Positions 1-64,000 of a stretch of 64,000 bases of DNA are shown here, piece by piece. A model generated the notes under the pieces. The model was not told the DNA's origin, searched no databases, and saw nothing but the letters and a program-made list of their open reading frames with translations. The stretch is from Shewanella maritima. Lineage in GTDB: Bacteria > Pseudomonadota > Gammaproteobacteria > Enterobacterales > Shewanellaceae. The position numbers and the translations under genes are program-made. Location of the stretch: the NCBI RefSeq assembly GCF_004295345.1, contig NZ_CP036200.1:2248501-2312500 (forward strand). Reading direction: 5' to 3'. Within the stretch, counting starts at the first letter, position 1. Every line of letters begins with the position of its first letter.

Positions 1-962
1 GTGTCGGTGTGCGCCATAATATTAATCTCATTGCGGCGCTTGCTGCCGCCAGATTGCTGACCGCTGTCTTGGTCGTTTTCAAGCTTTTTGGCAAAACCGG
101 TTAGCACTTCAACTAAGTCTTCGGCGTTAGCATAACGTAGGTAACGTACCTTAGTATTGCCGGTATTGGCTTGCTCTGAGTCTAAACGCTTAATCAATTC
201 AACTACACGTGAGCGGCTTTTTTCATCACCACTAACAACCACGGCGTTAATGCGTTCATCTGCAACCACTTTAGGTGCTTGTCCTGGCAACTGAGCTTGC
301 TTGGCATTAGCGCGGTACAAGGTATCAACAATACGCACAATTTCACCAGCTGAGGCATATTGCAGTGAAACCACTTCTACTTCAGTGTCACCTTGCTTGT
401 CGACGCGGCGAACAATCTCAACCAGCTTATTTACGACTTCAGCGCGGCCTGTGATCATTAATACATTTGATGGGTCGTAGTTAACAACGTTACCGCCGCC
501 AGCGTTATCGTTGAGCTGACGTAGTAATGGCGCAAGCTGTTTTGCCTCAGTGTTATATAGCGCAACAATGCGGGTGACCATTTCATCACCTAGACCTGGA
601 CGGTCATCATCGGCTACACGGATAGCAGCAGTTTTAGCGTCTTTGTCTTTGATCACCTTGATGACTTGGTTGTCCATCTCAACCACTGCGTAGCCGTAGA
701 CTTGCAGCACGTTTAAGAAGAACTGGTAATATTGCTCATCATCTAAAAGGTCATAACTACGGACATTAATTTTGCCACGTACAGTAGGGTCAACAATGAT
801 GGTTTTGTTAAGGTTTTTACCAACGATGTTGATAAATTCTTGGATGTCAGTGCCCTTAAAGTTGGCCGCATATTGATCTGACCAAGTTGGTTGCGAAGCA
901 AATAGGGCAGCGCCTGCAATGAGGCCTGCGATGACTTTGCGTCGAATACCTGCGTTATTCAT
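1..962 (-). CDS. gspD: Type II secretion system secretin GspD, N-terminal part (cut by window edge)
   Basis: Outer-membrane secretin through which folded proteins leave the periplasm. Reading the minus strand from the ATG at 962 gives an uninterrupted frame of about 320 codons to the window edge. It begins with a signal peptide (MNNAGIRRKVIAGLIAG, then a hydrophobic stretch ending ...ASQPTWS). The N0 domain follows (YAANFKGTDIQEFINIVGKN), then repeated secretin N-domains with TIIVDPTVRGKINV and DPSNVLMITGRAEVV type motifs. The membrane beta domain lies outside the window. It starts 21 bp after gspC, so the two are co-transcribed. Established: GspC binds the GspD N-domains. The family call is firm; only the C-terminal half is unseen. 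Confidence 0.95.
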   Translation of the reverse strand, partial: MNNAGIRRKVIAGLIAGAALFASQPTWSDQYAANFKGTDIQEFINIVGKNLNKTIIVDPTVRGKINVRSYDLLDDEQYYQFFLNVLQVYGYAVVEMDNQVIKVIKDKDAKTAAIRVADDDRPGLGDEMVTRIVALYNTEAKQLAPLLRQLNDNAGGGNVVNYDPSNVLMITGRAEVVNKLVEIVRRVDKQGDTEVEVVSLQYASAGEIVRIVDTLYRANAKQAQLPGQAPKVVADERINAVVVSGDEKSRSRVVELIKRLDSEQANTGNTKVRYLRYANAEDLVEVLTGFAKKLENDQDSGQQSGGSKRRNEINIMAHTD

Positions 963-983
963 TTATTCTTCCCCTACTGCCAG

Positions 984-1901
984 TTATTGCTCTGGCAAAC
1001 TAAACATGATTTCGACCAATTGCCCTTCACGTTCAACCATGACTGACATTTCGGTTAACTCCGGCAATTGCGCCATCACTTCTAATCCCTGACTCATATC
1101 GGTCAGGTCGTATCCATTTATCGATTTCGCTAAGTCGTTGGCTTTAAAACCGGCCTGTTTAAATAGGTCACGATCTTTACCAGGGTTTAAGCGATATCCT
1201 GCAATTTCTTCGCCTTTTCTAACCGGTGAAATTGCAATGTATTCGGTAATTTTGCTTGGATCAGCAAGTAACTCAGCGCGAGACTCAGCAATGGTTTCTG
1301 AAATTGCGCTATTGCGCTTATCTAACTTCTGAACCTTTTGCTTGGTCTTAGCTTGTTGCAAAGAATCATTTGCTGCACTGTTGGTAGTGTACTTAAGACC
1401 ATCAAGCATCAAGGTCTCGTAGCGACCAGCGTTAGAGATAATAATGCGGTCAGCATAGACTTCTTTTAATGAGGCTGAGGTGCCTTTGATTTTATCACCT
1501 AGGCTATAGGTTTCTTGGCTGCCGCTAGACTCAATCACAGCTAAACCTTTAGTTTGCGCAGTTGAGGCAACAACACCGGTAAGCTGAATCGAAAGGTTAG
1601 TTTTAGGCGCGTCGGTAATCTGCTCTACCTGCTCGACTTTAGGTTGGGCAGCTTCTGCATCGGCATCGCCAAACAAGGACAATTTGTGAACGGCACTCAG
1701 GTCAATACTGCCACCGGCTTGATTGCTAGTGACTGGCGTTGGGCTCCAACGAGTATTGTCTTTTGGCACAGGAACCAACTTCCATGTGATTTGCGCGGCT
1801 AGCATTAATGCCAGCACCAAACCCAACATAAATAGTAGGTTACTAAGGGGCTTTTGCGGCACAGTTGCGGCTTTAGCGACTAGTTTATCGAGTAAATCCA
1901 T
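984..1901 (-). CDS. gspC: Type II secretion system inner-membrane protein GspC
   Basis: A 305-residue bitopic protein linking the inner-membrane platform to the GspD secretin. A short cytoplasmic N-terminus is followed by one membrane helix (about residues 20-42, LLFMLGLVLALMLAAQITW). Then come a periplasmic linker, the HR domain (about 100-170, NLSIQLTGVVAST, AVIESSGSQETYSLGDKI) and a C-terminal PDZ-like domain (about 220-305, YRLNPGKDRDLFKQAGFKANDLAKS within it). Length and order are normal for GspC. It is the first gene of the gspCD... operon. Its known partners are GspD and the platform protein GspL/M. The GlyGly-CTERM protease at 48529-51345 is a plausible client of this secretion system. 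Confidence 0.95.
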   Translation of the reverse strand: MDLLDKLVAKAATVPQKPLSNLLFMLGLVLALMLAAQITWKLVPVPKDNTRWSPTPVTSNQAGGSIDLSAVHKLSLFGDADAEAAQPKVEQVEQITDAPKTNLSIQLTGVVASTAQTKGLAVIESSGSQETYSLGDKIKGTSASLKEVYADRIIISNAGRYETLMLDGLKYTTNSAANDSLQQAKTKQKVQKLDKRNSAISETIAESRAELLADPSKITEYIAISPVRKGEEIAGYRLNPGKDRDLFKQAGFKANDLAKSINGYDLTDMSQGLEVMAQLPELTEMSVMVEREGQLVEIMFSLPEQ

Positions 1902-2167
1902 AAGTTATTTCACCCTATTAGCGCATAGTAAGGGCAAGGTCTCTTTTATTATATTCATTTTTTATTAAGTAATAACTTCTCATGCTAACCCACGCGGCGT
2001 TTTGCAACAAGTGCACATCCGCTTGCGGATTGGCGAATATGCGCAAAATATGTTAACTTTGCGCGCCTAAAAACGCTATGCACAGAGGCGAGTTTTGCGA
2101 TTATACCCAAAAAGTATGACTAGGAAATGACTCAGCTTGTGAACTCATCCCAGTTTCAGGAGATTCT

Positions 2168-2569
2168 ATGAGTAGTAATAGCAAAGATGACAAACTTCAA
2201 GTCCGTCTCGATAAATGGTTATGGGCCGCCCGCTTTTATAAAACTCGTTCTATAGCAAAAGACATGATCAATGGCGGAAAAGTTCACTATAACGGTCAAA
2301 GAGTCAAATCGAGTAAAAATGCCGAAATTGGCGCGACCTTGCGTTTACGCCAAGGCTATGATGACAAAGAAGTCGTAATCGAAAAATTATCAGAGCAGCG
2401 GCAAAAGGCTGCCATCGCTCAAACCCTATATCGCGAAACCGCAGAGAGCGAGAGTAAGCGCGCCTTCAATGCAGAAGCTCGCCGCCTCAACATTCTCAAT
2501 AATCCGGCACCAGAAAATAAACCGGATAAAAAGCAACGTAGACAAATTATGCGCTTTAAAACCCTTTAA
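2168..2569 (+). CDS. hslR: Ribosome-associated heat shock protein Hsp15 (S4 domain)
   Basis: A 133-residue S4-domain protein. The S4 RNA-binding fold covers about residues 10-75 (VRLDKWLWAARFYKTRS, then INGGKVHYNGQRVKSS). The C-terminal tail is basic (KPDKKQRRQIMRFKTL). Hsp15 binds free 50S subunits that carry a nascent chain after translation fails, and helps recycle them. The start ATG at 2168 follows a good ribosome-binding site (CAGGAGATTCT). hslO follows 51 bp downstream; hslR-hslO is the conserved heat-shock pair in gammaproteobacteria, which supports both names. Confidence 0.93.
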   Translation: MSSNSKDDKLQVRLDKWLWAARFYKTRSIAKDMINGGKVHYNGQRVKSSKNAEIGATLRLRQGYDDKEVVIEKLSEQRQKAAIAQTLYRETAESESKRAFNAEARRLNILNNPAPENKPDKKQRRQIMRFKTL

Positions 2570-2620
2570 CGCGCCTATATGTACATGAAAGATGTGCAGC
2601 AGATATGTACGAGAGACATG

Positions 2621-3484
2621 ATGAACAAAGATACATTACACCGTTTTGTTTTTGACAACCTAGATGTGCGCGGTGAAATCGCGCAGCTAGAGCAAAGCTA
2701 CCAACAAATATTGGCAGCAAATAACTACCCAGTGGTACTGCAGAAAATCCTAGGTGAGCTATTAGTTGCAACCTCACTATTATCTGCCACGATTAAGTTT
2801 TCTGGCGATATCAGTGTGCAACTACAAGGTGACGGTCCGGTTTCACTCGCAGTGATCAATGGTAATAGTGATCTTGAGTTACGTGGTGTTGCGCGCTGGA
2901 AGGGTGAGCTAGCAGACACGGCTTCGCTCAGCGAACTTTTCGGTAAGGGTTATATGGTGATCACGCTAACCCCAACTGAGGGCGAGCGCTATCAGGGTAT
3001 CGTCTCGCTTGAGCATGCCGACCTTGCAGCCTGCCTAGAAGAATACTTCAATCAATCTGAGCAGCTACCAACTCAAATCAAGCTATTTGCTGACGGTAAG
3101 CAAGCTGCAGGAATGTTGTTACAGGTATTACCGTCTGACAAAGACAATAATGAAGACTTTGAGCACTTAACCACGCTAACCACCACGATTAAGCAGCAAG
3201 AACTGTTTGAGCTACCAGCAACTGAAGTGCTGCACCGCCTATACCATGAAGAAGATGTGCGTCTATTTGATGGCGACGACGTTACATTCAAATGTAGTTG
3301 TTCTCGCGAGCGTACTTCGGCGGCACTGCGCACACTAGCAAAGACAGAAGTTGACAGCATTATTGCGCAAGACGGTGAAATCGTAATGGGTTGTGAGTAC
3401 TGCTCAGCAACCTATAAATTCGACGCCATTGATGTCGCTGCAATTTTTGCTGATAGCCCAACAACGGATACTCCTGCACAGTAA
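2621..3484 (+). CDS. hslO: Redox-regulated chaperone Hsp33
   Basis: A 287-residue holdase chaperone activated by oxidation. The C-terminal zinc switch is visible as CSCSRER (about residue 225) and CEYC (about residue 258), the CxC and CxxC pair that releases zinc when disulfides form. The N-terminal domain is typical ([33 protein letters not shown]). The frame is open from 2579, but the conserved N-terminus MNKDTLHRF and a GAGAG sequence just upstream favour the ATG at 2621 (adjacent ATG at 2618 possible). It lies downstream of hslR, and a strong intrinsic terminator at 3541-3567 closes the unit. Confidence 0.93.
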
Positions 3485-3540
3485 ACGCTACGCGTAAATA
3501 GATCGACCTAAAATGATCTCATTTACAGCAACAGTTACCA

Positions 3541-3567
3541 AAAAAGGCACCAAAACGGTGCCTTTTT
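3541..3567 (+). terminator. Intrinsic terminator after hslO
   Basis: A perfect 11-bp stem (3541-3551 with 3557-3567), 5-nt loop, GC core GGCACC/GGTGCC with A- and T-rich flanks. It lies 56 bp after the hslO stop and before the pckA promoter region. Confidence 0.9.
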
Positions 3568-3807
3568 GCTATCCATGCCAATCTAACCTGCTTTATCACG
3601 AAAAACTTTCAAAATAATTACCAAACTGTATGCCATCATCTACCTAACATAAGTTACAATTGTACAACCGAGAGCTACAGCACAAAAACGCACGCCAATT
3701 AAGAGTCATTAAGCTCAGGCGAACAAAAATAATAATCTCGGCGCGATGCAGTTGTGAGGCTTCCCCTCACTAGAAAACGACCTAACACTTATACGGAGAT
3801 TGACACT
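3568..3807 (+). promoter_or_regulatory. pckA upstream region with inverted repeats
   Basis: The 323-bp gap between hslO and pckA holds the hslO terminator, then AT-rich DNA. A 10-bp palindrome TACAATTGTA lies near 3656. A perfect inverted repeat GTGAGG-N5-CCTCAC occupies 3754-3770, about 38 bp before the chosen pckA start, so it would be either a leader hairpin or an operator overlapping the transcript start. No promoter can be fixed with confidence and no small ORF is evident. Confidence 0.4.
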
Positions 3808-5352
3808 ATGGCGGATGTTCAAAACCGCGTTCACCTCAACCTAACCTCTGCGCAACTTGTTGAACTAGCCCTAGCTCGCAACGAAGGCCAACTGACTGCA
3901 AATGGTGCGCTAGTCGCGAAAACTGGTGAGCGTACAGGTCGCTCGCCGAATGATCGTTTCATTGTTAAGGAGCCAGGCACTGAAAACGAAATCGAGTGGG
4001 GTAAGGTCAACCGCCCTTTCGATGCAGGTAAATTCGATGCGCTTTGGGCACGAGTGTCTGACTATCTAGCGCAAAAGAATGAGCTATTCCGCTCTGAGCT
4101 TGAAGTGGGTGCTGACGATGAACATTACCTGCCGCTGCAAGTCACTACCGAATATGCATGGCACCAAATCTTTGCTCGCAACTTATTTATCACACCAACT
4201 GAGTTTAACCGTGGTGACAAGCCAGTTTGGCAAATCATCAATGCCCCAGGTTTTGTGTGTGAGCCTGAGCGCGATGGGACAAACTCTGAAGCCACAGTGA
4301 TCATTAACTTCGCAGAGCGCAAGGTGCTACTCGCTGGCCTTAAATATGCGGGCGAAATGAAAAAATCGATGTTCTCCGTACAAAACTTCCTACTGCCAGC
4401 CAAAGGCGTTCTGCCAATGCACTGCTCGGCCAACGTAGGTCACGATGGCGACACCACATTATTCTTTGGTTTATCTGGCACAGGTAAAACCACGCTGTCA
4501 GCAGATCCAAAACGCCTATTAATTGGTGACGATGAGCACGGCTGGGCACCAGGCGGCGTGTTTAACATCGAAGGCGGTTGCTACGCTAAATGTATCGACC
4601 TGAGCCAGAAAAACGAGCCAGTGATTTGGGATGCAATCCGCTTTGGTACTGTGCTTGAAAACGTAACCTTAGATGACACTCGTACACCTGATTACAGCGA
4701 CACCACGCTTACCGAGAACAGCCGCGCAGCTTACCCACTTGAGCATATCGAAAAGCGCGTTGCAGCTAACCGCGGTGCAGAACCTAACTCAGTGGTCTTC
4801 CTAACCTGTGACGTGTCTGGCGTACTTCCTCCTGTATCTGTACTAACTAAAGAGCAAGCGGCGTATCATTTCTTATCAGGTTACACAGCTAAAGTTGGCT
4901 CGACTGAGATGGGCTCAACTGCAGCGATTCAGTCGACCTTCTCGACTTGTTTCGGCGCGCCATTCTTCCCACGCCCAGCAGGTGTTTACGCTGAGCTATT
5001 AATGAAGCGTATAGAGTCATTCGGTAGCCGAGTTTATCTCGTCAACACAGGTTGGACTGGCGGCCCTTACGGCACAGGTAAACGTTTTGATATTCCTACC
5101 ACTCGCGCGATTGTCGATGCGATTGTGTCTGGCGAGCTAAAAGATGCTGAAACTGAGTACCTAGAGCAGCTGAACCTGTCAGTACCAAAGGCCATCACCA
5201 ATGTTGATAGCACGCTACTGAACCCAATCAACACCTGGGATGACAAGGCTAAGTATCAAGAGTACGCAGCTCAGTTGGGTAAAGAGTTTTCAGAAAACTT
5301 TGCCAAGTATGATGTTTCAGATGCAATTAAAGCGGCAGGCCCGAAAGCGTAA
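3808..5352 (+). CDS. pckA: ATP-dependent phosphoenolpyruvate carboxykinase
   Basis: Converts oxaloacetate and ATP to phosphoenolpyruvate, CO2 and ADP, the first committed step of gluconeogenesis; cytosolic. From the ATG at 3808 the protein has 514 residues, normal for bacterial ATP-type enzymes. Visible motifs are [10 protein letters not shown] (oxaloacetate-binding arginine), the kinase P-loop [11 protein letters not shown] (about residue 222), metal-binding LIGDDEHGW (about 240) and [14 protein letters not shown]. The open frame begins at 3754, but GGAGA at 3795-3799 sits 8 nt before ATG 3808, and [13 protein letters not shown] is the expected N-terminus. It is flanked by terminators, so it is monocistronic. 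Confidence 0.96.
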
Positions 5353-5389
5353 TTACCACGCTTTAAACCTCCTTTAAATGCTACAACCA

Positions 5390-5416
5390 AACCCTGAGCT
5401 AACTCAGGGTTTTTTA
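5390..5416 (+). terminator. Intrinsic terminator after pckA
   Basis: Stem AACCCTGAG/CTCAGGGTT (5390-5398 with 5403-5411), 4-nt loop, then a run of T to 5416. Confidence 0.92.
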
Positions 5417-5515
5417 TTACATTTTTTTTACCGAATCGCAGACAGCATCAAGTTTACTGCCACCGCAACAGTGCTAAGATGATGGCTTAATTTCAGACAT
5501 GTTGAAGGGATAACC

Positions 5516-7387
5516 ATGCTGCGCCAACCTCTCGCTTTGAGCCTTATTAGCTGTATTTCACTCGCCGTCTCATCGAATCTTCTCGCCAATGACGATTTAC
5601 CCTTAGCAAGTAACCACAGCGATAAGCAGCCTGTTATTGCCAATGACTACATTAATGATGCAATTTTGCCAGCTTACATTCCTTGGCACGGCAACAGCGA
5701 GCAACTGCTTAAAGGCCACGAGCATCCCTGGGTAACACCGTTTGAATTAGAGGGTTTTAAAACCAGCCCAAACTACGACGATACCGTTGCCTGGTTAGAG
5801 AAGTTAGTCGATAGCTCGCCAATGCTGCATATGCAAAGCATAGGTAAAAGTCCTCAGGGTCGCGATATCTGGATGATTGTTGCCAGCAAACAAGGCGCGA
5901 CAAATGCAGCTGAGCTAAATCAAAATCGTAAACCTAAGGTGTTAGTACAGGCGGGTATCCACTCAGGTGAAATTGATGGTAAAGATGCTGGCATGATGCT
6001 GCTACGAGACATCACTCAAGGTGATAAAGCTTCACTGCTGGATGATGTGAATCTGCTGTTTATTCCAATTTTAAGTGTTGATGGTCATGAGCGTAGCAGC
6101 GAGTTCAATCGAGTTAATCAACGCGGACCTGTCAATATGGGCTGGCGCACCACAGCAACCAACCTTAACCTTAACCGCGACTACGCCAAAGCCGATGCGC
6201 CAGAGATGCAGCACCTGCTACGCACCATCAATATTTGGCAACCCGACCTTTACCTTGATGTGCATGTCACCGATGGCATCGACTACCAATACGATGTCAC
6301 CTTTGGTTATAACGTTAAACAAGGCTACAGCCCTAATAGTTTTGACTGGCTAGAGAATATCTATCGTGTTGAGGTTGAAGCTGAACTCACGAAGCAAGGA
6401 CACATTCCAGGGCCACTAGTCTTTGCCATGGATAATGGTGATATGAGCAAGGGCTTATCTTATTGGAACCCAAGCGCACGCTACTCAAACGGCTATGGTG
6501 ATGCGCGCCATCTACCAACGGTATTGATTGAAAACCACAGTCTTAAACCCTTTAAACAAAGGGTGCTTGGTACATATGTGATGCTAGAGCAGACCCTTAA
6601 AACTGTTGCCAAACATGCCACTGAGCTTAAGTCGGCTATCTACTCAGATAAATACCAACATCCAGACACCCTAACCCTCACCTGGAAATCTGAGCTGCAG
6701 CCTCAAGGCTGGGACTTCAAAGGCATTAGTTACACAACAAAGAAAAGCCCAATTAGCGGCGCAGATGTAGTGCGCTGGAGCGGCAAGCCAACTGTGTATG
6801 AGCAGCTACCAGTTTACGGTAATACCAAAGCCGATATCAGTGTCACGCGCCCAGCGGCTTACTATATCCCTGCGCAGTGGACCAAAGTGATTGATACGCT
6901 AGCCCTGCACGGGGTACGTATGGAAGTTGTTGAAAAGCCAATGACTATAGAGCTTGAGCATTACCGTTTTAGCGAGCCACAGTTTGCCCTCAATGCCTAT
7001 GAGAGCAGGCAAACAGTCAAAGCTAAAGTGAGCTCTACGGTTAAAACGACTGACATCGCCGCTGGCACAATTAAGGTTAATACTGCTCAGCCATTGGGGC
7101 GTCTGGCAATGTTACTGCTAGAGCCGCAAGCACCTGACTCTTTGTTCTTTTGGGGTGAGTTCAACACGATTTTCACTCGTACTGAATACATTGAAGGCTA
7201 CGCTGTTGAGGTAATGGCAGCTAAGATGCTTGAGCAGCAACCTGAACTAAAAGCTGAGTTCGACAAAGCTCTACAAGATGAAGCTTTCGCTAATGATCCT
7301 CGCGCGCGACTAAGTTGGTTCTATCAGCGCAGCCCCTACTACGACAAGCAGTATCAGGCATACCCTGTGATGCGTTCTGTCGATTAA
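5516..7387 (+). CDS. Exported M14 family zinc carboxypeptidase
   Basis: A 623-residue predicted periplasmic or secreted metallopeptidase. The signal peptide ends near ...SSNLLANDD (about residue 25). The M14 zinc site is visible: HSGEIDGKDAG (HxxE, about residue 148) and the third ligand in YLDVHVTDG (about 249). A candidate catalytic glutamate sits in TRTEYIEGYAVE (about 556-562). The peptidase domain covers roughly residues 85-370; the rest is a C-terminal region I cannot assign. M14 enzymes of this form cleave C-terminal residues or amide links from peptides; the substrate here is unknown. ATG 5516 follows GAAGGGATAACC, a plausible ribosome-binding site. Confidence 0.85.
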   Translation: MLRQPLALSLISCISLAVSSNLLANDDLPLASNHSDKQPVIANDYINDAILPAYIPWHGNSEQLLKGHEHPWVTPFELEGFKTSPNYDDTVAWLEKLVDSSPMLHMQSIGKSPQGRDIWMIVASKQGATNAAELNQNRKPKVLVQAGIHSGEIDGKDAGMMLLRDITQGDKASLLDDVNLLFIPILSVDGHERSSEFNRVNQRGPVNMGWRTTATNLNLNRDYAKADAPEMQHLLRTINIWQPDLYLDVHVTDGIDYQYDVTFGYNVKQGYSPNSFDWLENIYRVEVEAELTKQGHIPGPLVFAMDNGDMSKGLSYWNPSARYSNGYGDARHLPTVLIENHSLKPFKQRVLGTYVMLEQTLKTVAKHATELKSAIYSDKYQHPDTLTLTWKSELQPQGWDFKGISYTTKKSPISGADVVRWSGKPTVYEQLPVYGNTKADISVTRPAAYYIPAQWTKVIDTLALHGVRMEVVEKPMTIELEHYRFSEPQFALNAYESRQTVKAKVSSTVKTTDIAAGTIKVNTAQPLGRLAMLLLEPQAPDSLFFWGEFNTIFTRTEYIEGYAVEVMAAKMLEQQPELKAEFDKALQDEAFANDPRARLSWFYQRSPYYDKQYQAYPVMRSVD

Positions 7388-7405
7388 CTCGCATTTATCT
7401 GTGGC

Positions 7406-7428
7406 GGCAATAAGGTTCACTTATTGCC
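7406..7428. terminator. Perfect hairpin between convergent genes
   Basis: A 9-bp perfect stem GGCAATAAG/CTTATTGCC (7406-7414 with 7420-7428) lies just after the M14 peptidase stop and before the end of a convergent gene. There is no strong T-run, so its terminator role is inferred from position. Confidence 0.45.
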
Positions 7429-7494
7429 TGCTCGCTTATTGCATTTCATCAGTTGCAAACAGACACCTGTAAACAGCCAGTAACATAGCGGCAA

Positions 7495-8412
7495 CTACAA
7501 AAAGCTATGTTCAAGCTTAACTTTGATATTGGGTTGATCGGTTAACGACATCCATAACTTAGGGTCGCTCACAGGTGTGTCGCTAGGTAAAGAGCTGTTG
7601 TACAGTTCGAAAACTGTGCTTGATTTAAAACGCGACAACGGGAAGATCTCTGCGGTTGTAGGGTGTTGCTGCATAAACCCAAGCAGGCGCCCCGAATCAA
7701 CTAACTGAGTCAGCCCTTTGGTCAGGCGCTCATTCAGCTCAGTATTTTGTTTGCTAGTAAAGAAATACATCGGCAAGTGGTAACGCAGTAAGATTTTATC
7801 AAACGCCATTAAGTTGGGATTGTTCAGCCCCTTAACCTCGGCATAACCCTCATTTAAACCTCGAGGAAAGTAATCACATCGCCCTTCATCAAGCATGGTA
7901 TACATCAGGTTGAAGGTAATAATGCGTTCCACGCGATAGCCATTTTCTTGCAAGATATCAGAGTCTGGCCACTGCGCCCCTTGACACGCGACCAACTGTT
8001 TTAGCTGATACGGCTGAGTAATTTGATTGAACTTGTCCAAGCTATCTTTGCGAATAACTGGAATGCGCACACCTAATAGTCCTCCAATAGCAGGAATGCG
8101 AATTGCGTTGAAATCCAACTCCCTCTGTGTATTTGTACCAGCCCAGAACACGTCTAATTCACCGTGATTAAGCATACTAAAGCCACGGGACTGAGTGACA
8201 TGACTAGCAACTTTGTCGATTTTGAGCGGGCCATATTCAGCTTGTGTTTCTTCAACAACTAGCTGTAATAAATCTTGATAATATTGATGACTTAAATTTT
8301 CTGCCGATTTAGCAGCTTGAATTCGCAACACATCCTCCGCCAAACTGCATGTTGGCAGACAGGATACAAGCATTGATAATGCGAAAATTAGGACTAACTG
8401 CAACCTTTCCAT
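7495..8412 (-). CDS. Periplasmic substrate-binding-protein-like protein
   Basis: A 305-residue protein with a signal peptide (MERLQLVLIFALSMLVSCLP, cleavage near SLAED). The body resembles the type 2 periplasmic-binding fold of amino-acid-type solute receptors: VLRIQAAKSAENLSHQYYQD at the start, FSMLNHGELDVFWAGTN, and late SGRLLGFMQQHP. No permease or ATPase gene is adjacent, so it may be an orphan receptor or a sensor for a signalling protein, as is common in Shewanella. The open frame extends to a TTG at 8442, but the ATG at 8412 gives a clean signal peptide. The substrate cannot be inferred. Confidence 0.65.
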   Translation of the reverse strand: MERLQLVLIFALSMLVSCLPTCSLAEDVLRIQAAKSAENLSHQYYQDLLQLVVEETQAEYGPLKIDKVASHVTQSRGFSMLNHGELDVFWAGTNTQRELDFNAIRIPAIGGLLGVRIPVIRKDSLDKFNQITQPYQLKQLVACQGAQWPDSDILQENGYRVERIITFNLMYTMLDEGRCDYFPRGLNEGYAEVKGLNNPNLMAFDKILLRYHLPMYFFTSKQNTELNERLTKGLTQLVDSGRLLGFMQQHPTTAEIFPLSRFKSSTVFELYNSSLPSDTPVSDPKLWMSLTDQPNIKVKLEHSFL

Positions 8413-8490
8413 AGGTGCCCATTCACACAAATTTTTGCCCAATACTAGCCTAAATTTTTCATCTAGCGCAAAGACTTAAACGAAAAATTG

Positions 8491-8784
8491 CTAGCCTCCA
8501 GACTTTTTAGATGTAATTAACGCCAACTTTTTAGAGCGAGTCATTTTTTTAATTTCTAGTTCACGTTTAGTCGCTAAACTGCGGTTTTGCTGCGCTTCTT
8601 GATACACCAAACGCAATGGCCCTTTCCCTTTTAAATACTTTGCGCCTTTGATGCCATGCTGATGCTCGTCAAAACGCCGCGCAACATCTGTGGTGATCCC
8701 AGTATATAAAGTCCCTTTGGCGCATTCGATGATATAAACAAACCAGGCTGATTGCGCTGATTCTTGGAGTGAATTTTGCGGCAT
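8491..8784 (-). CDS. GIY-YIG domain protein, YhbQ-like
   Basis: A 97-residue single-domain GIY-YIG nuclease-superfamily protein. The signature is read as WFVYIIECAKGTLYTGITTD (VYI...YTGIT), followed by VARRFDEHQHG with the conserved Arg and His, and LEIKKMTRSKK toward the end. Length and layout match the YhbQ/UPF0213 group of small stand-alone GIY-YIG proteins, whose cellular role is poorly defined (possibly DNA repair related). It is divergent from moeA; the 163 bp between them must hold both promoters. Confidence 0.85.
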   Translation of the reverse strand: MPQNSLQESAQSAWFVYIIECAKGTLYTGITTDVARRFDEHQHGIKGAKYLKGKGPLRLVYQEAQQNRSLATKRELEIKKMTRSKKLALITSKKSGG

Positions 8785-8947
8785 ATGTTGAATTAAACCA
8801 GATGAAAATCCTATACAATTGTACTTCGTGGCATACTAATGCACTAATGTTATGACTTGACCCGGCTACAAGCTCACAAAACCAATGAGTATTGCCGTTG
8901 TCATTCCAACTTCGAAAGACAAAGTAGTGAGTAATCTAAAGGAAGCT

Positions 8948-10203
8948 ATGATGTTACCAACTCAAGACCCATGCACTCAACCAGGTTTGCTACACCCAGC
9001 TAAAGCAATTGAGCAATTGCTCGCGCAAGTCACGCCAATTGAAGAAACCGAATTAGTCAGTTTGTCACAAGCTACGGGTCGAGTGTTAGCTGAGGATCTA
9101 GCTTCAAGTATCGATTTACCACCATTTGATAACTCAGCAATGGACGGTTACGCCTTTGCTTATGCGGATGTGAAACCTGAAACCAGCAAGCAAGAATTTA
9201 CCTTAGTCGGCAGCTCTTTTGCAGGTCACCCATTTACAGGTGAAGCAAAGCCTGGCAGCTGTATTCGCATTATGACGGGTGCTCCCGTCCCTGCCGGTTT
9301 CGACACAGTGCAAATGCAAGAGAAAACTTCAGCCAATGGCGATAGCATCAGCATTGAAATTCCAGCACGTCAAGGCGCGAATGTTCGCCGCCAAGGTGAA
9401 GAGCTCACTGCTGGCACAAAAGTGCTGCGCCAAGGCTGTATCATTCGCGCAGCTGAAATGGGCGTGTTAGCAACCATTGGCGTTAGCCATGTGCGAGTAA
9501 AGCGTAAAATGACCGTTGCCTTTTTCTCAACCGGTGATGAGCTGCGTCCTGTTGGCAGTGAGCTAGCGCCGGGGCAAATTTACGACTCGAACCGCTACTC
9601 AATTCAAGGTTTATTAACCAAAGCCAATATTGAATGGATTGATCTTGGTGTCATTCCTGATGACAAAGAGGCAATCCGCGGTGCGTTTAAAGAAGCCGCT
9701 GATAAAGCCGACATGGTATTGACCTCTGGCGGCGTATCGGTTGGTGACGCTGATTACACTAAGCAAATTCTCTCAGAAGAAGGTGAGATTACCTTCTGGC
9801 GCCTTGCCATTAAACCAGGCAAGCCTTTCGCCTTTGGTAAATTGGATGGTGCAGTGTTCTGCGGTCTACCAGGCAATCCCGTATCGTCTATGGTGACTTT
9901 CTACAAACTAGTATGGCCTATCATCAATAAGATGCAGGGCTTACCCCAGCTAAACCACTGACTTGCAAAGCAACCTTAACTAGTGACATTCGCAAGCAAC
10001 CTGGCCGCTTTGAATATCAGCGCGGTATTGTTACCACAAATGAAAACGGTGAGTTAACTGTGGCAACCACCGGTGGCCAAGGCTCAGGTATGTTGACCTC
10101 AATGAGTATGGCAAATTGCTTTATTTTGCTTGAGCAACAGCAAGGCGATACCCCTGCTGGCAGCACTGTCATTATTGAGCCATTTAATACCGTTTTAGAT
10201 TAA
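8948..10203 (+). pseudogene. moeA: Molybdopterin molybdotransferase MoeA, interrupted by a -1 frameshift
   Basis: MoeA inserts molybdenum into adenylylated molybdopterin. The first frame (8948-9961) has the domains of MoeA: DLPPFDNSAMDGYA near the N-terminus, IMTGAPVPAGFDTV, FFSTGDEL, YDSNRYS, LTSGGVSVGDADY and FCGLPGNPVSS. It stops early, after LPQLNH. The missing C-terminal domain IV continues in another frame from about 9948 to 10203 (LTCKATLTSDIRKQPGRFEY ... EPFNTVLD). Adding one C to the CCCC run at 9944-9947 restores GLPPAKPLTCKATL, so a single-base deletion or sequencing error is likely. Start 8948 is chosen because AAAGGAAGCT precedes ATGATG; an upstream ATG at 8885 has no such site. 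moeB follows 38 bp later. Confidence 0.85.
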
Positions 10204-10241
10204 CCCTCGACGTAAACAAGGCAAGGGCAACACGATAGCCA

Positions 10242-11000
10242 ATGGATAACCAAGCTGAAATCTTATCTGACGCAGAGATTATGCGTTATAGCCGTCATAT
10301 CTCCATCAAAGCGATGGACTTTGAAGGCCAGGAAAAACTAAAACAAGCTAAGGTGCTAGTTATTGGTGCTGGCGGCTTGGGTTGTGCCACCAGCCAATAT
10401 TTAGCCGTATCAGGTGTTGGCCACATGACCTTGGTTGATTTTGACCATGTTGAAGTGTCAAACCTGCAGCGTCAGGTACTGCACCATGATGCCGATGTTG
10501 GTATTGCTAAAGTGGAGTCGGCTAAAGCCTCACTTGAGCAACTAAACCCGCACATTAAAGTCGATGCAATTAACCAACTGTTAGATGAAGAACAATTAGA
10601 CCAACTGGTCGGCTCGCATCAGCTAGTTTTAGATTGCACCGACAATGTGACCGTGCGAGAACAGCTCAATCGCTGCAGCCTTAAGCACAAGGTCAACTTT
10701 ATCTCAGCGGCGGCCATTCGTATGGAAGGCACTGTGACCGTGTTTGACTATCAGCAAGATAGCCCGTGTTATCAGTGCTATAGCAGCATGTTTGGCGAGC
10801 AACACCTAACCTGTGTTGAGTCAGGTATCCTAGCGCCTGTGGTGGGATTAGTGGGTTGTGTTCAAGCAACCGAAGCAATCAAAACGCTGGCTGAATTTGG
10901 CGATAACCTCGCGGGTCGTATCTTAATGATTGATGCAATGACCATGGAGTTTCGCTCAATGAAGCTACCTAAGCAGGCAAACTGTCCTGTTTGCGGCTAA
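10242..11000 (+). CDS. moeB: Molybdopterin-synthase adenylyltransferase MoeB
   Basis: A 252-residue E1-like enzyme that adenylates the C-terminal Gly-Gly of MoaD so that it can be thiolated for molybdopterin synthase. Visible motifs: nucleotide-binding VLVIGAGGLGCATSQYLA (about residues 36-53), SNLQRQVLH with the conserved arginine, LVLDCTDN, and the zinc cysteines CYQCY (about 180) and CPVCG at the C-terminus. The internal VESGILAPVVG segment is conserved in MoeB. No rhodanese domain is present, so it is the bacterial MoeB form. It follows moeA in an apparent operon. Its substrate MoaD is encoded at 21273-21521. Confidence 0.94.
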   Translation: MDNQAEILSDAEIMRYSRHISIKAMDFEGQEKLKQAKVLVIGAGGLGCATSQYLAVSGVGHMTLVDFDHVEVSNLQRQVLHHDADVGIAKVESAKASLEQLNPHIKVDAINQLLDEEQLDQLVGSHQLVLDCTDNVTVREQLNRCSLKHKVNFISAAAIRMEGTVTVFDYQQDSPCYQCYSSMFGEQHLTCVESGILAPVVGLVGCVQATEAIKTLAEFGDNLAGRILMIDAMTMEFRSMKLPKQANCPVCG

Positions 11001-11100
11001 GCTCGACCGACTTATTTAACCTCAGCCGTGTTGTTAACCTTTGCTGCATGGACAAGTGCTGCCTAGGCATCTATTGAACAGGCAGCTATTGCCTAGACAA

Positions 11101-11355
11101 CTATTGAGAGCAAAGCGGCTGAGTTTCTAATTTCACTACACCTGTTGACGCAACATCATTTTGCTCATCATCTGTTTGCGAAGTCCCAGTTTGTTGAGTC
11201 TCACGCTGCTTAGCTTCAAGTTCTTTTGCTTCAAGGGCAGCACGATCAGCCTTACTAACATATTTAGCTTTGCCATTGCCGCCCGCCTTTTTGGCATTGG
11301 CTTTCTTCGCCTTCGCTTTTAGAGTTGAGTTGATCTTCTTTCTACGGTTCATCAT
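11101..11355 (-). CDS. Small basic DUF2986-like protein
   Basis: An 84-residue lysine-rich protein, MNRRKKINSTLKAKAKKANA at the start, then KYVSKADRAALEAKELEAKQ and an acidic, low-complexity C-terminal tail. The N-terminal pattern matches what I recall of DUF2986, a family of small proteins in Shewanella and Vibrio with no known function. No membrane segment or signal peptide is visible. It begins with a double ATG (11355/11352) preceded by GAGGTAATG, a good ribosome-binding site, which supports a real gene. Confidence 0.7.
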   Translation of the reverse strand: MMNRRKKINSTLKAKAKKANAKKAGGNGKAKYVSKADRAALEAKELEAKQRETQQTGTSQTDDEQNDVASTGVVKLETQPLCSQ

Positions 11356-11472
11356 TACCTCGCAATTTGCCAGTAATTATAAAACAAAGCCAAGCGCTGC
11401 AGGCACTCATTTGTCGCGCTAACCGCAAACCTCTACCTACATACCAATTAGCACAAGATTGCTCACAAACAA

Positions 11473-11496
11473 AAAACACAGCCAAAGCTGTGTTTT
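11473..11496 (-). terminator. Intrinsic terminator after the YqaE-like gene
   Basis: A 10-bp perfect stem AAAACACAGC/GCTGTGTTTT (11473-11482 with 11487-11496) with A-rich DNA on its left, giving a U-run for minus-strand transcripts. It lies downstream of the 11579-11746 gene. Confidence 0.85.
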
Positions 11497-11578
11497 TCTT
11501 GTCAGACTAGCCACATTATTAACTGGCTGGTATTTGTTCTTTAAAGCAACCTTATTCAGGCCAGTTTATATTGGTTTA

Positions 11579-11746
11579 CTAGTCTTGCAGCACAACCCAA
11601 ATTGCATGGATTAAGCCCGGAATAAAGAAGAAGATGGTCAACACTATGTTGATCAACAAGTCTTTACCTGCACCTTTTTTCAAAAAAACTGTTACTGGCG
11701 GAATAAAGATAGCAATGATGATCAGAAGTAGCTTATTAGTATCCAT
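11579..11746 (-). CDS. YqaE/Pmp3 family small membrane protein
   Basis: A 55-residue protein read directly from the minus strand, ATG at 11746 to TAG at 11579. Two hydrophobic helices flank a short basic loop: LLLIIIAIFIPPVTVFL, then KKGAGKDLLIN, then IVLTIFFFIPGLIHAIWVV. The double-helix layout, the PP in helix 1, and the FIPGxxHAxW motif are the hallmark of the YqaE/Pmp3 (UPF0057) family. These are small inner-membrane proteins linked to stress and membrane-potential homeostasis in yeast and plants; the bacterial role is unclear. An AGGG precedes the start, and a terminator follows at 11473-11496. Confidence 0.9.
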   Translation of the reverse strand: MDTNKLLLIIIAIFIPPVTVFLKKGAGKDLLINIVLTIFFFIPGLIHAIWVVLQD

Positions 11747-11918
11747 GTATGAGCCCTATTTTATAAGTTGGTGTCACGAAAACATTCCTGTCTCAACCCA
11801 AAATAACACATGATTCAAGTTGTAAACCAGTGTAATTATTTCTACCATCAAAGCGTTTTAAACCGTATGCTCAAAAAATTGCAATTACTATAACCATAAC
11901 AACAATCAAATTGCGCTG

Positions 11919-13067
11919 ATGATTTACGTTCAATTCCTTTGTCTAATTGCAACTGCTTGCACCCTCGCCTGGGCCGCACTAGCAGGACCAATGAAAATAG
12001 CCCCTCAAGCCAGTACTCGCTTTGCTATCGCCAATATTGCCATGATGACAGGCTTTATTCTTTACACTCAGCGCAGCAACGAAATCAGCTATTTCGCCTG
12101 GTTTGTTGCTGACATGGTGATGCTATTAGGCTTTATGCTAGTTCGCTGGGGCGGGCAAAGCCTATTCAAACAATCTAGCACCATTACCAACGATTGTTTA
12201 TTACTGCTCGCCACCGCGCTACTCATGCTGCTGGTACCACCACAAACCACTTATGCGGCCTACATGGTACTGTTGATGAGCCTAGTCGCGGCATACATTT
12301 TTGCCATGGTAACCCGCGATAATTATCACGCACTGAATCGCGGGGTAAACTTGCATTACAGTGTGGTGCTTAGTGTACCTTTTGCCCTTGCCAGCATTCT
12401 TTTTCTTGCCCGAGGACTAGGATACCTGCTTTGGCCTGACGATATGTTACTGCTGGCAGAACAAAACAGCCTAGATCAACCCGTGTTGATGTGGACTTAT
12501 ATCGTTATGCTACTCACCGTCAACATCGTACTGCTAGGCAATGCTGTGGCGCGTTTAGTATATAAAATTCGTCAGCTAGCCAATCGCGATCAACTGACTG
12601 GCTTATGGAATCGTCATGCTCTATTAACCAAGCTAGCAGATGTTGATGCTCATTGGCGCCGCCACCAACATGTCTATAGTGTGTTGGTAATTGATCTAGA
12701 CCACTTTAAGCATATTAACGACCAATATGGCCATCAAATTGGCGATGAGGCACTGAAACATTTCAGTACCTTACTCACTAACTCACTCAGAAAAGTTGAC
12801 TTTATTTGCCGTTACGGTGGCGAAGAATTTTTAGTAATCTTACCTTCCACACCAACACAACAAGCAATGTTGGTGGCAGACAAACTATTGACCATCATTA
12901 ATAGAGCGCCATTTAAAACGGCCAATACTAACCTTTACCTTACCGCCAGCATTGGTGTCGCCACCTGCCGCAACGACCTTAACTATGATCAAACACTTAA
13001 TGCTGCCGACAGCGCCATGTTTGAAGCTAAACAAAATGGCCGCAATACCATCCGCTGCGCTGCATAA
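11919..13067 (+). CDS. Membrane-bound diguanylate cyclase (GGDEF)
   Basis: A 382-residue protein. The N-terminal half (about residues 1-215) holds six or so hydrophobic helices, a membrane sensor region of unnamed type (GPMKIAPQASTRFAIAN near its start). The C-terminal GGDEF domain (about 225-380) has DQLTGLWNRHAL, the metal-binding VIDLDHFKHINDQYGHQIGD and the active-site RYGGEEFLVILP (about residue 300), so it should make c-di-GMP. No inhibitory RxxD site immediately before GGEEF is evident. No clear Shine-Dalgarno precedes ATG 11919. The next gene is a paralogue of the same architecture. Confidence 0.9.
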   Translation: MIYVQFLCLIATACTLAWAALAGPMKIAPQASTRFAIANIAMMTGFILYTQRSNEISYFAWFVADMVMLLGFMLVRWGGQSLFKQSSTITNDCLLLLATALLMLLVPPQTTYAAYMVLLMSLVAAYIFAMVTRDNYHALNRGVNLHYSVVLSVPFALASILFLARGLGYLLWPDDMLLLAEQNSLDQPVLMWTYIVMLLTVNIVLLGNAVARLVYKIRQLANRDQLTGLWNRHALLTKLADVDAHWRRHQHVYSVLVIDLDHFKHINDQYGHQIGDEALKHFSTLLTNSLRKVDFICRYGGEEFLVILPSTPTQQAMLVADKLLTIINRAPFKTANTNLYLTASIGVATCRNDLNYDQTLNAADSAMFEAKQNGRNTIRCAA

Positions 13068-13218
13068 GAGCCAATTCAAGCTGGCCACTGTTTACTTTAG
13101 CCAATACTTTTACTAAAGACATGTTGCCAAACTGTTGCTATGCTAGCTGCTGAGTTTTTCACCAGCTAAGTGAAGCCGTAAGTTAAGCCTCTTAAAAACA
13201 ACAAAAATAAGTCAATCA

Positions 13219-14391
13219 ATGGAATATGATTCAGCCAATACGTTAATGCAGGTAGTGTGCCTTTTACTGGCATTTGCAGCTGTATCTTGGGCAATTATGG
13301 TGCGACCAATGCGTATCGCCCCTAAAGCCAGTTTGCGCTTTTCCATTGCAAATGCTTGTGTATTAGCCGGCATGCTGCTGTATACCCAGCGCTCAGCTGA
13401 TGTCAGTTACCTATACTGGATTGGCGCTGATGTAACCATACTGCTTGGCGTTTCATGTCTGCGCTCTGGCGCGCAAGCGCTATACCACCTGCCATCTAGC
13501 CTGCACATCGATTTATCTATTATTGCAATTACGGCGCTATTAATGTCGCTAGTACCACCTAGCGCAGCCTCGGGCGCTTACCATGTATGTTTGCTTTCTG
13601 TCAGCTGCGCCGTGCTGTTTTATGGTTTTGCCAGAGACCACTATTTTGGTTTTAAAGAAACCCTCACTTCTTTTGCCACTTATTGGCTCGTTGTACCTTT
13701 GGTCCTGATCAGCTTATTGTTCCTATCACGAGCCATTCTGTTGATTGTCGACACCAGCCACTTAAGCTCGATTGCAACCCTTGATGCTAGCCCACAACGT
13801 CCGGTTTTAGTGTTGTGGGTTTATATCGTGTTTATTCTGGTGGTGAACATTTTAGCGGTTGGCAACTCCATCAATAAGCTAGTCACCAAAATTCTCTCTA
13901 TGGCGAACGTCGATGCACTTACGGGCGTGTATAACCGCAATTATTTGCACCACAAACTTAATAAGGTGCATCGTCAATGGCTGCAACATCAGTCGCAATA
14001 TAGTGTGCTACTGTTCGATCTCGACCACTTTAAGCAAATTAATGACACTTATGGTCACGGTATTGGTGACGAAGTGTTGAAGCAAACAGCCCAGAGAATT
14101 AGTCAGTCTCTGTACAGTGATGATTTTTTCTTCCGTTTTGGCGGTGAAGAGTTTCTGGTGCTCATGCCCAACACCAGTGTAGATCAGGCACACTCTTTGG
14201 CGCAGCGTTGCAAGGCAATATTGAATGACTTTTCGGTGGCAACTGCGCAAGGCGCGATTAAGGTGAGCGCTAGTTTTGGCGTGGCTAGCATATCCCAAGG
14301 AATGTCGTCTGAGCAGCTACTGTCCCATGCAGACAAAGCCATGTATCAGGCCAAACATGCTGGAAGAGATTGCATCCGCAGCGCTGCCTAG
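13219..14391 (+). CDS. Membrane-bound diguanylate cyclase (GGDEF), tandem paralogue
   Basis: A 390-residue paralogue of the gene just upstream, with the same plan: a multi-helix membrane region (about 1-225), then a GGDEF domain with DALTGVYNRNYL, LFDLDHFKQINDTYGHGIGD and RFGGEEFLVLMP (about residue 307). Catalytic residues are intact. Shared landmarks in the sensor half (PMRIAPKASLRFSIAN, LLYTQRS, then SYLYWIGAD) show an ancestral tandem duplication followed by divergence. The 151 bp between them shows no terminator, so co-transcription is possible. No strong Shine-Dalgarno is visible before ATG 13219. Confidence 0.9.
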   Translation: MEYDSANTLMQVVCLLLAFAAVSWAIMVRPMRIAPKASLRFSIANACVLAGMLLYTQRSADVSYLYWIGADVTILLGVSCLRSGAQALYHLPSSLHIDLSIIAITALLMSLVPPSAASGAYHVCLLSVSCAVLFYGFARDHYFGFKETLTSFATYWLVVPLVLISLLFLSRAILLIVDTSHLSSIATLDASPQRPVLVLWVYIVFILVVNILAVGNSINKLVTKILSMANVDALTGVYNRNYLHHKLNKVHRQWLQHQSQYSVLLFDLDHFKQINDTYGHGIGDEVLKQTAQRISQSLYSDDFFFRFGGEEFLVLMPNTSVDQAHSLAQRCKAILNDFSVATAQGAIKVSASFGVASISQGMSSEQLLSHADKAMYQAKHAGRDCIRSAA

Positions 14392-14440
14392 CGAGAGCAA
14401 TAATCATTTGCTCACAACATCAAGCGTCAAATAGACTACT

Positions 14441-14638
14441 TAACCTGAACTCTGGATAAGGAAGTGCTAACCACTACCTAGGCCAGAAGTATCCCCCCAT
14501 TATGTTTCTAGCGAGATAGTTTTTGTTTAGTTCAAGGCGAAGCTACGCGTCAATAGCTAGCCTATTGCAAGTAGCTTCAACAAAGAAATAGACAAAAATA
14601 GCCGTTAGAAACCGATTTATTATCCAGGGTTCAGGTTA
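14441..14638. mobile_element. MITE-like element with 19-bp terminal inverted repeats
   Basis: The left end TAACCTGAACTCTGGATAA (14441-14459) and the right end TTATCCAGGGTTCAGGTTA (14620-14638) are inverted repeats with one mismatch in 19. Both ends carry a TA, which could be an IS630/Tc1-type TA target duplication. The 198-bp element has no ORF. It holds an internal long imperfect hairpin at 14504-14612: GTTTCTAGCG.../...CGTTAGAAAC at the base, and GAAGCTAC/GTAGCTTC near the tip. The right end supplies the TAA stop codon of the neighbouring pseudouridine synthase gene. Family assignment is inference. Confidence 0.65.
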
Positions 14639-15370
14639 CTTACGTTTAGGCCAAACTAACTCATCAGGGCTCGCCCACTCAGTTTGAAGCTGCTGCATAC
14701 ACGCTATATCAGTAAACAAGCTGCCAATTTGTGGCAATGACTGAAACTGGTATTGTTGCCCCAGATATTCAAAAACCAAAGTATAAGCATGTAAGTAGCA
14801 GCGTTGATGTTGGCTATCAGCCTTGCCATAGAGCTTATCGCCCGCAATCGGCACACCTATACTAGCGAGCGCCACCCGTAATTGGTGAGTTTTACCACTG
14901 TGTGGTTTTAGTAGATATAGTCTTAACCCCTCGGCAATTGATTGCGAGAAAAACTGAGTAATTGCTGGGTTTTCCTGGCTTCGCAGCAGTTTGTACATGC
15001 TGCGACGAGATTTCGCCATGTCACCAATGACCCAACCTTGCTTCTTCTTAGGTTTTCCCTCAGCGATAGCCAAATAGTATTTCTGCACTAAATGCTGGCT
15101 AAACAGCTCGGTAAACTTGGCGGCAACAGCCGAAGATTTTGCCAGAATAATTAAACCCGATGTCGGCGTATCAAGCCGGTGCACTGAGTAAAGCTTGCAG
15201 TTTAAATCCCGCTCTACTTGCGCAACCACGCCCGCGTGACCATCTTGACTATGAAAGTGCACTTCAGGCGCTTTATCGATCACAACAAAGTCATCATGCT
15301 GGCTGACGATTTGATAACTGGCATTAGTAGGCGATGCAGGATCAGAAACTGAATTGGGCATAGAAGGCAA
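14636..15370 (-). CDS. RluA-family RNA pseudouridine synthase
   Basis: A 244-residue pseudouridine synthase. The catalytic motif SVHRLDTPTSGLIILAKSS (catalytic Asp in HRLD, about residue 80) and the family motifs FVVIDKAPEVHFH, KYYLAIAEGKP and PHSGKTHQLRVALASIG are in order. It lacks an S4 domain, like the short TruC/RluA-type enzymes; I think it fits the group known as TIGR01621, whose RNA target is not known to me. Its stop codon (14636-14638) falls inside the right terminal repeat of the MITE-like element, so the last residues (WPKRK) may have been changed by insertion. Confidence 0.88.
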   Translation of the reverse strand: MPSMPNSVSDPASPTNASYQIVSQHDDFVVIDKAPEVHFHSQDGHAGVVAQVERDLNCKLYSVHRLDTPTSGLIILAKSSAVAAKFTELFSQHLVQKYYLAIAEGKPKKKQGWVIGDMAKSRRSMYKLLRSQENPAITQFFSQSIAEGLRLYLLKPHSGKTHQLRVALASIGVPIAGDKLYGKADSQHQRCYLHAYTLVFEYLGQQYQFQSLPQIGSLFTDIACMQQLQTEWASPDELVWPKRK

Positions 15371-15475
15371 GAACCATAACAGGTAAACACAGACGGCTTA
15401 GTGTAACCAACTGAGACAGGTTTCAGCAATGACACTGAGGTCATAGCAAAAGCGGATTAATGAAAGAAGATGAAG

Positions 15476-15495
15476 GGAAGCAAGCTTCCCTTTGT
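15476..15495 (-). terminator. Hairpin after the histidine kinase gene
   Basis: AAGGGAAGC/GCTTCCCTT stem around 15476-15495, about 20 bp after the kinase stop on the minus strand. The following sequence is only moderately U-rich, so termination is likely but weak. Confidence 0.5.
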
Positions 15496-15513
15496 TTTAG
15501 GGCAATCTGGTGA

Positions 15514-16866
15514 TTAAAAGCGAATGCTAACAACCAAACCAGGATTATTGTCTGACAATGCGATACTCGCTTGGTGGCGCGATAAAATCGCCTTCACCAT
15601 AGATAACCCAAGGCCCGTGCCCTTATAGTGACGGCTTGGGTCAAGGCGCACTAGACGCTCAAACACACGCTCTTTGTCTTCATCGCTAATGCCGGGACCA
15701 TTATCAGCAATCACAATCAGCTTATTACGCTGACTAATGGTAATTTGCGCGCCGTCAGGCGAATACTTTATAGCGTTATCAATTAGGTTAAACAAGGCTT
15801 GGAACAACAAGTGTTTATCGCCCTGAATATGAGCGTCACCCTCAAGATTAAGCAACAATGCCTGCTCTTTCGATTCAGCAACCACTTCAGCCATTTCATA
15901 CAAGTCCTGACACAATTGTTGAAGACTGATCTTCTGTAGGTCGAGGGTTTGTTGTCCTTCCTCAATACGAGTGAGTGACAACATGGCATCAAAGGTCGCC
16001 AAACAGTCGTCTAACTCTTCAAGCAGCTCAGCGGTTGCATCAGCTACCTGTTCAGGTGGCTTATAGGCTAATTGCTCAATGCCTATTCGCAAGTGCGATA
16101 ATGGCGTGCGTAGATCATGAGCAATATTGTCGGTTACACCGCGCACCGCCAATAAATTCTGCTCAAGCGTATCAAGCACTGAATTAAACTGCTTAGCGAG
16201 AACATCAAACTCATCTTGCTGATCACTTACCGGCAACCGAGTTTCATAGTGACCTTTTTGTACCTGCTCACTCAAACGGTTGTACTGCACGATTCGGCGT
16301 AAAATGGCCTTGGAAAACCCATAACCCACCGCCAAAGACAACACCAGCATAAACACCACAGCCCAAAAAGCAGCGTTGAAAAACTTCTCAATTAAGGCTG
16401 CAAGCTGATCAGTACGCGTCGCGATTAACACGGGGCCGTAGCGGGTCATCACTATGCCACCCGTAAGAATATGTAGCTTGTCAGGGCCACCCGTAAAAAT
16501 CGGAAACTCTTTGGTTTCCGGCAGCAGCGGCATATCGTCAGGTAAGAAGGTTAACGAGCCCACCATATCGACATTACTTTGCCAGGCAATCAGCGCCGTT
16601 TTAGGATCGGCAGCACGAATTTGCGCGGCAAAGCTACGCCTATCAACAGTTAACGACAACTGCTGATAACGTTGCATCTCTGCAGCGAGGTGGGTATCAA
16701 CTTGAGTTTGCTGCTCGATGACAAGCTGGCGATACAAGCCTGACACCAGCAGCACAATAAGTAGGGTGACTAAGGTAGAGAAGATTAAGGTAATGCGCCA
16801 GGCACTACTCTGATAAGGCTTAATGCCCTTTGCAAAGGCGATAACCTGCCCCTCGCACAGTTTCAA
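15514..16866 (-). CDS. Two-component sensor histidine kinase
   Basis: A membrane kinase of up to 450 residues. Two helices (about 25-47, ITLIFSTLVTLLIVLLVSGLY, and about 165-185) bracket a periplasmic sensor of about 115 residues. HAMP follows (RRIVQYNRLSEQVQKG), then the H-box NIAHDLRTPLSHLRIG with the phospho-accepting His (about residue 250), the N-box LIDNAIKYSPDG, and G-boxes VIADNGPGI and GTGLGLSMV. The response regulator gene overlaps its start. The 5' end is uncertain: the frame opens at a TTG (16866) inside the regulator gene and no ATG lies before the first helix, so a TTG or another rare codon, coupled to regulator translation, is likely. The signal is unknown. Confidence 0.88.
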   Translation of the reverse strand: MKLCEGQVIAFAKGIKPYQSSAWRITLIFSTLVTLLIVLLVSGLYRQLVIEQQTQVDTHLAAEMQRYQQLSLTVDRRSFAAQIRAADPKTALIAWQSNVDMVGSLTFLPDDMPLLPETKEFPIFTGGPDKLHILTGGIVMTRYGPVLIATRTDQLAALIEKFFNAAFWAVVFMLVLSLAVGYGFSKAILRRIVQYNRLSEQVQKGHYETRLPVSDQQDEFDVLAKQFNSVLDTLEQNLLAVRGVTDNIAHDLRTPLSHLRIGIEQLAYKPPEQVADATAELLEELDDCLATFDAMLSLTRIEEGQQTLDLQKISLQQLCQDLYEMAEVVAESKEQALLLNLEGDAHIQGDKHLLFQALFNLIDNAIKYSPDGAQITISQRNKLIVIADNGPGISDEDKERVFERLVRLDPSRHYKGTGLGLSMVKAILSRHQASIALSDNNPGLVVSIRF

Positions 16867-17497
16867 TTAACTCGCCATAGCCGAGCTCTTCAAACTTGCG
16901 GCGCAGCTTAGCAATATGCACATCAATCACATTGGTACGTGGGTCAAAGTGGTAATCCCATACGGCTTCAAATAGCAAGGTGCGGCTAATCACCTTGTTG
17001 GGGTTTTCCATTAGGTATTTAAGTAACTGGAACTCTTTTGGCTGTAGCATGAGCTCTTGATCATCCAGCGTCACTTTACGGGTCAGCAGCTCCATGCTCA
17101 GTGGGCCAACTTCAAGATCGGTTGCTGCTGGCTGAACTTGATTGCGCTGAGCAAGCTTTTCTGCACGCACCAATAACTCGGCAAATGCGAACGGCTTAGT
17201 CATATAATCGTCACCACCAGCTCGCAGGCCTTTTACCCGCTCGTCCACATGGCTTAATGCAGACAAGATAAGCACTGGCGTAGTATTACCACAGGTGCGT
17301 AGCGCCGATAGCAAGGTTAAACCATCAAGCTTGGGCAACATGCGGTCTAGAATAATCAGGTCATAATCATTGTGCTTAGCAAGCGTTAGCCCTTGCTGAC
17401 CATCAGTGGCACTGTCCACCTGATACTGCTGGGCGGTAAAGCCTTCAGTAACATACTTCAGTGTGGTGGCATCATCTTCAACAATCAAAATACGCAT
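16820..17497 (-). CDS. OmpR/PhoP-family response regulator
   Basis: A regulator of about 225 residues. Receiver domain: MRILIVEDDATTLKYV, phospho-acceptor Asp in LIILDRMLPKLDGL (about residue 51), and the conserved lysine in YMTKPFAF (about 101). C-terminal winged-helix DNA-binding domain (about 130-225): LLTRKVTLDDQELMLQPKEF, NPNKVISRTLLFEAVW, RTNVIDVHIAKLRRKFEE. The frame is open to an ATG at 17515 that overlaps the PepSY gene by 10 bp; MRILIVEDD (17497) is the usual N-terminus. It lies between the PepSY protein gene and the kinase, with overlaps that imply one operon. Target genes unknown. Confidence 0.92.
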   Translation of the reverse strand: MRILIVEDDATTLKYVTEGFTAQQYQVDSATDGQQGLTLAKHNDYDLIILDRMLPKLDGLTLLSALRTCGNTTPVLILSALSHVDERVKGLRAGGDDYMTKPFAFAELLVRAEKLAQRNQVQPAATDLEVGPLSMELLTRKVTLDDQELMLQPKEFQLLKYLMENPNKVISRTLLFEAVWDYHFDPRTNVIDVHIAKLRRKFEELGYGELIETVRGAGYRLCKGH

Positions 17498-17505
17498 AAG
17501 CTTGA

Positions 17506-18030
17506 TTAATCCCATTTCAACAAAGGTAGCGGCCTTAACTTCTCAATATCAAACGCCACTATGCTTTTGCGGCTTTGATTAAGGAGTTTTAGCTCGAGAT
17601 AACTAATGGACAGGTCGTGGTCAAGTTCGGCTTGTAATAAAAAGCCTTGGTGGTTTTTACGCGCCATTGCCACCAGCTTAGAAAAGGCAATGTGCTTATC
17701 TTGCAGCATAGACACTGCATGGGCTTGATCAATCTTATCCAACACCACCCGCTCTTGGGTGTGTTCAAGCACTTCACCGTCACTGGCTCGTACAAAAAAG
17801 CGCGAACGCTGCTCTGTTACCAGATCAATCATCGACACCTTGTACACTAGTTGCTGATCTTCAACTTCAACGCCGAAACCGCAAATGGTGCTTTTTTTAT
17901 GTTGCTGTTCAATTTGCTGCATCACAACGACTGGCGCAATGACCTCGCTTTCAGCCAGCAAAGATTGAATAGTAGGCGCAGCAATACTACTGAAAGGTAT
18001 AAAACAGATTGCCAACAACAAGCGAACCAT
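17506..18030 (-). CDS. Exported PepSY-like protein of a two-component operon
   Basis: A 174-residue protein with a signal peptide (MVRLLLAICFIPFSSIAA). The middle resembles a PepSY-type domain (VEVEDQQLVYKVSMIDL, then RFFVRASDGEVLEH). It is the first gene of a three-gene operon with a response regulator and a histidine kinase. PepSY proteins next to two-component systems are thought to act as periplasmic modulators or inhibitors of peptidases; the role here is inference. ATG 18030 is chosen over a TTG at 18042 because GAGG lies 8 nt upstream and the signal peptide is complete. Confidence 0.65.
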   Translation of the reverse strand: MVRLLLAICFIPFSSIAAPTIQSLLAESEVIAPVVVMQQIEQQHKKSTICGFGVEVEDQQLVYKVSMIDLVTEQRSRFFVRASDGEVLEHTQERVVLDKIDQAHAVSMLQDKHIAFSKLVAMARKNHQGFLLQAELDHDLSISYLELKLLNQSRKSIVAFDIEKLRPLPLLKWD

Positions 18031-18232
18031 TAAAAGCCTCAACGATTAAAATTTAGGGTTACTACTTTACCTAAGAGTGTAGGCATTCCCAACTATTGCG
18101 AGATTAATAATTGATCATAAAGTCAGTGGATTACGAAACAAAATCAGCATTACTACGCACTTAACAAGGGATTAGCCACAGATGAACCAATGATTAATCT
18201 CAATTAACCTTAACTACTTACCACATTAGAGA

Positions 18233-19336
18233 CTAACTAAAGATATGAATTTGATCTGACTTAAGCGCAACCGTGGTCTGTAAGCCAACTCGCAGTTGAA
18301 GTTTGTCAGCAAGATGACTTGGTACATCAGTGTTGATTCGCTCATTCACACCATCAATACTGGCAATTATGCGCACACTTTCACCCATGACCAGTAACGA
18401 CTCAATAGTCACTTCTAGTTTATTGATACTGCGACACAAACGACCACGGCTGATTGAATTAAAACGAATACCTTGGTTGGGGATGACCCAGCGAATGGCT
18501 TGGTCAGGCTCAAAATCTGTCACGCCATCGCAGGCAATAACATGGTCACCTAGCTTAAATCGGGTTAGATTTTGTTGCTTATCAACTTCTGCTACAGTAC
18601 TTGAGAAAATATTACGCAGACCCATTTGCCTTGCCACCGCCTCATTTTGCGGGTGAGATAACACCTCAAACGGCTTGCCCTGCTGTTGCATTTTGCCTTG
18701 GCTAATCAGCAGCATTTTATCTGCCAACAGTAAAGCCTCGTTAATATCATGGGTCACCATAATCACAGGGATCGCCAGCTGAGACTTGAGCTTGGCAAGC
18801 TCGATATATAAGCGCTCACGCGTTTCTCTATCAACGGCTGAGAACGGCTCGTCTAACAACAAGACTTTTGGTTCACGTGCGAGTGCACGCGCCAGCGCTA
18901 CTCGCTGCCTTTGCCCGCCTGATAAATTAGCGGGTAACCTATCTGGCATGCCATGTAGGTTAACTCTCTCTAGCCAGTCTTGTGCTCTAGGCAAGCGCTC
19001 AGGCTTAGCAATGTGCTCAAGCCCTGCCATCACGTTTTGCACTGCAGATAAATGCGGAAACAACCCAAAATGCTGCGGCATATAACCAATATGGCGTTGC
19101 TGGGGACTTAGTTGGGTCGAAGTATTGGCATTAAACCAGTCTTGCTCTCCATAGCGAATAAAGCCTTGTTCGGCATGGGATAAACCGGCAATCATTCTCA
19201 GCAAGGTGGTTTTACCGCCGCCAGATGGGCCAACCACAGCCAAAACTTCACCAGCTTTACAACTAAAACTAGCATCAATAGGGATAGGCGACTGTTGCTT
19301 TAATTCACAATGGAGATCAGCGGCTACGACGCTCAT
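18233..19336 (-). CDS. modC: Molybdate ABC transporter ATP-binding protein ModC
   Basis: A 367-residue ABC ATPase that powers molybdate uptake. Walker A VVGPSGGGKTTLL (about residue 35), signature LSGGQRQRVALARALA, Walker B VLLLDEPFSAVD, and switch His in VTHDINEAL are all intact. The C-terminal third (about 235-367) looks like the MOP/TOBE oxyanion-binding domain of ModC (FNSISRGRLCRSINKLEVTI, then LRVGLQTTVALKSDQIHIFS). It overlaps modB by 20 bp and is the last gene of the moaACDE-modABC unit. It could transport tungstate too; the neighbouring moa genes favour molybdate. Confidence 0.9.
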   Translation of the reverse strand: MSVVAADLHCELKQQSPIPIDASFSCKAGEVLAVVGPSGGGKTTLLRMIAGLSHAEQGFIRYGEQDWFNANTSTQLSPQQRHIGYMPQHFGLFPHLSAVQNVMAGLEHIAKPERLPRAQDWLERVNLHGMPDRLPANLSGGQRQRVALARALAREPKVLLLDEPFSAVDRETRERLYIELAKLKSQLAIPVIMVTHDINEALLLADKMLLISQGKMQQQGKPFEVLSHPQNEAVARQMGLRNIFSSTVAEVDKQQNLTRFKLGDHVIACDGVTDFEPDQAIRWVIPNQGIRFNSISRGRLCRSINKLEVTIESLLVMGESVRIIASIDGVNERINTDVPSHLADKLQLRVGLQTTVALKSDQIHIFS

Positions 19337-20000
19337 GCTGGCCTCCTAATCGTCTTGATAAACTGGTAGTTAACGCTAACGCGCTAATGGCAAATAGCAA
19401 CAGGATAAGCGACATCACGCCGGCAGCATCAAAGTCAAATGCCTGCACACTGTCGTATATGGCAATTGAAATAGTTTTGGTTTCACCGGCGATACTGCCA
19501 CCTAGCATGAGCACAACCCCAAACTCACCCAGTACGTGGGAGAAACACAGTACAAAGGCTGTTAATACGCCAGGCCACACCATAGGTAACTCGACCTTAA
19601 TAAACGTCGTCCAGCGGCTCATACCGCAGCAAGCAGCGGCGTCACGAATATCAGCAGGAATAGATTCAAACGCGCGCTGAATCGGCTGCATGGCAAAGGG
19701 AATATTTACCAGCATAGAGGCAATGACTAAGCCAGAGAAATGAAACACCAACTGCTGACCAAAAACTTGCTCAACCCAGCTACCGATCAAGCTTTGACTG
19801 CCCAAACCAACCAATAGATAGTAACCAATCACAGTAGGCGGCAATACCAGCGGCACCATGATTAATGCTTCAACCCAGGACTTACCTTTAAAGCGCCCAT
19901 AAGCTAGCGCACGGCCAGCGATAATAGATAGCGGGATCAAAAACAGCACAGTGTAACAACTTAACTTAATTGAAAGTGTTAGTGCTTCCCAATCCATCAA
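19317..20000 (-). CDS. modB: Molybdate ABC transporter permease ModB
   Basis: A 227-residue inner-membrane permease with five or so hydrophobic helices. The EAA-loop typical of binding-protein-dependent permeases is visible as DIRDAAACCGMSRWTTFIKV, and VLGEFGVVLMLGGSIAGETK is a characteristic ModB/CysT-type motif. Length is normal for ModB. The ATG overlaps the modA stop by 4 bp and its 3' end overlaps modC by 20 bp, so translation is coupled. It forms the channel for molybdate delivered by ModA. Confidence 0.93.
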   Translation of the reverse strand: MMDWEALTLSIKLSCYTVLFLIPLSIIAGRALAYGRFKGKSWVEALIMVPLVLPPTVIGYYLLVGLGSQSLIGSWVEQVFGQQLVFHFSGLVIASMLVNIPFAMQPIQRAFESIPADIRDAAACCGMSRWTTFIKVELPMVWPGVLTAFVLCFSHVLGEFGVVLMLGGSIAGETKTISIAIYDSVQAFDFDAAGVMSLILLLFAISALALTTSLSRRLGGQHERRSR

Positions 20001-20788
20001 TTCCCGCCTTTACCGAAACCGTATTGCTCAAAAATAGCCTGCGCGGCGTCTGATTGTAAATATGAATAAAATGCTTTTGCGGTATCGCCCGCTTTTTTGG
20101 TTAACACCATTTTCTGGGCGAGTGGTTGATAATATTGCTGTGGAATTTCGATATAGTTAGCCCGCGCTTTAAAACGTGGCGCACTGGCAAGCGACAAAGC
20201 AACAATACCACCTTGGGTTGAACCACTTAACGCAAACTGAGCCGCTTGCGAGACATTTTCTCCGTAAATCAGCTGCGGCTGAATATCTTGCCAAAGTGAC
20301 AGCTGTTGCAACACTTGCCGCGCTCGCTCGCCATAAGGCGCATGTTCAGGGTTGGCAATGGTAAAACGTGATAGCTTGCCTGAGGCGAGCAGGGCTTTCA
20401 CGCCATTTAGCTGCTCATCTAACTGCAGTGGTGAATTTTTAGGCGCAGCTAGTACCAATTTACCTAGGGCATAAATATCACCATCGCCTTGAGTAAAGCC
20501 AGCTTGTTCAAGCTGCTGGGTATAACGCCTATCGGCGGATAAGAATAATTCGAACGGGGCACCGTGTTTTATCTGCGCCACAAAATTACCCGACGAGCCA
20601 TAGGAAATTCGCACCCGCTTGCCTGTATCTTGGCTAAATTGCTTGGCAATATCATCCAGAGCGAACTTGATGCTGGAAGCGGCAGCGATAGCTGGGACAT
20701 CCTTGGCGCTCGCCATGTTCGGCAATAACACGCTAATACAAATCAGCGCGCTAATGACGCGCGCTGATATCTTAGAAAATACACTCAC
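19997..20788 (-). CDS. modA: Periplasmic molybdate-binding protein ModA
   Basis: A 263-residue exported solute-binding protein. The signal peptide ends near ...NMASAKD. The family pattern is clear: IAAASSIKFALDDIAKQF, ISYGSSGNFVAQIKHGAPFE with the oxyanion-binding serines, LFLSADRRYTQQLEQAG, IANPEHAPYGERARQVL and YGENVSQAAQFALSGSTQGG. These are ModA landmarks, so the ligand is molybdate (or tungstate). It starts 21 bp after moaE and overlaps modB. The joining of uptake genes to moaACDE in one unit places substrate import and cofactor synthesis under the same control. Confidence 0.93.
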   Translation of the reverse strand: MSVFSKISARVISALICISVLLPNMASAKDVPAIAAASSIKFALDDIAKQFSQDTGKRVRISYGSSGNFVAQIKHGAPFELFLSADRRYTQQLEQAGFTQGDGDIYALGKLVLAAPKNSPLQLDEQLNGVKALLASGKLSRFTIANPEHAPYGERARQVLQQLSLWQDIQPQLIYGENVSQAAQFALSGSTQGGIVALSLASAPRFKARANYIEIPQQYYQPLAQKMVLTKKAGDTAKAFYSYLQSDAAQAIFEQYGFGKGGN

Positions 20789-20809
20789 AAATACTGAGTC
20801 CTAGTGCAA

Positions 20810-21271
20810 TTATTCTTGCCACATTTTGGCAGCTTGTTCGTCACTGTCGCGTGCTTCGACCCATTTATCGCCATCACTACCGGCTTCGAGTTTCCAAAAT
20901 GGTGCTTTGGTTTTTAAAAAGTCGATTAAAAACTCACAAGCCGCAAAAGCCGCTTTACGGTGTGCACTGGTCACGCCAATAAATACGATTTGCTCTCCTA
21001 GCCCCATAGTGCCAACACGGTGGATAATGGTGACCTTGTTCAGCGGCCAGCGGTCATAAGCCTGCTCAGCAAGTTGATTCAGCACTGACTCTGTCATCCC
21101 TGGGTAATGCTCAAGGGTTAAGTCGGTGACGTCACTACCGTCATTAAAATCGCGCACTTTACCAACAAAATTAACCACTGCACCGTCGCTAATATCATTG
21201 GCTAGTAGCGCATATTCTTCGGCAACGTTAAAGTCTTGGGTTTGAACGATGACTTTTGCTTGCTGGCTCAT
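20810..21271 (-). CDS. moaE: Molybdopterin synthase catalytic subunit MoaE
   Basis: A 153-residue large subunit of molybdopterin synthase, which transfers sulfur from MoaD thiocarboxylate to cyclic pyranopterin monophosphate. Visible landmarks: GAVVNFVGKVRDFNDG, LTLEHYPGMTE, VTIIHRVGTMGLGEQIVFIG, SAHRKAAFAACEFLIDFLK and KAPFWKLEAG with the catalytic lysines. The ATG at 21271 begins one base after the moaD stop; an alternative start at 21280 overlaps moaD. AGGTGG upstream fits the 21271 start. Confidence 0.95.
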   Translation of the reverse strand: MSQQAKVIVQTQDFNVAEEYALLANDISDGAVVNFVGKVRDFNDGSDVTDLTLEHYPGMTESVLNQLAEQAYDRWPLNKVTIIHRVGTMGLGEQIVFIGVTSAHRKAAFAACEFLIDFLKTKAPFWKLEAGSDGDKWVEARDSDEQAAKMWQE

Positions 21272-21272
21272 A

Positions 21273-21521
21273 TTAACCACCTGTTACTGGTGGGAAGAAT
21301 GCAACTTCGTCACCTTGTTCAACCACAGTATCCCAGTTGCTCATGGTTTGGTTTACCGCAACAAGTAGTTTGTCTGAGGTCATTACTTTGCCCCACTTTT
21401 CATTTTTAGCGGCTAATACCGCTCGTAAATCTTCCGTGGTGTGGATCCCTGAAGCCGGTACAGCTACTTTATCTGTACCTAGCAATTCACGTACTTGAGC
21501 AAAAAATAATACCTGGATCAT
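21273..21521 (-). CDS. moaD: Molybdopterin synthase sulfur carrier subunit MoaD
   Basis: An 82-residue ubiquitin-like sulfur carrier. The conserved C-terminus EVAFFPPVTGG ends in Gly-Gly, which MoeB adenylates and which then becomes a thiocarboxylate. The N-terminus IQVLFFAQVRELLG and LLVAVNQ are typical. Its partner MoaE is encoded immediately downstream and its activator MoeB at 10242-11000. About 84 bp separate it from moaC, the largest gap within the operon, with no terminator seen. Confidence 0.95.
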   Translation of the reverse strand: MIQVLFFAQVRELLGTDKVAVPASGIHTTEDLRAVLAAKNEKWGKVMTSDKLLVAVNQTMSNWDTVVEQGDEVAFFPPVTGG

Positions 21522-21605
21522 AACAACTCTCTCATAAAACCAGCGCTAACTGAGCATACGTTTCAGCTAGCTGAATCTGACCTAATAATAATTTTAAATA
21601 AAGAC

Positions 21606-22082
21606 TTAAGCAGTGAAGTGTCCTGATTTTCCACCGCGTTTTTCAAGTAAACGCACCTGCGAAATAATCATGTCTTTTTGCACGGCTTTACACATATCGT
21701 AAATGGTTAACGCCGCGGTTGACGCAGCAGTTAATGCTTCCATTTCTACGCCCGTTTTGCCAGATAGTTTACACAGGCTAACAATGCGCACACGGTTATG
21801 TTCAACCTGTGGCTCAAGTTCAACCTCGACCTTGGTCAACATGAGTGGATGACACAGTGGAATTAAATCTGAAGTTTTTTTAGCGGCTTGAATACCTGCA
21901 ATACGGGCGGTGGCAAATACATCCCCCTTGTGATGACTGCCACTCATGATCATCTCTAAAGTCGATGGTGCCATTTCGATAAATGCTTCTGCGCGGGCTT
22001 CACGCTCAGTCACTGCTTTTTCGGTCACATCGACCATGTGGGCGTTGCCATCGGCATTAATATGGGTAAAACGCTCGCTCAT
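21606..22082 (-). CDS. moaC: Cyclic pyranopterin monophosphate synthase MoaC
   Basis: A 158-residue enzyme that converts the MoaA product, 3',8-cyclo-dihydro-GTP, to cyclic pyranopterin monophosphate. Family motifs are clear: [56 protein letters not shown] and [20 protein letters not shown] with the conserved active-site residues. Length equals the family norm. It lies 32 bp after moaA, with moaD next. Confidence 0.96.
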
Positions 22083-22114
22083 GAATAAACCTTGTTTAAT
22101 ATTAACTAGAAAGG

Positions 22115-23095
22115 TTAGCCACCAATGGACGCCAAATGTTGCGTCACACCAGTCACTCCTTGATGTAAGAAATGAGTTTCTTTTTTCTGCTCAAGCTGAC
22201 CATGTAGACGCTCAATAAGCTCAGGTCGTTGACTTGCATCTTGCAATAAATCGCGCAGGTCAAGGCCATTTTCAGTAAACAGGCATAAATGCAGCTTACC
22301 TTTTGCCGAAACCCGCAGGCGATTACATGAAGCGCAGAAGTTCTTTTCATAGGGCATGATAAGGCCAATGCGACCTTGATAGTCACCATGGCTAAAGTTT
22401 TGCGCTGGGCCGTCATCAACTCGTGGCAAATCGAACAACCAGCCTTGTTGCTCAAGCTGCTTCTTAATATCGATGCCCGATAAATGATGTTCCTGGAAAT
22501 AGTCGTGACCCAGACCCGTTTCCATCAGCTCGATAAAGCGCAAATCAATTGGCGTGTGCTTAATCCAGTCTAAAAACTTAGGTAAGTCTTTATCGTTAAG
22601 GCCTTTAAGCAATACAGCGTTAACTTTAATACGCTCAAAACCGGCTTCTAACGCCGCATCGATACCACGCATCACTTCGTCGAATTTATTCTCGCCAGTG
22701 ATCTGATAAAACATTTTCGGGTCAAGGCTATCAACTGAGACATTAATGCGGCGCAAACCAGCGTCATACCATTCTTTAGCGTGCTTGGCTAAACGGTAAC
22801 CATTAGTGGTGGTTGCAACAGTTTTAATATTAGGAGTATCAGCAACAACACGAATGATGTCAGTGAAATCCTTACGCAATGAAGGTTCACCACCAGTAAT
22901 GCGGATTTTTTGCGTGCCTACTTCAGAAAAGGCGGCAACCAGATTTTCAATCTCATTGAGAGATAAAAACTTAGGTTTACCATCAGGGCGATAACCATCA
23001 GGAAGGCAGTAAGTGCATTTGAAGTTACATACGTCAGTGACTGACATGCGCAGATAATGAAATCTACGACCAAAATTATCTTGTAGTTGGGACAT
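22115..23095 (-). CDS. moaA: GTP 3',8-cyclase MoaA (radical SAM)
   Basis: A 326-residue radical SAM enzyme with two 4Fe-4S clusters that starts molybdopterin synthesis from GTP. The N-terminal cluster motif is CNFKCTYC (about residue 22), with [12 protein letters not shown] following. The C-terminal cluster is in [19 protein letters not shown]. The protein ends in Gly-Gly, needed for activity in this family. The frame is open to 23140, but ATG 23095 gives the expected [16 protein letters not shown] start and has GGAAAGG just upstream. It is the first gene of a seven-gene molybdenum unit, with a structured leader upstream. Confidence 0.96.
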
Positions 23096-23107
23096 GTTAA
23101 CCTTTCC

Positions 23108-23212
23108 AAGTGCGGGAGGTGAGTGCATTTCTTTACCCACCCCGGTGGCATCATTACCACGGCTAGCATCCCATATCTGTGGACGTAGGGATGAAAGCTC
23201 GGAGAACCGTCA
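23108..23212 (-). promoter_or_regulatory. Moco RNA motif-like leader of moaA
   Basis: The minus-strand leader has CTCCGAGC near its 5' end and CACTCACCTCCCGC just before the moaA ribosome-binding site, which resemble what I recall of the Moco RNA motif upstream of moaA. Pairings seen: ACGG/CCGT closing (plus 23207-23210 with 23159-23162), ATCCC/GGGAT inside it (23188-23192 with 23168-23172), and a GTGG/CCAC hairpin at 23145-23160. A molybdenum-cofactor-sensing role is inferred from this resemblance and from the genes controlled. A covariance-model search would decide. Confidence 0.6.
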
Positions 23213-23370
23213 TGTCTAATTATAGGCAGATTTTTTGCCCAACCAATACCCCTTTAGCTCAAATTTTCACTTTTGATCACACTACTGTTAACTATTTGTG
23301 ACTCATATCAACAGTGGCAGATTGTTTTTTCCGCTGTGACACAGCGCAATTTTACGGTAAGGTTAATAAC

Positions 23371-23395
23371 TAAACGATCGTTTACGTTAGCGTCA
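23371..23395 (+). promoter_or_regulatory. Palindromic operator candidate upstream of ETF-QO gene
   Basis: A perfect 14-bp palindrome TAAACGATCGTTTA (23371-23384) overlaps TTTACGTTAGCGTCA (23381-23395), about 90 bp before the ATG. The second resembles the inverted-repeat operator (TTTACGT-like) I recall for the MerR-family regulator LiuR, which controls branched-chain and fatty-acid degradation with ETF genes in gammaproteobacteria. The regulator assignment is inference. Confidence 0.4.
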
Positions 23396-23481
23396 CGGAA
23401 TGCCGCTAAATAAACAAAAATCGTCACAACAACAAATGACTCTGCAATGTACAGAGTTTAGCCACTACAAAAGGTGAGGAA

Positions 23482-25131
23482 ATGGAACGCGAATCAATGG
23501 AGTTCGACGTAGTCATCGTCGGCGCAGGCCCAGCTGGTTTAGCAACAGCCTGTCGTTTAATGCAAATATCAAAAGACGCTGACAAAGAAATCAGCGTTTG
23601 TGTGGTAGAAAAAGGCTCAGAAGTGGGTGCGCACATTCTTTCAGGTGCGGTATTCCAACCAGATGTGTTAGATGAACTATTTAAAGACTGGCGCACTAAC
23701 TGTGCTCCACTCACCACTCCTGTTACTAATGATGACATTTATCTGTTCAATAGCGATACCAAATCGCGCCTAATGCCAAATAGCCTGGTGCCAAAAACCA
23801 TGCACAACGACGGCAACTATATCGTGAGTGTAGGTAACCTTGCTCGCTGGTTAGCAGAAAGAGCCGAAGAGCTTGGGGTGGAGATCTTCCCAGGCTTTAC
23901 TGCGAGCGAACTACTATTTGATGAAAACAACGCGGTTAAAGGTATCTTAACTGGCGATATGGGTGTTGGCGCCGATGGCAGCGAAAAAGACGGCTATATG
24001 CCAGGCATGGAACTGCTAGCTAAGTACACAGTGTTCTCTGAAGGTTGTCGTGGTCATTTAGGTAAGCAGCTTATCGCTAAATATCACCTAGATAATGGCA
24101 AAACACCGCAGCATTACGGTCTTGGCTTTAAAGAAATTTGGAAAATCCCTGCTGAGCAACATCAGCAAGGTAAAGTCGTCCACACAGGCGGCTGGCCATT
24201 AGTTGATGGCGCATCTGGCGGTGGTTTCCTCTATCACATGGAAGATAACCAGGTTGCAGTTGGTCTGATTGTTGACCTTAACTACAAAAACCCACATTTG
24301 AGCCCATTCGATGAGTTCCAGCGCTACAAAACTCATCCTGTTATTGCGCAATACCTAGAAGGCGGTGAGCGCTTAACTTATGGTGCCCGCGCGATTGCCA
24401 AGGGCGGCCTTAACTCACTACCTAAAATGTCATTCCCGGGTGGCCTACTTGTGGGTTGTGACGCTGGCACCTTGAACTTTGCCAAGATCAAAGGCACTCA
24501 CACTGCAATTAAGAGCGGTATTCTAGCAGCAGAAACTCTAGGTGAAGGGCTAATTGCCGGCCTTGAAGGCGGGAAAGATCTCGATTGCTTCCAAAGTCGT
24601 TTTGAAAACAGCTGGTTGCACGAAGAGCTACACAGCTCACGCAACTTTGGCCCAGCACTGCATAAGTTTGGCACCTTGTTAGGCGGCGCGTTTAACTTTG
24701 TCGACCAGAACTGGTTTGGTGGCAAGTTCCCTGTCACGTTTAGAGATACCACGCCTGATCATCAAGGCATGGGACTGGCAAGTGATTATGCCAAAATCGA
24801 CTACCCTAAACCTGACGGAAAGCTGAGCTTTGATAAGCTGTCTTCAGTGTATTTATCCAATACCTACCATGAAGAAGATCAGCCTTGCCATCTGCGCCTA
24901 AGTGACCAAAGCATTCCGGTAAGCGTAAACCTTGCAAAATATGATGAACCCGCGCAACGTTACTGCCCTGCTGGTGTTTATGAGATTGTTGAGGAAGAAG
25001 GCGAGTCAAAGCTGGTAATTAATGGTCAAAACTGCATTCACTGTAAGACTTGTGATATCAAAGACCCAAGTCAAAATATCACCTGGGTAACGCCTGAGGG
25101 CGGCGGTGGGCCTAACTATCCGAACATGTAG
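23482..25131 (+). CDS. Electron transfer flavoprotein-ubiquinone oxidoreductase
   Basis: A 549-residue membrane-associated flavo-iron-sulfur protein that passes electrons from ETF (fed by acyl-CoA dehydrogenases) to the quinone pool. The FAD-binding Rossmann motif DVVIVGAGPAGLATA is at about residue 10. A second FAD region is GLLVGCDAGTLNFAKIKGTH. The 4Fe-4S cluster cysteines near the C-terminus are C-P-A-G, then NCIHCKTCDIKDPSQNITW. GAGGAA sits just before ATG 23482. The gene is alone, with an operator-like palindrome upstream and a terminator at 25159-25183. The ETF subunits themselves are not in the window. Confidence 0.95.
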   Translation: MERESMEFDVVIVGAGPAGLATACRLMQISKDADKEISVCVVEKGSEVGAHILSGAVFQPDVLDELFKDWRTNCAPLTTPVTNDDIYLFNSDTKSRLMPNSLVPKTMHNDGNYIVSVGNLARWLAERAEELGVEIFPGFTASELLFDENNAVKGILTGDMGVGADGSEKDGYMPGMELLAKYTVFSEGCRGHLGKQLIAKYHLDNGKTPQHYGLGFKEIWKIPAEQHQQGKVVHTGGWPLVDGASGGGFLYHMEDNQVAVGLIVDLNYKNPHLSPFDEFQRYKTHPVIAQYLEGGERLTYGARAIAKGGLNSLPKMSFPGGLLVGCDAGTLNFAKIKGTHTAIKSGILAAETLGEGLIAGLEGGKDLDCFQSRFENSWLHEELHSSRNFGPALHKFGTLLGGAFNFVDQNWFGGKFPVTFRDTTPDHQGMGLASDYAKIDYPKPDGKLSFDKLSSVYLSNTYHEEDQPCHLRLSDQSIPVSVNLAKYDEPAQRYCPAGVYEIVEEEGESKLVINGQNCIHCKTCDIKDPSQNITWVTPEGGGGPNYPNM

Positions 25132-25158
25132 TCTCATTGCTCGATGATAGAACGAATT

Positions 25159-25183
25159 AAGCGCACCCTTTGGTGCGCTTTTT
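25159..25183 (+). terminator. Intrinsic terminator after ETF-QO gene
   Basis: Perfect stem AAGCGCACC/GGTGCGCTT (25159-25167 with 25172-25180) followed by T-rich sequence. Confidence 0.9.
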
Positions 25184-25368
25184 CTTTCCTTTACAAGCAT
25201 ATCTATCGATAATTCTACTACTATTAACCAAGCACCTAGTTACCCAAGATTGCATTGTCTATTCCCGTATATTTTGAGGTAAACAGTGCATTAAAAAACC
25301 GCAAACAAGGTTAAATAATTTGTCATCAGGCCGATAAAACCAATACCTGATAATTGAGGCTGCTGTAA

Positions 25369-27282
25369 ATGAATGCACTATCCAAGCTAACCATTAAACA
25401 AAAAATTCTGATGTCGGTCACTGTTGCCGTATTGCTATCAACCATACTGGTTGGTTACCTAGGCCAGCGTAGCGCTAAAAATGTGGTTGAAGAGCGGATG
25501 TTAGACTCTGAATTTCCCAGCCTATTGATGCAAATTCGCCACAAAGTAGAGTTAGACATCAATAGCTTGCTCAATGCTGCTGAGCAGCTTGCAACTAGCC
25601 GTATGCTGCTTAATTGGCTTGAGCAAGACAGACCACAAGCTCAAGAAGCTAATGTGATTGCGCAGCTAAGAGATGTAAAAAATCAGTATGACTTAGTGCA
25701 AGCGTCTTATGCCGACCGCGAAACAGCAGCTTATTATACGCAAGACGGTTTTCTACGTATTTTGACTCCAGACCAAGATGGCTGGTTCTTTGGGTATCGC
25801 GACAGCGGCCAAGAGCGCATGCTCAATGTTTTTACCGAAACCAATGGCGAGGTAAAGCTGTTCATCAACTATCAGCAACCTAATGGCCGCGGCCTGGTTG
25901 GCTTAGCTAAATCCCTTGATGATATGGTTCGATTGCTGGACTCAATCAAAATTGAAGATACGGGTTTTGTTTATCTAGTGGATGCCAAAGGTGAAATTAA
26001 GCTGCACCCAGATACCAGCAAAATTGGCAAAGTTAACCTTAATGGCCTCTACGATTCAGCCGGCAGCTTGCTAAATCGCAATGACTTTAATTTGCTACGT
26101 ACTGACGTCGATGGCGACTCAACCTTAGTCGCCAGCAGCTACATTCCTGCGATGGACTGGTATCTCGTGGCTCAAGTACCTGAATCTGAAATTTTCGCCC
26201 TACTCGATACCGCAGCATATCAAATCTTAGTCAGTACCTTGATTATCGCTGCGATATTCACCGGTCTCGCTATTGGCGTTGCCACCTCTGTTAGCAGGCC
26301 GATTTCTAAGGTTGCTGAGTTATTTAGAGATATTGGCGAGGGTGAAGGTGACTTACGCCAGCGTTTACCCGTCGAGGGCAACGATGAGCTCGCGCAACTT
26401 GCCCAGGGCTTTAACAGCTTTATCAGTAAGATTCAGCAATCTGTGATTGAGGTGGCGCAAACTAGCGAACAACTAAGTTTGTCGGCAAATGATGTATCGG
26501 CGCAAGCTAATCAAACCCTTGACGACAGTTACCAACAAAAAGACCGCACCATGATGGTCGTTACCGCGATTAATCAAATGGGTGCGACTGTGAGCGAGAT
26601 TGCCAACAGTGCAGCTCAGGCTGCAGACACTGCAAGGGCGGCGGACGAGGAATCTTCAGAAGGCCAGCAAGTGGTGATGACAGCCCGCGATACCATCAAT
26701 CAGTTGTCAAACGATGTTGAACAAGTGGGCGAAGTGATTGAATCACTAGCTACCCATACTAAGTCTATCGGTGGCATTTTAGACGTGATCCGTGCCATTT
26801 CAGAACAGACTAACTTACTCGCACTCAACGCAGCAATTGAGGCAGCTCGGGCAGGTGAAGCCGGACGCGGCTTTGCCGTTGTAGCTGATGAAGTGCGTAG
26901 TCTGGCATCGCGCACCGCCGACTCAACCAACGAAGTGCAAACCATGATTGATAAGCTACAAGCGGAAGCTAGCCGCGCCGTAGATGCCATGGAAAAATCG
27001 CGTAACCGCTCGCAACAAGGTGTTAGCGCGGTTGACGAGGCTAGTCAGTCGCTCACAGGTATTAGTCAGCAAATCGCCACCATTAGCGACATGAATATTC
27101 AGGTGGCAGCGGCAACCGAAGAGCAATCTACAGTTGTGGAAGACATTAATCGCAACGTCACTGAAATTAATGATATCACCCAGCGCACCGCAGATACCGC
27201 ACAAGCTGCCGCAGCAGCCAGTGAGTCATTAAATCAACTGGCTAGTCGCCTTGATAGCCTAGTTGCTAGCTTTAAGGTGTAA
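25369..27282 (+). CDS. Methyl-accepting chemotaxis protein
   Basis: A 637-residue chemoreceptor. The first helix (about residues 13-30, [20 protein letters not shown]) and the second (about 285-308, [20 protein letters not shown]) bracket a large periplasmic domain of about 250 residues that looks like a double-Cache sensor ([38 protein letters not shown]). HAMP follows ([20 protein letters not shown]), then the methylation helices and the conserved signalling tip [19 protein letters not shown] (about residues 480-500). There is no C-terminal NWETF-type tether. Ligand unknown. It is monocistronic, with a terminator at 27304-27336. Confidence 0.94.
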
Positions 27283-27303
27283 GTCAAAAATAAAGCCAGC
27301 ACA

Positions 27304-27336
27304 AAAAACGCCGCAGATATTAACTGCGGCGTTTTT
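27304..27336. terminator. Bidirectional terminator between convergent genes
   Basis: Perfect 13-bp stem AAAAACGCCGCAG/CTGCGGCGTTTTT (27304-27316 with 27324-27336), A-run on one side and T-run on the other, so it can serve the chemoreceptor gene (plus) and the MOSC gene (minus). Confidence 0.93.
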
Positions 27337-27383
27337 ATTTATTTGACAGCGGCCAAATGCTATCGGCTTGTGGAGTTAGCACA

Positions 27384-28142
27384 TTAATGGTCGTGAGCTG
27401 GAAGCTGATAATTAGTAATGGTTTTAACCAATACTGAATCTAATTTTGGTTTACCTTGAGGCCCATATAAACGCATATCCCATGGTTCAATACTCCCCAT
27501 ATCCAAGCGATTTTGCAGGCTATTAACCCAGCTTTGCGCGAGTCCATCACTATCGAGCAATCTTTGGTATTGATTGGCATCAAACTGAGGCAAAAAGTAA
27601 ATTCGCATAGCCTCAGCTAGGCTGATATCACTGCGGCGCTCTATAAGCTCCATACTGTCAGACTTATCAATGGTGCCGGCTTCAATCACCTTATAGAACC
27701 AACCACACAAGGCTGTTTCTTGCATAGCTAGAGCAAACTGTGGCTGATTAAATTGTAGGTTTAACTTAAAACATGGCGAGCGCGGCTGTGTCACCTGCAA
27801 CACCACATCACCAAATCGCACAATATCACCAATATTTACCTGCGCTTCATTGACGCCTACGGTTGAAATATTTTCGCCCATGGTCGGGGCGTCTCGCACT
27901 CCAGAAATTAAATCCCAACGGCGATACTGACCATAATGCTCGCGAGGAAAATGGTGGATCACCCGGTCAACACCACCATGGTGCTTAGGATCGGCTTCGC
28001 CATTACCTTGAATACGTTCATGAGTAACAATTAGCTGTTTTGCAGGACGCTTTTGATTGATTGTGGTGCTTACACCATCATGATTATCTTGCTTATCACC
28101 GAGATACAGCCCAGATAATCGACTCACTAATTGCTTACTCAC
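27384..28142 (-). CDS. MOSC domain protein, YiiM-like
   Basis: A 252-residue protein with an N-terminal MOSC domain: IQGNGEADPKHHGGVDRVIH, FPREHYGQYRRWD, APTMGENISTVG, and VTQPRSPCFKLN with the conserved cysteine expected to bind molybdenum cofactor. The C-terminal part (about 165-225) fits the three-helix domain of YiiM-type proteins. YiiM of E. coli reduces N-hydroxylated compounds using Moco and an electron-transfer partner; the same activity is inferred here. The start is GTG at 28142 with GGGAG upstream. It adds a further Moco consumer to a Moco-rich window. Confidence 0.85.
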   Translation of the reverse strand: MSKQLVSRLSGLYLGDKQDNHDGVSTTINQKRPAKQLIVTHERIQGNGEADPKHHGGVDRVIHHFPREHYGQYRRWDLISGVRDAPTMGENISTVGVNEAQVNIGDIVRFGDVVLQVTQPRSPCFKLNLQFNQPQFALAMQETALCGWFYKVIEAGTIDKSDSMELIERRSDISLAEAMRIYFLPQFDANQYQRLLDSDGLAQSWVNSLQNRLDMGSIEPWDMRLYGPQGKPKLDSVLVKTITNYQLPAHDH

Positions 28143-28238
28143 AGCTTGCTCCCTTTATTGTGTTTTCAGAGGTGAAATCTTGCGAACATAGGTATGCCCC
28201 CTGAACAATGTGAGGCTCAATATACTGGAAAATCGCTC

Positions 28239-28270
28239 AAAAAAAAGCCCCGTGAATAATCACAGGGCTG
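28239..28270 (-). terminator. Intrinsic terminator of the candidate sRNA
   Basis: On the minus strand, CAGCCCTGTG/CACGGGGCT forms a stem with one mismatch around a 5-6 nt loop (28247-28269), followed by eight T (plus A-run 28239-28246). It is well over 280 bp from the end of the PfkB gene, which suggests it serves the RNA between them. Confidence 0.88.
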
Positions 28271-28430
28271 TAAATCACTATTACGACTTAACAGCTGGGC
28301 ATATTAATCTATACCGAGCTCTTAAAAGAAGGGAGTTGCGAGAAGCCTAGTTAACTAGCCCGAGTATAGGATAACTGCAACAACAGTTATGGGGAGCCTG
28401 CCTCTGCTAGCCTCAGCATCTTCTAAAGCA
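28239..28430 (-). ncRNA. Candidate phosphate-regulated small RNA
   Basis: A transcription unit of about 190 nt in the 410-bp gap between the MOSC and PfkB genes. Reading the minus strand: PHO box at 28452-28469, 10 nt, -10 TACTAT (plus 28436-28441), predicted start near 28430, end at an intrinsic terminator with eight U (28239-28246). Inside are a perfect hairpin ATAACTG-TTGTTG-CAGTTAT and a longer pairing CTATAC.../...GTATAG. The only ORFs are of about 10 codons or fewer without ribosome-binding sites. It does not match 6S, tmRNA, RNase P or Spot 42 as I know them. Existence is inferred from the promoter-terminator pair. Confidence 0.65.
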
Positions 28431-28451
28431 CGGGCATAGTAAAGTGTTCAG

Positions 28452-28469
28452 ATGACAGCTAGATGACAG
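28452..28469 (-). promoter_or_regulatory. PHO box (PhoB binding site)
   Basis: Minus strand CTGTCATCTAGCTGTCAT: two perfect 7-bp CTGTCAT direct repeats with 4-bp spacing, 11 bp apart start to start, the established PhoB site layout. A -10 (TACTAT) begins exactly 10 nt downstream, the spacing expected when the PHO box replaces the -35 element. Confidence 0.8.
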
Positions 28470-28552
28470 TAAGTTGGCAGTTTTATTAGGCGTTTAGGTG
28501 CAAATACCCAAGATCTTGCCCGTATCCAAAGCTGTAGCAACTTTCGGTTGGA

Positions 28553-29413
28553 TTAAATAGCCGGTCGAGTTTCTAGGTAATCCAGTAGATCTTCGCCCGG
28601 TACCGAGCTTTGTGTTGCCACAGCAAAACTTGCCCAAACTGCAGCCTGTTGCATAGCTACCTTTATGTCTGCGCCATTAATTAAACTATCGATCAACCCT
28701 GCAGCATATGCATCACCCGCACCTGTGGTATCCACAACCTCAGCGGGCATGGCACTTACCTTGATAGGTTCACCATCATGATAAGCCGTCGCGCCATTCT
28801 CACCATCGGTCACCACAAAATACCGCAACGCTTTACCCGCTATGCTTTGTCCAAACACCCAGAAGTCATCACTACAACGCTCCTGCATATCAGCAAGAGA
28901 TGCCACTAACACATGACAAGGCAACGGCTCATTACTGCTACTTAATTGGGCAACTACCACACACTCAGGATTCTGCTCGATAGCCGCTTGCGACCATACA
29001 TGCGGATCTTTAGCACAAGAGTTTATGTAAAAACCTTGCCACTTATGCCATTTGGGCTGTTTTGGTAAGTGAAATTCAGGGCGACGCGAGCGGATAATAG
29101 TGCGCTCACCATCTGGCGTCATGACCAATAGCATTTCACTGGTATGGCCTTGATAACGTTGCACCATACGGCAATCTAGACCTAAAGTGCCAGCTTGTGC
29201 CAGTACCCAGTCCCCTAAGTCATCGCTACCAACTTGCGCCACTATCGATACATCATGCTGCGCCCATACTAGTCCTAGACCAGTATTCGCACCGCCGCCA
29301 CCTAAGCGCAGTCCACCATCTTCGTAGTGGAAACGCCCGCCAGTTTGCAAGGGTTTGTCTAATTGCAAAATACGGTCGCAATTGATGTTCGCTAGTAAAA
29401 GAATGTTCGCCAT
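28553..29413 (-). CDS. PfkB-family sugar kinase
   Basis: A 286-residue ribokinase-like kinase. The N-terminal sugar-binding region LRLGGGGANTGLGLVWAQ and the C-terminal ATP-binding, catalytic signature VVDTTGAGDAYAAGLID (catalytic Asp in GAGD, about residue 235) are intact, along with VVTDGENGATAYHDG. Length is at the short end for PfkB kinases. The substrate cannot be told from sequence; no sugar transport or catabolic gene lies beside it. The start codon (ATG 29413) lacks a clear Shine-Dalgarno. It ends just upstream of the PHO-box promoter. Confidence 0.88.
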   Translation of the reverse strand: MANILLLANINCDRILQLDKPLQTGGRFHYEDGGLRLGGGGANTGLGLVWAQHDVSIVAQVGSDDLGDWVLAQAGTLGLDCRMVQRYQGHTSEMLLVMTPDGERTIIRSRRPEFHLPKQPKWHKWQGFYINSCAKDPHVWSQAAIEQNPECVVVAQLSSSNEPLPCHVLVASLADMQERCSDDFWVFGQSIAGKALRYFVVTDGENGATAYHDGEPIKVSAMPAEVVDTTGAGDAYAAGLIDSLINGADIKVAMQQAAVWASFAVATQSSVPGEDLLDYLETRPAI

Positions 29414-29520
29414 ACATCAGCCTTTAACGTGAGAAGCTAGTCTGGTGAGAAGATCGTCAGCTCAACTCACAATCCATTGTTGTTTCAATACGCTCATTAA
29501 GCCCTGAGATTACGCGAATC

Positions 29521-29551
29521 AAAAAAAACGGCAACTGTTTCAGCTGCCGTA
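29521..29551 (-). terminator. Intrinsic terminator after the HemN-like gene
   Basis: Stem ACGGCA-A-CTG/CAG-C-TGCCGT with one mismatch (29528-29550), preceded on the plus strand by eight A, i.e. a U-run for minus transcripts. It lies 28 bp after the gene's stop. Confidence 0.88.
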
Positions 29552-29578
29552 AATTCAAAGTTTTGCATGACCCGAAAG

Positions 29579-30916
29579 CTACATATCTCGCTTAGCAAGC
29601 GGCTTACGCAGTTGGGCGCGAACGTTATCCATGCCAGAGTAGAACTCTTTCATCATCACAAGACCCATCATTTTACCGTTATCAGTAACGATGATGTTGT
29701 CAGGGTCGCTTGGGTCGTTCTTGATTGCGCCGATTGCCTTCATCGAGGTCATCTCTTTAAACAACGCAGTATCAAGGTTAACCCCAAACTGATCGCGGAA
29801 GTACTTGCGTGAAAGACGACCCGAGAACATCCCAAGCAAGAAGCGATATTGCATAACCTCTTTCTTGTGATACAGCTTTTGCTGCTCAACCGCCATGCGC
29901 CCTTGAGCGATACGCTCCTGGTATTTACGCAGGCTAAAAGTATTCACATACAAGGTGTCATTCAAGAAACTAAACGAGCCAGAGCCAACGCCAAGATACT
30001 CGTCGTAATCAATCACGTACTCGTCAAAGCCTTCGTTATTAGCTTTGCCAAATGCCCAACCAGACAACTGGTTATACTGACCAATTAAGCTGTTTAGGAT
30101 TTGTCTATATTGATCCATCATCTCACCGTGTGGCGCCGCTAGTTTTCCTTTAACGCTTTTACGAGTTTGGTGCGTGATCATCAATGGATAAGTGGTGATC
30201 TGTCTTGGGTCTAACTTAGAAGCTATATCCAGATCAGATTGAATGATTTCGGTTGTTTGGCCTTTGAAGCCAAAGATTAAGTCGATGTTGATAATTGGGA
30301 ATAGCTCTTTCGCCGCCATAATGCGATCAAAGGTTTCTTCACCTGTGCCAAACTTCTCTAGACGGTCGGTCATCTTGAGGATGCCGTTATCGAAACTTTG
30401 CACCCCAATCGACATGCGATCCACTAAGCCCTTGAGCTGTTTAAACTCAGGATTAGCTAAATGCTGCGGATCAGACTCACAAGACACTTCTTTAATTTCT
30501 GGAAATAAAGTCTTTGCGTGCTCAATGGTGCGCGCCAACTCGTCTTCCAATACAGTTGTGGTACCGCCACCGATGTACATGGACTCGAAACGATAGCCGA
30601 GGTCTTTGGCCATCTGCATTTCTTTACGCAGGGCTATAAAATAGGCGCGTGCTTTTTCTTCGTTAAATAAAAAACGGTGGAAAGTACAAAATGAGCACAA
30701 GGTATGGCAGAACGGGATATGCGCATACAGCATGTATTTCTTGCCCTCAACCGGCTTTGGCATGCGGTCGGCAGAAATCGTATCTAGCTTGAGGTTCTTA
30801 TCAACAAAATACTGCATGACGCGCTCCAATGAGCTCACCATCCAGTTGGGTACGGTAATATCAGCTTGATAAGGGGTAATTATTTTGCTGTCTGGTAAAA
30901 CAATTGAAGATGACAT
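29579..30916 (-). CDS. HemN-like radical SAM protein
   Basis: A 445-residue radical SAM enzyme of the coproporphyrinogen-III-oxidase-like group. The cluster motif is HIPFCHTLCSFCTFHRF (CxxxCxxC, about residue 60). SMYIGGGTTTVL, CESDPQHL and RMSIGVQSFDNGILKMT follow in the HemN order. Unlike true HemN (55033-56409 here), it lacks the extra cysteine after the cluster (CTF rather than CGC), so coproporphyrinogen oxidation is doubtful; related proteins act in heme handling or methyl transfer. ATG 30916 has GGAG upstream and is preferred over the longer frame at 30943. An FNR-like site lies about 190 bp upstream. Confidence 0.8.
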   Translation of the reverse strand: MSSSIVLPDSKIITPYQADITVPNWMVSSLERVMQYFVDKNLKLDTISADRMPKPVEGKKYMLYAHIPFCHTLCSFCTFHRFLFNEEKARAYFIALRKEMQMAKDLGYRFESMYIGGGTTTVLEDELARTIEHAKTLFPEIKEVSCESDPQHLANPEFKQLKGLVDRMSIGVQSFDNGILKMTDRLEKFGTGEETFDRIMAAKELFPIINIDLIFGFKGQTTEIIQSDLDIASKLDPRQITTYPLMITHQTRKSVKGKLAAPHGEMMDQYRQILNSLIGQYNQLSGWAFGKANNEGFDEYVIDYDEYLGVGSGSFSFLNDTLYVNTFSLRKYQERIAQGRMAVEQQKLYHKKEVMQYRFLLGMFSGRLSRKYFRDQFGVNLDTALFKEMTSMKAIGAIKNDPSDPDNIIVTDNGKMMGLVMMKEFYSGMDNVRAQLRKPLAKRDM

Positions 30917-31103
30917 GGTTACTCCGGGCCCACGCTTGAACACCTCAAGGCGCGCCGATAAATTTATGCAGTTAACTTAGCGTAGGTCTAATCCCCTTCA
31001 CCTACGTATTTTTAGGTATTAGCTTACACAATCATCACCCAACAAACTGTGAACAAGCTATCACTAATATTCACTCCCCTAACAAGTTTAACTTTATTTA
31101 ATG

Positions 31104-31117
31104 TTGATCTTAGTCAA
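31104..31117 (-). promoter_or_regulatory. FNR-like binding site upstream of the HemN-like gene
   Basis: TTGATCTTAGTCAA (TTGAT-N4-GTCAA) differs by one base from the FNR consensus TTGAT-N4-ATCAA. It lies about 190 bp before the start of the minus-strand HemN-like gene and beyond the fdh terminator. Control by the Shewanella FNR homologue EtrA is inference. Confidence 0.5.
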
Positions 31118-31147
31118 AAGATCACTATTTGATAACTAAGTAAACAA

Positions 31148-31180
31148 AAACACCCCAGTTAGGGCTGGGGTGTTTTTATT
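31148..31180 (-). terminator. Intrinsic terminator of formate dehydrogenase operon 1
   Basis: Perfect stem AAACACCCCAG/CTGGGGTGTTT (31148-31158 with 31165-31175), A-run on the left giving a U-run on the minus strand. It closes the operon about 20 bp after the cytochrome b gene. Confidence 0.92.
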
Positions 31181-31196
31181 GGCAGTTTATACGCGA

Positions 31197-32165
31197 TTAC
31201 TCTTTGTATTTTAACGTGCCGTTCTCTTTGATTTCATCATACCAAAGGTTGTGGTGTTGCTTTGCCCACTGCTCATCACAGTAACCAGAAACCATACACT
31301 CCATACCACCTTCAGACATAACTGTTGCCATGAAGATATGTACGATAGAGAAAGCAGTAATCACGATTGCGCTCACTGAGTGCAATACTAGTGCAATTAA
31401 GCTTAGTGTGCGGCTTGGTTCAAACAAGTTAGGGAATAATAGCAACATACCTGATGCTGAGATAACTAGGCCAAAGAAGGCAAATGCCCAGAACCATAAT
31501 TTCTCACCCGCGTTAGCAAAACCTGCGTCAGGGTGCTTACCTTTAAATGGACCAAAGTTAATGTAGCCACCAACGTACATCATCCACTTAAGGTCGTACA
31601 TTTTTGGTAGCTGGTTTTTAGCCCAAAGTAGCGTCATTAATGCCCAACCTAGCATGAACGGAATCGCCATGTAGTCGTGGATTAATTTCGCAGAGTTGAT
31701 TAAACCGGCCCATAAACCTTCTCCAACGTACGGCTGCAGGAAGAAGCGACCCGCTAGCAAAGTTAAACCCGTTAGGATTAACAGCAAACAAGGGATAGCA
31801 CCCAACCAGTGAATCGATACGTCGAACTTAGACCAACGATAAACTAACTTGCCTGTGAAACCACCGTGCAGTTTAGAGATACCATTGATTTTGATAAACA
31901 CCACAAAGACGATGATCATGCCGAACAGTGCAGCGGTTAATGCCGGAGCAAGTAAGTCGCTACGTAGCTCGAACACGCGTAAATCATAAGTGTTGATCAG
32001 CTGTTCGTGAGCTTGACCATGAGATGTGGTTACGCCTTTGGCACCCTCTTTAACTTGGGCCCAAATTTGTCCTTCAGTCTCTGTCGCTGTATTTGTGTCA
32101 GCCATGCTTACACCGCTAAATAGCAAGGTGATAGCAACGCTTAACATAATAAATAAATTTTTCAT
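31197..32165 (-). CDS. fdhC: Formate dehydrogenase cytochrome b subunit (set 1)
   Basis: A 322-residue inner-membrane diheme cytochrome b that takes electrons from FdhB to the quinone pool. A signal-like N-terminal helix (MKNLFIMLSVAITLLFSGVSMA) is followed by a periplasmic stretch, one helix (about 72-92, LTAALFGMIIVFVVFI), and the four-helix core. Candidate heme ligands: His in FDVSIHWLGAIPCLL, LIHDYMAIPFMLGW, and ALVLHSVSAIVITAFSIVHIF. C-terminal VMSEGGMECMVSGYCDEQWA is shared with set 2. FdhA1 and FdhB1 genes lie upstream in the same operon; this is the last gene before the terminator. Confidence 0.92.
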   Translation of the reverse strand: MKNLFIMLSVAITLLFSGVSMADTNTATETEGQIWAQVKEGAKGVTTSHGQAHEQLINTYDLRVFELRSDLLAPALTAALFGMIIVFVVFIKINGISKLHGGFTGKLVYRWSKFDVSIHWLGAIPCLLLILTGLTLLAGRFFLQPYVGEGLWAGLINSAKLIHDYMAIPFMLGWALMTLLWAKNQLPKMYDLKWMMYVGGYINFGPFKGKHPDAGFANAGEKLWFWAFAFFGLVISASGMLLLFPNLFEPSRTLSLIALVLHSVSAIVITAFSIVHIFMATVMSEGGMECMVSGYCDEQWAKQHHNLWYDEIKENGTLKYKE

Positions 32166-32237
32166 GTTACATCCTTCTGGCTCACTAGGCGCTGCAAGCA
32201 GCGCCTAGATTAATCGGACTAACTCAGGATGTGAGGA

Positions 32238-32807
32238 TTAACCCCAAATCGCCTTGTTAGAGCCACGAGAAGCAACACGCTCACGGAAGATGTTAGAAAC
32301 AACTTCTGCATCACCAGCAAGCAGTGCTTTAGTCGCACAAAGCTCAGCACACATAGGTAGCTTACCTTCGGCGATACGGTTAGCACCGTATTGCTTACGC
32401 TCTTTGTCAGAGTGGTTCTCTTCTGGGCCACCGGCACAGAAAGTACACTTGTCCATCTTGCCACGGCCGCCAAATACTGACTTTTGTGGGAACTGTGGAG
32501 CACCGAATGGACATGCATAGAAGCAGTAACCACAACCGATACAAGTGTCTTTGTCGTGAAGTACGATGCCATCTTCTGTTTTATAGAAACAGTTTGCTGG
32601 ACATACAGCCATACAAGGCGCATCACTACAGTGCATACATGCAACTGAGATAGATGCTTCACCAGGCTTACCGTCGTTAATCGTCACTACGCGACGACGT
32701 TGAATACCCCACTCTAGTGCAGAGTCGTTTTCGTTCTTACATGCTGTGACACAGCCATTACATTCGATGCAGCGCTTGGTATCACATAAAAATTTCATTG
32801 TAGCCAT
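32238..32807 (-). CDS. fdhB: Formate dehydrogenase 4Fe-4S subunit (set 1)
   Basis: A 189-residue electron-transfer subunit with four clusters. Visible cysteine groups: CDTKRCIECNGCVTACKNE, CMHCSDAPCMAVCPANC, CIGCGYCFYACPFGAP, and the split CTFCAGGP...CAELCATKAL. Electrons pass from FdhA to the cytochrome b. It has no signal peptide, consistent with co-export on the Tat signal of FdhA. Compared with its paralogue at 37462-38058 it stops right after AIWG and lacks the last nine residues (YNPKTGEMI), because TAA stands where the other has TAC. It lies between fdhA and fdhC. Confidence 0.94.
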   Translation of the reverse strand: MATMKFLCDTKRCIECNGCVTACKNENDSALEWGIQRRRVVTINDGKPGEASISVACMHCSDAPCMAVCPANCFYKTEDGIVLHDKDTCIGCGYCFYACPFGAPQFPQKSVFGGRGKMDKCTFCAGGPEENHSDKERKQYGANRIAEGKLPMCAELCATKALLAGDAEVVSNIFRERVASRGSNKAIWG

Positions 32808-32836
32808 ATTGGCAATTCTCCTAGCTTAATCTGCAA

Positions 32837-35692
32837 CTATGCTTTGGTGATTTGACAAAGCGATGCTTTGGTTTCTTGCATCTGCGTGATTGGGTCATAA
32901 CCGTAAGTTAGAGCCGTGTTCGCAGATTCACCTAGAACATAAGGTACAGTGCCTTCTGGGTAGTTAGGCGCTAAGCTTTCACCGTGCATTTCACCTGCGA
33001 AGTGGTATGGCATCCAAGTAACGCCTGGTTTAACACGAGGTGTAACCATAGCTTTAATCTTAATGCGACCACCTTCTGCACCCTCTAGCCATACTGTGTC
33101 ACCGTTACGGATACCGCGATCAGCAGCATCAGCAGGGTTGATTTCAACAAACATTTCTTGTTGAAGCTCAGCTAGCCATGGGTTAGAACGTGATTCTTCA
33201 CCACCACCCTCGTACTCAACTAGACGACCAGAAGTAAGACCTAGTGGGTACTTATCTGTGTTGTCATTGTCTTGAATAGTCTTGTACAGAGTAGGCAGAC
33301 GATGAATTTGCATATCATCGTAAGTTGGGTACTTAGATACAAGGTCACGACGAGGCGTGTATAGCGGCTCGCGGTGTACAGGTACTTGGTCAGGGAAAGT
33401 CCAAACAATACAACGAGCTTTTGCGTTACCGTAAGGGATACAACCGTGCTTCATAGCAACACGTTGGATACCACCTGAGATATCAGTCTTCCAGTTTTTG
33501 CCTTCTGCATGTACTTTCTCTTCTGCAGTTAGCTCGTCCCACCAACCTAGCTGTTTCAGCATGTCAGCAGTGAATTCTGGGTAACCGTCTTGGATTTCAG
33601 CACCTTTAGAGAAGCTGCCTTCAGCAAGTAGGTTCTTACCTTGATACTCGATACCGTAACGCGCACGGAAGTTACCGCCGCCTTCAAGTACGTGCTTGTT
33701 TGTGTTGTACAGAATTTGAGTACCAGGGTGCTTCTGCTCTGGTGTACCCCAACATGGCCAAGGCATACCGTAAGTATCGCCTTTAGCAGGACCACCCGCA
33801 GCTTCAAGAGTCTTGTTGCTGAAAGTACCCCAGTTTTGAGTGTGTTGCTTGATACGCTCAGGGCTTTGACCTGTCATACCGATTGTCCACATACCGCGGT
33901 TGATTTCGCGAGTAATGTCTTCAATCACTAGCATGTCTTTGCTGTCTTTAGCGATACGCTTAGTGTACTCGTCAGCAAAGCCAAGCTTTTGCGACAGACG
34001 GTACATGATCTCTAAGTCAGTCTTAGATTCAAATAGTGGCTCAACCACTTTTTCACGCCATTGTTGGCTACGACCTGAGTTAGATACTGAACCTTCAGTT
34101 TCGAACTGAGTACAAGCAGGAAGTAGGTAAACACCATTTTGACGACGGTGCATTACACCCGCCATTGTTGGGAATGGGTCCACAACAACTACTGTATCCA
34201 TCTTGTCTAGTGCATCACGAACGTCTGACTGACGAGTTTCAGTGTTAACTGATTGACCCCAGAAGAAGCCCATGCGAACGCGGTCTTTCTGCGCTAGTTT
34301 TTCAGGTGTTTCTAGTACACCGTCATGCCAACGAGAACATGGAATACCAGGCGTGTTCATTGGGATACGACCTAGGTATTCGTTTTGGTCGAAACGACCT
34401 TTAACCCAGTCAAATTCTAGATCCCAAACGTTTGACCAGTGCTTCCAAGAACCGGTCTTAAGACCGTAGTAACCTGGTAGCGTGTCAAATAGTAGACCTA
34501 AGTCAGTTGCACCCTGTACGTTATCATGACCACGGAAGATGTTAGTACCGCCACCTTGTTTACCCATGTTACCTAGAGCAAGCTGAAGGATACAGTAAGC
34601 ACGAGTGTTAGCATTACCAACGTGGTGCTGAGTACCACCCATACACCATACAACCGTACCTGGACGGTTTTCAGCCATTAACTTAGCTGCTTGGTATACT
34701 TCTTCTTCGCTACAACCTGTGATGTCTGCAACTTCTTTAGGTGGGAACTTTTTCACTTCCTCGCGGATGGCATCCATTTCGAATACACGTTGCTCGATGA
34801 AAGTTTTGTCTTCCCAACCATTTTCGAAGATATGCCATAACATACCGTAGATGAATGGAATGTCAGTACCAGGACGTAGACCACAGTGAAGGTCTGCGTG
34901 AGCTGCTGTACGAGAGTAACGTGGATCTACCACGATAATCTTAGCGTTGTTCTTCTCTTTCGCGATCAGAATGTGCTGCATTGCTACTGGGTGAGCTTCA
35001 GCCGGGTTAGCACCGATGAAGAAAATAGCATTGGCATTTTGAATGTCGTTGAAAGAGTTAGTTTGCGCACCGTAACCCCAAGTGTTAGCAACACCGGCTA
35101 CAGTGGTAGAGTGACAAATACGTGCAGAGTGGTCGACGTTGTTCGTACCCCACATTGCCGCAAATTTACGGTACATGTAGCAGCCTTCGTTCGAGAACTT
35201 AGCACTACCCATGAAGTATAAAGAGTCTGGACCTGATTCTTTGCGGATGTCTAACATCTTGTCGCCAACTTCGTTGAAAGCTTGCTCCCAAGATAGTTTC
35301 TTCCACTTACCGTCTACCAATTTCATTGGGTATTTAAGACGTTTCTCACCGTGACCGTGCTCACGTAGCGCAGCACCTTTTGCACAGTGACCACCAGCGT
35401 TGAATGGGTGATCGAATGCAGGCTCTTGACCAGTCCATACACCGTTTTGTACTTCAGCGTATAAACCACAACCTACAGCACATGCAGAACAAACGGTACG
35501 TTTGATTTCAATTGGCGCATCGTGCGGTACATCTTTCGCTTCTGCACGGCGCATCATGCCAGTGCCTAACATTGAAGCGGCAGCGATACCACCAGTGGTA
35601 ACACCCACTTGCTTCATAAATTGACGACGGTTAATGCCTAAGCTTGCTGTTTTAGCTTCTGTGGCCGTCGCAGACTTACGAGTTAGTTTCAT
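32837..35692 (-). CDS. fdhA: Formate dehydrogenase catalytic subunit, cysteine type (set 1)
   Basis: A 951-residue molybdopterin enzyme that oxidises formate to CO2 in the periplasm. It has a Tat signal (INRRQFMKQVG, about residue 20) ending near RRAEAKD. The N-terminal 4Fe-4S motif is CSACAVGCGLYAE; the active site is ARICHSTTVAG with cysteine (about residue 194) in place of the selenocysteine of E. coli enzymes, followed by the conserved His. No in-frame TGA occurs, so it is not a selenoprotein. Molybdopterin-binding landmarks include WCMGGTQHHVGNANTRAYCI. AGGAGAAT precedes the ATG. It is a close paralogue of the protein at 38087-40936. Confidence 0.96.
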   Translation of the reverse strand: MKLTRKSATATEAKTASLGINRRQFMKQVGVTTGGIAAASMLGTGMMRRAEAKDVPHDAPIEIKRTVCSACAVGCGLYAEVQNGVWTGQEPAFDHPFNAGGHCAKGAALREHGHGEKRLKYPMKLVDGKWKKLSWEQAFNEVGDKMLDIRKESGPDSLYFMGSAKFSNEGCYMYRKFAAMWGTNNVDHSARICHSTTVAGVANTWGYGAQTNSFNDIQNANAIFFIGANPAEAHPVAMQHILIAKEKNNAKIIVVDPRYSRTAAHADLHCGLRPGTDIPFIYGMLWHIFENGWEDKTFIEQRVFEMDAIREEVKKFPPKEVADITGCSEEEVYQAAKLMAENRPGTVVWCMGGTQHHVGNANTRAYCILQLALGNMGKQGGGTNIFRGHDNVQGATDLGLLFDTLPGYYGLKTGSWKHWSNVWDLEFDWVKGRFDQNEYLGRIPMNTPGIPCSRWHDGVLETPEKLAQKDRVRMGFFWGQSVNTETRQSDVRDALDKMDTVVVVDPFPTMAGVMHRRQNGVYLLPACTQFETEGSVSNSGRSQQWREKVVEPLFESKTDLEIMYRLSQKLGFADEYTKRIAKDSKDMLVIEDITREINRGMWTIGMTGQSPERIKQHTQNWGTFSNKTLEAAGGPAKGDTYGMPWPCWGTPEQKHPGTQILYNTNKHVLEGGGNFRARYGIEYQGKNLLAEGSFSKGAEIQDGYPEFTADMLKQLGWWDELTAEEKVHAEGKNWKTDISGGIQRVAMKHGCIPYGNAKARCIVWTFPDQVPVHREPLYTPRRDLVSKYPTYDDMQIHRLPTLYKTIQDNDNTDKYPLGLTSGRLVEYEGGGEESRSNPWLAELQQEMFVEINPADAADRGIRNGDTVWLEGAEGGRIKIKAMVTPRVKPGVTWMPYHFAGEMHGESLAPNYPEGTVPYVLGESANTALTYGYDPITQMQETKASLCQITKA

Positions 35693-35708
35693 CTAAATTC
35701 TCCTAATC

Positions 35709-35906
35709 CTAGCCGCGTAAGCTATCGTAGTAACTGCGTACGTGAGCAGTTTCTTGATAGCCTTTTGATTTTGTATTGATTGCACTTGGCGCTTGCGCCT
35801 GTGCAATACTGATTCCGCTAACTGCTAATGCAGCACTTGCAGTGCCACCAACAGTTATCGCTTTCAGCAAAGATCTGCGGTTCAGATCGGGCTGTTGCTT
35901 ACTCAT
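35709..35906 (-). CDS. Small Tat-signal protein of formate dehydrogenase operon 1
   Basis: A 65-residue protein with a twin-arginine signal (LNRRSLLKAITVGG) and a short mature part ending YQETAHVRSYYDSLRG. It is of the type known as formate dehydrogenase region Tat target (TIGR02811, as I recall), of unknown function. GGAGTAAAG sits directly before ATG 35906; the longer frame to 35960 has no such site. It is the first gene of set 1, immediately before fdhA. The paralogue at 40953-41147 holds the same place in set 2, so it probably belongs to assembly or anchoring of the enzyme. Confidence 0.88.
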   Translation of the reverse strand: MSKQQPDLNRRSLLKAITVGGTASAALAVSGISIAQAQAPSAINTKSKGYQETAHVRSYYDSLRG

Positions 35907-36330
35907 CTTTACTCCTAAATGAAAGTGACCTTTCATAGAAAACAAATATATAAAAGGCACTTTTCAGACTGACTTGTTAGTTTTTTGTTTACAATTCGTC
36001 TAGTTACGCAGGTTCATCAGGCTGCGTATTTAAAGTGCAAACGCACTATAAAGATAAAGACAAGGGCAGTTTTTGACGTGACATCAGCTTTTGTTAATTT
36101 TTAAGGTTTTTTAACTTAAAAACGTCTACCAAATCACACTTATAAACATGCATTTTTTGTGGGGTTTTAGAGAGGATTTTTATTAAAAACAATATGTTAA
36201 TTTGAGGTTAAATTTATCGAGTTTTCGCGATAACAAAGGACTGTACCACTTTAGGCATACAAAAATTAGCAGCACCTAAATGATGCATGTGAATTTGCAC
36301 CCATGTTGAGAATTTGCAAACACCCATAAA
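35907..36330 (-). promoter_or_regulatory. AT-rich leader with hairpins upstream of formate dehydrogenase set 1
   Basis: A 490-bp gap separates the two fdh sets (terminator of set 2 included). It holds two inverted repeats close to the set 1 start: TACGCAG-N10-CTGCGTA (36005-36011 with 36022-36028) and AGTGC-AAAC-GCACT (36034-36047). Farther out is AT-rich DNA with GTTAA-containing repeats near 36094-36120 and two similar GAATTTGCA stretches at 36291-36320. This gives set 1 its own promoter and perhaps a structured leader. No ORF of note is seen. Regulator unknown. Confidence 0.45.
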
Positions 36331-36363
36331 AAAGCCCGTGACCAGATGTATCACGGGCTTTTC
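36331..36363 (-). terminator. Intrinsic terminator of formate dehydrogenase operon 2
   Basis: Perfect 10-bp stem AAAGCCCGTG/CACGGGCTTT (36331-36340 with 36352-36361), A-run at left providing U on the minus strand. It lies about 35 bp after the set 2 cytochrome b gene. Confidence 0.92.
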
Positions 36364-36396
36364 AATTTTCGACTAGTGCGAATTAACGAGTAACGC

Positions 36397-37413
36397 TTAG
36401 TCTTTGTACTTTAATGTGCCGTTATCTTTGATTTCGTCATACCAAAGGTTGTGATGCTGGATTGCCCAGTTTTCATCACAGTAGCCAGACACCATACACT
36501 CCATACCGCCTTCACTCAGTACGGTTGCCATCCAGATATGTACAATCGTAAATGCAATCAAAATTGCCGCACTTACACCATGAACTAACAGCGCTAGCAT
36601 AGAAGCTTCACGCGGTAAATCTAGGTTAGGCAGTACTAGCATTAAGCCCGAAACACTGACAAACAGACCAAAGAAGACCAGCGTCCAGAACCACATTTTC
36701 TCACCCGCGTTCGCAAAACCAGCATCTGGATGCTTGCCTTTGAACGGGCCAAAGTTAATGTAGCCACCAACCACTAAGAACCACTTTAGGTCGTACAGTT
36801 TAAAGGTTTGCAATGGCATCCACTTAATCACACAAAGTAACCAAGACAGGATAAACACAGGACCTGCCCAATCGTGTGAGAATTTACTGAATGCGATAAT
36901 GCCAGCCCATAAGCCTTCGCCAATATACGGTGCAAGGAAGTGGCGCCCTAGCATAATCAGAATACCCGTCACCATCAGTAATAAGCAGGCTACTGCCATT
37001 ATCCAATGTAACCAAATATCAGCTTGACTCCAGCGGGCAACCATCTTGCCAGAGAAACCTTTATCTAGTTTTGACGCGCCATTCACCAGGTAAAACACTA
37101 AGAATGCAGCGAACACACCTACCACAGCTAGCGCAATTGCAGGCTTAAGGTATGTGTCGCGGGCGATTTTGCCTTCGTTACCAACCACATTGATCAGCAC
37201 GTTAGACTCTAGGCCTTTGTCTGTACTGTATCCAGACTCGCCAGCTTTCACGGCGCGCCATAGATCGGCATCACTCGTTCGTGTTGTTGCTTGTTGCTGG
37301 CTTGATTGTTCATCGGCAGCAAAAGCAGTCGACGTGATTAACCCAAGTCCCATTACTAGAACTAACAGAGCAATTACGCTGTACAGTGATTTGTTTAACG
37401 ATGCGTTTAACAT
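36397..37413 (-). CDS. fdhC: Formate dehydrogenase cytochrome b subunit (set 2)
   Basis: A 338-residue paralogue of the set 1 cytochrome b. A signal-like first helix (YSVIALLVLVMGLGLITSTAF) is followed by a polar region, a helix (about 95-118), and the four-helix diheme core with WLHWIMAVACLL, FSHDWAGPVF, and LVHGVSAAILIAFTIVHIW carrying candidate heme histidines. It ends in the shared motif MECMVSGYCDE. The ATG at 37413 has AAGGAGTGAC directly upstream; the longer frame to 37452 overlaps into the spacer without a ribosome-binding site. Last gene of set 2, followed by a strong terminator. Confidence 0.92.
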   Translation of the reverse strand: MLNASLNKSLYSVIALLVLVMGLGLITSTAFAADEQSSQQQATTRTSDADLWRAVKAGESGYSTDKGLESNVLINVVGNEGKIARDTYLKPAIALAVVGVFAAFLVFYLVNGASKLDKGFSGKMVARWSQADIWLHWIMAVACLLLMVTGILIMLGRHFLAPYIGEGLWAGIIAFSKFSHDWAGPVFILSWLLCVIKWMPLQTFKLYDLKWFLVVGGYINFGPFKGKHPDAGFANAGEKMWFWTLVFFGLFVSVSGLMLVLPNLDLPREASMLALLVHGVSAAILIAFTIVHIWMATVLSEGGMECMVSGYCDENWAIQHHNLWYDEIKDNGTLKYKD

Positions 37414-37461
37414 TGTCACTCCTTGTTGGGCTGCGAGCGCACCCGCAGCCATTGCTCTTGG

Positions 37462-38058
37462 TTAGATCATTTCACCGGTTTTAGGGTTGTAGCCCCAAAT
37501 GACATTTGGATTACCGCGTGCCGCCATACGGTTACGGTAAATGTCAGAAACCACACCAGCATCACCAGCAAGTAGCGCTTTAGTTGCACAAAGCTCAGCA
37601 CACATAGGTAGCTTACCTTCGGCAATACGGTTAGCACCGTACTTGTGACGTTCTTCGCTTGAGTGATTTTCTTCCGGACCACCAGCACAGAAGGTACATT
37701 TGTCCATCTTGCCGCGGCTACCAAATGCAGTCTTTTTAGGGAACTGCGGTGCACCAAACGGACAAGCATAGAAACAGTAACCACAACCGATACAAGTATC
37801 TTTGTCGTGAAGTACAATGCCGTCTTCTGTACGGTAGAAACAATCTGCCGGACACACTGCCATACAAGGCGCATCAGTACAGTGCATACATGCCACTGAA
37901 ATAGACGCTTCGCCTGGCTGACCATCGTTAATTGTCACCACGCGGCGACGTTGAATACCCCACTCTAAAGCAGAGTCGTTTTCGTTTTTACATGCTGTGA
38001 CGCAACCGTTACACTCGATGCAGCGTTTGGTGTCACATAGAAATTTCATGACTGCCAT
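37462..38058 (-). CDS. fdhB: Formate dehydrogenase 4Fe-4S subunit (set 2)
   Basis: A 198-residue four-cluster ferredoxin-like subunit, nearly the same as the set 1 protein in its cysteine groups (CDTKRCIECNGC, CMHCTDAPCMAVCPADC, CIGCGYCFYACPFGAP, CTFCAGGP...CAELCATKAL). It keeps a C-terminal tail GYNPKTGEMI that the set 1 protein has lost. Role: electron relay from FdhA to cytochrome b. It lies between fdhA and fdhC of set 2 with short spacers, as in set 1. Confidence 0.94.
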   Translation of the reverse strand: MAVMKFLCDTKRCIECNGCVTACKNENDSALEWGIQRRRVVTINDGQPGEASISVACMHCTDAPCMAVCPADCFYRTEDGIVLHDKDTCIGCGYCFYACPFGAPQFPKKTAFGSRGKMDKCTFCAGGPEENHSSEERHKYGANRIAEGKLPMCAELCATKALLAGDAGVVSDIYRNRMAARGNPNVIWGYNPKTGEMI

Positions 38059-38086
38059 AATGGCTTATCTCCTCATCAAGTTTCGG

Positions 38087-40936
38087 TTAGGCTTTGCTGA
38101 TTTGGCACAAGCTGGACTTAGTTTCTTGCATCTGAGTCACAACGTCATAACCATAAGTCAGTACTGTATTTGCAGATTCGCCTATCACATAAGGCACAGT
38201 GCCTTCTGGATAGCTCTTCTCTAGGCTTTCACCTTCAAATACACCAGCAAAGTGGTACGGCATAAAGCTTTCACCAGCGATAACACGTGGGGTTACCATG
38301 GCTTTGACTTTAATCTTGCTGCCTTCCGGACTATGAACAAACACGTCATCACCATCGCGAATGCCGCGATCAGCTGCATCAGCAGGGTTCATCTCAATGA
38401 ACATTTCTTGCTGTAGCTCTGCTAGCCATGGGTTAGAACGGGTTTCTTCACCACCACCCTCATACTCAACAAGACGGCCAGAAGTCAGTGCTAATGGGAA
38501 GTCCTTAGCAAAGTCTTTGTCTTGAATCGACTTATAAAGGGTTGGAAGACGTGCAACCATACGGTCATCGTAAGTTGGGTACTTAGCCACAAGATCACGA
38601 CGAGGAGTGTATAGCGGCTCGCGGTGCACAGGAATATCGTCTGGGAAGTTCCACACAATCACACGTGCTTTCGCGTTACCGTATGGAATACAACCATGCT
38701 TGATTGCCACGCGCTGGATACCACCTGAAATATCTGTTTTCCAGTTTTTACCTTCAGCGTGTTTCTTCTCTTCAGCGGTAAGCTCATCCCACCAGCCAAG
38801 CTGTTTCAGCATGTCTGCAGTGAACTCTGGGTAACCGTCTTGGATTTCAGCGCCTTTAGAGTAGCTGCCTTCAGCAAGAATATTGTTACCGTTATGCTCA
38901 ACACCGTAACGCGCACGGAAGTTACCACCACCGTCTTTCACTTCACGGCCTGTGCGGTACAGAATTTGTGTACCTGGGTGCTTCATTTCTGGTGTGCCCC
39001 AACAAGGCCAAGGTAAACCGTAAGTTTCACCTCTCGCTGGGCCACCTGGCGCTTCCAGTGAATCTACGTCGAATGTACCCCAGTTTTGCTGGTGCATCTT
39101 CAGACGCTCTGGGCTTTGCCCCGTGTAACCAACCGTCCACATACCGCGGTTGAACTCGCGAGTAATGTCTTCGATGACAGGCTCTTCACCTTTCACTTCG
39201 ATGTTCTTGAAGAACTCTTTCTCAAAGCCCCATTTCTTAGCCAGTTTGTACATGATCACGTGATCAGGTAGTGACTCGAATAATGGTGTGATGACCTGAT
39301 CGCGCCACTGCAGTGAGCGGTTAGATGCAGATACAGAGCCGTAAGTCTCGAACTGAGTTGCAGCAGGTAATAGATACACACCGTCTTTACGGTTGTGCAT
39401 AACACCCGCCATAGTTGGGAATGGGTCAACAACCACAACTGTGTCCATTTTATCCAGTGCTTGACGCACCTCGCGGCCACGAGTTTCGGTGTTAACCGAC
39501 TGTCCCCAGAAGAAGGCAAGACGGATATTGTCTTTCTGCGCGATTTTAGCACTGTCTTCTAGTACACCATCGTGCCAACGAGAACACGGAATACCTGTCG
39601 AGGTCATAGGGTCTTGGCCAAGGTAGTTACCTTGGTCGAAGCGGCTTTTCACCCACTCGTAATCAAGATCCCACACGTTTGCCCAGTGCTTCCAAGAGCC
39701 GGTCTTCAGACCGTAGTAACCAGGTAGGGTATCGAACAATAGACCGAAGTCAGTTGCACCCTGTACGTTATCGTGACCACGGAAGATGTTCGCGCCGCCA
39801 CCTGAAACGCCCATGTTACCTAGCGCTAATTGCAAGATACAGTAAGCACGAGTGTTAGCATTACCCACGTGGTGCTGAGTACCACCCATACACCAAACAA
39901 TGGTGCCAGGCTTAGTTTCAGCTAACATTTTCGCTACGCGGTACATTTGTGCTTTTGGCACACCGACAATGTTTTCAACTTCTTCTGGGTGATACTTCTT
40001 CACTTCTTCTTCGATACGTTCCATGCCGTATACACGTTGAGAAATGAACGACTCATCAGTCCAGCCATTTTCGAAGATATGCCATAGAAGACCGTAGATG
40101 AATGGGATATCAGTACCTGGACGAATATGCACAAACTCATCAGATTTTGCTGCTGTGCGAGTAAATCGAGGGTCAACTACAATGATTTTCGCGCCGCGCT
40201 CTTTACCCACAAGAATGTGCTGCATAGCAACTGGGTGAGCTTCACATGGGTTAGAACCAATGAACAGCATGCATTTAGAGTGGCGGATATCGTTAAACGA
40301 GTTAGTTTGCGCACCGTAGCCCCAAGTGTTAGCAACACCGGCTACCGTGGTAGAGTGACAAATACGTGCAGAGTGGTCGACATTGTTGGTGCCCCACATC
40401 GCCGCAAATTTGCGATAAAGATAAGCTTGCTCGTTTGAGAATTTCGCACTACCCATAAAGTACAGAGAATCTGGGCCTGACTCTTTACGGATGTCTAATG
40501 CTTTTTGACCAACTTCTTCAATGGCTTGATCCCAAGAAAGTTTCTTCCACTTACCGCCTTCAAGTTTCATTGGGTACTTAAGACGTTTTTCACCATGGCC
40601 ATGCTCACGAAGTGAAGCACCTTTTGCACAGTGGCCACCTTGGTTAAATGGGTGGTCAAATGCTGGCTCTTGGCCTGTCCAAACACCGTTTTGTACTTCA
40701 GCGTAAATACCACAGCCTACTGAACAGTGAGAACAAATAGTACGTACAACATCTGTTGGTGCATCATGAGGTACATCTTTAGCTTCAGCTTTACGCATCA
40801 TACCTGCGCCAAGCATTGAAGCTGCGGCAATTCCACCTGTCGCTAAACTAGCTGACTTTAAGAATTGGCGACGGTTAAGACCTAAGCCCGGCTTTTCAGC
40901 CTTTGCGACCGTGTCTGTTTTGCGGGTTAATCGCAT
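38087..40936 (-). CDS. fdhA: Formate dehydrogenase catalytic subunit, cysteine type (set 2)
   Basis: A 949-residue paralogue of the set 1 enzyme. Tat signal LNRRQFLKSASLATGG, 4Fe-4S motif CSHCSVGCGIYAE, and active-site ARICHSTTVAGVANTWGYG with cysteine near residue 194. Molybdopterin-binding segments (WCMGGTQHHVGNANTRAYC, FRGHDNVQGATD) are the same as in set 1. The two differ mostly at surface positions and in the 560-640 region. ATG 40936 with GGAGA 7 nt upstream is preferred to the GTG at 40939. Some DNA stretches, e.g. around 40338-40380 and 35100-35140, are almost identical between the sets. Confidence 0.96.
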   Translation of the reverse strand: MRLTRKTDTVAKAEKPGLGLNRRQFLKSASLATGGIAAASMLGAGMMRKAEAKDVPHDAPTDVVRTICSHCSVGCGIYAEVQNGVWTGQEPAFDHPFNQGGHCAKGASLREHGHGEKRLKYPMKLEGGKWKKLSWDQAIEEVGQKALDIRKESGPDSLYFMGSAKFSNEQAYLYRKFAAMWGTNNVDHSARICHSTTVAGVANTWGYGAQTNSFNDIRHSKCMLFIGSNPCEAHPVAMQHILVGKERGAKIIVVDPRFTRTAAKSDEFVHIRPGTDIPFIYGLLWHIFENGWTDESFISQRVYGMERIEEEVKKYHPEEVENIVGVPKAQMYRVAKMLAETKPGTIVWCMGGTQHHVGNANTRAYCILQLALGNMGVSGGGANIFRGHDNVQGATDFGLLFDTLPGYYGLKTGSWKHWANVWDLDYEWVKSRFDQGNYLGQDPMTSTGIPCSRWHDGVLEDSAKIAQKDNIRLAFFWGQSVNTETRGREVRQALDKMDTVVVVDPFPTMAGVMHNRKDGVYLLPAATQFETYGSVSASNRSLQWRDQVITPLFESLPDHVIMYKLAKKWGFEKEFFKNIEVKGEEPVIEDITREFNRGMWTVGYTGQSPERLKMHQQNWGTFDVDSLEAPGGPARGETYGLPWPCWGTPEMKHPGTQILYRTGREVKDGGGNFRARYGVEHNGNNILAEGSYSKGAEIQDGYPEFTADMLKQLGWWDELTAEEKKHAEGKNWKTDISGGIQRVAIKHGCIPYGNAKARVIVWNFPDDIPVHREPLYTPRRDLVAKYPTYDDRMVARLPTLYKSIQDKDFAKDFPLALTSGRLVEYEGGGEETRSNPWLAELQQEMFIEMNPADAADRGIRDGDDVFVHSPEGSKIKVKAMVTPRVIAGESFMPYHFAGVFEGESLEKSYPEGTVPYVIGESANTVLTYGYDVVTQMQETKSSLCQISKA

Positions 40937-40952
40937 CACACACTCTCCTTTA

Positions 40953-41147
40953 TTATTTGCTTAACGAGGCATAGTAACGACGGATATGCTCTGTCTCGCG
41001 GTAGTTGTCAGATTTTGGCTCTGCGGCAACTTTAGGTGCCGCAGCCGAAGCTGATGCACTTACACTCGCTACAGCACCTGCCGCACCACCAATCGCCAAT
41101 GCTTTAAGCAGTTGACGACGGCCCATGTCGGAAGCTTGCTTCTTCAT
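40953..41147 (-). CDS. Small Tat-signal protein of formate dehydrogenase operon 2
   Basis: A 64-residue paralogue of the 35709-35906 protein. Twin-arginine signal MGRRQLLKALAIGGAAGAVA, then an Ala/Ser-rich stretch, then the conserved tail YRETEHIRRYYASLSK. The tail (Y-E-T-HxRxYY-SL) is the part shared by both copies, so it is the likely functional element, perhaps contacting FdhA or its assembly factors. GGAGACACT precedes ATG 41147. It directly precedes fdhA of set 2. Confidence 0.88.
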   Translation of the reverse strand: MKKQASDMGRRQLLKALAIGGAAGAVASVSASASAAAPKVAAEPKSDNYRETEHIRRYYASLSK

Positions 41148-41164
41148 AGTGTCTCCTTGTTGAA

Positions 41165-41225
41165 AAGCCCTAACCCTGGTTAGGGCAAAAATGCGATGGT
41201 TTGGTTAGCTTTCAAAAAGGCTAAC
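41165..41225 (-). terminator. Two hairpins between the chaperone gene and the set 2 Tat gene
   Basis: GCCCTAACC/GGTTAGGGC (41165-41184), followed on the minus strand by TTTT, and GGTTAGC/GCTAACC with a short A-rich loop (41200-41225). They could attenuate or process the transcript between the accessory genes and the structural genes. Confidence 0.5.
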
Positions 41226-41233
41226 CTTACTCA

Positions 41234-41917
41234 TCAATTTACTTTTACGACTTCGTCGTTTTCAGCTACCGGCTCTAAGTCAGCACTACCTGGACAATTC
41301 ACCGGAATATCTAAACTCAACTGCTCAAACTCAACGGCTTCGGTCTCAAAAAAGGCCTCAGCCAGTTTGGCAACTGCAAGATAAAATTGTGCGCTTGGGC
41401 AGCGCGCTAATGTTTCACAAAAACGTGTGATCCAAGAACCGATATGACGCTGGTAGAAAGCAAGCTGGCGGTAGCCTGGCGCTTCCATAATGAGCGTACC
41501 CATCACCTCACATAGTGCGGCAACGTGATCTTCTGGCTCTTTAACGTTTTCTTCGCGTTCAAAACCCATTTGCATTAGGTCGTTACGTAGCAGTGCTAAT
41601 GGTTTATCCATTAATGAACCGGTTTGGAACCAGCTGCCATAAGGCATAATTTCACCACTACCTACACCGTAAAAGATGGCAAAGTACTCATCTTCTAGTG
41701 CTTCAACATCAGCTTTTTTAGCCGCTTCACGCAGGCCAACCCAAGCTGTGCTCATGTTGTTGTCTTCTTCCTCTTCAACTTCCAGCTCAGCTAAAAATTG
41801 CAATAATTCAGCGCTTGGATGACGGCGTAACAACGCAGCTAATAGCTGATAAATATCGGCTCTAAGCTGATCGTTTTCTTTCACTTCTCTCACATTTTCG
41901 GTCATAACTTCGGTCAT
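41234..41917 (-). CDS. TorD/DmsD-family chaperone for formate dehydrogenase
   Basis: A 227-residue all-helical redox-enzyme chaperone. Typical TorD-family features: LRADIYQLLAALLRRHPSAE, the conserved ALEDEYFAIFYGVGSGEIMP with Y-SWF (YGSWFQTGSLMDKPLALLRN), and EPEDHVAALCEVMGTLI. These proteins bind Tat signal peptides of molybdoenzymes and hold them until the cofactor is inserted; here both FdhA proteins are the likely clients. ATG 41917 is taken because the longer frame overlaps the polyferredoxin gene; it starts 10 bp after that gene's stop. It precedes the set 2 structural genes. Confidence 0.9.
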   Translation of the reverse strand: MTEVMTENVREVKENDQLRADIYQLLAALLRRHPSAELLQFLAELEVEEEEDNNMSTAWVGLREAAKKADVEALEDEYFAIFYGVGSGEIMPYGSWFQTGSLMDKPLALLRNDLMQMGFEREENVKEPEDHVAALCEVMGTLIMEAPGYRQLAFYQRHIGSWITRFCETLARCPSAQFYLAVAKLAEAFFETEAVEFEQLSLDIPVNCPGSADLEPVAENDEVVKVN

Positions 41918-41927
41918 AGCTGATCTC

Positions 41928-43604
41928 TTATCGCAATTGCTTTTCTGGATCTTGAAGGATGTCTTCAAACATATCTTTCACGCGGCAGTCGCCACACATT
42001 TTTAGTCGCTCCACATTGGCACTAAAGGCACTGTGTTCACCTACCATATCGAGCATTTTGTGCACCATAGACTGAGTAGCAAATGGCGCGCCGCAGCTTA
42101 TACATTCAAATGGTGGCTCATCTTTAAGGGTTTGCTTAGCGCTGCGCTCGTCGGCATTAAAGTTAACTTGCGAAACTAGGCTAATCACCTTTTCAGGACA
42201 TGAGGTTTCACACAAACCACATTGCACACAGTCTTGCTCTACAAAGTGCAGTGCAGGAGTATCGCCACCATCGGTCAGTGCTTGAGTTGGACAAGTTGAC
42301 ACACATGACATACACAAGGTGCACTTGTCTTGGTCAACGACCACTTTGCCGTAAGGCACATTGGCGATACTTAATTGAGTATCGATTGCTGCTGCCTGGC
42401 TATTGAGATGGTCAATTGCTTGATACAACACATCACGCTTGGCATTAGCTGCATCGCTTGCTTGCAGCGTCATTGGCACCACAACTGGCCATGAGTTGCT
42501 CACCACTAAATCGGCATCTAGGCTAGCGAGATCTTCAACACCAATGACACGCAGGCGCTGAGGTTGACCCATTTCATCTAGAATGCGATTGGCAAGTCCT
42601 AGCTCACCTTCAAGCATTTGGTTGAGCGTTGGCGCGGTAGCTGGGGTATTTAAAATCAATACTTCACGTGCGCCAAAGGCAAGCGCTGCTAACCAGTGGT
42701 CAATGCTCGCTACTGTAATCTCTTCCAGCGCCACAGGTAGTACGTCACCACTTAGGTTGTCGTCAATCGCTTCACTGCCCACACCTTCATCATGGAACAT
42801 AATCACGGGCGCAACTTGAGCATCAGCGCGGTAGCGGCTAATTAACTTTTCAAGATAGCTGTGTAGTGCTTTTGGTGTCGGTAGGTCATAGCTAATGGCG
42901 CCTGTTGGACAAAGGTTGGTACAACTGCCTGCGCCATGACAAAGATAAGGGTCGATTTCGATTTTCTGTTCAATGCTGCTAATAGCATCGGCAGGGCAGA
43001 AGTTCAGGCAGCGGTTACAGCCATTTACGCCGTTGCGGCTATGGGCACATACATCTTCGTTAACTTTAACGTAGCGCGGCTTATCGAATTCACCCACCAG
43101 CTCAGGAATTTGTGCAATAGCATCATCTAGCTTGGCTTGGTCTTGACCAACATAGAAGTAGCCTGCTGGCAGCATTTCTAGATTAATACAAGGTTGGTCA
43201 CTTAAATCAAGAATGGTATCAAAGTGAGCCTGACGCACTGCCACCACGCTTAACTGCGCTGTGCCATTGTCACCTTCAACGCTTACCTGGAATTGGCCTA
43301 GGAAGCCTTTAATACTGATAAGTTTGTTGTAGTAGCTTTCAACTTCAGTTGCGGCGTTCATCACTTTTTCTAAGTGGTCGTCATCTTGGCTGGTGATGTC
43401 ACCATTGGCCAAAATAACACGGCTCCCCATCATTGAAAGTTTATCTGCCGCTAAGCGGGCAAGATCTTCAGGGCCAATAATAAGCACATGGCCTTGAGTG
43501 GTATAACTGACGGTTGGCGGGATCAGATTCTGCAAAATCTGCGTACTCGCCATGGTTTGCTGCCGAGCTTTTTTAAGCTCTAGCTGGTTTTGTATCATAC
43601 TCAT
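41928..43604 (-). CDS. Multi-cluster 4Fe-4S protein of the formate dehydrogenase locus
   Basis: A 558-residue cytoplasmic polyferredoxin without signal peptide or membrane helix. Cysteine groups: CAHSRNGVNGCNRCLNFC (about residue 190), CHGAGSCTNLCPTGA, CTLCMSCVSTCPTQA (about 430), CVQCGLCETSCPEK, plus a C-terminal CISCG and CGDC pair. This suggests four 4Fe-4S clusters and a possible metal site. The middle (about 250-420) has no cysteines and is unassigned. It sits between DUF3306 and the TorD-like chaperone, so it may supply electrons for enzyme maturation or carry formate electrons in the cytoplasm; both are inference. Confidence 0.85.
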   Translation of the reverse strand: MSMIQNQLELKKARQQTMASTQILQNLIPPTVSYTTQGHVLIIGPEDLARLAADKLSMMGSRVILANGDITSQDDDHLEKVMNAATEVESYYNKLISIKGFLGQFQVSVEGDNGTAQLSVVAVRQAHFDTILDLSDQPCINLEMLPAGYFYVGQDQAKLDDAIAQIPELVGEFDKPRYVKVNEDVCAHSRNGVNGCNRCLNFCPADAISSIEQKIEIDPYLCHGAGSCTNLCPTGAISYDLPTPKALHSYLEKLISRYRADAQVAPVIMFHDEGVGSEAIDDNLSGDVLPVALEEITVASIDHWLAALAFGAREVLILNTPATAPTLNQMLEGELGLANRILDEMGQPQRLRVIGVEDLASLDADLVVSNSWPVVVPMTLQASDAANAKRDVLYQAIDHLNSQAAAIDTQLSIANVPYGKVVVDQDKCTLCMSCVSTCPTQALTDGGDTPALHFVEQDCVQCGLCETSCPEKVISLVSQVNFNADERSAKQTLKDEPPFECISCGAPFATQSMVHKMLDMVGEHSAFSANVERLKMCGDCRVKDMFEDILQDPEKQLR

Positions 43605-43709
43605 CGCGTTCCTAACTTGATGCCAATTAGCGCAAGGTAAACTTGGCTTAGCATTTAAGTACTGTTTTGGATAGCTTTAACCGCTACACAGTCACAACTT
43701 GCTTAGGTA

Positions 43710-44369
43710 CTAAGTAGTTGTATTCGCCTCATCACTGGCTTGTGCATGCTTTACCAGAGCATCACTCTGGTGGTGCATAGGGTTTAGCTCGTCTGCCGTA
43801 ACAGTTTGGTTTAGTTCTAGGTTATCTTGTTCTAAGTTATCTAGTTCGTCGCCTGCCAATGCTAAAGTTTCATCAGTTTCAGCATCTGTATCTGCGGCGA
43901 TTTGCTCCTGCGCATCCTCTTCTTTATCTTCATCCTTGATCACATGGCGGAATACTTTCTTAGCCAGCTCCGCAGATACTTCAGGCGACAACTTAGGCTG
44001 ATTGGTGTAATCAAGCGCATATTCAAGCAAGCCATCAATTTCGTTGTATTGTGGTTGCTTCCACAGCGCTTTAAGCGCAGCTTGTTTTGCCGCAGGGTCA
44101 ACGTTGTCAGCCATAAAACTGGCAAAGCTACCGCCTACTTCAATCGACTCAGGATCAGGTAAATCCTCAGCAGTTAAAACTTTGTCTTGTGTTTGTTCAA
44201 CTTGCTCCAGTTGAGTGTCGTTTGCAGCTTGTTCAGCTTGCGTCTCTTGCTCGACTGTTAGCGCTTGTTGTTCAGCAGTTTGCTCATTGACCTGCTCAGT
44301 GAGCTGCTCATCGGCTTCCTTAGCTACTTGCTCCTTGCGCTGTTGCCAGCGACTCAGGAAACCACTCAT
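43710..44369 (-). CDS. DUF3306 family protein
   Basis: A 219-residue protein, MSGFLSRWQQRKEQVAKEAD at the start, then a Gln/Glu-rich low-complexity stretch. The conserved core (about 72-145) includes LTAEDLPDPESIEVGGSF, FMADNVDPAAKQAALKALWK and YNEIDGLLEYALDY. A long acidic tail follows. The family is known from formate dehydrogenase clusters but its function is not known to me. ATG overlaps the DUF3305 stop by 4 bp, so the two are translationally coupled. Unusual for its Q/E-rich composition. Confidence 0.85.
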   Translation of the reverse strand: MSGFLSRWQQRKEQVAKEADEQLTEQVNEQTAEQQALTVEQETQAEQAANDTQLEQVEQTQDKVLTAEDLPDPESIEVGGSFASFMADNVDPAAKQAALKALWKQPQYNEIDGLLEYALDYTNQPKLSPEVSAELAKKVFRHVIKDEDKEEDAQEQIAADTDAETDETLALAGDELDNLEQDNLELNQTVTADELNPMHHQSDALVKHAQASDEANTTT

Positions 44370-44833
44370 TGCATTCTTCCTCCAAGGTTCGCACTCGGAC
44401 CTTGGTTTTTGCGTCGGTTAACATGCTTACGACGGTGAGCACTAATTTCAACTTCGCCATGTTTTGTAATAAACGCTTCAATCCAGCAAGCTACTGCAGT
44501 TGGCATTGGAATATTAAGGACTGGCGTGTCAGCTTCTAAACAACCTGCGCCCACATTTTGGTCTGCTGAAATTGCAGCAGGGATCCAGGTGCCATCTTCC
44601 AATTCATCACACACGATATAGAGCATGGTGTTATCCATATCGAGATTTAAACGGTAGCTGCCGCGTTGGTCGCGATATAACTCAAGCAGGATAAGATGCG
44701 CTCCTTCTGGCGCAGCCTGGTTACCCGGAACAAATTGATCCACTTCCCAGCGCACTGAATTCCAGCGACCCATTTGGGTTTCTACCTTCTTCAGCGATAC
44801 ATACATTGGCCAAACATTATCAGTACGTTGCAT
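44366..44833 (-). CDS. DUF3305 family protein
   Basis: A 155-residue protein starting MQRTDNVWPMYVSLKKVETQ, with MGRWNSVRWEVDQFVP and LILLELYRDQRGSYRLNLD. This matches the DUF3305 family found beside DUF3306 in formate dehydrogenase loci. It probably acts in maturation of the enzyme, but no biochemistry is known to me. It is the first gene of the long minus-strand fdh unit; its promoter is in the 350-bp gap shared with fdhD. The tail is basic (HRRKHVNRRKN). Confidence 0.85.
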   Translation of the reverse strand: MQRTDNVWPMYVSLKKVETQMGRWNSVRWEVDQFVPGNQAAPEGAHLILLELYRDQRGSYRLNLDMDNTMLYIVCDELEDGTWIPAAISADQNVGAGCLEADTPVLNIPMPTAVACWIEAFITKHGEVEISAHRRKHVNRRKNQGPSANLGGRMQ

Positions 44834-45183
44834 AAAACTCGTTGCCTCTGAATACTTGCCATTAAATAAACTTGTGATACCACCCCAGCAAAGCGATGCT
44901 CACCTGTGACTCACTCAATACGTTAGATAGGAGCAAAAATAGTGCCAATAATTTTGAGTAAATAAGTTTGAGCTAGATCGCTAAAACCTAGGTCTAGTTG
45001 GGACAATTTGTCCGAGAGCTTTATAAAAGTAGGACAAAACAGGCCGATTCCCAGTGAGGATTTTGCAAGACTTGCGCTAGATCACGCTATGACAGCCTCA
45101 ATAGCTCTGAAATTACAGAAATTGCTATGCTGAAAACAATTCGACCTTAGGTTAATCCAACTCACTATTAAGGCTCCTGCGCT
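44834..45183. promoter_or_regulatory. Divergent fdhD/DUF3305 regulatory region
   Basis: The 350-bp gap serves both divergent fdh units. A palindrome GGACAA-T-TTGTCC occupies 45001-45013, and a further GGACAA half lies at about 45032-45037, 31 bp away. Two GCTAGATC elements stand at 44968-44981 and 45072-45085 (TTGAGCTAGATCG and TTGCGCTAGATCAC), each a weak FNR-like match. No -24/-12 sigma-54 promoter was recognised. The regulator is unknown. Confidence 0.5.
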
Positions 45184-46035
45184 ATGACAGATACCCCTCA
45201 AGTCGCTGCTGCAAACAAGGTAAAACTGGTTAAAACTCAGGCACAAGTGCCGCTAACGCTGCCAGTAAAAGCCATTGATGACAAAGGCGAGCTAGTCGAT
45301 AAATTTGTTGCCTGTGAACGACCATTGACTGTGTATTTGAACTGGCGCCCAATCGTGACCTTAATGACGTTAGGCGCTAAACCTGAGTCGCTCACGTTGG
45401 GCTATTTGAAGAATCAGGGCTTTATTAGTGACTTGAATTTACTGGAGTCTGTCATCGTTGATTGGGATGTAAATTCAGCGGCGGTAATTTCTAAAGAAAC
45501 CTCTGATGATATTGAAGAAAAGCTATCAGAAAAGACTGTAACCTCAGGCTGTGGTCAAGGCACAGTGTATGGCGGTTTGATGCAAGGGCTCGATGATATT
45601 AGCCTGCCAACACCGAGCATTAAGCAGTCGTTGATTTATCAACTGTTAAAAAACATCAATGCTTATAACGACACTTACAAAAATGCCGGTGCTGTGCATG
45701 GTTGCGGTATTTGTCAGGACGATCAGATCCTTGCCTTTGTCGAAGATGTTGGCCGTCACAATGCGGTGGACACGCTAGCCGGAGATATGTGGTTAGAGCA
45801 ACAAGCAGGCGCAGATAAAATCTTCTACACCACAGGCCGCCTAACCTCTGAAATGGTGATTAAAGTGGCCAAGATGGGCATTCCAATTTTGCTGTCACGT
45901 AGCGGTGTAACCCAAATGGGTCTAGAGTTAGCGCAAAAGCTAGGTATTACGCTGATCGCTCGCGCCAAAGGTCGTCACTTTTTGGTGTACCACGGCGCTG
46001 AAACCATTGAGTTTGATTGTCTCGCTAAAGACTAG
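45184..46035 (+). CDS. fdhD: Formate dehydrogenase accessory sulfurtransferase FdhD
   Basis: A 283-residue protein that transfers sulfur from IscS to the molybdenum cofactor and is needed for active formate dehydrogenases. Family motifs: VYLNWRPIVTLMTLGAKPE, VTSGCGQGT with the cysteine loop region, VHGCGICQDDQILAFVEDVG, RHNAVDTLAG and YTTGRLTSEMVIKVAKMGIP. Length is typical. The E. coli enzyme uses a CxxC pair; here only one cysteine is seen in the SGCGQG loop. It is divergent from the structural and accessory fdh genes. Confidence 0.94.
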   Translation: MTDTPQVAAANKVKLVKTQAQVPLTLPVKAIDDKGELVDKFVACERPLTVYLNWRPIVTLMTLGAKPESLTLGYLKNQGFISDLNLLESVIVDWDVNSAAVISKETSDDIEEKLSEKTVTSGCGQGTVYGGLMQGLDDISLPTPSIKQSLIYQLLKNINAYNDTYKNAGAVHGCGICQDDQILAFVEDVGRHNAVDTLAGDMWLEQQAGADKIFYTTGRLTSEMVIKVAKMGIPILLSRSGVTQMGLELAQKLGITLIARAKGRHFLVYHGAETIEFDCLAKD

Positions 46036-46084
46036 CTCACAGGCTCAAGACCACCAGCTCAAACCCACTCGTTCAAACCAAAGA

Positions 46085-47236
46085 TCAGCTCAGCTGCAGC
46101 CACTGCTTTTGCGTGGCTGCATCCATAAAACTCCAGGCAAGAATACGAGTTATTTTATTGCCCTGATGCATGTCGATTTGCTTAACTTGAGCCGCTTTAT
46201 GCTTAGCCAATAGCGCCTTACACGGTTTAAGATTTTCCGACTTAGACACTAAGGTGGTAAACCAACGCACCTGAAATGCAAACTGTTTGCTCTCGTTAAT
46301 CATATTACTGAGGAACTGAATCTCACCACCATCGCACCACAGCTCCGCCTTCTGACCACCAAAATTTAACTCGCCCTTGGTATTAGTTTGCGCTGCGGCT
46401 TTATTGCCAATTGCTTTACTTTGACCAGCCGCTTTATCACCAAATTTAGCCTTTCTGTTGGCATCCAGGTTAGCTAGTTTACGCTTAGTGCCCGCCATGG
46501 CATCAGCAAGTGACTTGTGAAACGGCGGGTTACATAGCGTGACATCAAAACGGTCATCTGCGTGAATGACTCCAACAAACACATTGTCTGCATTAGCTTG
46601 CTGACGTAATTGCAGTTGCGTCGCCGTTAGCGAGTTAGCTGTGGCAATTTGTCCCACATTGTCCAATGAGATTGGGTCAATGTCGCTCGCCACAAACTGC
46701 CATTGGTATTCGCGAATGCCCAGCAGTGGATAAACGCCATTTGCGCCAGTGCCGATATCCAGCGCTTTGACTTTGCGTTTGCTACCAGCACGCGCACCAA
46801 TGAGATCGGCAATATAGTGCAGATAATCAACCCGCCCAGGAATAGGCGGGCACAAGAAGCCTTGAGGGATATCCCATTCTCGAATGTCATAGTCGCTATA
46901 TAAGATCGCGCCATTAAGTGCTTTTACCGCTAATGGATCGGCAAAGTCTATCGACAAATGACCAAAATCATTGGTTTTTACATGCTTACGCAAGCTAGGT
47001 ACCGCTTTGATTAAGCGTTCAAAATCATAGCCATGATTGTGCTTATTGCGCGGATGCAGTGATTTGCTGATATTGCGCTTACCAACTGCCGCTTTTTGCG
47101 AACTTTTGCTGCTGATTTTGGCGGATTTATTGGTGCGTTTTTTCGAAGAAGCGGACTTGCTGACTGGGCGATTTTGCTTATTGTTTGCAGAGCGAGCCTG
47201 ATGTTGGCTCGCCTTAGAAGATGATTTTGCAGACAT
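46085..47236 (-). CDS. rlmF: 23S rRNA (adenine1618-N6)-methyltransferase RlmF
   Basis: A 383-residue methyltransferase. After a basic, low-complexity N-terminus of about 65 residues (SKASQHQARSANNKQNRP, runs of KS), it follows E. coli RlmF closely: LHPRNKHNHGYDFERLI, SIDFADPLAVKALNGAI, WDIPQGFLCPPIPGRVDYLH, SAM site ALDIGTGANGVYPLLG, and catalytic NPPFHKSLADAM. It modifies A1618 of 23S rRNA. The N-terminal extension is longer than in E. coli and there is an inserted Lys/Gly-rich stretch near residues 245-285. It converges with fdhD. Confidence 0.93.
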   Translation of the reverse strand: MSAKSSSKASQHQARSANNKQNRPVSKSASSKKRTNKSAKISSKSSQKAAVGKRNISKSLHPRNKHNHGYDFERLIKAVPSLRKHVKTNDFGHLSIDFADPLAVKALNGAILYSDYDIREWDIPQGFLCPPIPGRVDYLHYIADLIGARAGSKRKVKALDIGTGANGVYPLLGIREYQWQFVASDIDPISLDNVGQIATANSLTATQLQLRQQANADNVFVGVIHADDRFDVTLCNPPFHKSLADAMAGTKRKLANLDANRKAKFGDKAAGQSKAIGNKAAAQTNTKGELNFGGQKAELWCDGGEIQFLSNMINESKQFAFQVRWFTTLVSKSENLKPCKALLAKHKAAQVKQIDMHQGNKITRILAWSFMDAATQKQWLQLS

Positions 47237-47279
47237 TGATATACTGGTGTTAATCCTACAGTTGCTAAGCGCAACGGGG

Positions 47280-47678
47280 TTAATCGTACAAGTATTTGGT
47301 AAATAACAGATTAACTACAGTGGCTTTGCCCGTTTCTTGTTCTATCAAGCGATTAACGGTTTCGAAGCACTCGCGGCGAATTTCTTCACGCCCAGCAAGT
47401 GACTTTACTTTATCTTCCGCCTGATTACCTAGAATCTCCACAATAGCAGAGCGTAGTAGTGGATCATGATGTTCTAGGTCAACCAAATCATTCGGGTTAG
47501 ACACCATCAGCTCGACACTGATTTTAACAAAGCCAAGCTTTTTGCGATTGGAAATATAGTTGGTGACGATATCTGGCTCAAAGCCATAATAAGCATATTC
47601 TTGCTCATCTTCTGCCACTGCAACTTTGACACTTAAAAGTAAACTCAACACCATCAGCAGTGAAGCGATTCTTTTCAT
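47280..47678 (-). CDS. Exported FliL-like protein
   Basis: A 132-residue protein with a signal peptide (MKRIASLLMVLSLLLSVKVA). The rest resembles the periplasmic domain of FliL: YYGFEPDIVTNYISNRKKLG, FVKISVELMVSNPNDL, HDPLLRSAIVEILG, and REECFETVNRLIEQETGKAT. True FliL sits in flagellar operons and is membrane-anchored; this gene is alone, between rlmF and ubiC. It may be a processed relative or a stand-alone modulator. ATG 47678 is preferred to the longer frame; GGAG lies 8 nt upstream. Confidence 0.75.
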   Translation of the reverse strand: MKRIASLLMVLSLLLSVKVAVAEDEQEYAYYGFEPDIVTNYISNRKKLGFVKISVELMVSNPNDLVDLEHHDPLLRSAIVEILGNQAEDKVKSLAGREEIRRECFETVNRLIEQETGKATVVNLLFTKYLYD

Positions 47679-47800
47679 TAAGGAGTCTCCGCAAAAAGTC
47701 ATGTGTAATTAATAATCTACAGTGTAAACCTTGATTATAGTTTTTGCCTAGTCGCTGACATGGTAAACTGCGACTCGCCACGTATTGTAACGAGTTTTTG

Positions 47801-48367
47801 ATGACAGTGACTAGTGTTAGCTTCCCCTATGGTGAGTCCATTCAATGGTTTTCTCCTAAAACCAGCCACAACTTGCCGCAAACCCAATTAAAAGATTGGC
47901 TGTTGGATGAAGGAAGCCTGACGCAAAAACTTAAAGCCCACTGTCAGCAATTTAGCGTAACCGTGCTGGGCGAACATTTGCATTCGCCGTTAGACGGTGA
48001 GTGCCCCCACAGCCAGCATCCGATGTGGATCCGCGAAGTATTACTGTCACTCGATGGCACACCTTGGGTATTTGCCCGCACCCTGATCCCACAATCAATT
48101 ATCGATAGCCCGCAACACACCTTCGCCACCCTGGGTAATCGCCCACTAGGAGAGCTGTTATTTAACAGCGAACACATCACGCCAGGTGATATTGAAGTGG
48201 CGCAATTTGCTAGCTGCGGCAAGCTCGCTTACCTGGCGCAAAGCCTCAAGCAGGAAGTATCTGATACTTTATGGGGACGCAGACGCTACTTTGACCTGGA
48301 AGGCCAACAACTCATCGTTAGCGAAATCTTCTTACCCGCAGCGGTAAAGCACATAATGGCGCAATAA
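47801..48367 (+). CDS. ubiC: Chorismate lyase UbiC
   Basis: A 188-residue enzyme that cleaves chorismate to 4-hydroxybenzoate and pyruvate, the first step of ubiquinone synthesis. Family landmarks are [47 protein letters not shown] and SEIFLPA at the C-terminus, with the conserved acidic residue in SEIF. The start is ATG 47801, with a TTG codon just before it. No ubiA gene follows; the downstream gene is convergent. The upstream FliL-like gene is divergent. Confidence 0.92.
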
Positions 48368-48422
48368 TTACCTCTCAATTTAGTACCTTCACGGTTTTAC
48401 TCATTAACGCCATAGGAACAAA

Positions 48423-48454
48423 AAGCGCTCAGTCACATAGGTAACAGAGCGCTT
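48423..48454 (-). terminator. Terminator after the M6 protease gene
   Basis: AAGCGCTC/GAGCGCTT stem (48423-48430 with 48447-48454) and A-rich DNA at left, giving a U-run on the minus strand. About 75 bp beyond the protease stop codon. Confidence 0.7.
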
Positions 48455-48528
48455 CATGAACGAGTAGACTTGTTTAAACGAATGAGCAAAAGTAAGCAGC
48501 CTAAACTCCTGCCAATACGCTCGCAAAC

Positions 48529-51345
48529 CTAGGGTATACGTGCTTTCCTACGCAGCGCAAGAGCAGTGAGCGCAACGAGACCAAACCAGCCTAAACTACC
48601 GCCACCAGAGTCACCGCCAGTGGTTGGCTGCGGCTCAGGATCTGGAGTCGTAGTTGCAGCTGAAACCGTCACGGTTTGCGAAGCACTAGCCGTATTGCCA
48701 AGCTCGTCGGTCACCACAACTGACACATTGTAGCTACCCGCTGCAGCATACGTGTGAGAGACACTTGCTTGCGTACTACTATTACCGTCACCAAAATTCC
48801 ATTGGTAACTCAAATCACCAAACCCTTGGCTGGCATTAGCAGCAAAACTGACAACCAGATTATTTGCGTTCGCTGTCATGGTGACTTGTGGATCAATAAC
48901 CACTCGCACACTGTTACTGCTATTTACACTCGTGCCTGTACTGTCAGTCACAGTTAATGACACCGTATAATCACCCGAGCTGCCATAGGTGTAACTCGGC
49001 GTCATTTCTGTACTAGTCGCACCTGCAACGCCAAAGTCCCATTGATAGCTGTAGTTACCATCACCACCTGCAGCTTGAGCATTAAAGCTTACACTAGCTT
49101 GATTAGCAGAGTGGCTAAAGCTTGCTGACAGCTCAGCTGGCGCGACACCATCGCGCTTAAAGCGCACAGTAGCAGTCGTGCTATCCGTAGCCTGCGCAAT
49201 TACCTCCATAGTGAGGCCAAGTTCTGGTAATTTGATCCCAGCTTGTGGTTTAGTTGGCGAACTATAGTCTTGCGAGTCGTCAAACATAGGATTAGCACTT
49301 AAGTGGTTGTCACCAAAGTAACTTTGTTGATCGTACAGGCTAAAGGCTGCGTCACGAATTTGTACGTCAGTGGTATTGCTACCAATGAGGTTTTGGTCAG
49401 CATCCACGACACCAATCAAACCTTCACCAGCATGTTGTGACGAGTTGTTGTCAGAAAATGCAAAATTTTCCAGCCATAATAGTACACCAGGCTCATACAA
49501 GCGTGAGGTTAAACCGGCATCAATATCTTGATGGGAACGCAGCTGCACTAGATATCGTTTGCGCTCGCCTGGACGTTCATCTGTAATGCGAGCATAGCCG
49601 CTGAGCGTCATAGCGCCGTCAGTTTCAGCGTCATCTTGATACACCGCAGTAGAGCTATTCTCGATGAGGATATTATCGATGGCGATACCATAGTCGCCCA
49701 CCGCCTGGTCGGTCACATAGGTAAACTCCACTGTGACATTTTGTCCAGCATAGGCTGTTAGGTCATAAGTTAACTCCACCCAAGAATCGACTCCGGTTGC
49801 TCCAGGTACTGTGCTCGATTGCCCAGTAATAAAGTGATTCACCGCACCAAAATAAGGATTATTAACCTTAGTGTGATTACCGGGCACTGAAGTGCCATTG
49901 ACCAGCACCTGCATATAGTCATAATCGACTTCGATGTTCCAATGAGCTTGGAACTTCAAGGTCAACGCAGAGCTTGTGGGCAATGCGGTTGTAAACGACA
50001 TGCGATTATCTAACTCATGCCCTTGGCCAGAATAGTATTGATAGCTGCCGGCAAATGGCTGCTTAAAGGCGATGGTTGATGAGGGTAAATTAATCGATAA
50101 TTGATTCACTTGCTCAGTGTTCACAGCATGATTAAGGGCAACATCTAACCCTGAGCTGGTAATACTTGATAACGGAATTTGCTGCTCGTTAACCCATTTA
50201 CCCTTGTACTTGTTTTGTAAGAACGAGCGCGCATAAGGGCTAAAGCCTGTTGGCTGCGAGCCCGCAATTGAGCCTGTCCAGCTGCCACCAGACATCAGCG
50301 ACCACGCCCCTACTGGCGAGCCATCTTCCGACGAGGTATTAATATCGTACTCATCAGGCAAGCCTAAGTCGTGGCCAAACTCATGGGTACAGACACCAAT
50401 ACCAGCATCAATGGGCTGAACTGTGTAGCCAAACACCTTCATGTTTCTACCCGGAATGGTATAACCAGTAGTTTGCTGGTCAACAAAAAAGCGGTGTGAC
50501 CAAATAGCATCGCTGCCAAGCTTACCACCACCGGCCTCTTCACCAATACTCGAGTGGAACAGCATAATATGGTCAATGATGCCGTCTGGCTCATCGATGT
50601 TGCCATCGCCGTCGATATCGTATGGATCTTCAATATCATAAGTCGCCAGCTCAGCGTCGCTCATACCAGCCACAGCTTTGGTCACAGCCTCTTTTACTAA
50701 CTCAGGTACAGCTTTATCGTCACCATTATCATTACCACCATAATAGGCGGCATTATTACTGGCGGTCACCCAATCGAGCACCTCACCGGTAAAGAAGAAG
50801 CTTTGCCCTGAGGCAGCTTGAAAATACTGATAAGCAGATTGCAAATTTTGATTGCTTGGGCCGTTAAATCCACTGGTTGAGAACAGTAGGTTTTGATAAT
50901 GCGAGCTTGGATAGCTTGAGTAGTACATTTGTGTATCACTAGCACTCAAACCATTGTCGTCATGTTTAAGGTCTGGAAAATCCACCAGCACACCCATGAC
51001 TTTAACGGTTTTAGTGACATCACTGTCAGCCATTAGACTCATGGTGTGAGATGCCTTGCCATGTTTATGTAGCTTAGCGTGCGCTTTCGCTTCCAGCGCA
51101 ATGGGTTGATGACCGCGTAAATTACGACGACTAATATAAGCAGCGACAGCGGCTTGCTGCTCAGCAACACTCGCATCGCTCGCTAGTTCTCCTCGCTTTA
51201 CTAGCCAGTAAAGAATTTGCTGTTTATTAATCACCCCTGGATCGGCCGGTGTACCATGATGCGGTGCACTCACTGCCGAGGTAGGCAGCGCCAAAGCACT
51301 GCCCAACACACTCGCTAGTACACTCGCCTTAACTGCTTTGTTCAT
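48529..51345 (-). CDS. Secreted M6-family metalloprotease with PKD domains and GlyGly-CTERM anchor
   Basis: A 938-residue secreted protease. Signal peptide (MNKAVKASVLASVLGSALAL), pro-region, then the M6 (immune inhibitor A-like) catalytic domain with the zinc motif THEFGHDLGLPDEYD (about residue 320) and LMSGGSWTG. A jelly-roll-like region and two PKD domains follow (GGDGNYSYQWDFGVAGATST and GFGDLSYQWNFGDGNSSTQA). It ends with a glycine-rich linker and GlyGly-CTERM helix: GGDSGGGSLGWFGLVALTAL, then RRK. Established: GlyGly-CTERM proteins are matured by rhombosortase and exported by type II secretion. GGAAG precedes ATG 51345; a longer frame to 51411 is less likely. Confidence 0.92.
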   Translation of the reverse strand: MNKAVKASVLASVLGSALALPTSAVSAPHHGTPADPGVINKQQILYWLVKRGELASDASVAEQQAAVAAYISRRNLRGHQPIALEAKAHAKLHKHGKASHTMSLMADSDVTKTVKVMGVLVDFPDLKHDDNGLSASDTQMYYSSYPSSHYQNLLFSTSGFNGPSNQNLQSAYQYFQAASGQSFFFTGEVLDWVTASNNAAYYGGNDNGDDKAVPELVKEAVTKAVAGMSDAELATYDIEDPYDIDGDGNIDEPDGIIDHIMLFHSSIGEEAGGGKLGSDAIWSHRFFVDQQTTGYTIPGRNMKVFGYTVQPIDAGIGVCTHEFGHDLGLPDEYDINTSSEDGSPVGAWSLMSGGSWTGSIAGSQPTGFSPYARSFLQNKYKGKWVNEQQIPLSSITSSGLDVALNHAVNTEQVNQLSINLPSSTIAFKQPFAGSYQYYSGQGHELDNRMSFTTALPTSSALTLKFQAHWNIEVDYDYMQVLVNGTSVPGNHTKVNNPYFGAVNHFITGQSSTVPGATGVDSWVELTYDLTAYAGQNVTVEFTYVTDQAVGDYGIAIDNILIENSSTAVYQDDAETDGAMTLSGYARITDERPGERKRYLVQLRSHQDIDAGLTSRLYEPGVLLWLENFAFSDNNSSQHAGEGLIGVVDADQNLIGSNTTDVQIRDAAFSLYDQQSYFGDNHLSANPMFDDSQDYSSPTKPQAGIKLPELGLTMEVIAQATDSTTATVRFKRDGVAPAELSASFSHSANQASVSFNAQAAGGDGNYSYQWDFGVAGATSTEMTPSYTYGSSGDYTVSLTVTDSTGTSVNSSNSVRVVIDPQVTMTANANNLVVSFAANASQGFGDLSYQWNFGDGNSSTQASVSHTYAAAGSYNVSVVVTDELGNTASASQTVTVSAATTTPDPEPQPTTGGDSGGGSLGWFGLVALTALALRRKARIP

Positions 51346-51656
51346 GACGACTTCCTTACCTGTCTTATGACTCGCTATTATTGATAATTCTATAATAGCC
51401 AACGAATTCACAAAACATTAACAGGAGTTACCTGCGAAATATACGCCGATGGCAAGCTTTTTTAGTTCATTAGATGTGACGCTCTACTTTGGTCACGCCA
51501 ACTCGCACCAAAACCAATAACAGGCTCACTTAAAATCAGTGATTTACCATTAGTTTTAAACAAATTGCCACAAGTTTGTCATCCTCAATTAGCCTAGTTT
51601 CATGCTACTCTTTACTACCCAGCTACAATTGAACAAACATCTTTTTAGGAATACCA
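51346..51656. other. Intergenic region between divergent M6 protease and MarC genes
   Basis: A 311-bp stretch with no credible ORF. It should hold both promoters. The only structure noted is GTGAC-N11-GTCAC at 51476-51496, with spacing too long for a CRP site. Nothing else was recognised. Confidence 0.5.
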
Positions 51657-52256
51657 ATGGAAACCCTTTCAGCCGCCATAATGTTATTTTTGATTATGGA
51701 TCCTCTCGGCAACCTGCCAATCTTCAGTGCAGTGCTAAAACATGTAGAAAAAAAACGCCGTAAACAAATCCTGATCCGAGAATTGCTCATCTCGTTGGCA
51801 ATTATGATGGTATTTTTATTCACAGGTGAGGCCATTCTTAACTTCTTGAGTTTAAAACAAGAAGCAGTCTCTATTGCTGGCGGTATTATCCTGTTCTTAA
51901 TTGGTATTAAGATGATCTTCCCATCAGAAGGCGGCATAAGTGGTGTTGCTGCAGGTGAAGAGCCGTTTATTGTCCCGCTAGCCATCCCACTCGTTGCGGG
52001 TCCATCCATCTTAGCTGCGCTGTTGTTACTGGCGCATACTGATCCAAACCGTATGACCGACTGGAGCCTAGCTCTGTTTGCAGCTTGGTCAGCTAGTGCG
52101 GTGATCTTGATGATGTCTGACGTATTCCACCGCTTATTAGGTGAAAAAGGCTTAACCGCTGTAGAGCGTTTAATGGGTATGTTACTGGTGATGATCTCAA
52201 TTCAAATGTTACTTGATGGCATTATCGCTTATCTCGAGTTTGCCAAAACCCTGTAA
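51657..52256 (+). CDS. MarC family integral membrane protein (YhgN-like)
   Basis: A 199-residue inner-membrane protein with six hydrophobic helices. Family landmarks: FLIMDPLGNLPIFSAVLK at the start, RELLISLAIMMVFLFTGE, VSIAGGIILFLIGIKMIFPS, and EEPFIVPLAIPLVAGPSILA, with the conserved proline-glycine signature repeated in both halves. MarC/YhgN proteins resemble small-molecule exporters but have no established substrate. The earlier idea that MarC gives antibiotic resistance was not supported. It appears monocistronic. ATG 51657 follows TTTTAGGAATACCA, an adequate ribosome-binding site. Confidence 0.88.
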   Translation: METLSAAIMLFLIMDPLGNLPIFSAVLKHVEKKRRKQILIRELLISLAIMMVFLFTGEAILNFLSLKQEAVSIAGGIILFLIGIKMIFPSEGGISGVAAGEEPFIVPLAIPLVAGPSILAALLLLAHTDPNRMTDWSLALFAAWSASAVILMMSDVFHRLLGEKGLTAVERLMGMLLVMISIQMLLDGIIAYLEFAKTL

Positions 52257-52300
52257 GTTTGCGGTAAATACTGCATTGCTCGTAGGCATAAGTTAAATCA

Positions 52301-52329
52301 GCCTGGTGATGACTTGCGCTTCACCAGGC
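52301..52329 (+). terminator. Hairpin after the MarC gene
   Basis: A perfect 9-bp stem GCCTGGTGA/TCACCAGGC (52301-52309 with 52321-52329). No U-run follows, so function is inferred from position alone. Confidence 0.4.
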
Positions 52330-52445
52330 CCGCCCACATTGTAAATTCTGCTCAACTCCGCTATTTGCTTTGCTAAAACCCGTAACAGAAGTGATATACT
52401 GTAGCACTTTCGACTTTGACTACTTTATATACCTGTTAGGGAATC

Positions 52446-53990
52446 ATGCTCTATCTCGTTGCCAGCTGTATCGCGCTATTATTTGGGCCGCTTTGCTACC
52501 GCTTTTTCTCCCAAGGCAGTGGGCTACAAAAAGCGCTCGACGGCTTTATTTTTGTCTCCCTTGGCGGACTTGTACTCATTCACATCATGCCTGAGCTTCT
52601 CGAGCATGGCGGCTGGCTAACGCTGGTTTTTGTTGCCCTTGGGCTTTGGGGGCCAACAGCCAGTGAGCGCGTATTTCATCAGTACTCCCACGTAACCCAC
52701 AATATCACGCTAGCACTCGGTATCGGCGGACTATTGCTACATACCATCACAGATGGCAGCGCCATGGTGCTAGCTCAGCAAGATAACTATTCAATCATGT
52801 TGGCGATTGGGGTTATCCTGCACCGCTTACCCGTTGGCTTAGCCATTTGGTGGCTGCTCAAACCTCAAGTGGGAAGCAAATGGGCAAGCCTAGTCATTGC
52901 GGCAATGATGCTGCTAACTGCCGCGGGTTATTTTGGCAGTGAGCAAGTACTTGATCAGTTAAGTCTTGAAAATACAGCCTTGCTGCAAGCCTTTGTAACT
53001 GGCTCTATTTTGCATGTGGTGTTGCATCAACCTCATGTAGAGCATGATCAACAACAAACAGATAAATACCAGTACCACGCTGGAGTAGGCAGCCTATTAG
53101 GCTTGGGACTGTTAGCAATAATGCTACACTTTGATGCTGGCTGCAGTGCCAGTGGTGATGTTCACGACCATAGTCATCATCATGGACATGACCACGCTCA
53201 GGGGTTTGAGCAGTTGCTCGATTGGTTACTCCTAGTTGCACCTTACCTAGTGCTCGCTTATCTGGGCGCTGCGCTGCGTTTTAAGTTCGACCTAAAACCT
53301 GACAGCCACCATTTATTTGCCCAGTGGCTACAAAGACTTATCGGGCCTGAGGCACTCATTATTAGTTTGATGCTGCTTGGTCCCGTTTATGGGGTTATTC
53401 ATTTACTCGTTGCGCTTGCATTAAGCCTGCTCCTAAGTAAACAAGTAATTGCGGTTACTGACCCACATTCACAGCTACCTAGCAGTCCTTGGCAATTTGG
53501 TTTTAGCCACATTGTCGACCGTAGCGCCCCTTGGGTTATTTTTAGTTTAGTGGTGGCTCATGTTATTGGTCATCCTTCAATGCCGTTTGCTAACCCTTAT
53601 ATACAGTTAGCTATTCTATTCGCAGTATTTTTACCGCTGCGTTTTTGCAACCTCGGCGCTGCTATCCTCGCAGTGGCTTTGGCGCTAAGTGGCTGGTCAG
53701 CTGCCGCAGTAGTCTTTGTGCTAATCGCCGCGCCGCTTATCAACTTGGCGCAATTTAAGCTTATGAGCGCCTTACAAATAGCTATGAGCATAGCTTGCAT
53801 AATGGTTGCAGTCGCCGCTATCAACGCGATTGGACTACCACAAGCAAGCCAATACAGCTTACCAAGTTGGCTAAACGGTATTAGCTTAGCCATAATTGCG
53901 CTATTGTTTAGTGCAAGTTTGCTAAGAGTCGGCCCGCGAAAGTTCCTTGCCAGATTAATGCTGAGCCGACCTCATGCGCATCACCATTAG
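52446..53990 (+). CDS. Polytopic membrane protein with ZIP-like N-half and His-rich linker
   Basis: A 514-residue protein with about 14 hydrophobic helices. The first half (about 1-235) recalls ZIP metal transporters: LDGFIFVSLGGLVLIHIMPE, HTITDGSAMVLAQQ, VILHRLPVGLAIWW and SILHVVLHQPHVEHD hold conserved His and Glu in helices. A histidine-rich stretch follows (VHDHSHHHGHDHAQ, about residues 238-251). The second half (about 255-505) reads like a DUF318-type permease (PLRFCNLGAAILAVALALSG). It ends in HAHHH. The layout suggests metal transport or metal sensing; no substrate is known and the fusion is unusual. Confidence 0.65.
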   Translation: MLYLVASCIALLFGPLCYRFFSQGSGLQKALDGFIFVSLGGLVLIHIMPELLEHGGWLTLVFVALGLWGPTASERVFHQYSHVTHNITLALGIGGLLLHTITDGSAMVLAQQDNYSIMLAIGVILHRLPVGLAIWWLLKPQVGSKWASLVIAAMMLLTAAGYFGSEQVLDQLSLENTALLQAFVTGSILHVVLHQPHVEHDQQQTDKYQYHAGVGSLLGLGLLAIMLHFDAGCSASGDVHDHSHHHGHDHAQGFEQLLDWLLLVAPYLVLAYLGAALRFKFDLKPDSHHLFAQWLQRLIGPEALIISLMLLGPVYGVIHLLVALALSLLLSKQVIAVTDPHSQLPSSPWQFGFSHIVDRSAPWVIFSLVVAHVIGHPSMPFANPYIQLAILFAVFLPLRFCNLGAAILAVALALSGWSAAAVVFVLIAAPLINLAQFKLMSALQIAMSIACIMVAVAAINAIGLPQASQYSLPSWLNGISLAIIALLFSASLLRVGPRKFLARLMLSRPHAHHH

Positions 53991-54028
53991 ACTAAAGCAA
54001 TTGGGCTGATATTTTTTGGAGTTTGAGT

Positions 54029-54793
54029 ATGTGCATTTTGTTTATCGCTGTAGATACTCACCCCAAATATCCTCTCATAGTATGTGCTAATCGCGACGAG
54101 TTTCACCATCGCCCAACCCAGGCAGCCCAATACTGGCAAGCTGATAATAGTGATAAGCGCATTTTAGCAGGGCGAGATCTTCAAGCTGGCGGCACCTGGC
54201 TGGGCGTATCTGAAACAGGGCAGTTTGCAGGACTAACAAATATTCGCACAGCTCAGGCAGAGACCCACTTACGAAGCCGCGGTGAGCTCGTGGTCAATGC
54301 GTTAGTTCATCAGCTCGACCATCAATGGCTAGCAGAACACGCCGCACTATACTCACCCTTTAATTTGATTTACGAGCAGCAACAGACGCTGTTTTGCTTC
54401 AATAGCCAGCAGCAAACATCTACCCCATTAACTCAGGGCTTTCATGCCGTTAGTAATGGCTCACTTGATGAGAAGTGGCCGAAAATGGCAAAAGGCGAGC
54501 AAGCGCTAGAGCAGTTAATTAAGCAACAGGGTGAACTCGATATTAATCAGTTGATTGAGATCATGCTCGACAACAGCACAGCTAAGGATGAGCTACTGCC
54601 ACAAACTGGTATTAGTTTGGAATGGGAACGCTTGCTGTCGTCTATCTTCATCAAACATGCCGAATATGGCACCCGTTCAACCAGCGTGCTACTCAGAGAT
54701 AAATGCGGCAGTTGTAGCTTCACTGAGCGCCGCTATGATGGCAAAGGCCGTAATCTGGGTCAGCAAACCTTCTCGCTTACGGTAACACCCTAA
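54029..54793 (+). CDS. NRDE family protein (TANGO2-like)
   Basis: A 254-residue NRDE-domain protein. The signature begins at the N-terminus with MCILFIAVDTHPKYPLIVCA, NRDEFHHRPTQAA, then GRDLQAGGTWLGVSETGQFA and LTNIRTAQ. The cysteine at position 2 would become N-terminal after Met removal, matching an Ntn-hydrolase-like layout; for that reason ATG 54029 is chosen over the TTG at 54023. C-terminal RSTSVLLRDKCGSCSFTERR is typical. Animal TANGO2 is linked to heme and lipid handling; the bacterial role is not known to me. It lies between a permease gene and hemN. Confidence 0.88.
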   Translation: MCILFIAVDTHPKYPLIVCANRDEFHHRPTQAAQYWQADNSDKRILAGRDLQAGGTWLGVSETGQFAGLTNIRTAQAETHLRSRGELVVNALVHQLDHQWLAEHAALYSPFNLIYEQQQTLFCFNSQQQTSTPLTQGFHAVSNGSLDEKWPKMAKGEQALEQLIKQQGELDINQLIEIMLDNSTAKDELLPQTGISLEWERLLSSIFIKHAEYGTRSTSVLLRDKCGSCSFTERRYDGKGRNLGQQTFSLTVTP

Positions 54794-55032
54794 TGCTGCC
54801 TGCGCATATGGTCAGCTAGCTCGCCACACTATGTAGCCCGCGCAGCAGCTGAAAAAATGCAAAGACAAAGCTGTGAGGCACACCACAAAACTTAACAATC
54901 ACAGTCAAAAACGCCTATCAGACCCATAAAAAATTAACAACAAATACCAATTTTACAACCTAGATCATAGTTATTTGCCCTTATTAACTGCATACTTCGG
55001 TGGTTGCTAATTTACCCTCCGGAGGACACGCC

Positions 55033-56409
55033 TTGAAGCAGCCCACACAGATTAGTTGGGATCAGTCGATGATCGAGAAGTACAATTACAGCGGTCCCCG
55101 TTATACGTCTTATCCGACCGCACTCGAGTTCGACGACACTTTTACTGAGCAAAATTTATTAACGTCGATTGAGAACAGTCAATCAGACAAGTTGTCGCTA
55201 TATGTGCACATCCCATTTTGTGCCAAGCTTTGTTATTACTGTGGCTGTAATAAAATCATCACTCGCCACGCCCACAAAGCCGACCAATATATTGAATATC
55301 TAGCGGCTGAAATTGTTAAGCGCGCACCATTATTTAAAGACTACACAGTGACTCAAATGCACTGGGGTGGCGGCACGCCAACTTTCTTGAGCCCTGAGCA
55401 AATCTTAAAGCTTACCGCACTGATTAAGTCACACTTCAACTTTGCTGAAGTGGGTGAGTTCTCAATTGAAGTTGACCCACGCGAAATCGAGCTAACTATG
55501 CTTGATACTTTGAAAGAAGCAGGTTTCAACCGTATTTCTATCGGTGTACAAGACTTCAATAAAGATGTGCAAAAAGCAGTGAACCGCGAGCAAGACGAGC
55601 AGTTCATTTTTGACTTAATGTCACGCGCTAAAGAACTTGGTTTTGTATCAACCAACGTTGACCTGATTTATGGTCTTCCGCTACAAACACCAGAAACCTT
55701 TGCGCAAACTATTGCCCGCATCATCGAGCTATCACCGGACCGTTTATCAGTGTTCAACTATGCTCACTTACCATCGCGCTTTGCCGCTCAGCGTAAGATT
55801 AAAGATGCTGACATGCCAACGCCGCAGCAAAAACTAGACATGTTGCACCAAACCATCGAGTCATTAACCAACGCCGGTTATCAATTCATTGGTATGGATC
55901 ACTTTGCTAAGCCTGACGACGAGCTAGCACGTCTGCAACGTGAAGGTAAACTGCACCGTAACTTCCAAGGTTACACCACGCAAGAAGAGTGTGACCTACT
56001 TGGCTTAGGTGTCTCTTCAATCAGTCAGATTGGCGATTGCTACGCGCAGAACCAAAAAGACTTACGTCCATACTATGAAGCGATTGATGATCAAGGTCAT
56101 GCCTTATGGAAAGGCTGTAGCTTAAACCGCGACGACGAAATCCGCCGCGCTGTGATTAAGCAAATCATTTGTCACTTTGACTTAGATATGGCTGACATCG
56201 ACCAGCGCTTTGACATTAAGTTTGAAGATTACTTCGCAGAAGACCTAGAGCTAATGCAGACCTTCCTTGATGACAAGCTGGTAGATATTACCGACCGTCG
56301 TTTAACTGTGAGCCCAACGGGTCACCTGCTCATTCGTAATATCTGTATGTGTTTTGATGTGTACTTCCGTCAAAAAGCCCGTCAGCAGCAGTTCTCTCGC
56401 GTGATTTAA
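55033..56409 (+). CDS. hemN: Oxygen-independent coproporphyrinogen III oxidase HemN
   Basis: A 458-residue radical SAM enzyme that makes protoporphyrinogen IX precursor without oxygen in heme synthesis. The cluster motif is HIPFCAKLCYYCGCNKI (CxxxCxxC-x-C, including the fourth cysteine of true HemN, about residue 65). Other landmarks: YNYSGPRYTSYPTALEF, MHWGGGTPTFL, RISIGVQDFNKDVQKAVNR and GMDHFAKPDDELA. The start is probably TTG at 55033, since GGAGG (55021-55025) sits 7 nt upstream; the frame is open from 55000. A terminator follows at 56442-56465. The family call is firm. Confidence 0.94.
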   Translation: MKQPTQISWDQSMIEKYNYSGPRYTSYPTALEFDDTFTEQNLLTSIENSQSDKLSLYVHIPFCAKLCYYCGCNKIITRHAHKADQYIEYLAAEIVKRAPLFKDYTVTQMHWGGGTPTFLSPEQILKLTALIKSHFNFAEVGEFSIEVDPREIELTMLDTLKEAGFNRISIGVQDFNKDVQKAVNREQDEQFIFDLMSRAKELGFVSTNVDLIYGLPLQTPETFAQTIARIIELSPDRLSVFNYAHLPSRFAAQRKIKDADMPTPQQKLDMLHQTIESLTNAGYQFIGMDHFAKPDDELARLQREGKLHRNFQGYTTQEECDLLGLGVSSISQIGDCYAQNQKDLRPYYEAIDDQGHALWKGCSLNRDDEIRRAVIKQIICHFDLDMADIDQRFDIKFEDYFAEDLELMQTFLDDKLVDITDRRLTVSPTGHLLIRNICMCFDVYFRQKARQQQFSRVI

Positions 56410-56441
56410 TCACCCGATTTCGATACTGTTTAGATGCAAAA

Positions 56442-56465
56442 AAGCCAGCGATAGCTGGCTTTTTT
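56442..56465 (+). terminator. Intrinsic terminator after hemN
   Basis: Perfect 8-bp stem AAGCCAGC/GCTGGCTT (56442-56449 with 56454-56461), 4-nt loop, then T-run to 56465. Confidence 0.92.
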
Positions 56466-56529
56466 AATGTTTGAGCGTGAAGATGACAACAGGTTGTATG
56501 GCGATCTTCACCTATAAACTAAACTTCTG

Positions 56530-57537
56530 TTAAACCGACTTTGCACGTACCTTGTCGTACAGTGCTTGTTTACTTGCCGCTGACATAAATGCCATTTCAA
56601 CGCCATTGCGCTGCAGCTGTGCTAACTGCTCGTCAGTTAAACCCATTTCAGATTTCACCACGCGATACTCATGGCCAATATCGATGGCACTTACCCCTGG
56701 GTCATCAGTGTTTAGGCCAATACACACTCCGGCATCCATAAACTTAGTCAGAGGGTGAGAGTCATAATCAGCCACAGTTGAAGTATGTAAATTACTGGTT
56801 GGGCAAGACTCAATACCAATATTGTTGGCAGCCAGGTACTCCATCAACTTAGGGTCATGGATAGCATTAACACCATGACCAATTCGGGTCGCACCTAAGT
56901 CTTGAATCGCTTGCCACATACTTTCAGCACCTGCCGCTTCGCCAGCATGTGCAGTAATCGCTAAACCGGCATCACGTACTTGCTTAAAATGGTCGGTAAA
57001 CAGCTCTCCTGGAAAACCTAACTCATCACCAGCTAAATCCATCGCTACCAGCTTTTCTTTGTGCGCTAATAGGCCATCTAATTCTTGCTGACAAGCCTGC
57101 TGACCAAACGAGCGCGACATAATACCAATGAGGTTGACCTCAACATCAAACTGCTTCAAGCCGGCTTGTACGCCATCAATGACCGCTTCAACCACACCTT
57201 CAATTGGCAACTTATGATTCATTGCCATGTAGTAAGGGCTGAACCTCAGTTCGGTGTAATCCAAACCTGATACAGCTGCATCCTCGACGTTTTCATATGC
57301 AACGCGTTTCACTGCATCTAAGTCTGCCAATACAGCAACCATCCAATCTAGTTTCTTTAAAAAGTTAACCAGATTGTTCTCTTTGCCCTGAATTTGCACA
57401 AAAGGTGCAAGCGTTTCCAGGCTTTGCGCTGGTAGCTCAATACCGTGCTTGTGGCCTAATTCCCAAATGGTATTTACCCTGACATTGCCATCTAAATGAC
57501 GATGCAAATCAACCAATGGTAGTGTTTTATCGATCAT
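56530..57537 (-). CDS. add: Adenosine deaminase
   Basis: A 335-residue zinc hydrolase that deaminates adenosine and deoxyadenosine to inosine in purine salvage. Metal site HRHLDG (HxH) is at about residue 12. Catalytic and zinc residues follow in [30 protein letters not shown] and [10 protein letters not shown] (metal and catalytic Asp). Length and N-terminus ([20 protein letters not shown]) match E. coli Add closely. It is convergent with hemN and divergent from the DUF885 gene. No regulator was seen. Confidence 0.95.
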
Positions 57538-57745
57538 ACTTTGCCCCTATACAAAATTTGCTCGCCAGTGGTTTGATTTATCGGTCTGAGCATTGAGCAA
57601 GTTTAACATAATAATACAAACACACAGTTCTTTAATTAACATAAAGTGACAATTTTCAGCAGAGTTTTCTGATTCAGTGACATGTTTTTTATGCAAGTAT
57701 CGGGCATACTCAAGCTATCTGACTCGGAAGTTTTAAGGAATAATA

Positions 57746-59602
57746 ATGCGCGTTTCACTGTTATCACTGCTTGCTGTAGCAGCCATCTCAGGCTGCTCAG
57801 TCAATACCACTTCTTTTGAAGCTCAAAAAAATGCTTATGATGCAAAGCGCATTAATCCAACGCAAACTAACCAGGCTAAAAATACTCAAACTGACACAAC
57901 AAAAGCGATAAAAGCAGCGCCAATTATCGCCAAAGACGTGCAAGACCTAATTGATAAAAGCTGGGCACACACTTTAGCAAGCAATCCAGGTATGGCAGCC
58001 CAATTTGGTGATGAATCAGCAAAAGGTAAACTCACAGATATGTCGCCAGAAGCACTTGCCCAGCGCCATATCACCACCAAGAGTTTACTTGATGCAGCCA
58101 AAGCGATTGATCGCAGCGAGTTGAGCAATAGCGACCTAATTAATTTGACTATTTTGCAAGACCAACTGCAAAACCAGGTCGATATGTACCGTTTTAAGGA
58201 TCACTACCTGCCAATCACCGCAGAAAGTGGTTTTCATGCCTACATAGCTTCAATTGCCAATGGCCGTTTTAAAACTTATGCCGACTATCAGCACTATTTA
58301 GCCAAATTAGAAGCACTGCCAAATTACTTTGCCCAGCAAACATTCTGGCTTAAACAAGGACTTAGCGTTGGTATTACTCCAGCAAAAGTCACACTAAACG
58401 GTTTTGAAAACAGTATTAGCCCTTACATTACCGAGCCTAGTGACAGTGGCTATTACCAACCGTTTGAGCAATTCCCTAAGCATTTTACTAAAGCGCAGCG
58501 TGACGAATTAACCCTACAAGGCTTACAAGCAATACGCGATAAAGTCATTCCTAGCTATCAAGCGTTTTATGACTTTATGACTGAGGAATACATTCCTAAT
58601 GCTCGTGAAGAAATAGCCGCATCGGCTATGCCAGATGGTGAAGCCTTTTACGCTAACCGCGTTAGCTACTACACCACACTAGATATGACAGCAGATGAGG
58701 TTCACCAACTAGGACTAAAAGAAGTCGCCCGTATTCGCGCTGAAATGCAGCAAATTATCGATGACGTAGAGTTTAAAGGCAGCTTTGCAGACTTCTTACA
58801 CTTCCTACGCACCGACCCACAGTTTTACCCAAAAACAGCTGAGGAATTGTTAAAAGAAGCCTCATACATCGCCAAAAAAGCCGATGCCATGTTACCTAAG
58901 TACTTTGGTAACCTACCGCGCCAACCTTACGGCATAGCACCAGTTCCAGCAGAAATCGCCCCTAAATATACGACCGGTCGATACTCTGGTTCAAACAGCG
59001 ATGACCAACCTGGTTATTACTGGGTAAATACTTATGCATTGGAGCAGCGTCCATTGTATGAGCTAGAGGCGCTAACATTGCACGAAGCCGTGCCCGGTCA
59101 TCATTTACAAATTGCCTTAACTAAAGAGCTGGATAACTTGCCAAACTTCCGTCGCTATAGCTATATCTCGGCATTTGGCGAAGGTTGGGGATTGTATTCT
59201 GAATACTTAGGATTAGAAGCAGGCTTCTATCAAGACCCTTATAGCAACTTTGGTCGTTTAACCTATGAGATGTGGCGTGCCGCTCGCCTGGTTGTAGATA
59301 CTGGTATGCATGCCAAAGGCTGGACACGCCAACAAGCAATCGACTACATGGCAAGTAACACCGCACTGTCAATGCATAACGTCACCACAGAGATTGACCG
59401 CTATATCTCATGGCCAGGTCAAGCTCTGTCATACAAGATTGGTGAGTTAACCATTAAGCGCTTGCGAGCAAAAGCCGAAAATGCACTCGGTGAAGACTTT
59501 GATATTCGCGCCTTCCACGACGCGGTGTTAGAAAATGGCTCGGTGCCTATGCCGATCCTTGAGCAAATGATTGATCAGTTTATCGCTAAGTATCAATCCT
59601 AG
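57746..59602 (+). CDS. DUF885 family metallo-lipoprotein
   Basis: A 618-residue predicted lipoprotein. The lipobox is AAISGCSVNT (cysteine about residue 17). The DUF885 core carries the zinc-binding motif LTLHEAVPGHHLQIAL (HExxxGHH, about residue 446), plus SAFGEGWGLYSEYLG and the later ALSYKIGELTIKRLR. The second glutamate in FGEGWGLYSE is likely a third ligand. This family is peptidase-like (gluzincin-type fold by analogy); the substrate is unknown. The mature protein would sit in the periplasm attached to a membrane. GGAA lies just before ATG 57746; a terminator follows at 59628. Confidence 0.88.
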   Translation: MRVSLLSLLAVAAISGCSVNTTSFEAQKNAYDAKRINPTQTNQAKNTQTDTTKAIKAAPIIAKDVQDLIDKSWAHTLASNPGMAAQFGDESAKGKLTDMSPEALAQRHITTKSLLDAAKAIDRSELSNSDLINLTILQDQLQNQVDMYRFKDHYLPITAESGFHAYIASIANGRFKTYADYQHYLAKLEALPNYFAQQTFWLKQGLSVGITPAKVTLNGFENSISPYITEPSDSGYYQPFEQFPKHFTKAQRDELTLQGLQAIRDKVIPSYQAFYDFMTEEYIPNAREEIAASAMPDGEAFYANRVSYYTTLDMTADEVHQLGLKEVARIRAEMQQIIDDVEFKGSFADFLHFLRTDPQFYPKTAEELLKEASYIAKKADAMLPKYFGNLPRQPYGIAPVPAEIAPKYTTGRYSGSNSDDQPGYYWVNTYALEQRPLYELEALTLHEAVPGHHLQIALTKELDNLPNFRRYSYISAFGEGWGLYSEYLGLEAGFYQDPYSNFGRLTYEMWRAARLVVDTGMHAKGWTRQQAIDYMASNTALSMHNVTTEIDRYISWPGQALSYKIGELTIKRLRAKAENALGEDFDIRAFHDAVLENGSVPMPILEQMIDQFIAKYQS

Positions 59603-59627
59603 CTTTGATTGCCGCTAAGTATAAATG

Positions 59628-59658
59628 GCCAGCAGCGATTTGCCCCTGCTGGCTTTTT
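59628..59658 (+). terminator. Intrinsic terminator after the DUF885 gene
   Basis: Stem GCCAGCAG/CTGCTGGC (59628-59635 with 59646-59653), loop of about 10 nt, then TTTTT. Confidence 0.9.
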
Positions 59659-59742
59659 AATATCTATCATTTGCTCAAGGCTTGCGTTGACTCTCTTGCC
59701 CAGCCCATAATGAGCCATCCAGGTTGTAACTGATATCCATTA

Positions 59743-60726
59743 ATGACTCAGCGCTTCTCCTCAGAACACGAATTAGATAACCAGCAGCTAACTGACTTCT
59801 GGCAACAAGTGTCGCAACAGCAACTCATCTGCCGTGACCAGCTAAAGCTTGCCTACGCTTACATTCATCACCCTGATAACAACAAAGCGATCGTAATAAG
59901 CAATGGTCGTGTTGAGTCTTATATCAAATATCGCGAGTTAATGTATGACCTGTATCAGCAAGGATATAGTGTTTATGCAATAGATCACCGGGGGCAAGGA
60001 TTGTCACAAAGACAAACCAGCAACCCACATCAGGGTTTTGTGGCTAACTTTGATGATTATGTTGATGATTTAGAGTTGTTTGTCGAGCAAGTCGTGCTTC
60101 CTCAGCAACACGAGCAACTGTACTTGCTGGCTCACTCAATGGGAAGTGCCATTGCGACCCTATTACTACAACGACAACCAAACTGGTTTAACTCGGCGGT
60201 GTTTTCAGCACCCATGTTTGGTATCAAACTGCCAGTACATAAACAATTTATCTTGTGGTTAGCAAGAAGGCTAAACCGTTGCAAATCTCAAGGGGCGCTT
60301 TACCATTGCAACTATGTCCTTGGTGGCAGCGATTACGACGCACCTAGCTTTGCTGATAATCACCTAACTCACAGCCAACTTCGCTACCAAGACTACCGCA
60401 ATACTTATGCGCAAACCCCTAGTGTGCAATTAGGCTCGCCCACCAATCACTGGTTAATTGAAGCCATTGTAGCTGCAGATAAGTGCGTTGAAATCAGCCC
60501 TGAAATTAAAACGCCAAGGCTTATCCTGCAGGCAAGCGAAGATAAAATCGTCTGCAACAAAGCTCAAGATGCCAGCCTAAACGACATGTGCCATAAAGTA
60601 GTGGTACAGGGCTCGTCCCACGAGGTATTTATTGAGTCTGACTCAATGCGCGACTTTGCGTTAAATAAAGCGCTGTCATTTATGTCACAACACTCAATGA
60701 CAGCTGCGACTGAATCAACTGCTTAG
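59743..60726 (+). CDS. Lysophospholipase-like alpha/beta hydrolase (PldB type)
   Basis: A 327-residue alpha/beta hydrolase. The nucleophile elbow is LLAHSMGSAIATLLL (GxSxG-like with A-H-S-M-G, Ser about residue 132). The oxyanion or lid region is IDHRGQGLSQRQ. The acid and base are likely in ASEDKIV and SSHEVFIESD. No signal peptide is seen, so it is cytoplasmic or membrane-associated, as for PldB-like monoacylglycerol or lysophospholipid lipases. The substrate is inferred from family only. The last 47 bp overlap the convergent GGDEF-EAL gene. Confidence 0.85.
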   Translation: MTQRFSSEHELDNQQLTDFWQQVSQQQLICRDQLKLAYAYIHHPDNNKAIVISNGRVESYIKYRELMYDLYQQGYSVYAIDHRGQGLSQRQTSNPHQGFVANFDDYVDDLELFVEQVVLPQQHEQLYLLAHSMGSAIATLLLQRQPNWFNSAVFSAPMFGIKLPVHKQFILWLARRLNRCKSQGALYHCNYVLGGSDYDAPSFADNHLTHSQLRYQDYRNTYAQTPSVQLGSPTNHWLIEAIVAADKCVEISPEIKTPRLILQASEDKIVCNKAQDASLNDMCHKVVVQGSSHEVFIESDSMRDFALNKALSFMSQHSMTAATESTA

Positions 60727-63166
60727 TGTCGGTGATATTGAGAGGGCGGCTAATAATATAACCCTGGAAGTAGCTACAACGGGCTTGTGTTAATTTGTGA
60801 AGCTGCATCTTGTTTTCAATATGTTTGCCGACCACAGGCAAAGATAATTGTCTTGCCAAATCAACTACACCGTTAAGTACGTTGATTGATTCCGTAGAGC
60901 TTTCAAGGTTATTTAGATAATGTTGTGACAACTTCACCTGTGAGAAACCTATCCCCTGGATCTGATAAAACGCGCATAAACCAGCACCAAAATCATCCAG
61001 CGCGACTTTCAATCCGTGGCGCTGAAGCTCCAATAACTTTAATCTTGCCTCATCAGCATTAACCGAGAAGATGTCGCCTTTAAGCTCAAGCTGAATGTTC
61101 TGCAGTTTAACCTTTTTGGACTGGATCTTACTCACCACCATAGAGACAAAGTGGCTTTGATGAAAATGACGCGATGAAATATTGATGGAAATCAGTGGTG
61201 CTTGTTGCTCATCTTGCTGTAACTCACGAATTAAGTGGCAAGCTTGTTCAATCGCCAATAACTCCAGTTCAAAAATACTGTCAGACAGCTCGGCAATAGG
61301 AATAAATTTTTTCGGCGAAATAAAGCCATGTAATGGGTGATACCAGCGCAGTAAAGCCTCTAACGAATGCAATCGCCCAGCCTGATCGACTACAGGTTGA
61401 TAAACTAAGGAAATTTGCTCGCTTGCCAACGCCTGTTTGAGCTCATGGCCCAAATCAAATGGGCGCGAATTCTCATCATAATGTGGGTAGTAGATTGCGC
61501 AGCCGTTAGAGCGACTATCTTTTGCTTGAACAAGTGCACCATCAGCCCGAGCTAACAAGGTTTGCGGCTCTAATGACTCAATGCCCTCGAATACAACAAT
61601 ACCCACCCGCGCTGAGATCGATAAGTTCTGCTCGGAGACACTGAAGCTACGACCAATTAGCTGTCTAACCTCACTTGCCAACGCCAAGGCACGCTTATTG
61701 GCTTGTTCTAACTCCCCACCAAAATTTCGCGCCAGGATCACAAATTCATCAGAGCCAAGGCGAGCCACCGTACCCACATGAGAAAAAGCACCGGTTAGGC
61801 GCGCGGCAATTTGAATAAGCAATCTGTCGCCAATCTGCCGACCCAGCGCATCGTTAATCAACTTGAAGTTGTTAAGGTTAATCATTAACAACGCGGAGAA
61901 CTGGCCGGCCTTGCGGCTGTAGACCTGTAAATCATAAAGCTCATTGGCCAGAGACTCACGGTCAATCAAATCAGTTAAGTTGGACTGACTTGCATTTTTG
62001 CTCGGTGCGAGCCGCTGAGTTTTCACGTCACCAGTTACATCAGTAATACTGCCAATAAGCCTTGTTGGGCTGCCTTTTGAGTCCCATTCAACTGTTTTCC
62101 CACGATCAAGCACCCAGGTGTAACGTCCAGTTTTGTGCCTAAGACGGTGAACACTTTCATAGTTATCTGTTTTGTTATTGATATAGTTCTGTAAAGTAAG
62201 CAGTACCTGAGGTTTATCCTCTGGGTGTAAGCGCGACTCCCACACACTGTAATCATTGTCTAACTCGTAGGCTTGATAACCTAAAATTTCTTTCCAGCGG
62301 TCAGAAATAAACACATCACCCGATACTAAATCCCAATCCCATATACCATTGCGAGCCCCCTCTACAGCGAACAACCAACGCTGCTCAGCATCATTGAGGC
62401 GCTTGTTACAACGGCTTAGCTTACCGCTTACCAGTTTTAAGTAATCGCGAAGATCGGCGACCTCTTTAGATGGGCTGACAAAATCAGCATCAAAACTATC
62501 TTCGCCTACATGCCTAGCACTAGCGCTGAGCCGCTTGAGTGGCTTTACAAGCAACCAGTGAAGCGTAAGACAAAAGAAAATAATCGCTATTAGTCCAGAA
62601 GCCTGTACATAGACAAAGCGGGCTAATAGTTGGTCTGAGGCACTAGAAACTAGGCCTGAAATGTCATATTCAAGATAGATAAGGTTAATGGTGTTGGAAT
62701 AGCTGTAGCGATTGTTACTATTCAAAGGGTAATAGACTTGGATTTCCAGTCGCTCGAAATCAATATCGACAAACGCTTGCTCGTTGGTAACAACATTTTG
62801 ATGAAGCTGCTCTTGGTATCCCTCAAGTACACTCTTTGCGTTACTCTCACGCCATATAACATGATTGGCGTAATGTATCTCTCCAGACATATCTAGCAGT
62901 GCATAAACCTGCATATTAACATCAGTGCCAACCAGGGAAACTTCTTGCTCAATACGCTCTAAATCTTGGTTAGATAAGGCTGACTCAACTACATGGCGCA
63001 TTCGGAATAAAGAACTAGTAATTTGTTCTGACTTAGATTCGGCAAGGTCTTGCTGCAGTTGACTTCGCTCAACAAAGAACTGGATTGTTACGATCACCGT
63101 GAATAGCACCACAACAAAGGTCGGTACCAGTAGGCTCAGGGAGATTTTGGGGAAACGATTCAACAT
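60680..63166 (-). CDS. Membrane PAS-GGDEF-EAL protein, probably catalytically degenerate
   Basis: An 828-residue signalling protein. Two helices (about 10-30 and 190-215) flank a periplasmic region. HAMP-like, then PAS (VEGARNGIWDWDLVSGDVF, about 270-380), GGDEF (about 400-560) and EAL (about 575-820) follow. Key residues are altered. The GGDEF loop reads GSDEF and the metal site NLNNFKLIND has Asn where active cyclases have Asp. In the EAL domain the start EALLRW remains, but the usual KID reads KLS and AEGVE reads GKHIE. It may act as a c-di-GMP receptor or CsrD-like regulator. The start is ATG 63166; an upstream TTG (63196) is possible. Confidence 0.88.
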   Translation of the reverse strand: MLNRFPKISLSLLVPTFVVVLFTVIVTIQFFVERSQLQQDLAESKSEQITSSLFRMRHVVESALSNQDLERIEQEVSLVGTDVNMQVYALLDMSGEIHYANHVIWRESNAKSVLEGYQEQLHQNVVTNEQAFVDIDFERLEIQVYYPLNSNNRYSYSNTINLIYLEYDISGLVSSASDQLLARFVYVQASGLIAIIFFCLTLHWLLVKPLKRLSASARHVGEDSFDADFVSPSKEVADLRDYLKLVSGKLSRCNKRLNDAEQRWLFAVEGARNGIWDWDLVSGDVFISDRWKEILGYQAYELDNDYSVWESRLHPEDKPQVLLTLQNYINNKTDNYESVHRLRHKTGRYTWVLDRGKTVEWDSKGSPTRLIGSITDVTGDVKTQRLAPSKNASQSNLTDLIDRESLANELYDLQVYSRKAGQFSALLMINLNNFKLINDALGRQIGDRLLIQIAARLTGAFSHVGTVARLGSDEFVILARNFGGELEQANKRALALASEVRQLIGRSFSVSEQNLSISARVGIVVFEGIESLEPQTLLARADGALVQAKDSRSNGCAIYYPHYDENSRPFDLGHELKQALASEQISLVYQPVVDQAGRLHSLEALLRWYHPLHGFISPKKFIPIAELSDSIFELELLAIEQACHLIRELQQDEQQAPLISINISSRHFHQSHFVSMVVSKIQSKKVKLQNIQLELKGDIFSVNADEARLKLLELQRHGLKVALDDFGAGLCAFYQIQGIGFSQVKLSQHYLNNLESSTESINVLNGVVDLARQLSLPVVGKHIENKMQLHKLTQARCSYFQGYIISRPLNITDTKQLIQSQLSLSVVT

Positions 63167-63399
63167 ACATCCAATGTAATAGTAAAAGCTAAACAAAATG
63201 AATAGCTAACAGAAACTTACCTAACAATAGAATACTGCGTAGGCTCGCTATTAGTCTATAGGGATGAGTCTAAGTATTTTGAATTAAGCACAAAGTTGTA
63301 GCTGAAGATTTACAGCAAAGTACCTGTAGGATGTAGCAGCACTTACCTTAAAATCGATTAAAGGAAAACAAACCTAAATGTTGAAACTCGTAAAACGAA

Positions 63400-63427
63400 A
63401 AAAGCCTCATCAATCGATGAGGCTTTT
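63400..63427 (-). terminator. Terminator of the rRNA/tRNA operon
   Basis: Perfect 12-bp stem AAAAGCCTCATC/GATGAGGCTTTT (63400-63411 with 63416-63427), with A-rich DNA at left so that minus transcripts end in U. It lies just after the tRNA-Asp gene. Confidence 0.93.
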
Positions 63428-63437
63428 CTCTTTATGT

Positions 63438-63514
63438 TGGCGGAGCGGACGGGACTCGAACCCGCGACCCCCGGCGTGACAGGCCGGTATTCTAACCAAC
63501 TGAACTACCGCTCC
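63438..63514 (-). tRNA. tRNA-Asp (GTC)
   Basis: A 77-nt tRNA read on the minus strand. The acceptor stem GGAGCGG (63514-63508) pairs with CCGCTCC; the T-loop is GGTTCGAGTCC; the anticodon loop CTGTCAC gives anticodon GTC (Asp). The genome encodes the CCA tail (plus 63438-63440 TGG). It follows 5S rRNA, the usual place of tRNA-Asp in some gammaproteobacterial rRNA operons, and a terminator follows. Confidence 0.97.
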
Positions 63515-63602
63515 TTTAGACCGAAGTCTAAATTCTTTTTAAGTCGCTAGCGTGTCAAGGCTAGGGGACTTGCTTTCACTTATCAGTAAAAGCTAATTAG
63601 GC

Positions 63603-63719
63603 GTCTGGAAATGACCTACTCTCACATGGGGAAACCCCACACTACCATCGGCGCGATTGCGTTTCACTGCTGAGTTCGGAATGGATTCAGGTGGGACCAC
63701 AATGCTATTGTCTCCAGAC
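63603..63719 (-). rRNA. 5S ribosomal RNA
   Basis: About 117 nt on the minus strand. The 5' end GTCTGGAGACAATAGCA pairs with the 3' end ATTTCCAGAC. Conserved parts include TGGTCCCACCTGAATCC, CCGAACTCAGCAGTGAAACG and GATGGTAGTGTGGGG. It lies between the 23S 3' end and tRNA-Asp. Ends are estimated to a few bases. Confidence 0.95.
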
Positions 63720-63869
63720 AAATTTGTTATCTAACCGCTACTTTATTTTTTGTAGCCATTAGATTAATTCGGAAAGCTGTTATTGCTTTTTGTAATTGAG
63801 TGTCACTATCTAAGTGCTCTATCTAAAATCTAAGGTTATAACCACCTAGCAAAACCCATCTGGGTTGTA

Positions 63870-64000
63870 TGGTTAAGCCTCACGAGTCATTAGTACATGT
63901 TAGCTCAACGCCTCACAACGCTTACACACCATGCCTATCAACGTCCTAGTCTCGAACGGCTCTTTAGAGGTCTTAAAGACCTAGGGATGACTCATCTTAG
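63870..64000 (-). rRNA. 23S ribosomal RNA, 3' end (cut by window edge)
   Basis: The 3' terminal 131 nt or so on the minus strand, with the typical closing AGCTAACATGTACTAATGAC and ending at GTGAGGCTTAACC. The rest lies beyond 64000. It is followed by 5S and tRNA-Asp. The exact 3' end is estimated from the GGCTTAACC end. Confidence 0.95.

Follow-up and report, generated by a model that had tools for sequence, protein, structure and literature searches.

The 64,000-nt stretch of the Shewanella maritima genome analyzed here (the window) carries, behind a pfkB-family kinase gene, what is probably an autonomous PhoB-activated small RNA (sRNA) gene of the Pho regulon, whose transcript would repress mRNAs at their Shine-Dalgarno (SD) regions. 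Comparison with other Shewanella genomes reveals a putative promoter architecture, a predicted terminator, the recurrence of both at one locus of the genus and a C/U-rich word within otherwise variable RNA bodies. The RNA is absent from Rfam and from the literature searched, which comprised open-licence papers. The features of the locus and its surroundings are the following.

28553..29413, minus strand: pfkB-family kinase gene, the constant upstream neighbor, matched in 129/129 genomes
28452..28469, minus strand: PHO box, two CTGTCAT repeats 4 bp apart (CTGTCAT 28469-28463, CTAG 28462-28459, CTGTCAT 28458-28452)
28436..28441, minus strand: −10 hexamer TACTAT, downstream of the PHO box by exactly 10 nt (gap 28451-28442)
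28239..28428, minus strand: predicted small RNA of about 190 nt, with a presumed start 7 nt downstream of the −10 hexamer
28391..28396, minus strand: CUCCCC, first candidate anti-SD motif (mean unpaired probability of CUCCC, 0.8)
28371..28390, minus strand: ATAACTG/CAGTTAT hairpin (arms 28390-28384 and 28377-28371)
28324..28336, minus strand: ACUCCCUUCUUUU, second candidate C/U-rich pairing motif (CUCCC unpaired, 0.47)
28239..28269, minus strand: intrinsic terminator, a 10-pair stem (28269-28246) followed by a T-run to 28239
27384..28142, minus strand: gene of a MOSC/YiiM protein, the downstream neighbor, 97 nt beyond the terminator and not constant in relatives

The first-pass annotation of this DNA had read two CTGTCAT repeats with 4-bp spacing and a TACTAT hexamer 10 nt downstream, and all of these elements are in place. 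PhoB promoters of E. coli do without a normal −35 element and keep 10 nt between the PHO box and the −10 hexamer; a PhoB-activated promoter is defined by two CTGTCAT-like repeats, 11 bp in register, located 10 nt above the −10. This is the arrangement found in the sequence of the window locus, where the box scores 14/14 against the PHO-box consensus used for our 14-position score. If up to two mismatches are allowed, the window contains a single copy of the full promoter pattern (0.02 expected); the strict pattern occurs twice in the 4.72-Mb genome (4,718,011 bases, one contig), with 0 occurrences of the reversed control. The second strict site precedes a gene encoding a PBP_like_2 domain, with 98 nt between the first base of the box and the start codon; from its sequence, we take this gene to be pstS. 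PhoB is itself encoded in this genome (TIGR02154, 371 bits vs a cut-off of 296.2), by a gene that ends about 1.7 kb before the PHO box of the pstS-like gene. We infer that PhoB drives the RNA in the cell. One-mismatch PHO-box patterns were also observed elsewhere in the genome, ahead of frames of the phosphorylase (L203, 3104553) and PAP2 (L204, 3142422) superfamilies.

Downstream of the promoter, no sense ORF of at least 20 aa was found inside 28428-28239, in agreement with the earlier claim of some 190 nt devoid of a credible ORF, and the terminator stem with its U-run, also proposed earlier, was recovered as a 10-pair structure (hairpin dG = −17.4). The locus thus displays the attributes used to recognize an sRNA gene, that is, an own promoter, an intrinsic terminator and no ORF of this minimal length. 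A simple terminator scan of the surrounding 2 kb detected 1 site vs 2.1 in shuffled sequences, so the terminator by itself is not beyond chance, unlike its place and its recurrence in relatives. The 190-nt RNA folded better than 200/200 shuffles (z −3.5), and with 8 more bases 2/200 shuffles folded as well (z −2.7). The perfect ATAACTG/CAGTTAT hairpin singled out by the first-pass annotation is present in the window, but no counterpart was found in relatives. Very short frames occur in any RNA this long; it is nonetheless highly improbable that the transcript encodes a small PhoB-induced protein, given the missing ORF, the single-base insertions and deletions that shift frames in the largest clade (by eye), and the lengths and starts that vary between clades.

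BLAST of a 242-base stretch against 60 relatives returned, besides the query, a single 30-base match, which lies in another family outside the genus (E 2.5e-4). In 129 Shewanella genomes it returned the query and short matches in the 128 others, the two best at E 9.9e-4, and none of the short matches listed within the genus lies behind pfkB. The BLAST result by itself would have suggested an orphan. Rfam (4227 families) yielded no match to this RNA at gathering score for either the window stretch or 20 loci of relatives, bearing out the initial impression that the sequence resembles no known RNA family. Sub-threshold Rfam matches, among them Spot 42 and anti-hemB, were set aside as terminator-like. 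Spot 42 (RF00021) is an sRNA with an intrinsic terminator, and a weak match to it spans 28238-28368; its 24.1 bits are, however, far below the gathering score of 80 bits, and a better candidate at another locus of the same genome reaches 75.1 bits, itself just under threshold. That the RNA is a divergent Spot 42 is hardly credible at all.

At E 1e-10, every one of the 129 Shewanella genomes has a single match to the pfkB-family kinase, and the DNA behind this match was read in all of them (30 loci and 99 stretches). A PHO-box match of at least 10/14 ahead of a TAnnnT hexamer was identified in 95/129 genomes, the spacing being exactly 10 nt in 94 of them and 11 nt in the other, in a scoring that gave one preference point to the 10-nt spacing. 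A fixed-spacing scan of 300 bases behind pfkB, with no such preference, likewise retrieved 95/129 genomes at 10 nt, whereas under the same criteria the other spacings from 5 to 15 nt gave 0-7, the antisense strand 1, the region 450-750 further on 0, and promoter shuffles a mean of 0.35 with a maximum of 4. At a threshold of at least 12/14, the pattern persisted in 59 genomes vs 0-4 at other spacings and 0 on the antisense strand, in the further-on region and in shuffles. These genomes are related, and the counts are not independent events. Conservation of the PHO box in relatives had been set beforehand as a test of the first-pass reading, and it was passed, with the promoter behind pfkB in 95/129 genomes and the terminator in 90/129.

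The remaining 34/129 genomes fail the promoter criteria. The S. corallii locus carries a box of 11/14, a CATAAT hexamer and a GC-rich hairpin; some of these 34 genomes may thus have a weaker form of the unit, which would make 95 a lower bound. In a sample of the order, the kinase is encoded in 38/197 genomes and 6/79 genera. A PHO box of at least 10/14 with TAnnnT at 10 nt occurred in 0/17 of the pfkB loci read outside the genus (of 25 kinase matches); 5/17 had a box scoring 10-11 but no hexamer.

A terminator, defined in an energy scan as a hairpin of −7.5 kcal/mol or lower plus a T-run at 30-230 nt from the presumed start, was found in 90/95 promoter-bearing loci, compared with 8 in shuffles and 3 on the antisense strand. 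This count depends on the method, a stem scan giving 78/95 and a second scan 80/95. The five genomes lacking an energy-scan terminator (G004, G077, G090, G091 and G135) were left out of the 90, and four of them show a stem in the stem scan. Terminators are common behind pfkB, since 14/34 promoterless genomes also have one, 60-350 nt after the gene. Compensatory changes, with both partners of at least one pair of the terminator stem replaced, occur in 7/10 aligned clades, which were placed by eye and comprise 81/95 genomes. For these alignments, three of four too-short RNAs were extended (not that of G098), two tandem RNAs were cut at the first terminator, and a length of 89 nt was assigned manually to the RNA of G077. 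The energy scan stopped prematurely at a weak hairpin in certain genomes, rendering some of the 90 RNAs too short in the cluster and motif counts reported below. RNA length has a median of 96.5 nt, with most between 70 and 140 nt; the 190-nt window copy is among the three longest, and the other two (G068 and G100) are tandem pairs. In another Shewanella genome (G106), the RNA is predicted near 4,648,286-4,648,190 on the minus strand, with a length of about 97 nt. In G098 (L044), the usual terminator was not recovered behind pfkB, and a transposase-like frame on the opposite strand comes next; the sRNA seems shortened there, probably by an insertion.

Alternatively, instead of an independent RNA, promoter and terminator could specify an attenuator-bearing 5' leader of the downstream gene, driven by PhoB. 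The next long frame lies on the same strand in 87/95 genomes (opposite in 6/95, unclear in 2/95), and the MOSC gene of the window begins 97 nt after the terminator, as listed above. The larger downstream cluster, of 44 genes, encodes Cache and GGDEF domains, as judged by the one member scanned (L075), and perfect PHO boxes precede an EAL-GGDEF protein in three other genomes (L067, L070 and L073; domains scanned in the first two). The latter boxes hint at a phosphate link to cyclic-di-GMP, and a leader, if true, would tie phosphate to this messenger wherever the next gene encodes the Cache-GGDEF protein. However, the gene after the terminator is not constant across the 95 genomes, where a MOSC-like cluster accounts for 38 cases, the Cache-GGDEF cluster for 44, and others, including GNAT-like genes, for the rest. 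Of the six opposite-strand cases, a single cluster accounts for three and a transposase-like insertion for a fourth. For this RNA in the window and in the 20 loci of relatives, Rfam contributed no known leader at threshold.

Tandem copies also speak against the leader. A second PHO box (11-14/14) follows the first terminator in 6/95 genomes (G005 L151, G063 L103, G068 L152, G080 L144, G084 L135 and G100 L160) vs 0 in the control region, its start ranging from 2 nt ahead of the end of the first RNA to 38 nt past it. The TAnnnT hexamer was found in 0/6 of these second units, five having a CATGAT-like hexamer and that of G063 reading CCTAAT. In each second unit, the box is followed by a T-tailed hairpin (−10.8 to −14.1 kcal/mol) and, as judged by eye, by a C-rich stretch. 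Tandem units are not readily explained by a leader of the downstream gene, but are by an sRNA gene. Collectively, the variable next gene and the tandem copies support independence from the neighboring gene, and we regard the leader as improbable.

Sorting of the 90 RNAs into 32 sequence clusters indicates that the bodies diverge fast. Because the body is so variable, homology of the putative units rests on position and architecture, and the manner in which the RNA appears to be conserved is unusual. The words [CU]UCCC or CUUCC nevertheless occur in 78/90 bodies (22 in shuffles, maximum 33) and in 25/32 cluster representatives (7.8 in shuffles, maximum 14), while the reversed control words CCCUC/CCUUC/CCCUU occur in 32/90 and GGGAG-type words in 5/90. 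After correction of the RNA ends, the motif is present in 81/90. Within the bodies its unpaired probability is 0.69 vs 0.54 for other body 5-mers, and it exceeds that of its own body in 59/81 genomes; an earlier value of 0.78 vs 0.54 had included terminator loops on the motif side and was corrected to 0.69. Other all-pyrimidine 5-mers reach 0.73 and are equally exposed, so exposure is not special to the motif. Because this control proved as exposed as the motif, we slightly lowered our confidence in the sRNA explanation and in the genus-wide reading given below, and slightly raised that in the leader and in a mechanism other than SD pairing.

The CUCCC/CUUCC word is complementary to ribosome-binding sites, and for this reason we propose an anti-SD mechanism. 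RsaE/RoxS and the rhizobial CCUCCUCCC RNAs are C-rich anti-SD sRNAs with a C/U-rich motif complementary to ribosome-binding sites. The present RNA differs from them by its putative PhoB promoter, and none of the loci read outside the genus has its unit; homology was compared via Rfam. A search of six genomes with the pattern AAATGGGAG-N3-9-ATG returned 20 matches vs 25 for the reversed control. In the own genome, AAGGGAGT-N3-9-ATG returned 13 matches vs 4 for the control, an excess that an SD-like word would give anyway. Three matches fell ahead of one amidotransferase frame (G085, G092 and G112), presumably component-II-like, with no recurrence in the other three genomes searched.

A real PhoB-driven RNA could also act through a mechanism other than SD pairing, such as protein binding or service as an sRNA sponge. 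Such a role would suit the strong folding of the window copy, a motif no more exposed than other pyrimidine stretches, and pattern searches that could not show targets. Against it, the C/U-rich word recurs far above shuffles, and C-rich words of this kind are also present in the terminator hairpins of 37/90 RNAs; we deem a non-SD role unlikely. The preferred reading, an sRNA acting at SD regions, would operate as follows. When phosphate is scarce, phosphorylated PhoB would bind the PHO box and recruit sigma-70 polymerase to the −10, and a short RNA would be made, its transcription ending at the intrinsic terminator. Hfq, which is encoded in the genome, might then bind the RNA at the 3' U tract in which it is predicted to end. 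On some mRNAs, the CUCCC/CUUCC word could pair with ribosome-binding sites of the GGAG type, and such pairing would lower their translation during phosphate starvation, much as RyhB does for iron. The first-pass reading that phosphate starvation induces a small regulatory RNA here is supported, with induction and regulation as what the locus suggests.

The nearest functional parallel met in the genus, by analogy, is RyhB of S. oneidensis, described in PMC5826389 as a short regulatory RNA that responds to scarcity of a single nutrient through a dedicated regulator and for which Hfq is stated to be necessary. There, the pair is Fur and iron, whereas here it would be PhoB and phosphate, and the present RNA has no Rfam match to RyhB at threshold. 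In other bacteria, PhoB-controlled sRNAs have been reported, one of them disputed (PMC10294691 and PMC8829014). EsrL of E. coli was described as a PhoB-bound, phosphate-linked sRNA (Jia et al. 2023, as cited in PMC10294691), but that E. coli PhoB-mapping paper did not detect PhoB binding at esrL in K-12; EsrL is likened to our RNA by description, as a PhoB-linked sRNA of another organism. PMC8829014 further mentions a PhoB-induced, Hfq-linked sRNA that acts on rpoS in E. coli, together with numerous phosphate-responsive sRNAs of Sinorhizobium meliloti; these resemble the present RNA, again by description, in changing under phosphate limitation, and belong to other organisms. For Shewanella, no PhoB-controlled sRNA was found in the open-licence papers searched, and the main text of an S. 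piezotolerans sRNA prediction (PMC5471319) makes no mention of pfkB.

More tentatively, and as a possibility rather than a probability, the locus might represent a genus-wide 'RyhB of phosphorus', that is, one PhoB-induced sRNA locus behind pfkB that is duplicated in some genomes, that keeps its promoter, terminator and anti-SD word despite an almost unconstrained turnover of its body, and that would shut off phosphorus-costly or dispensable proteins in phosphate starvation. A locus kept by position and architecture, and hardly by sequence, illustrates how genes of this kind can escape homology catalogues.

Two further observations concern the minus strand of the window. A Molybdenum cofactor riboswitch (RF01055, 91.7 bits) at 23083-23216 overlaps the start of a MoaA-like frame (23140-22115; Mob_synth_C and Radical_SAM domains), whose true start probably lies further in than 23140. 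At 31197-35692, frames with cytochrome b561, 4Fe-4S and molybdopterin-oxidoreductase domains form what we take to be a formate-dehydrogenase-like operon.
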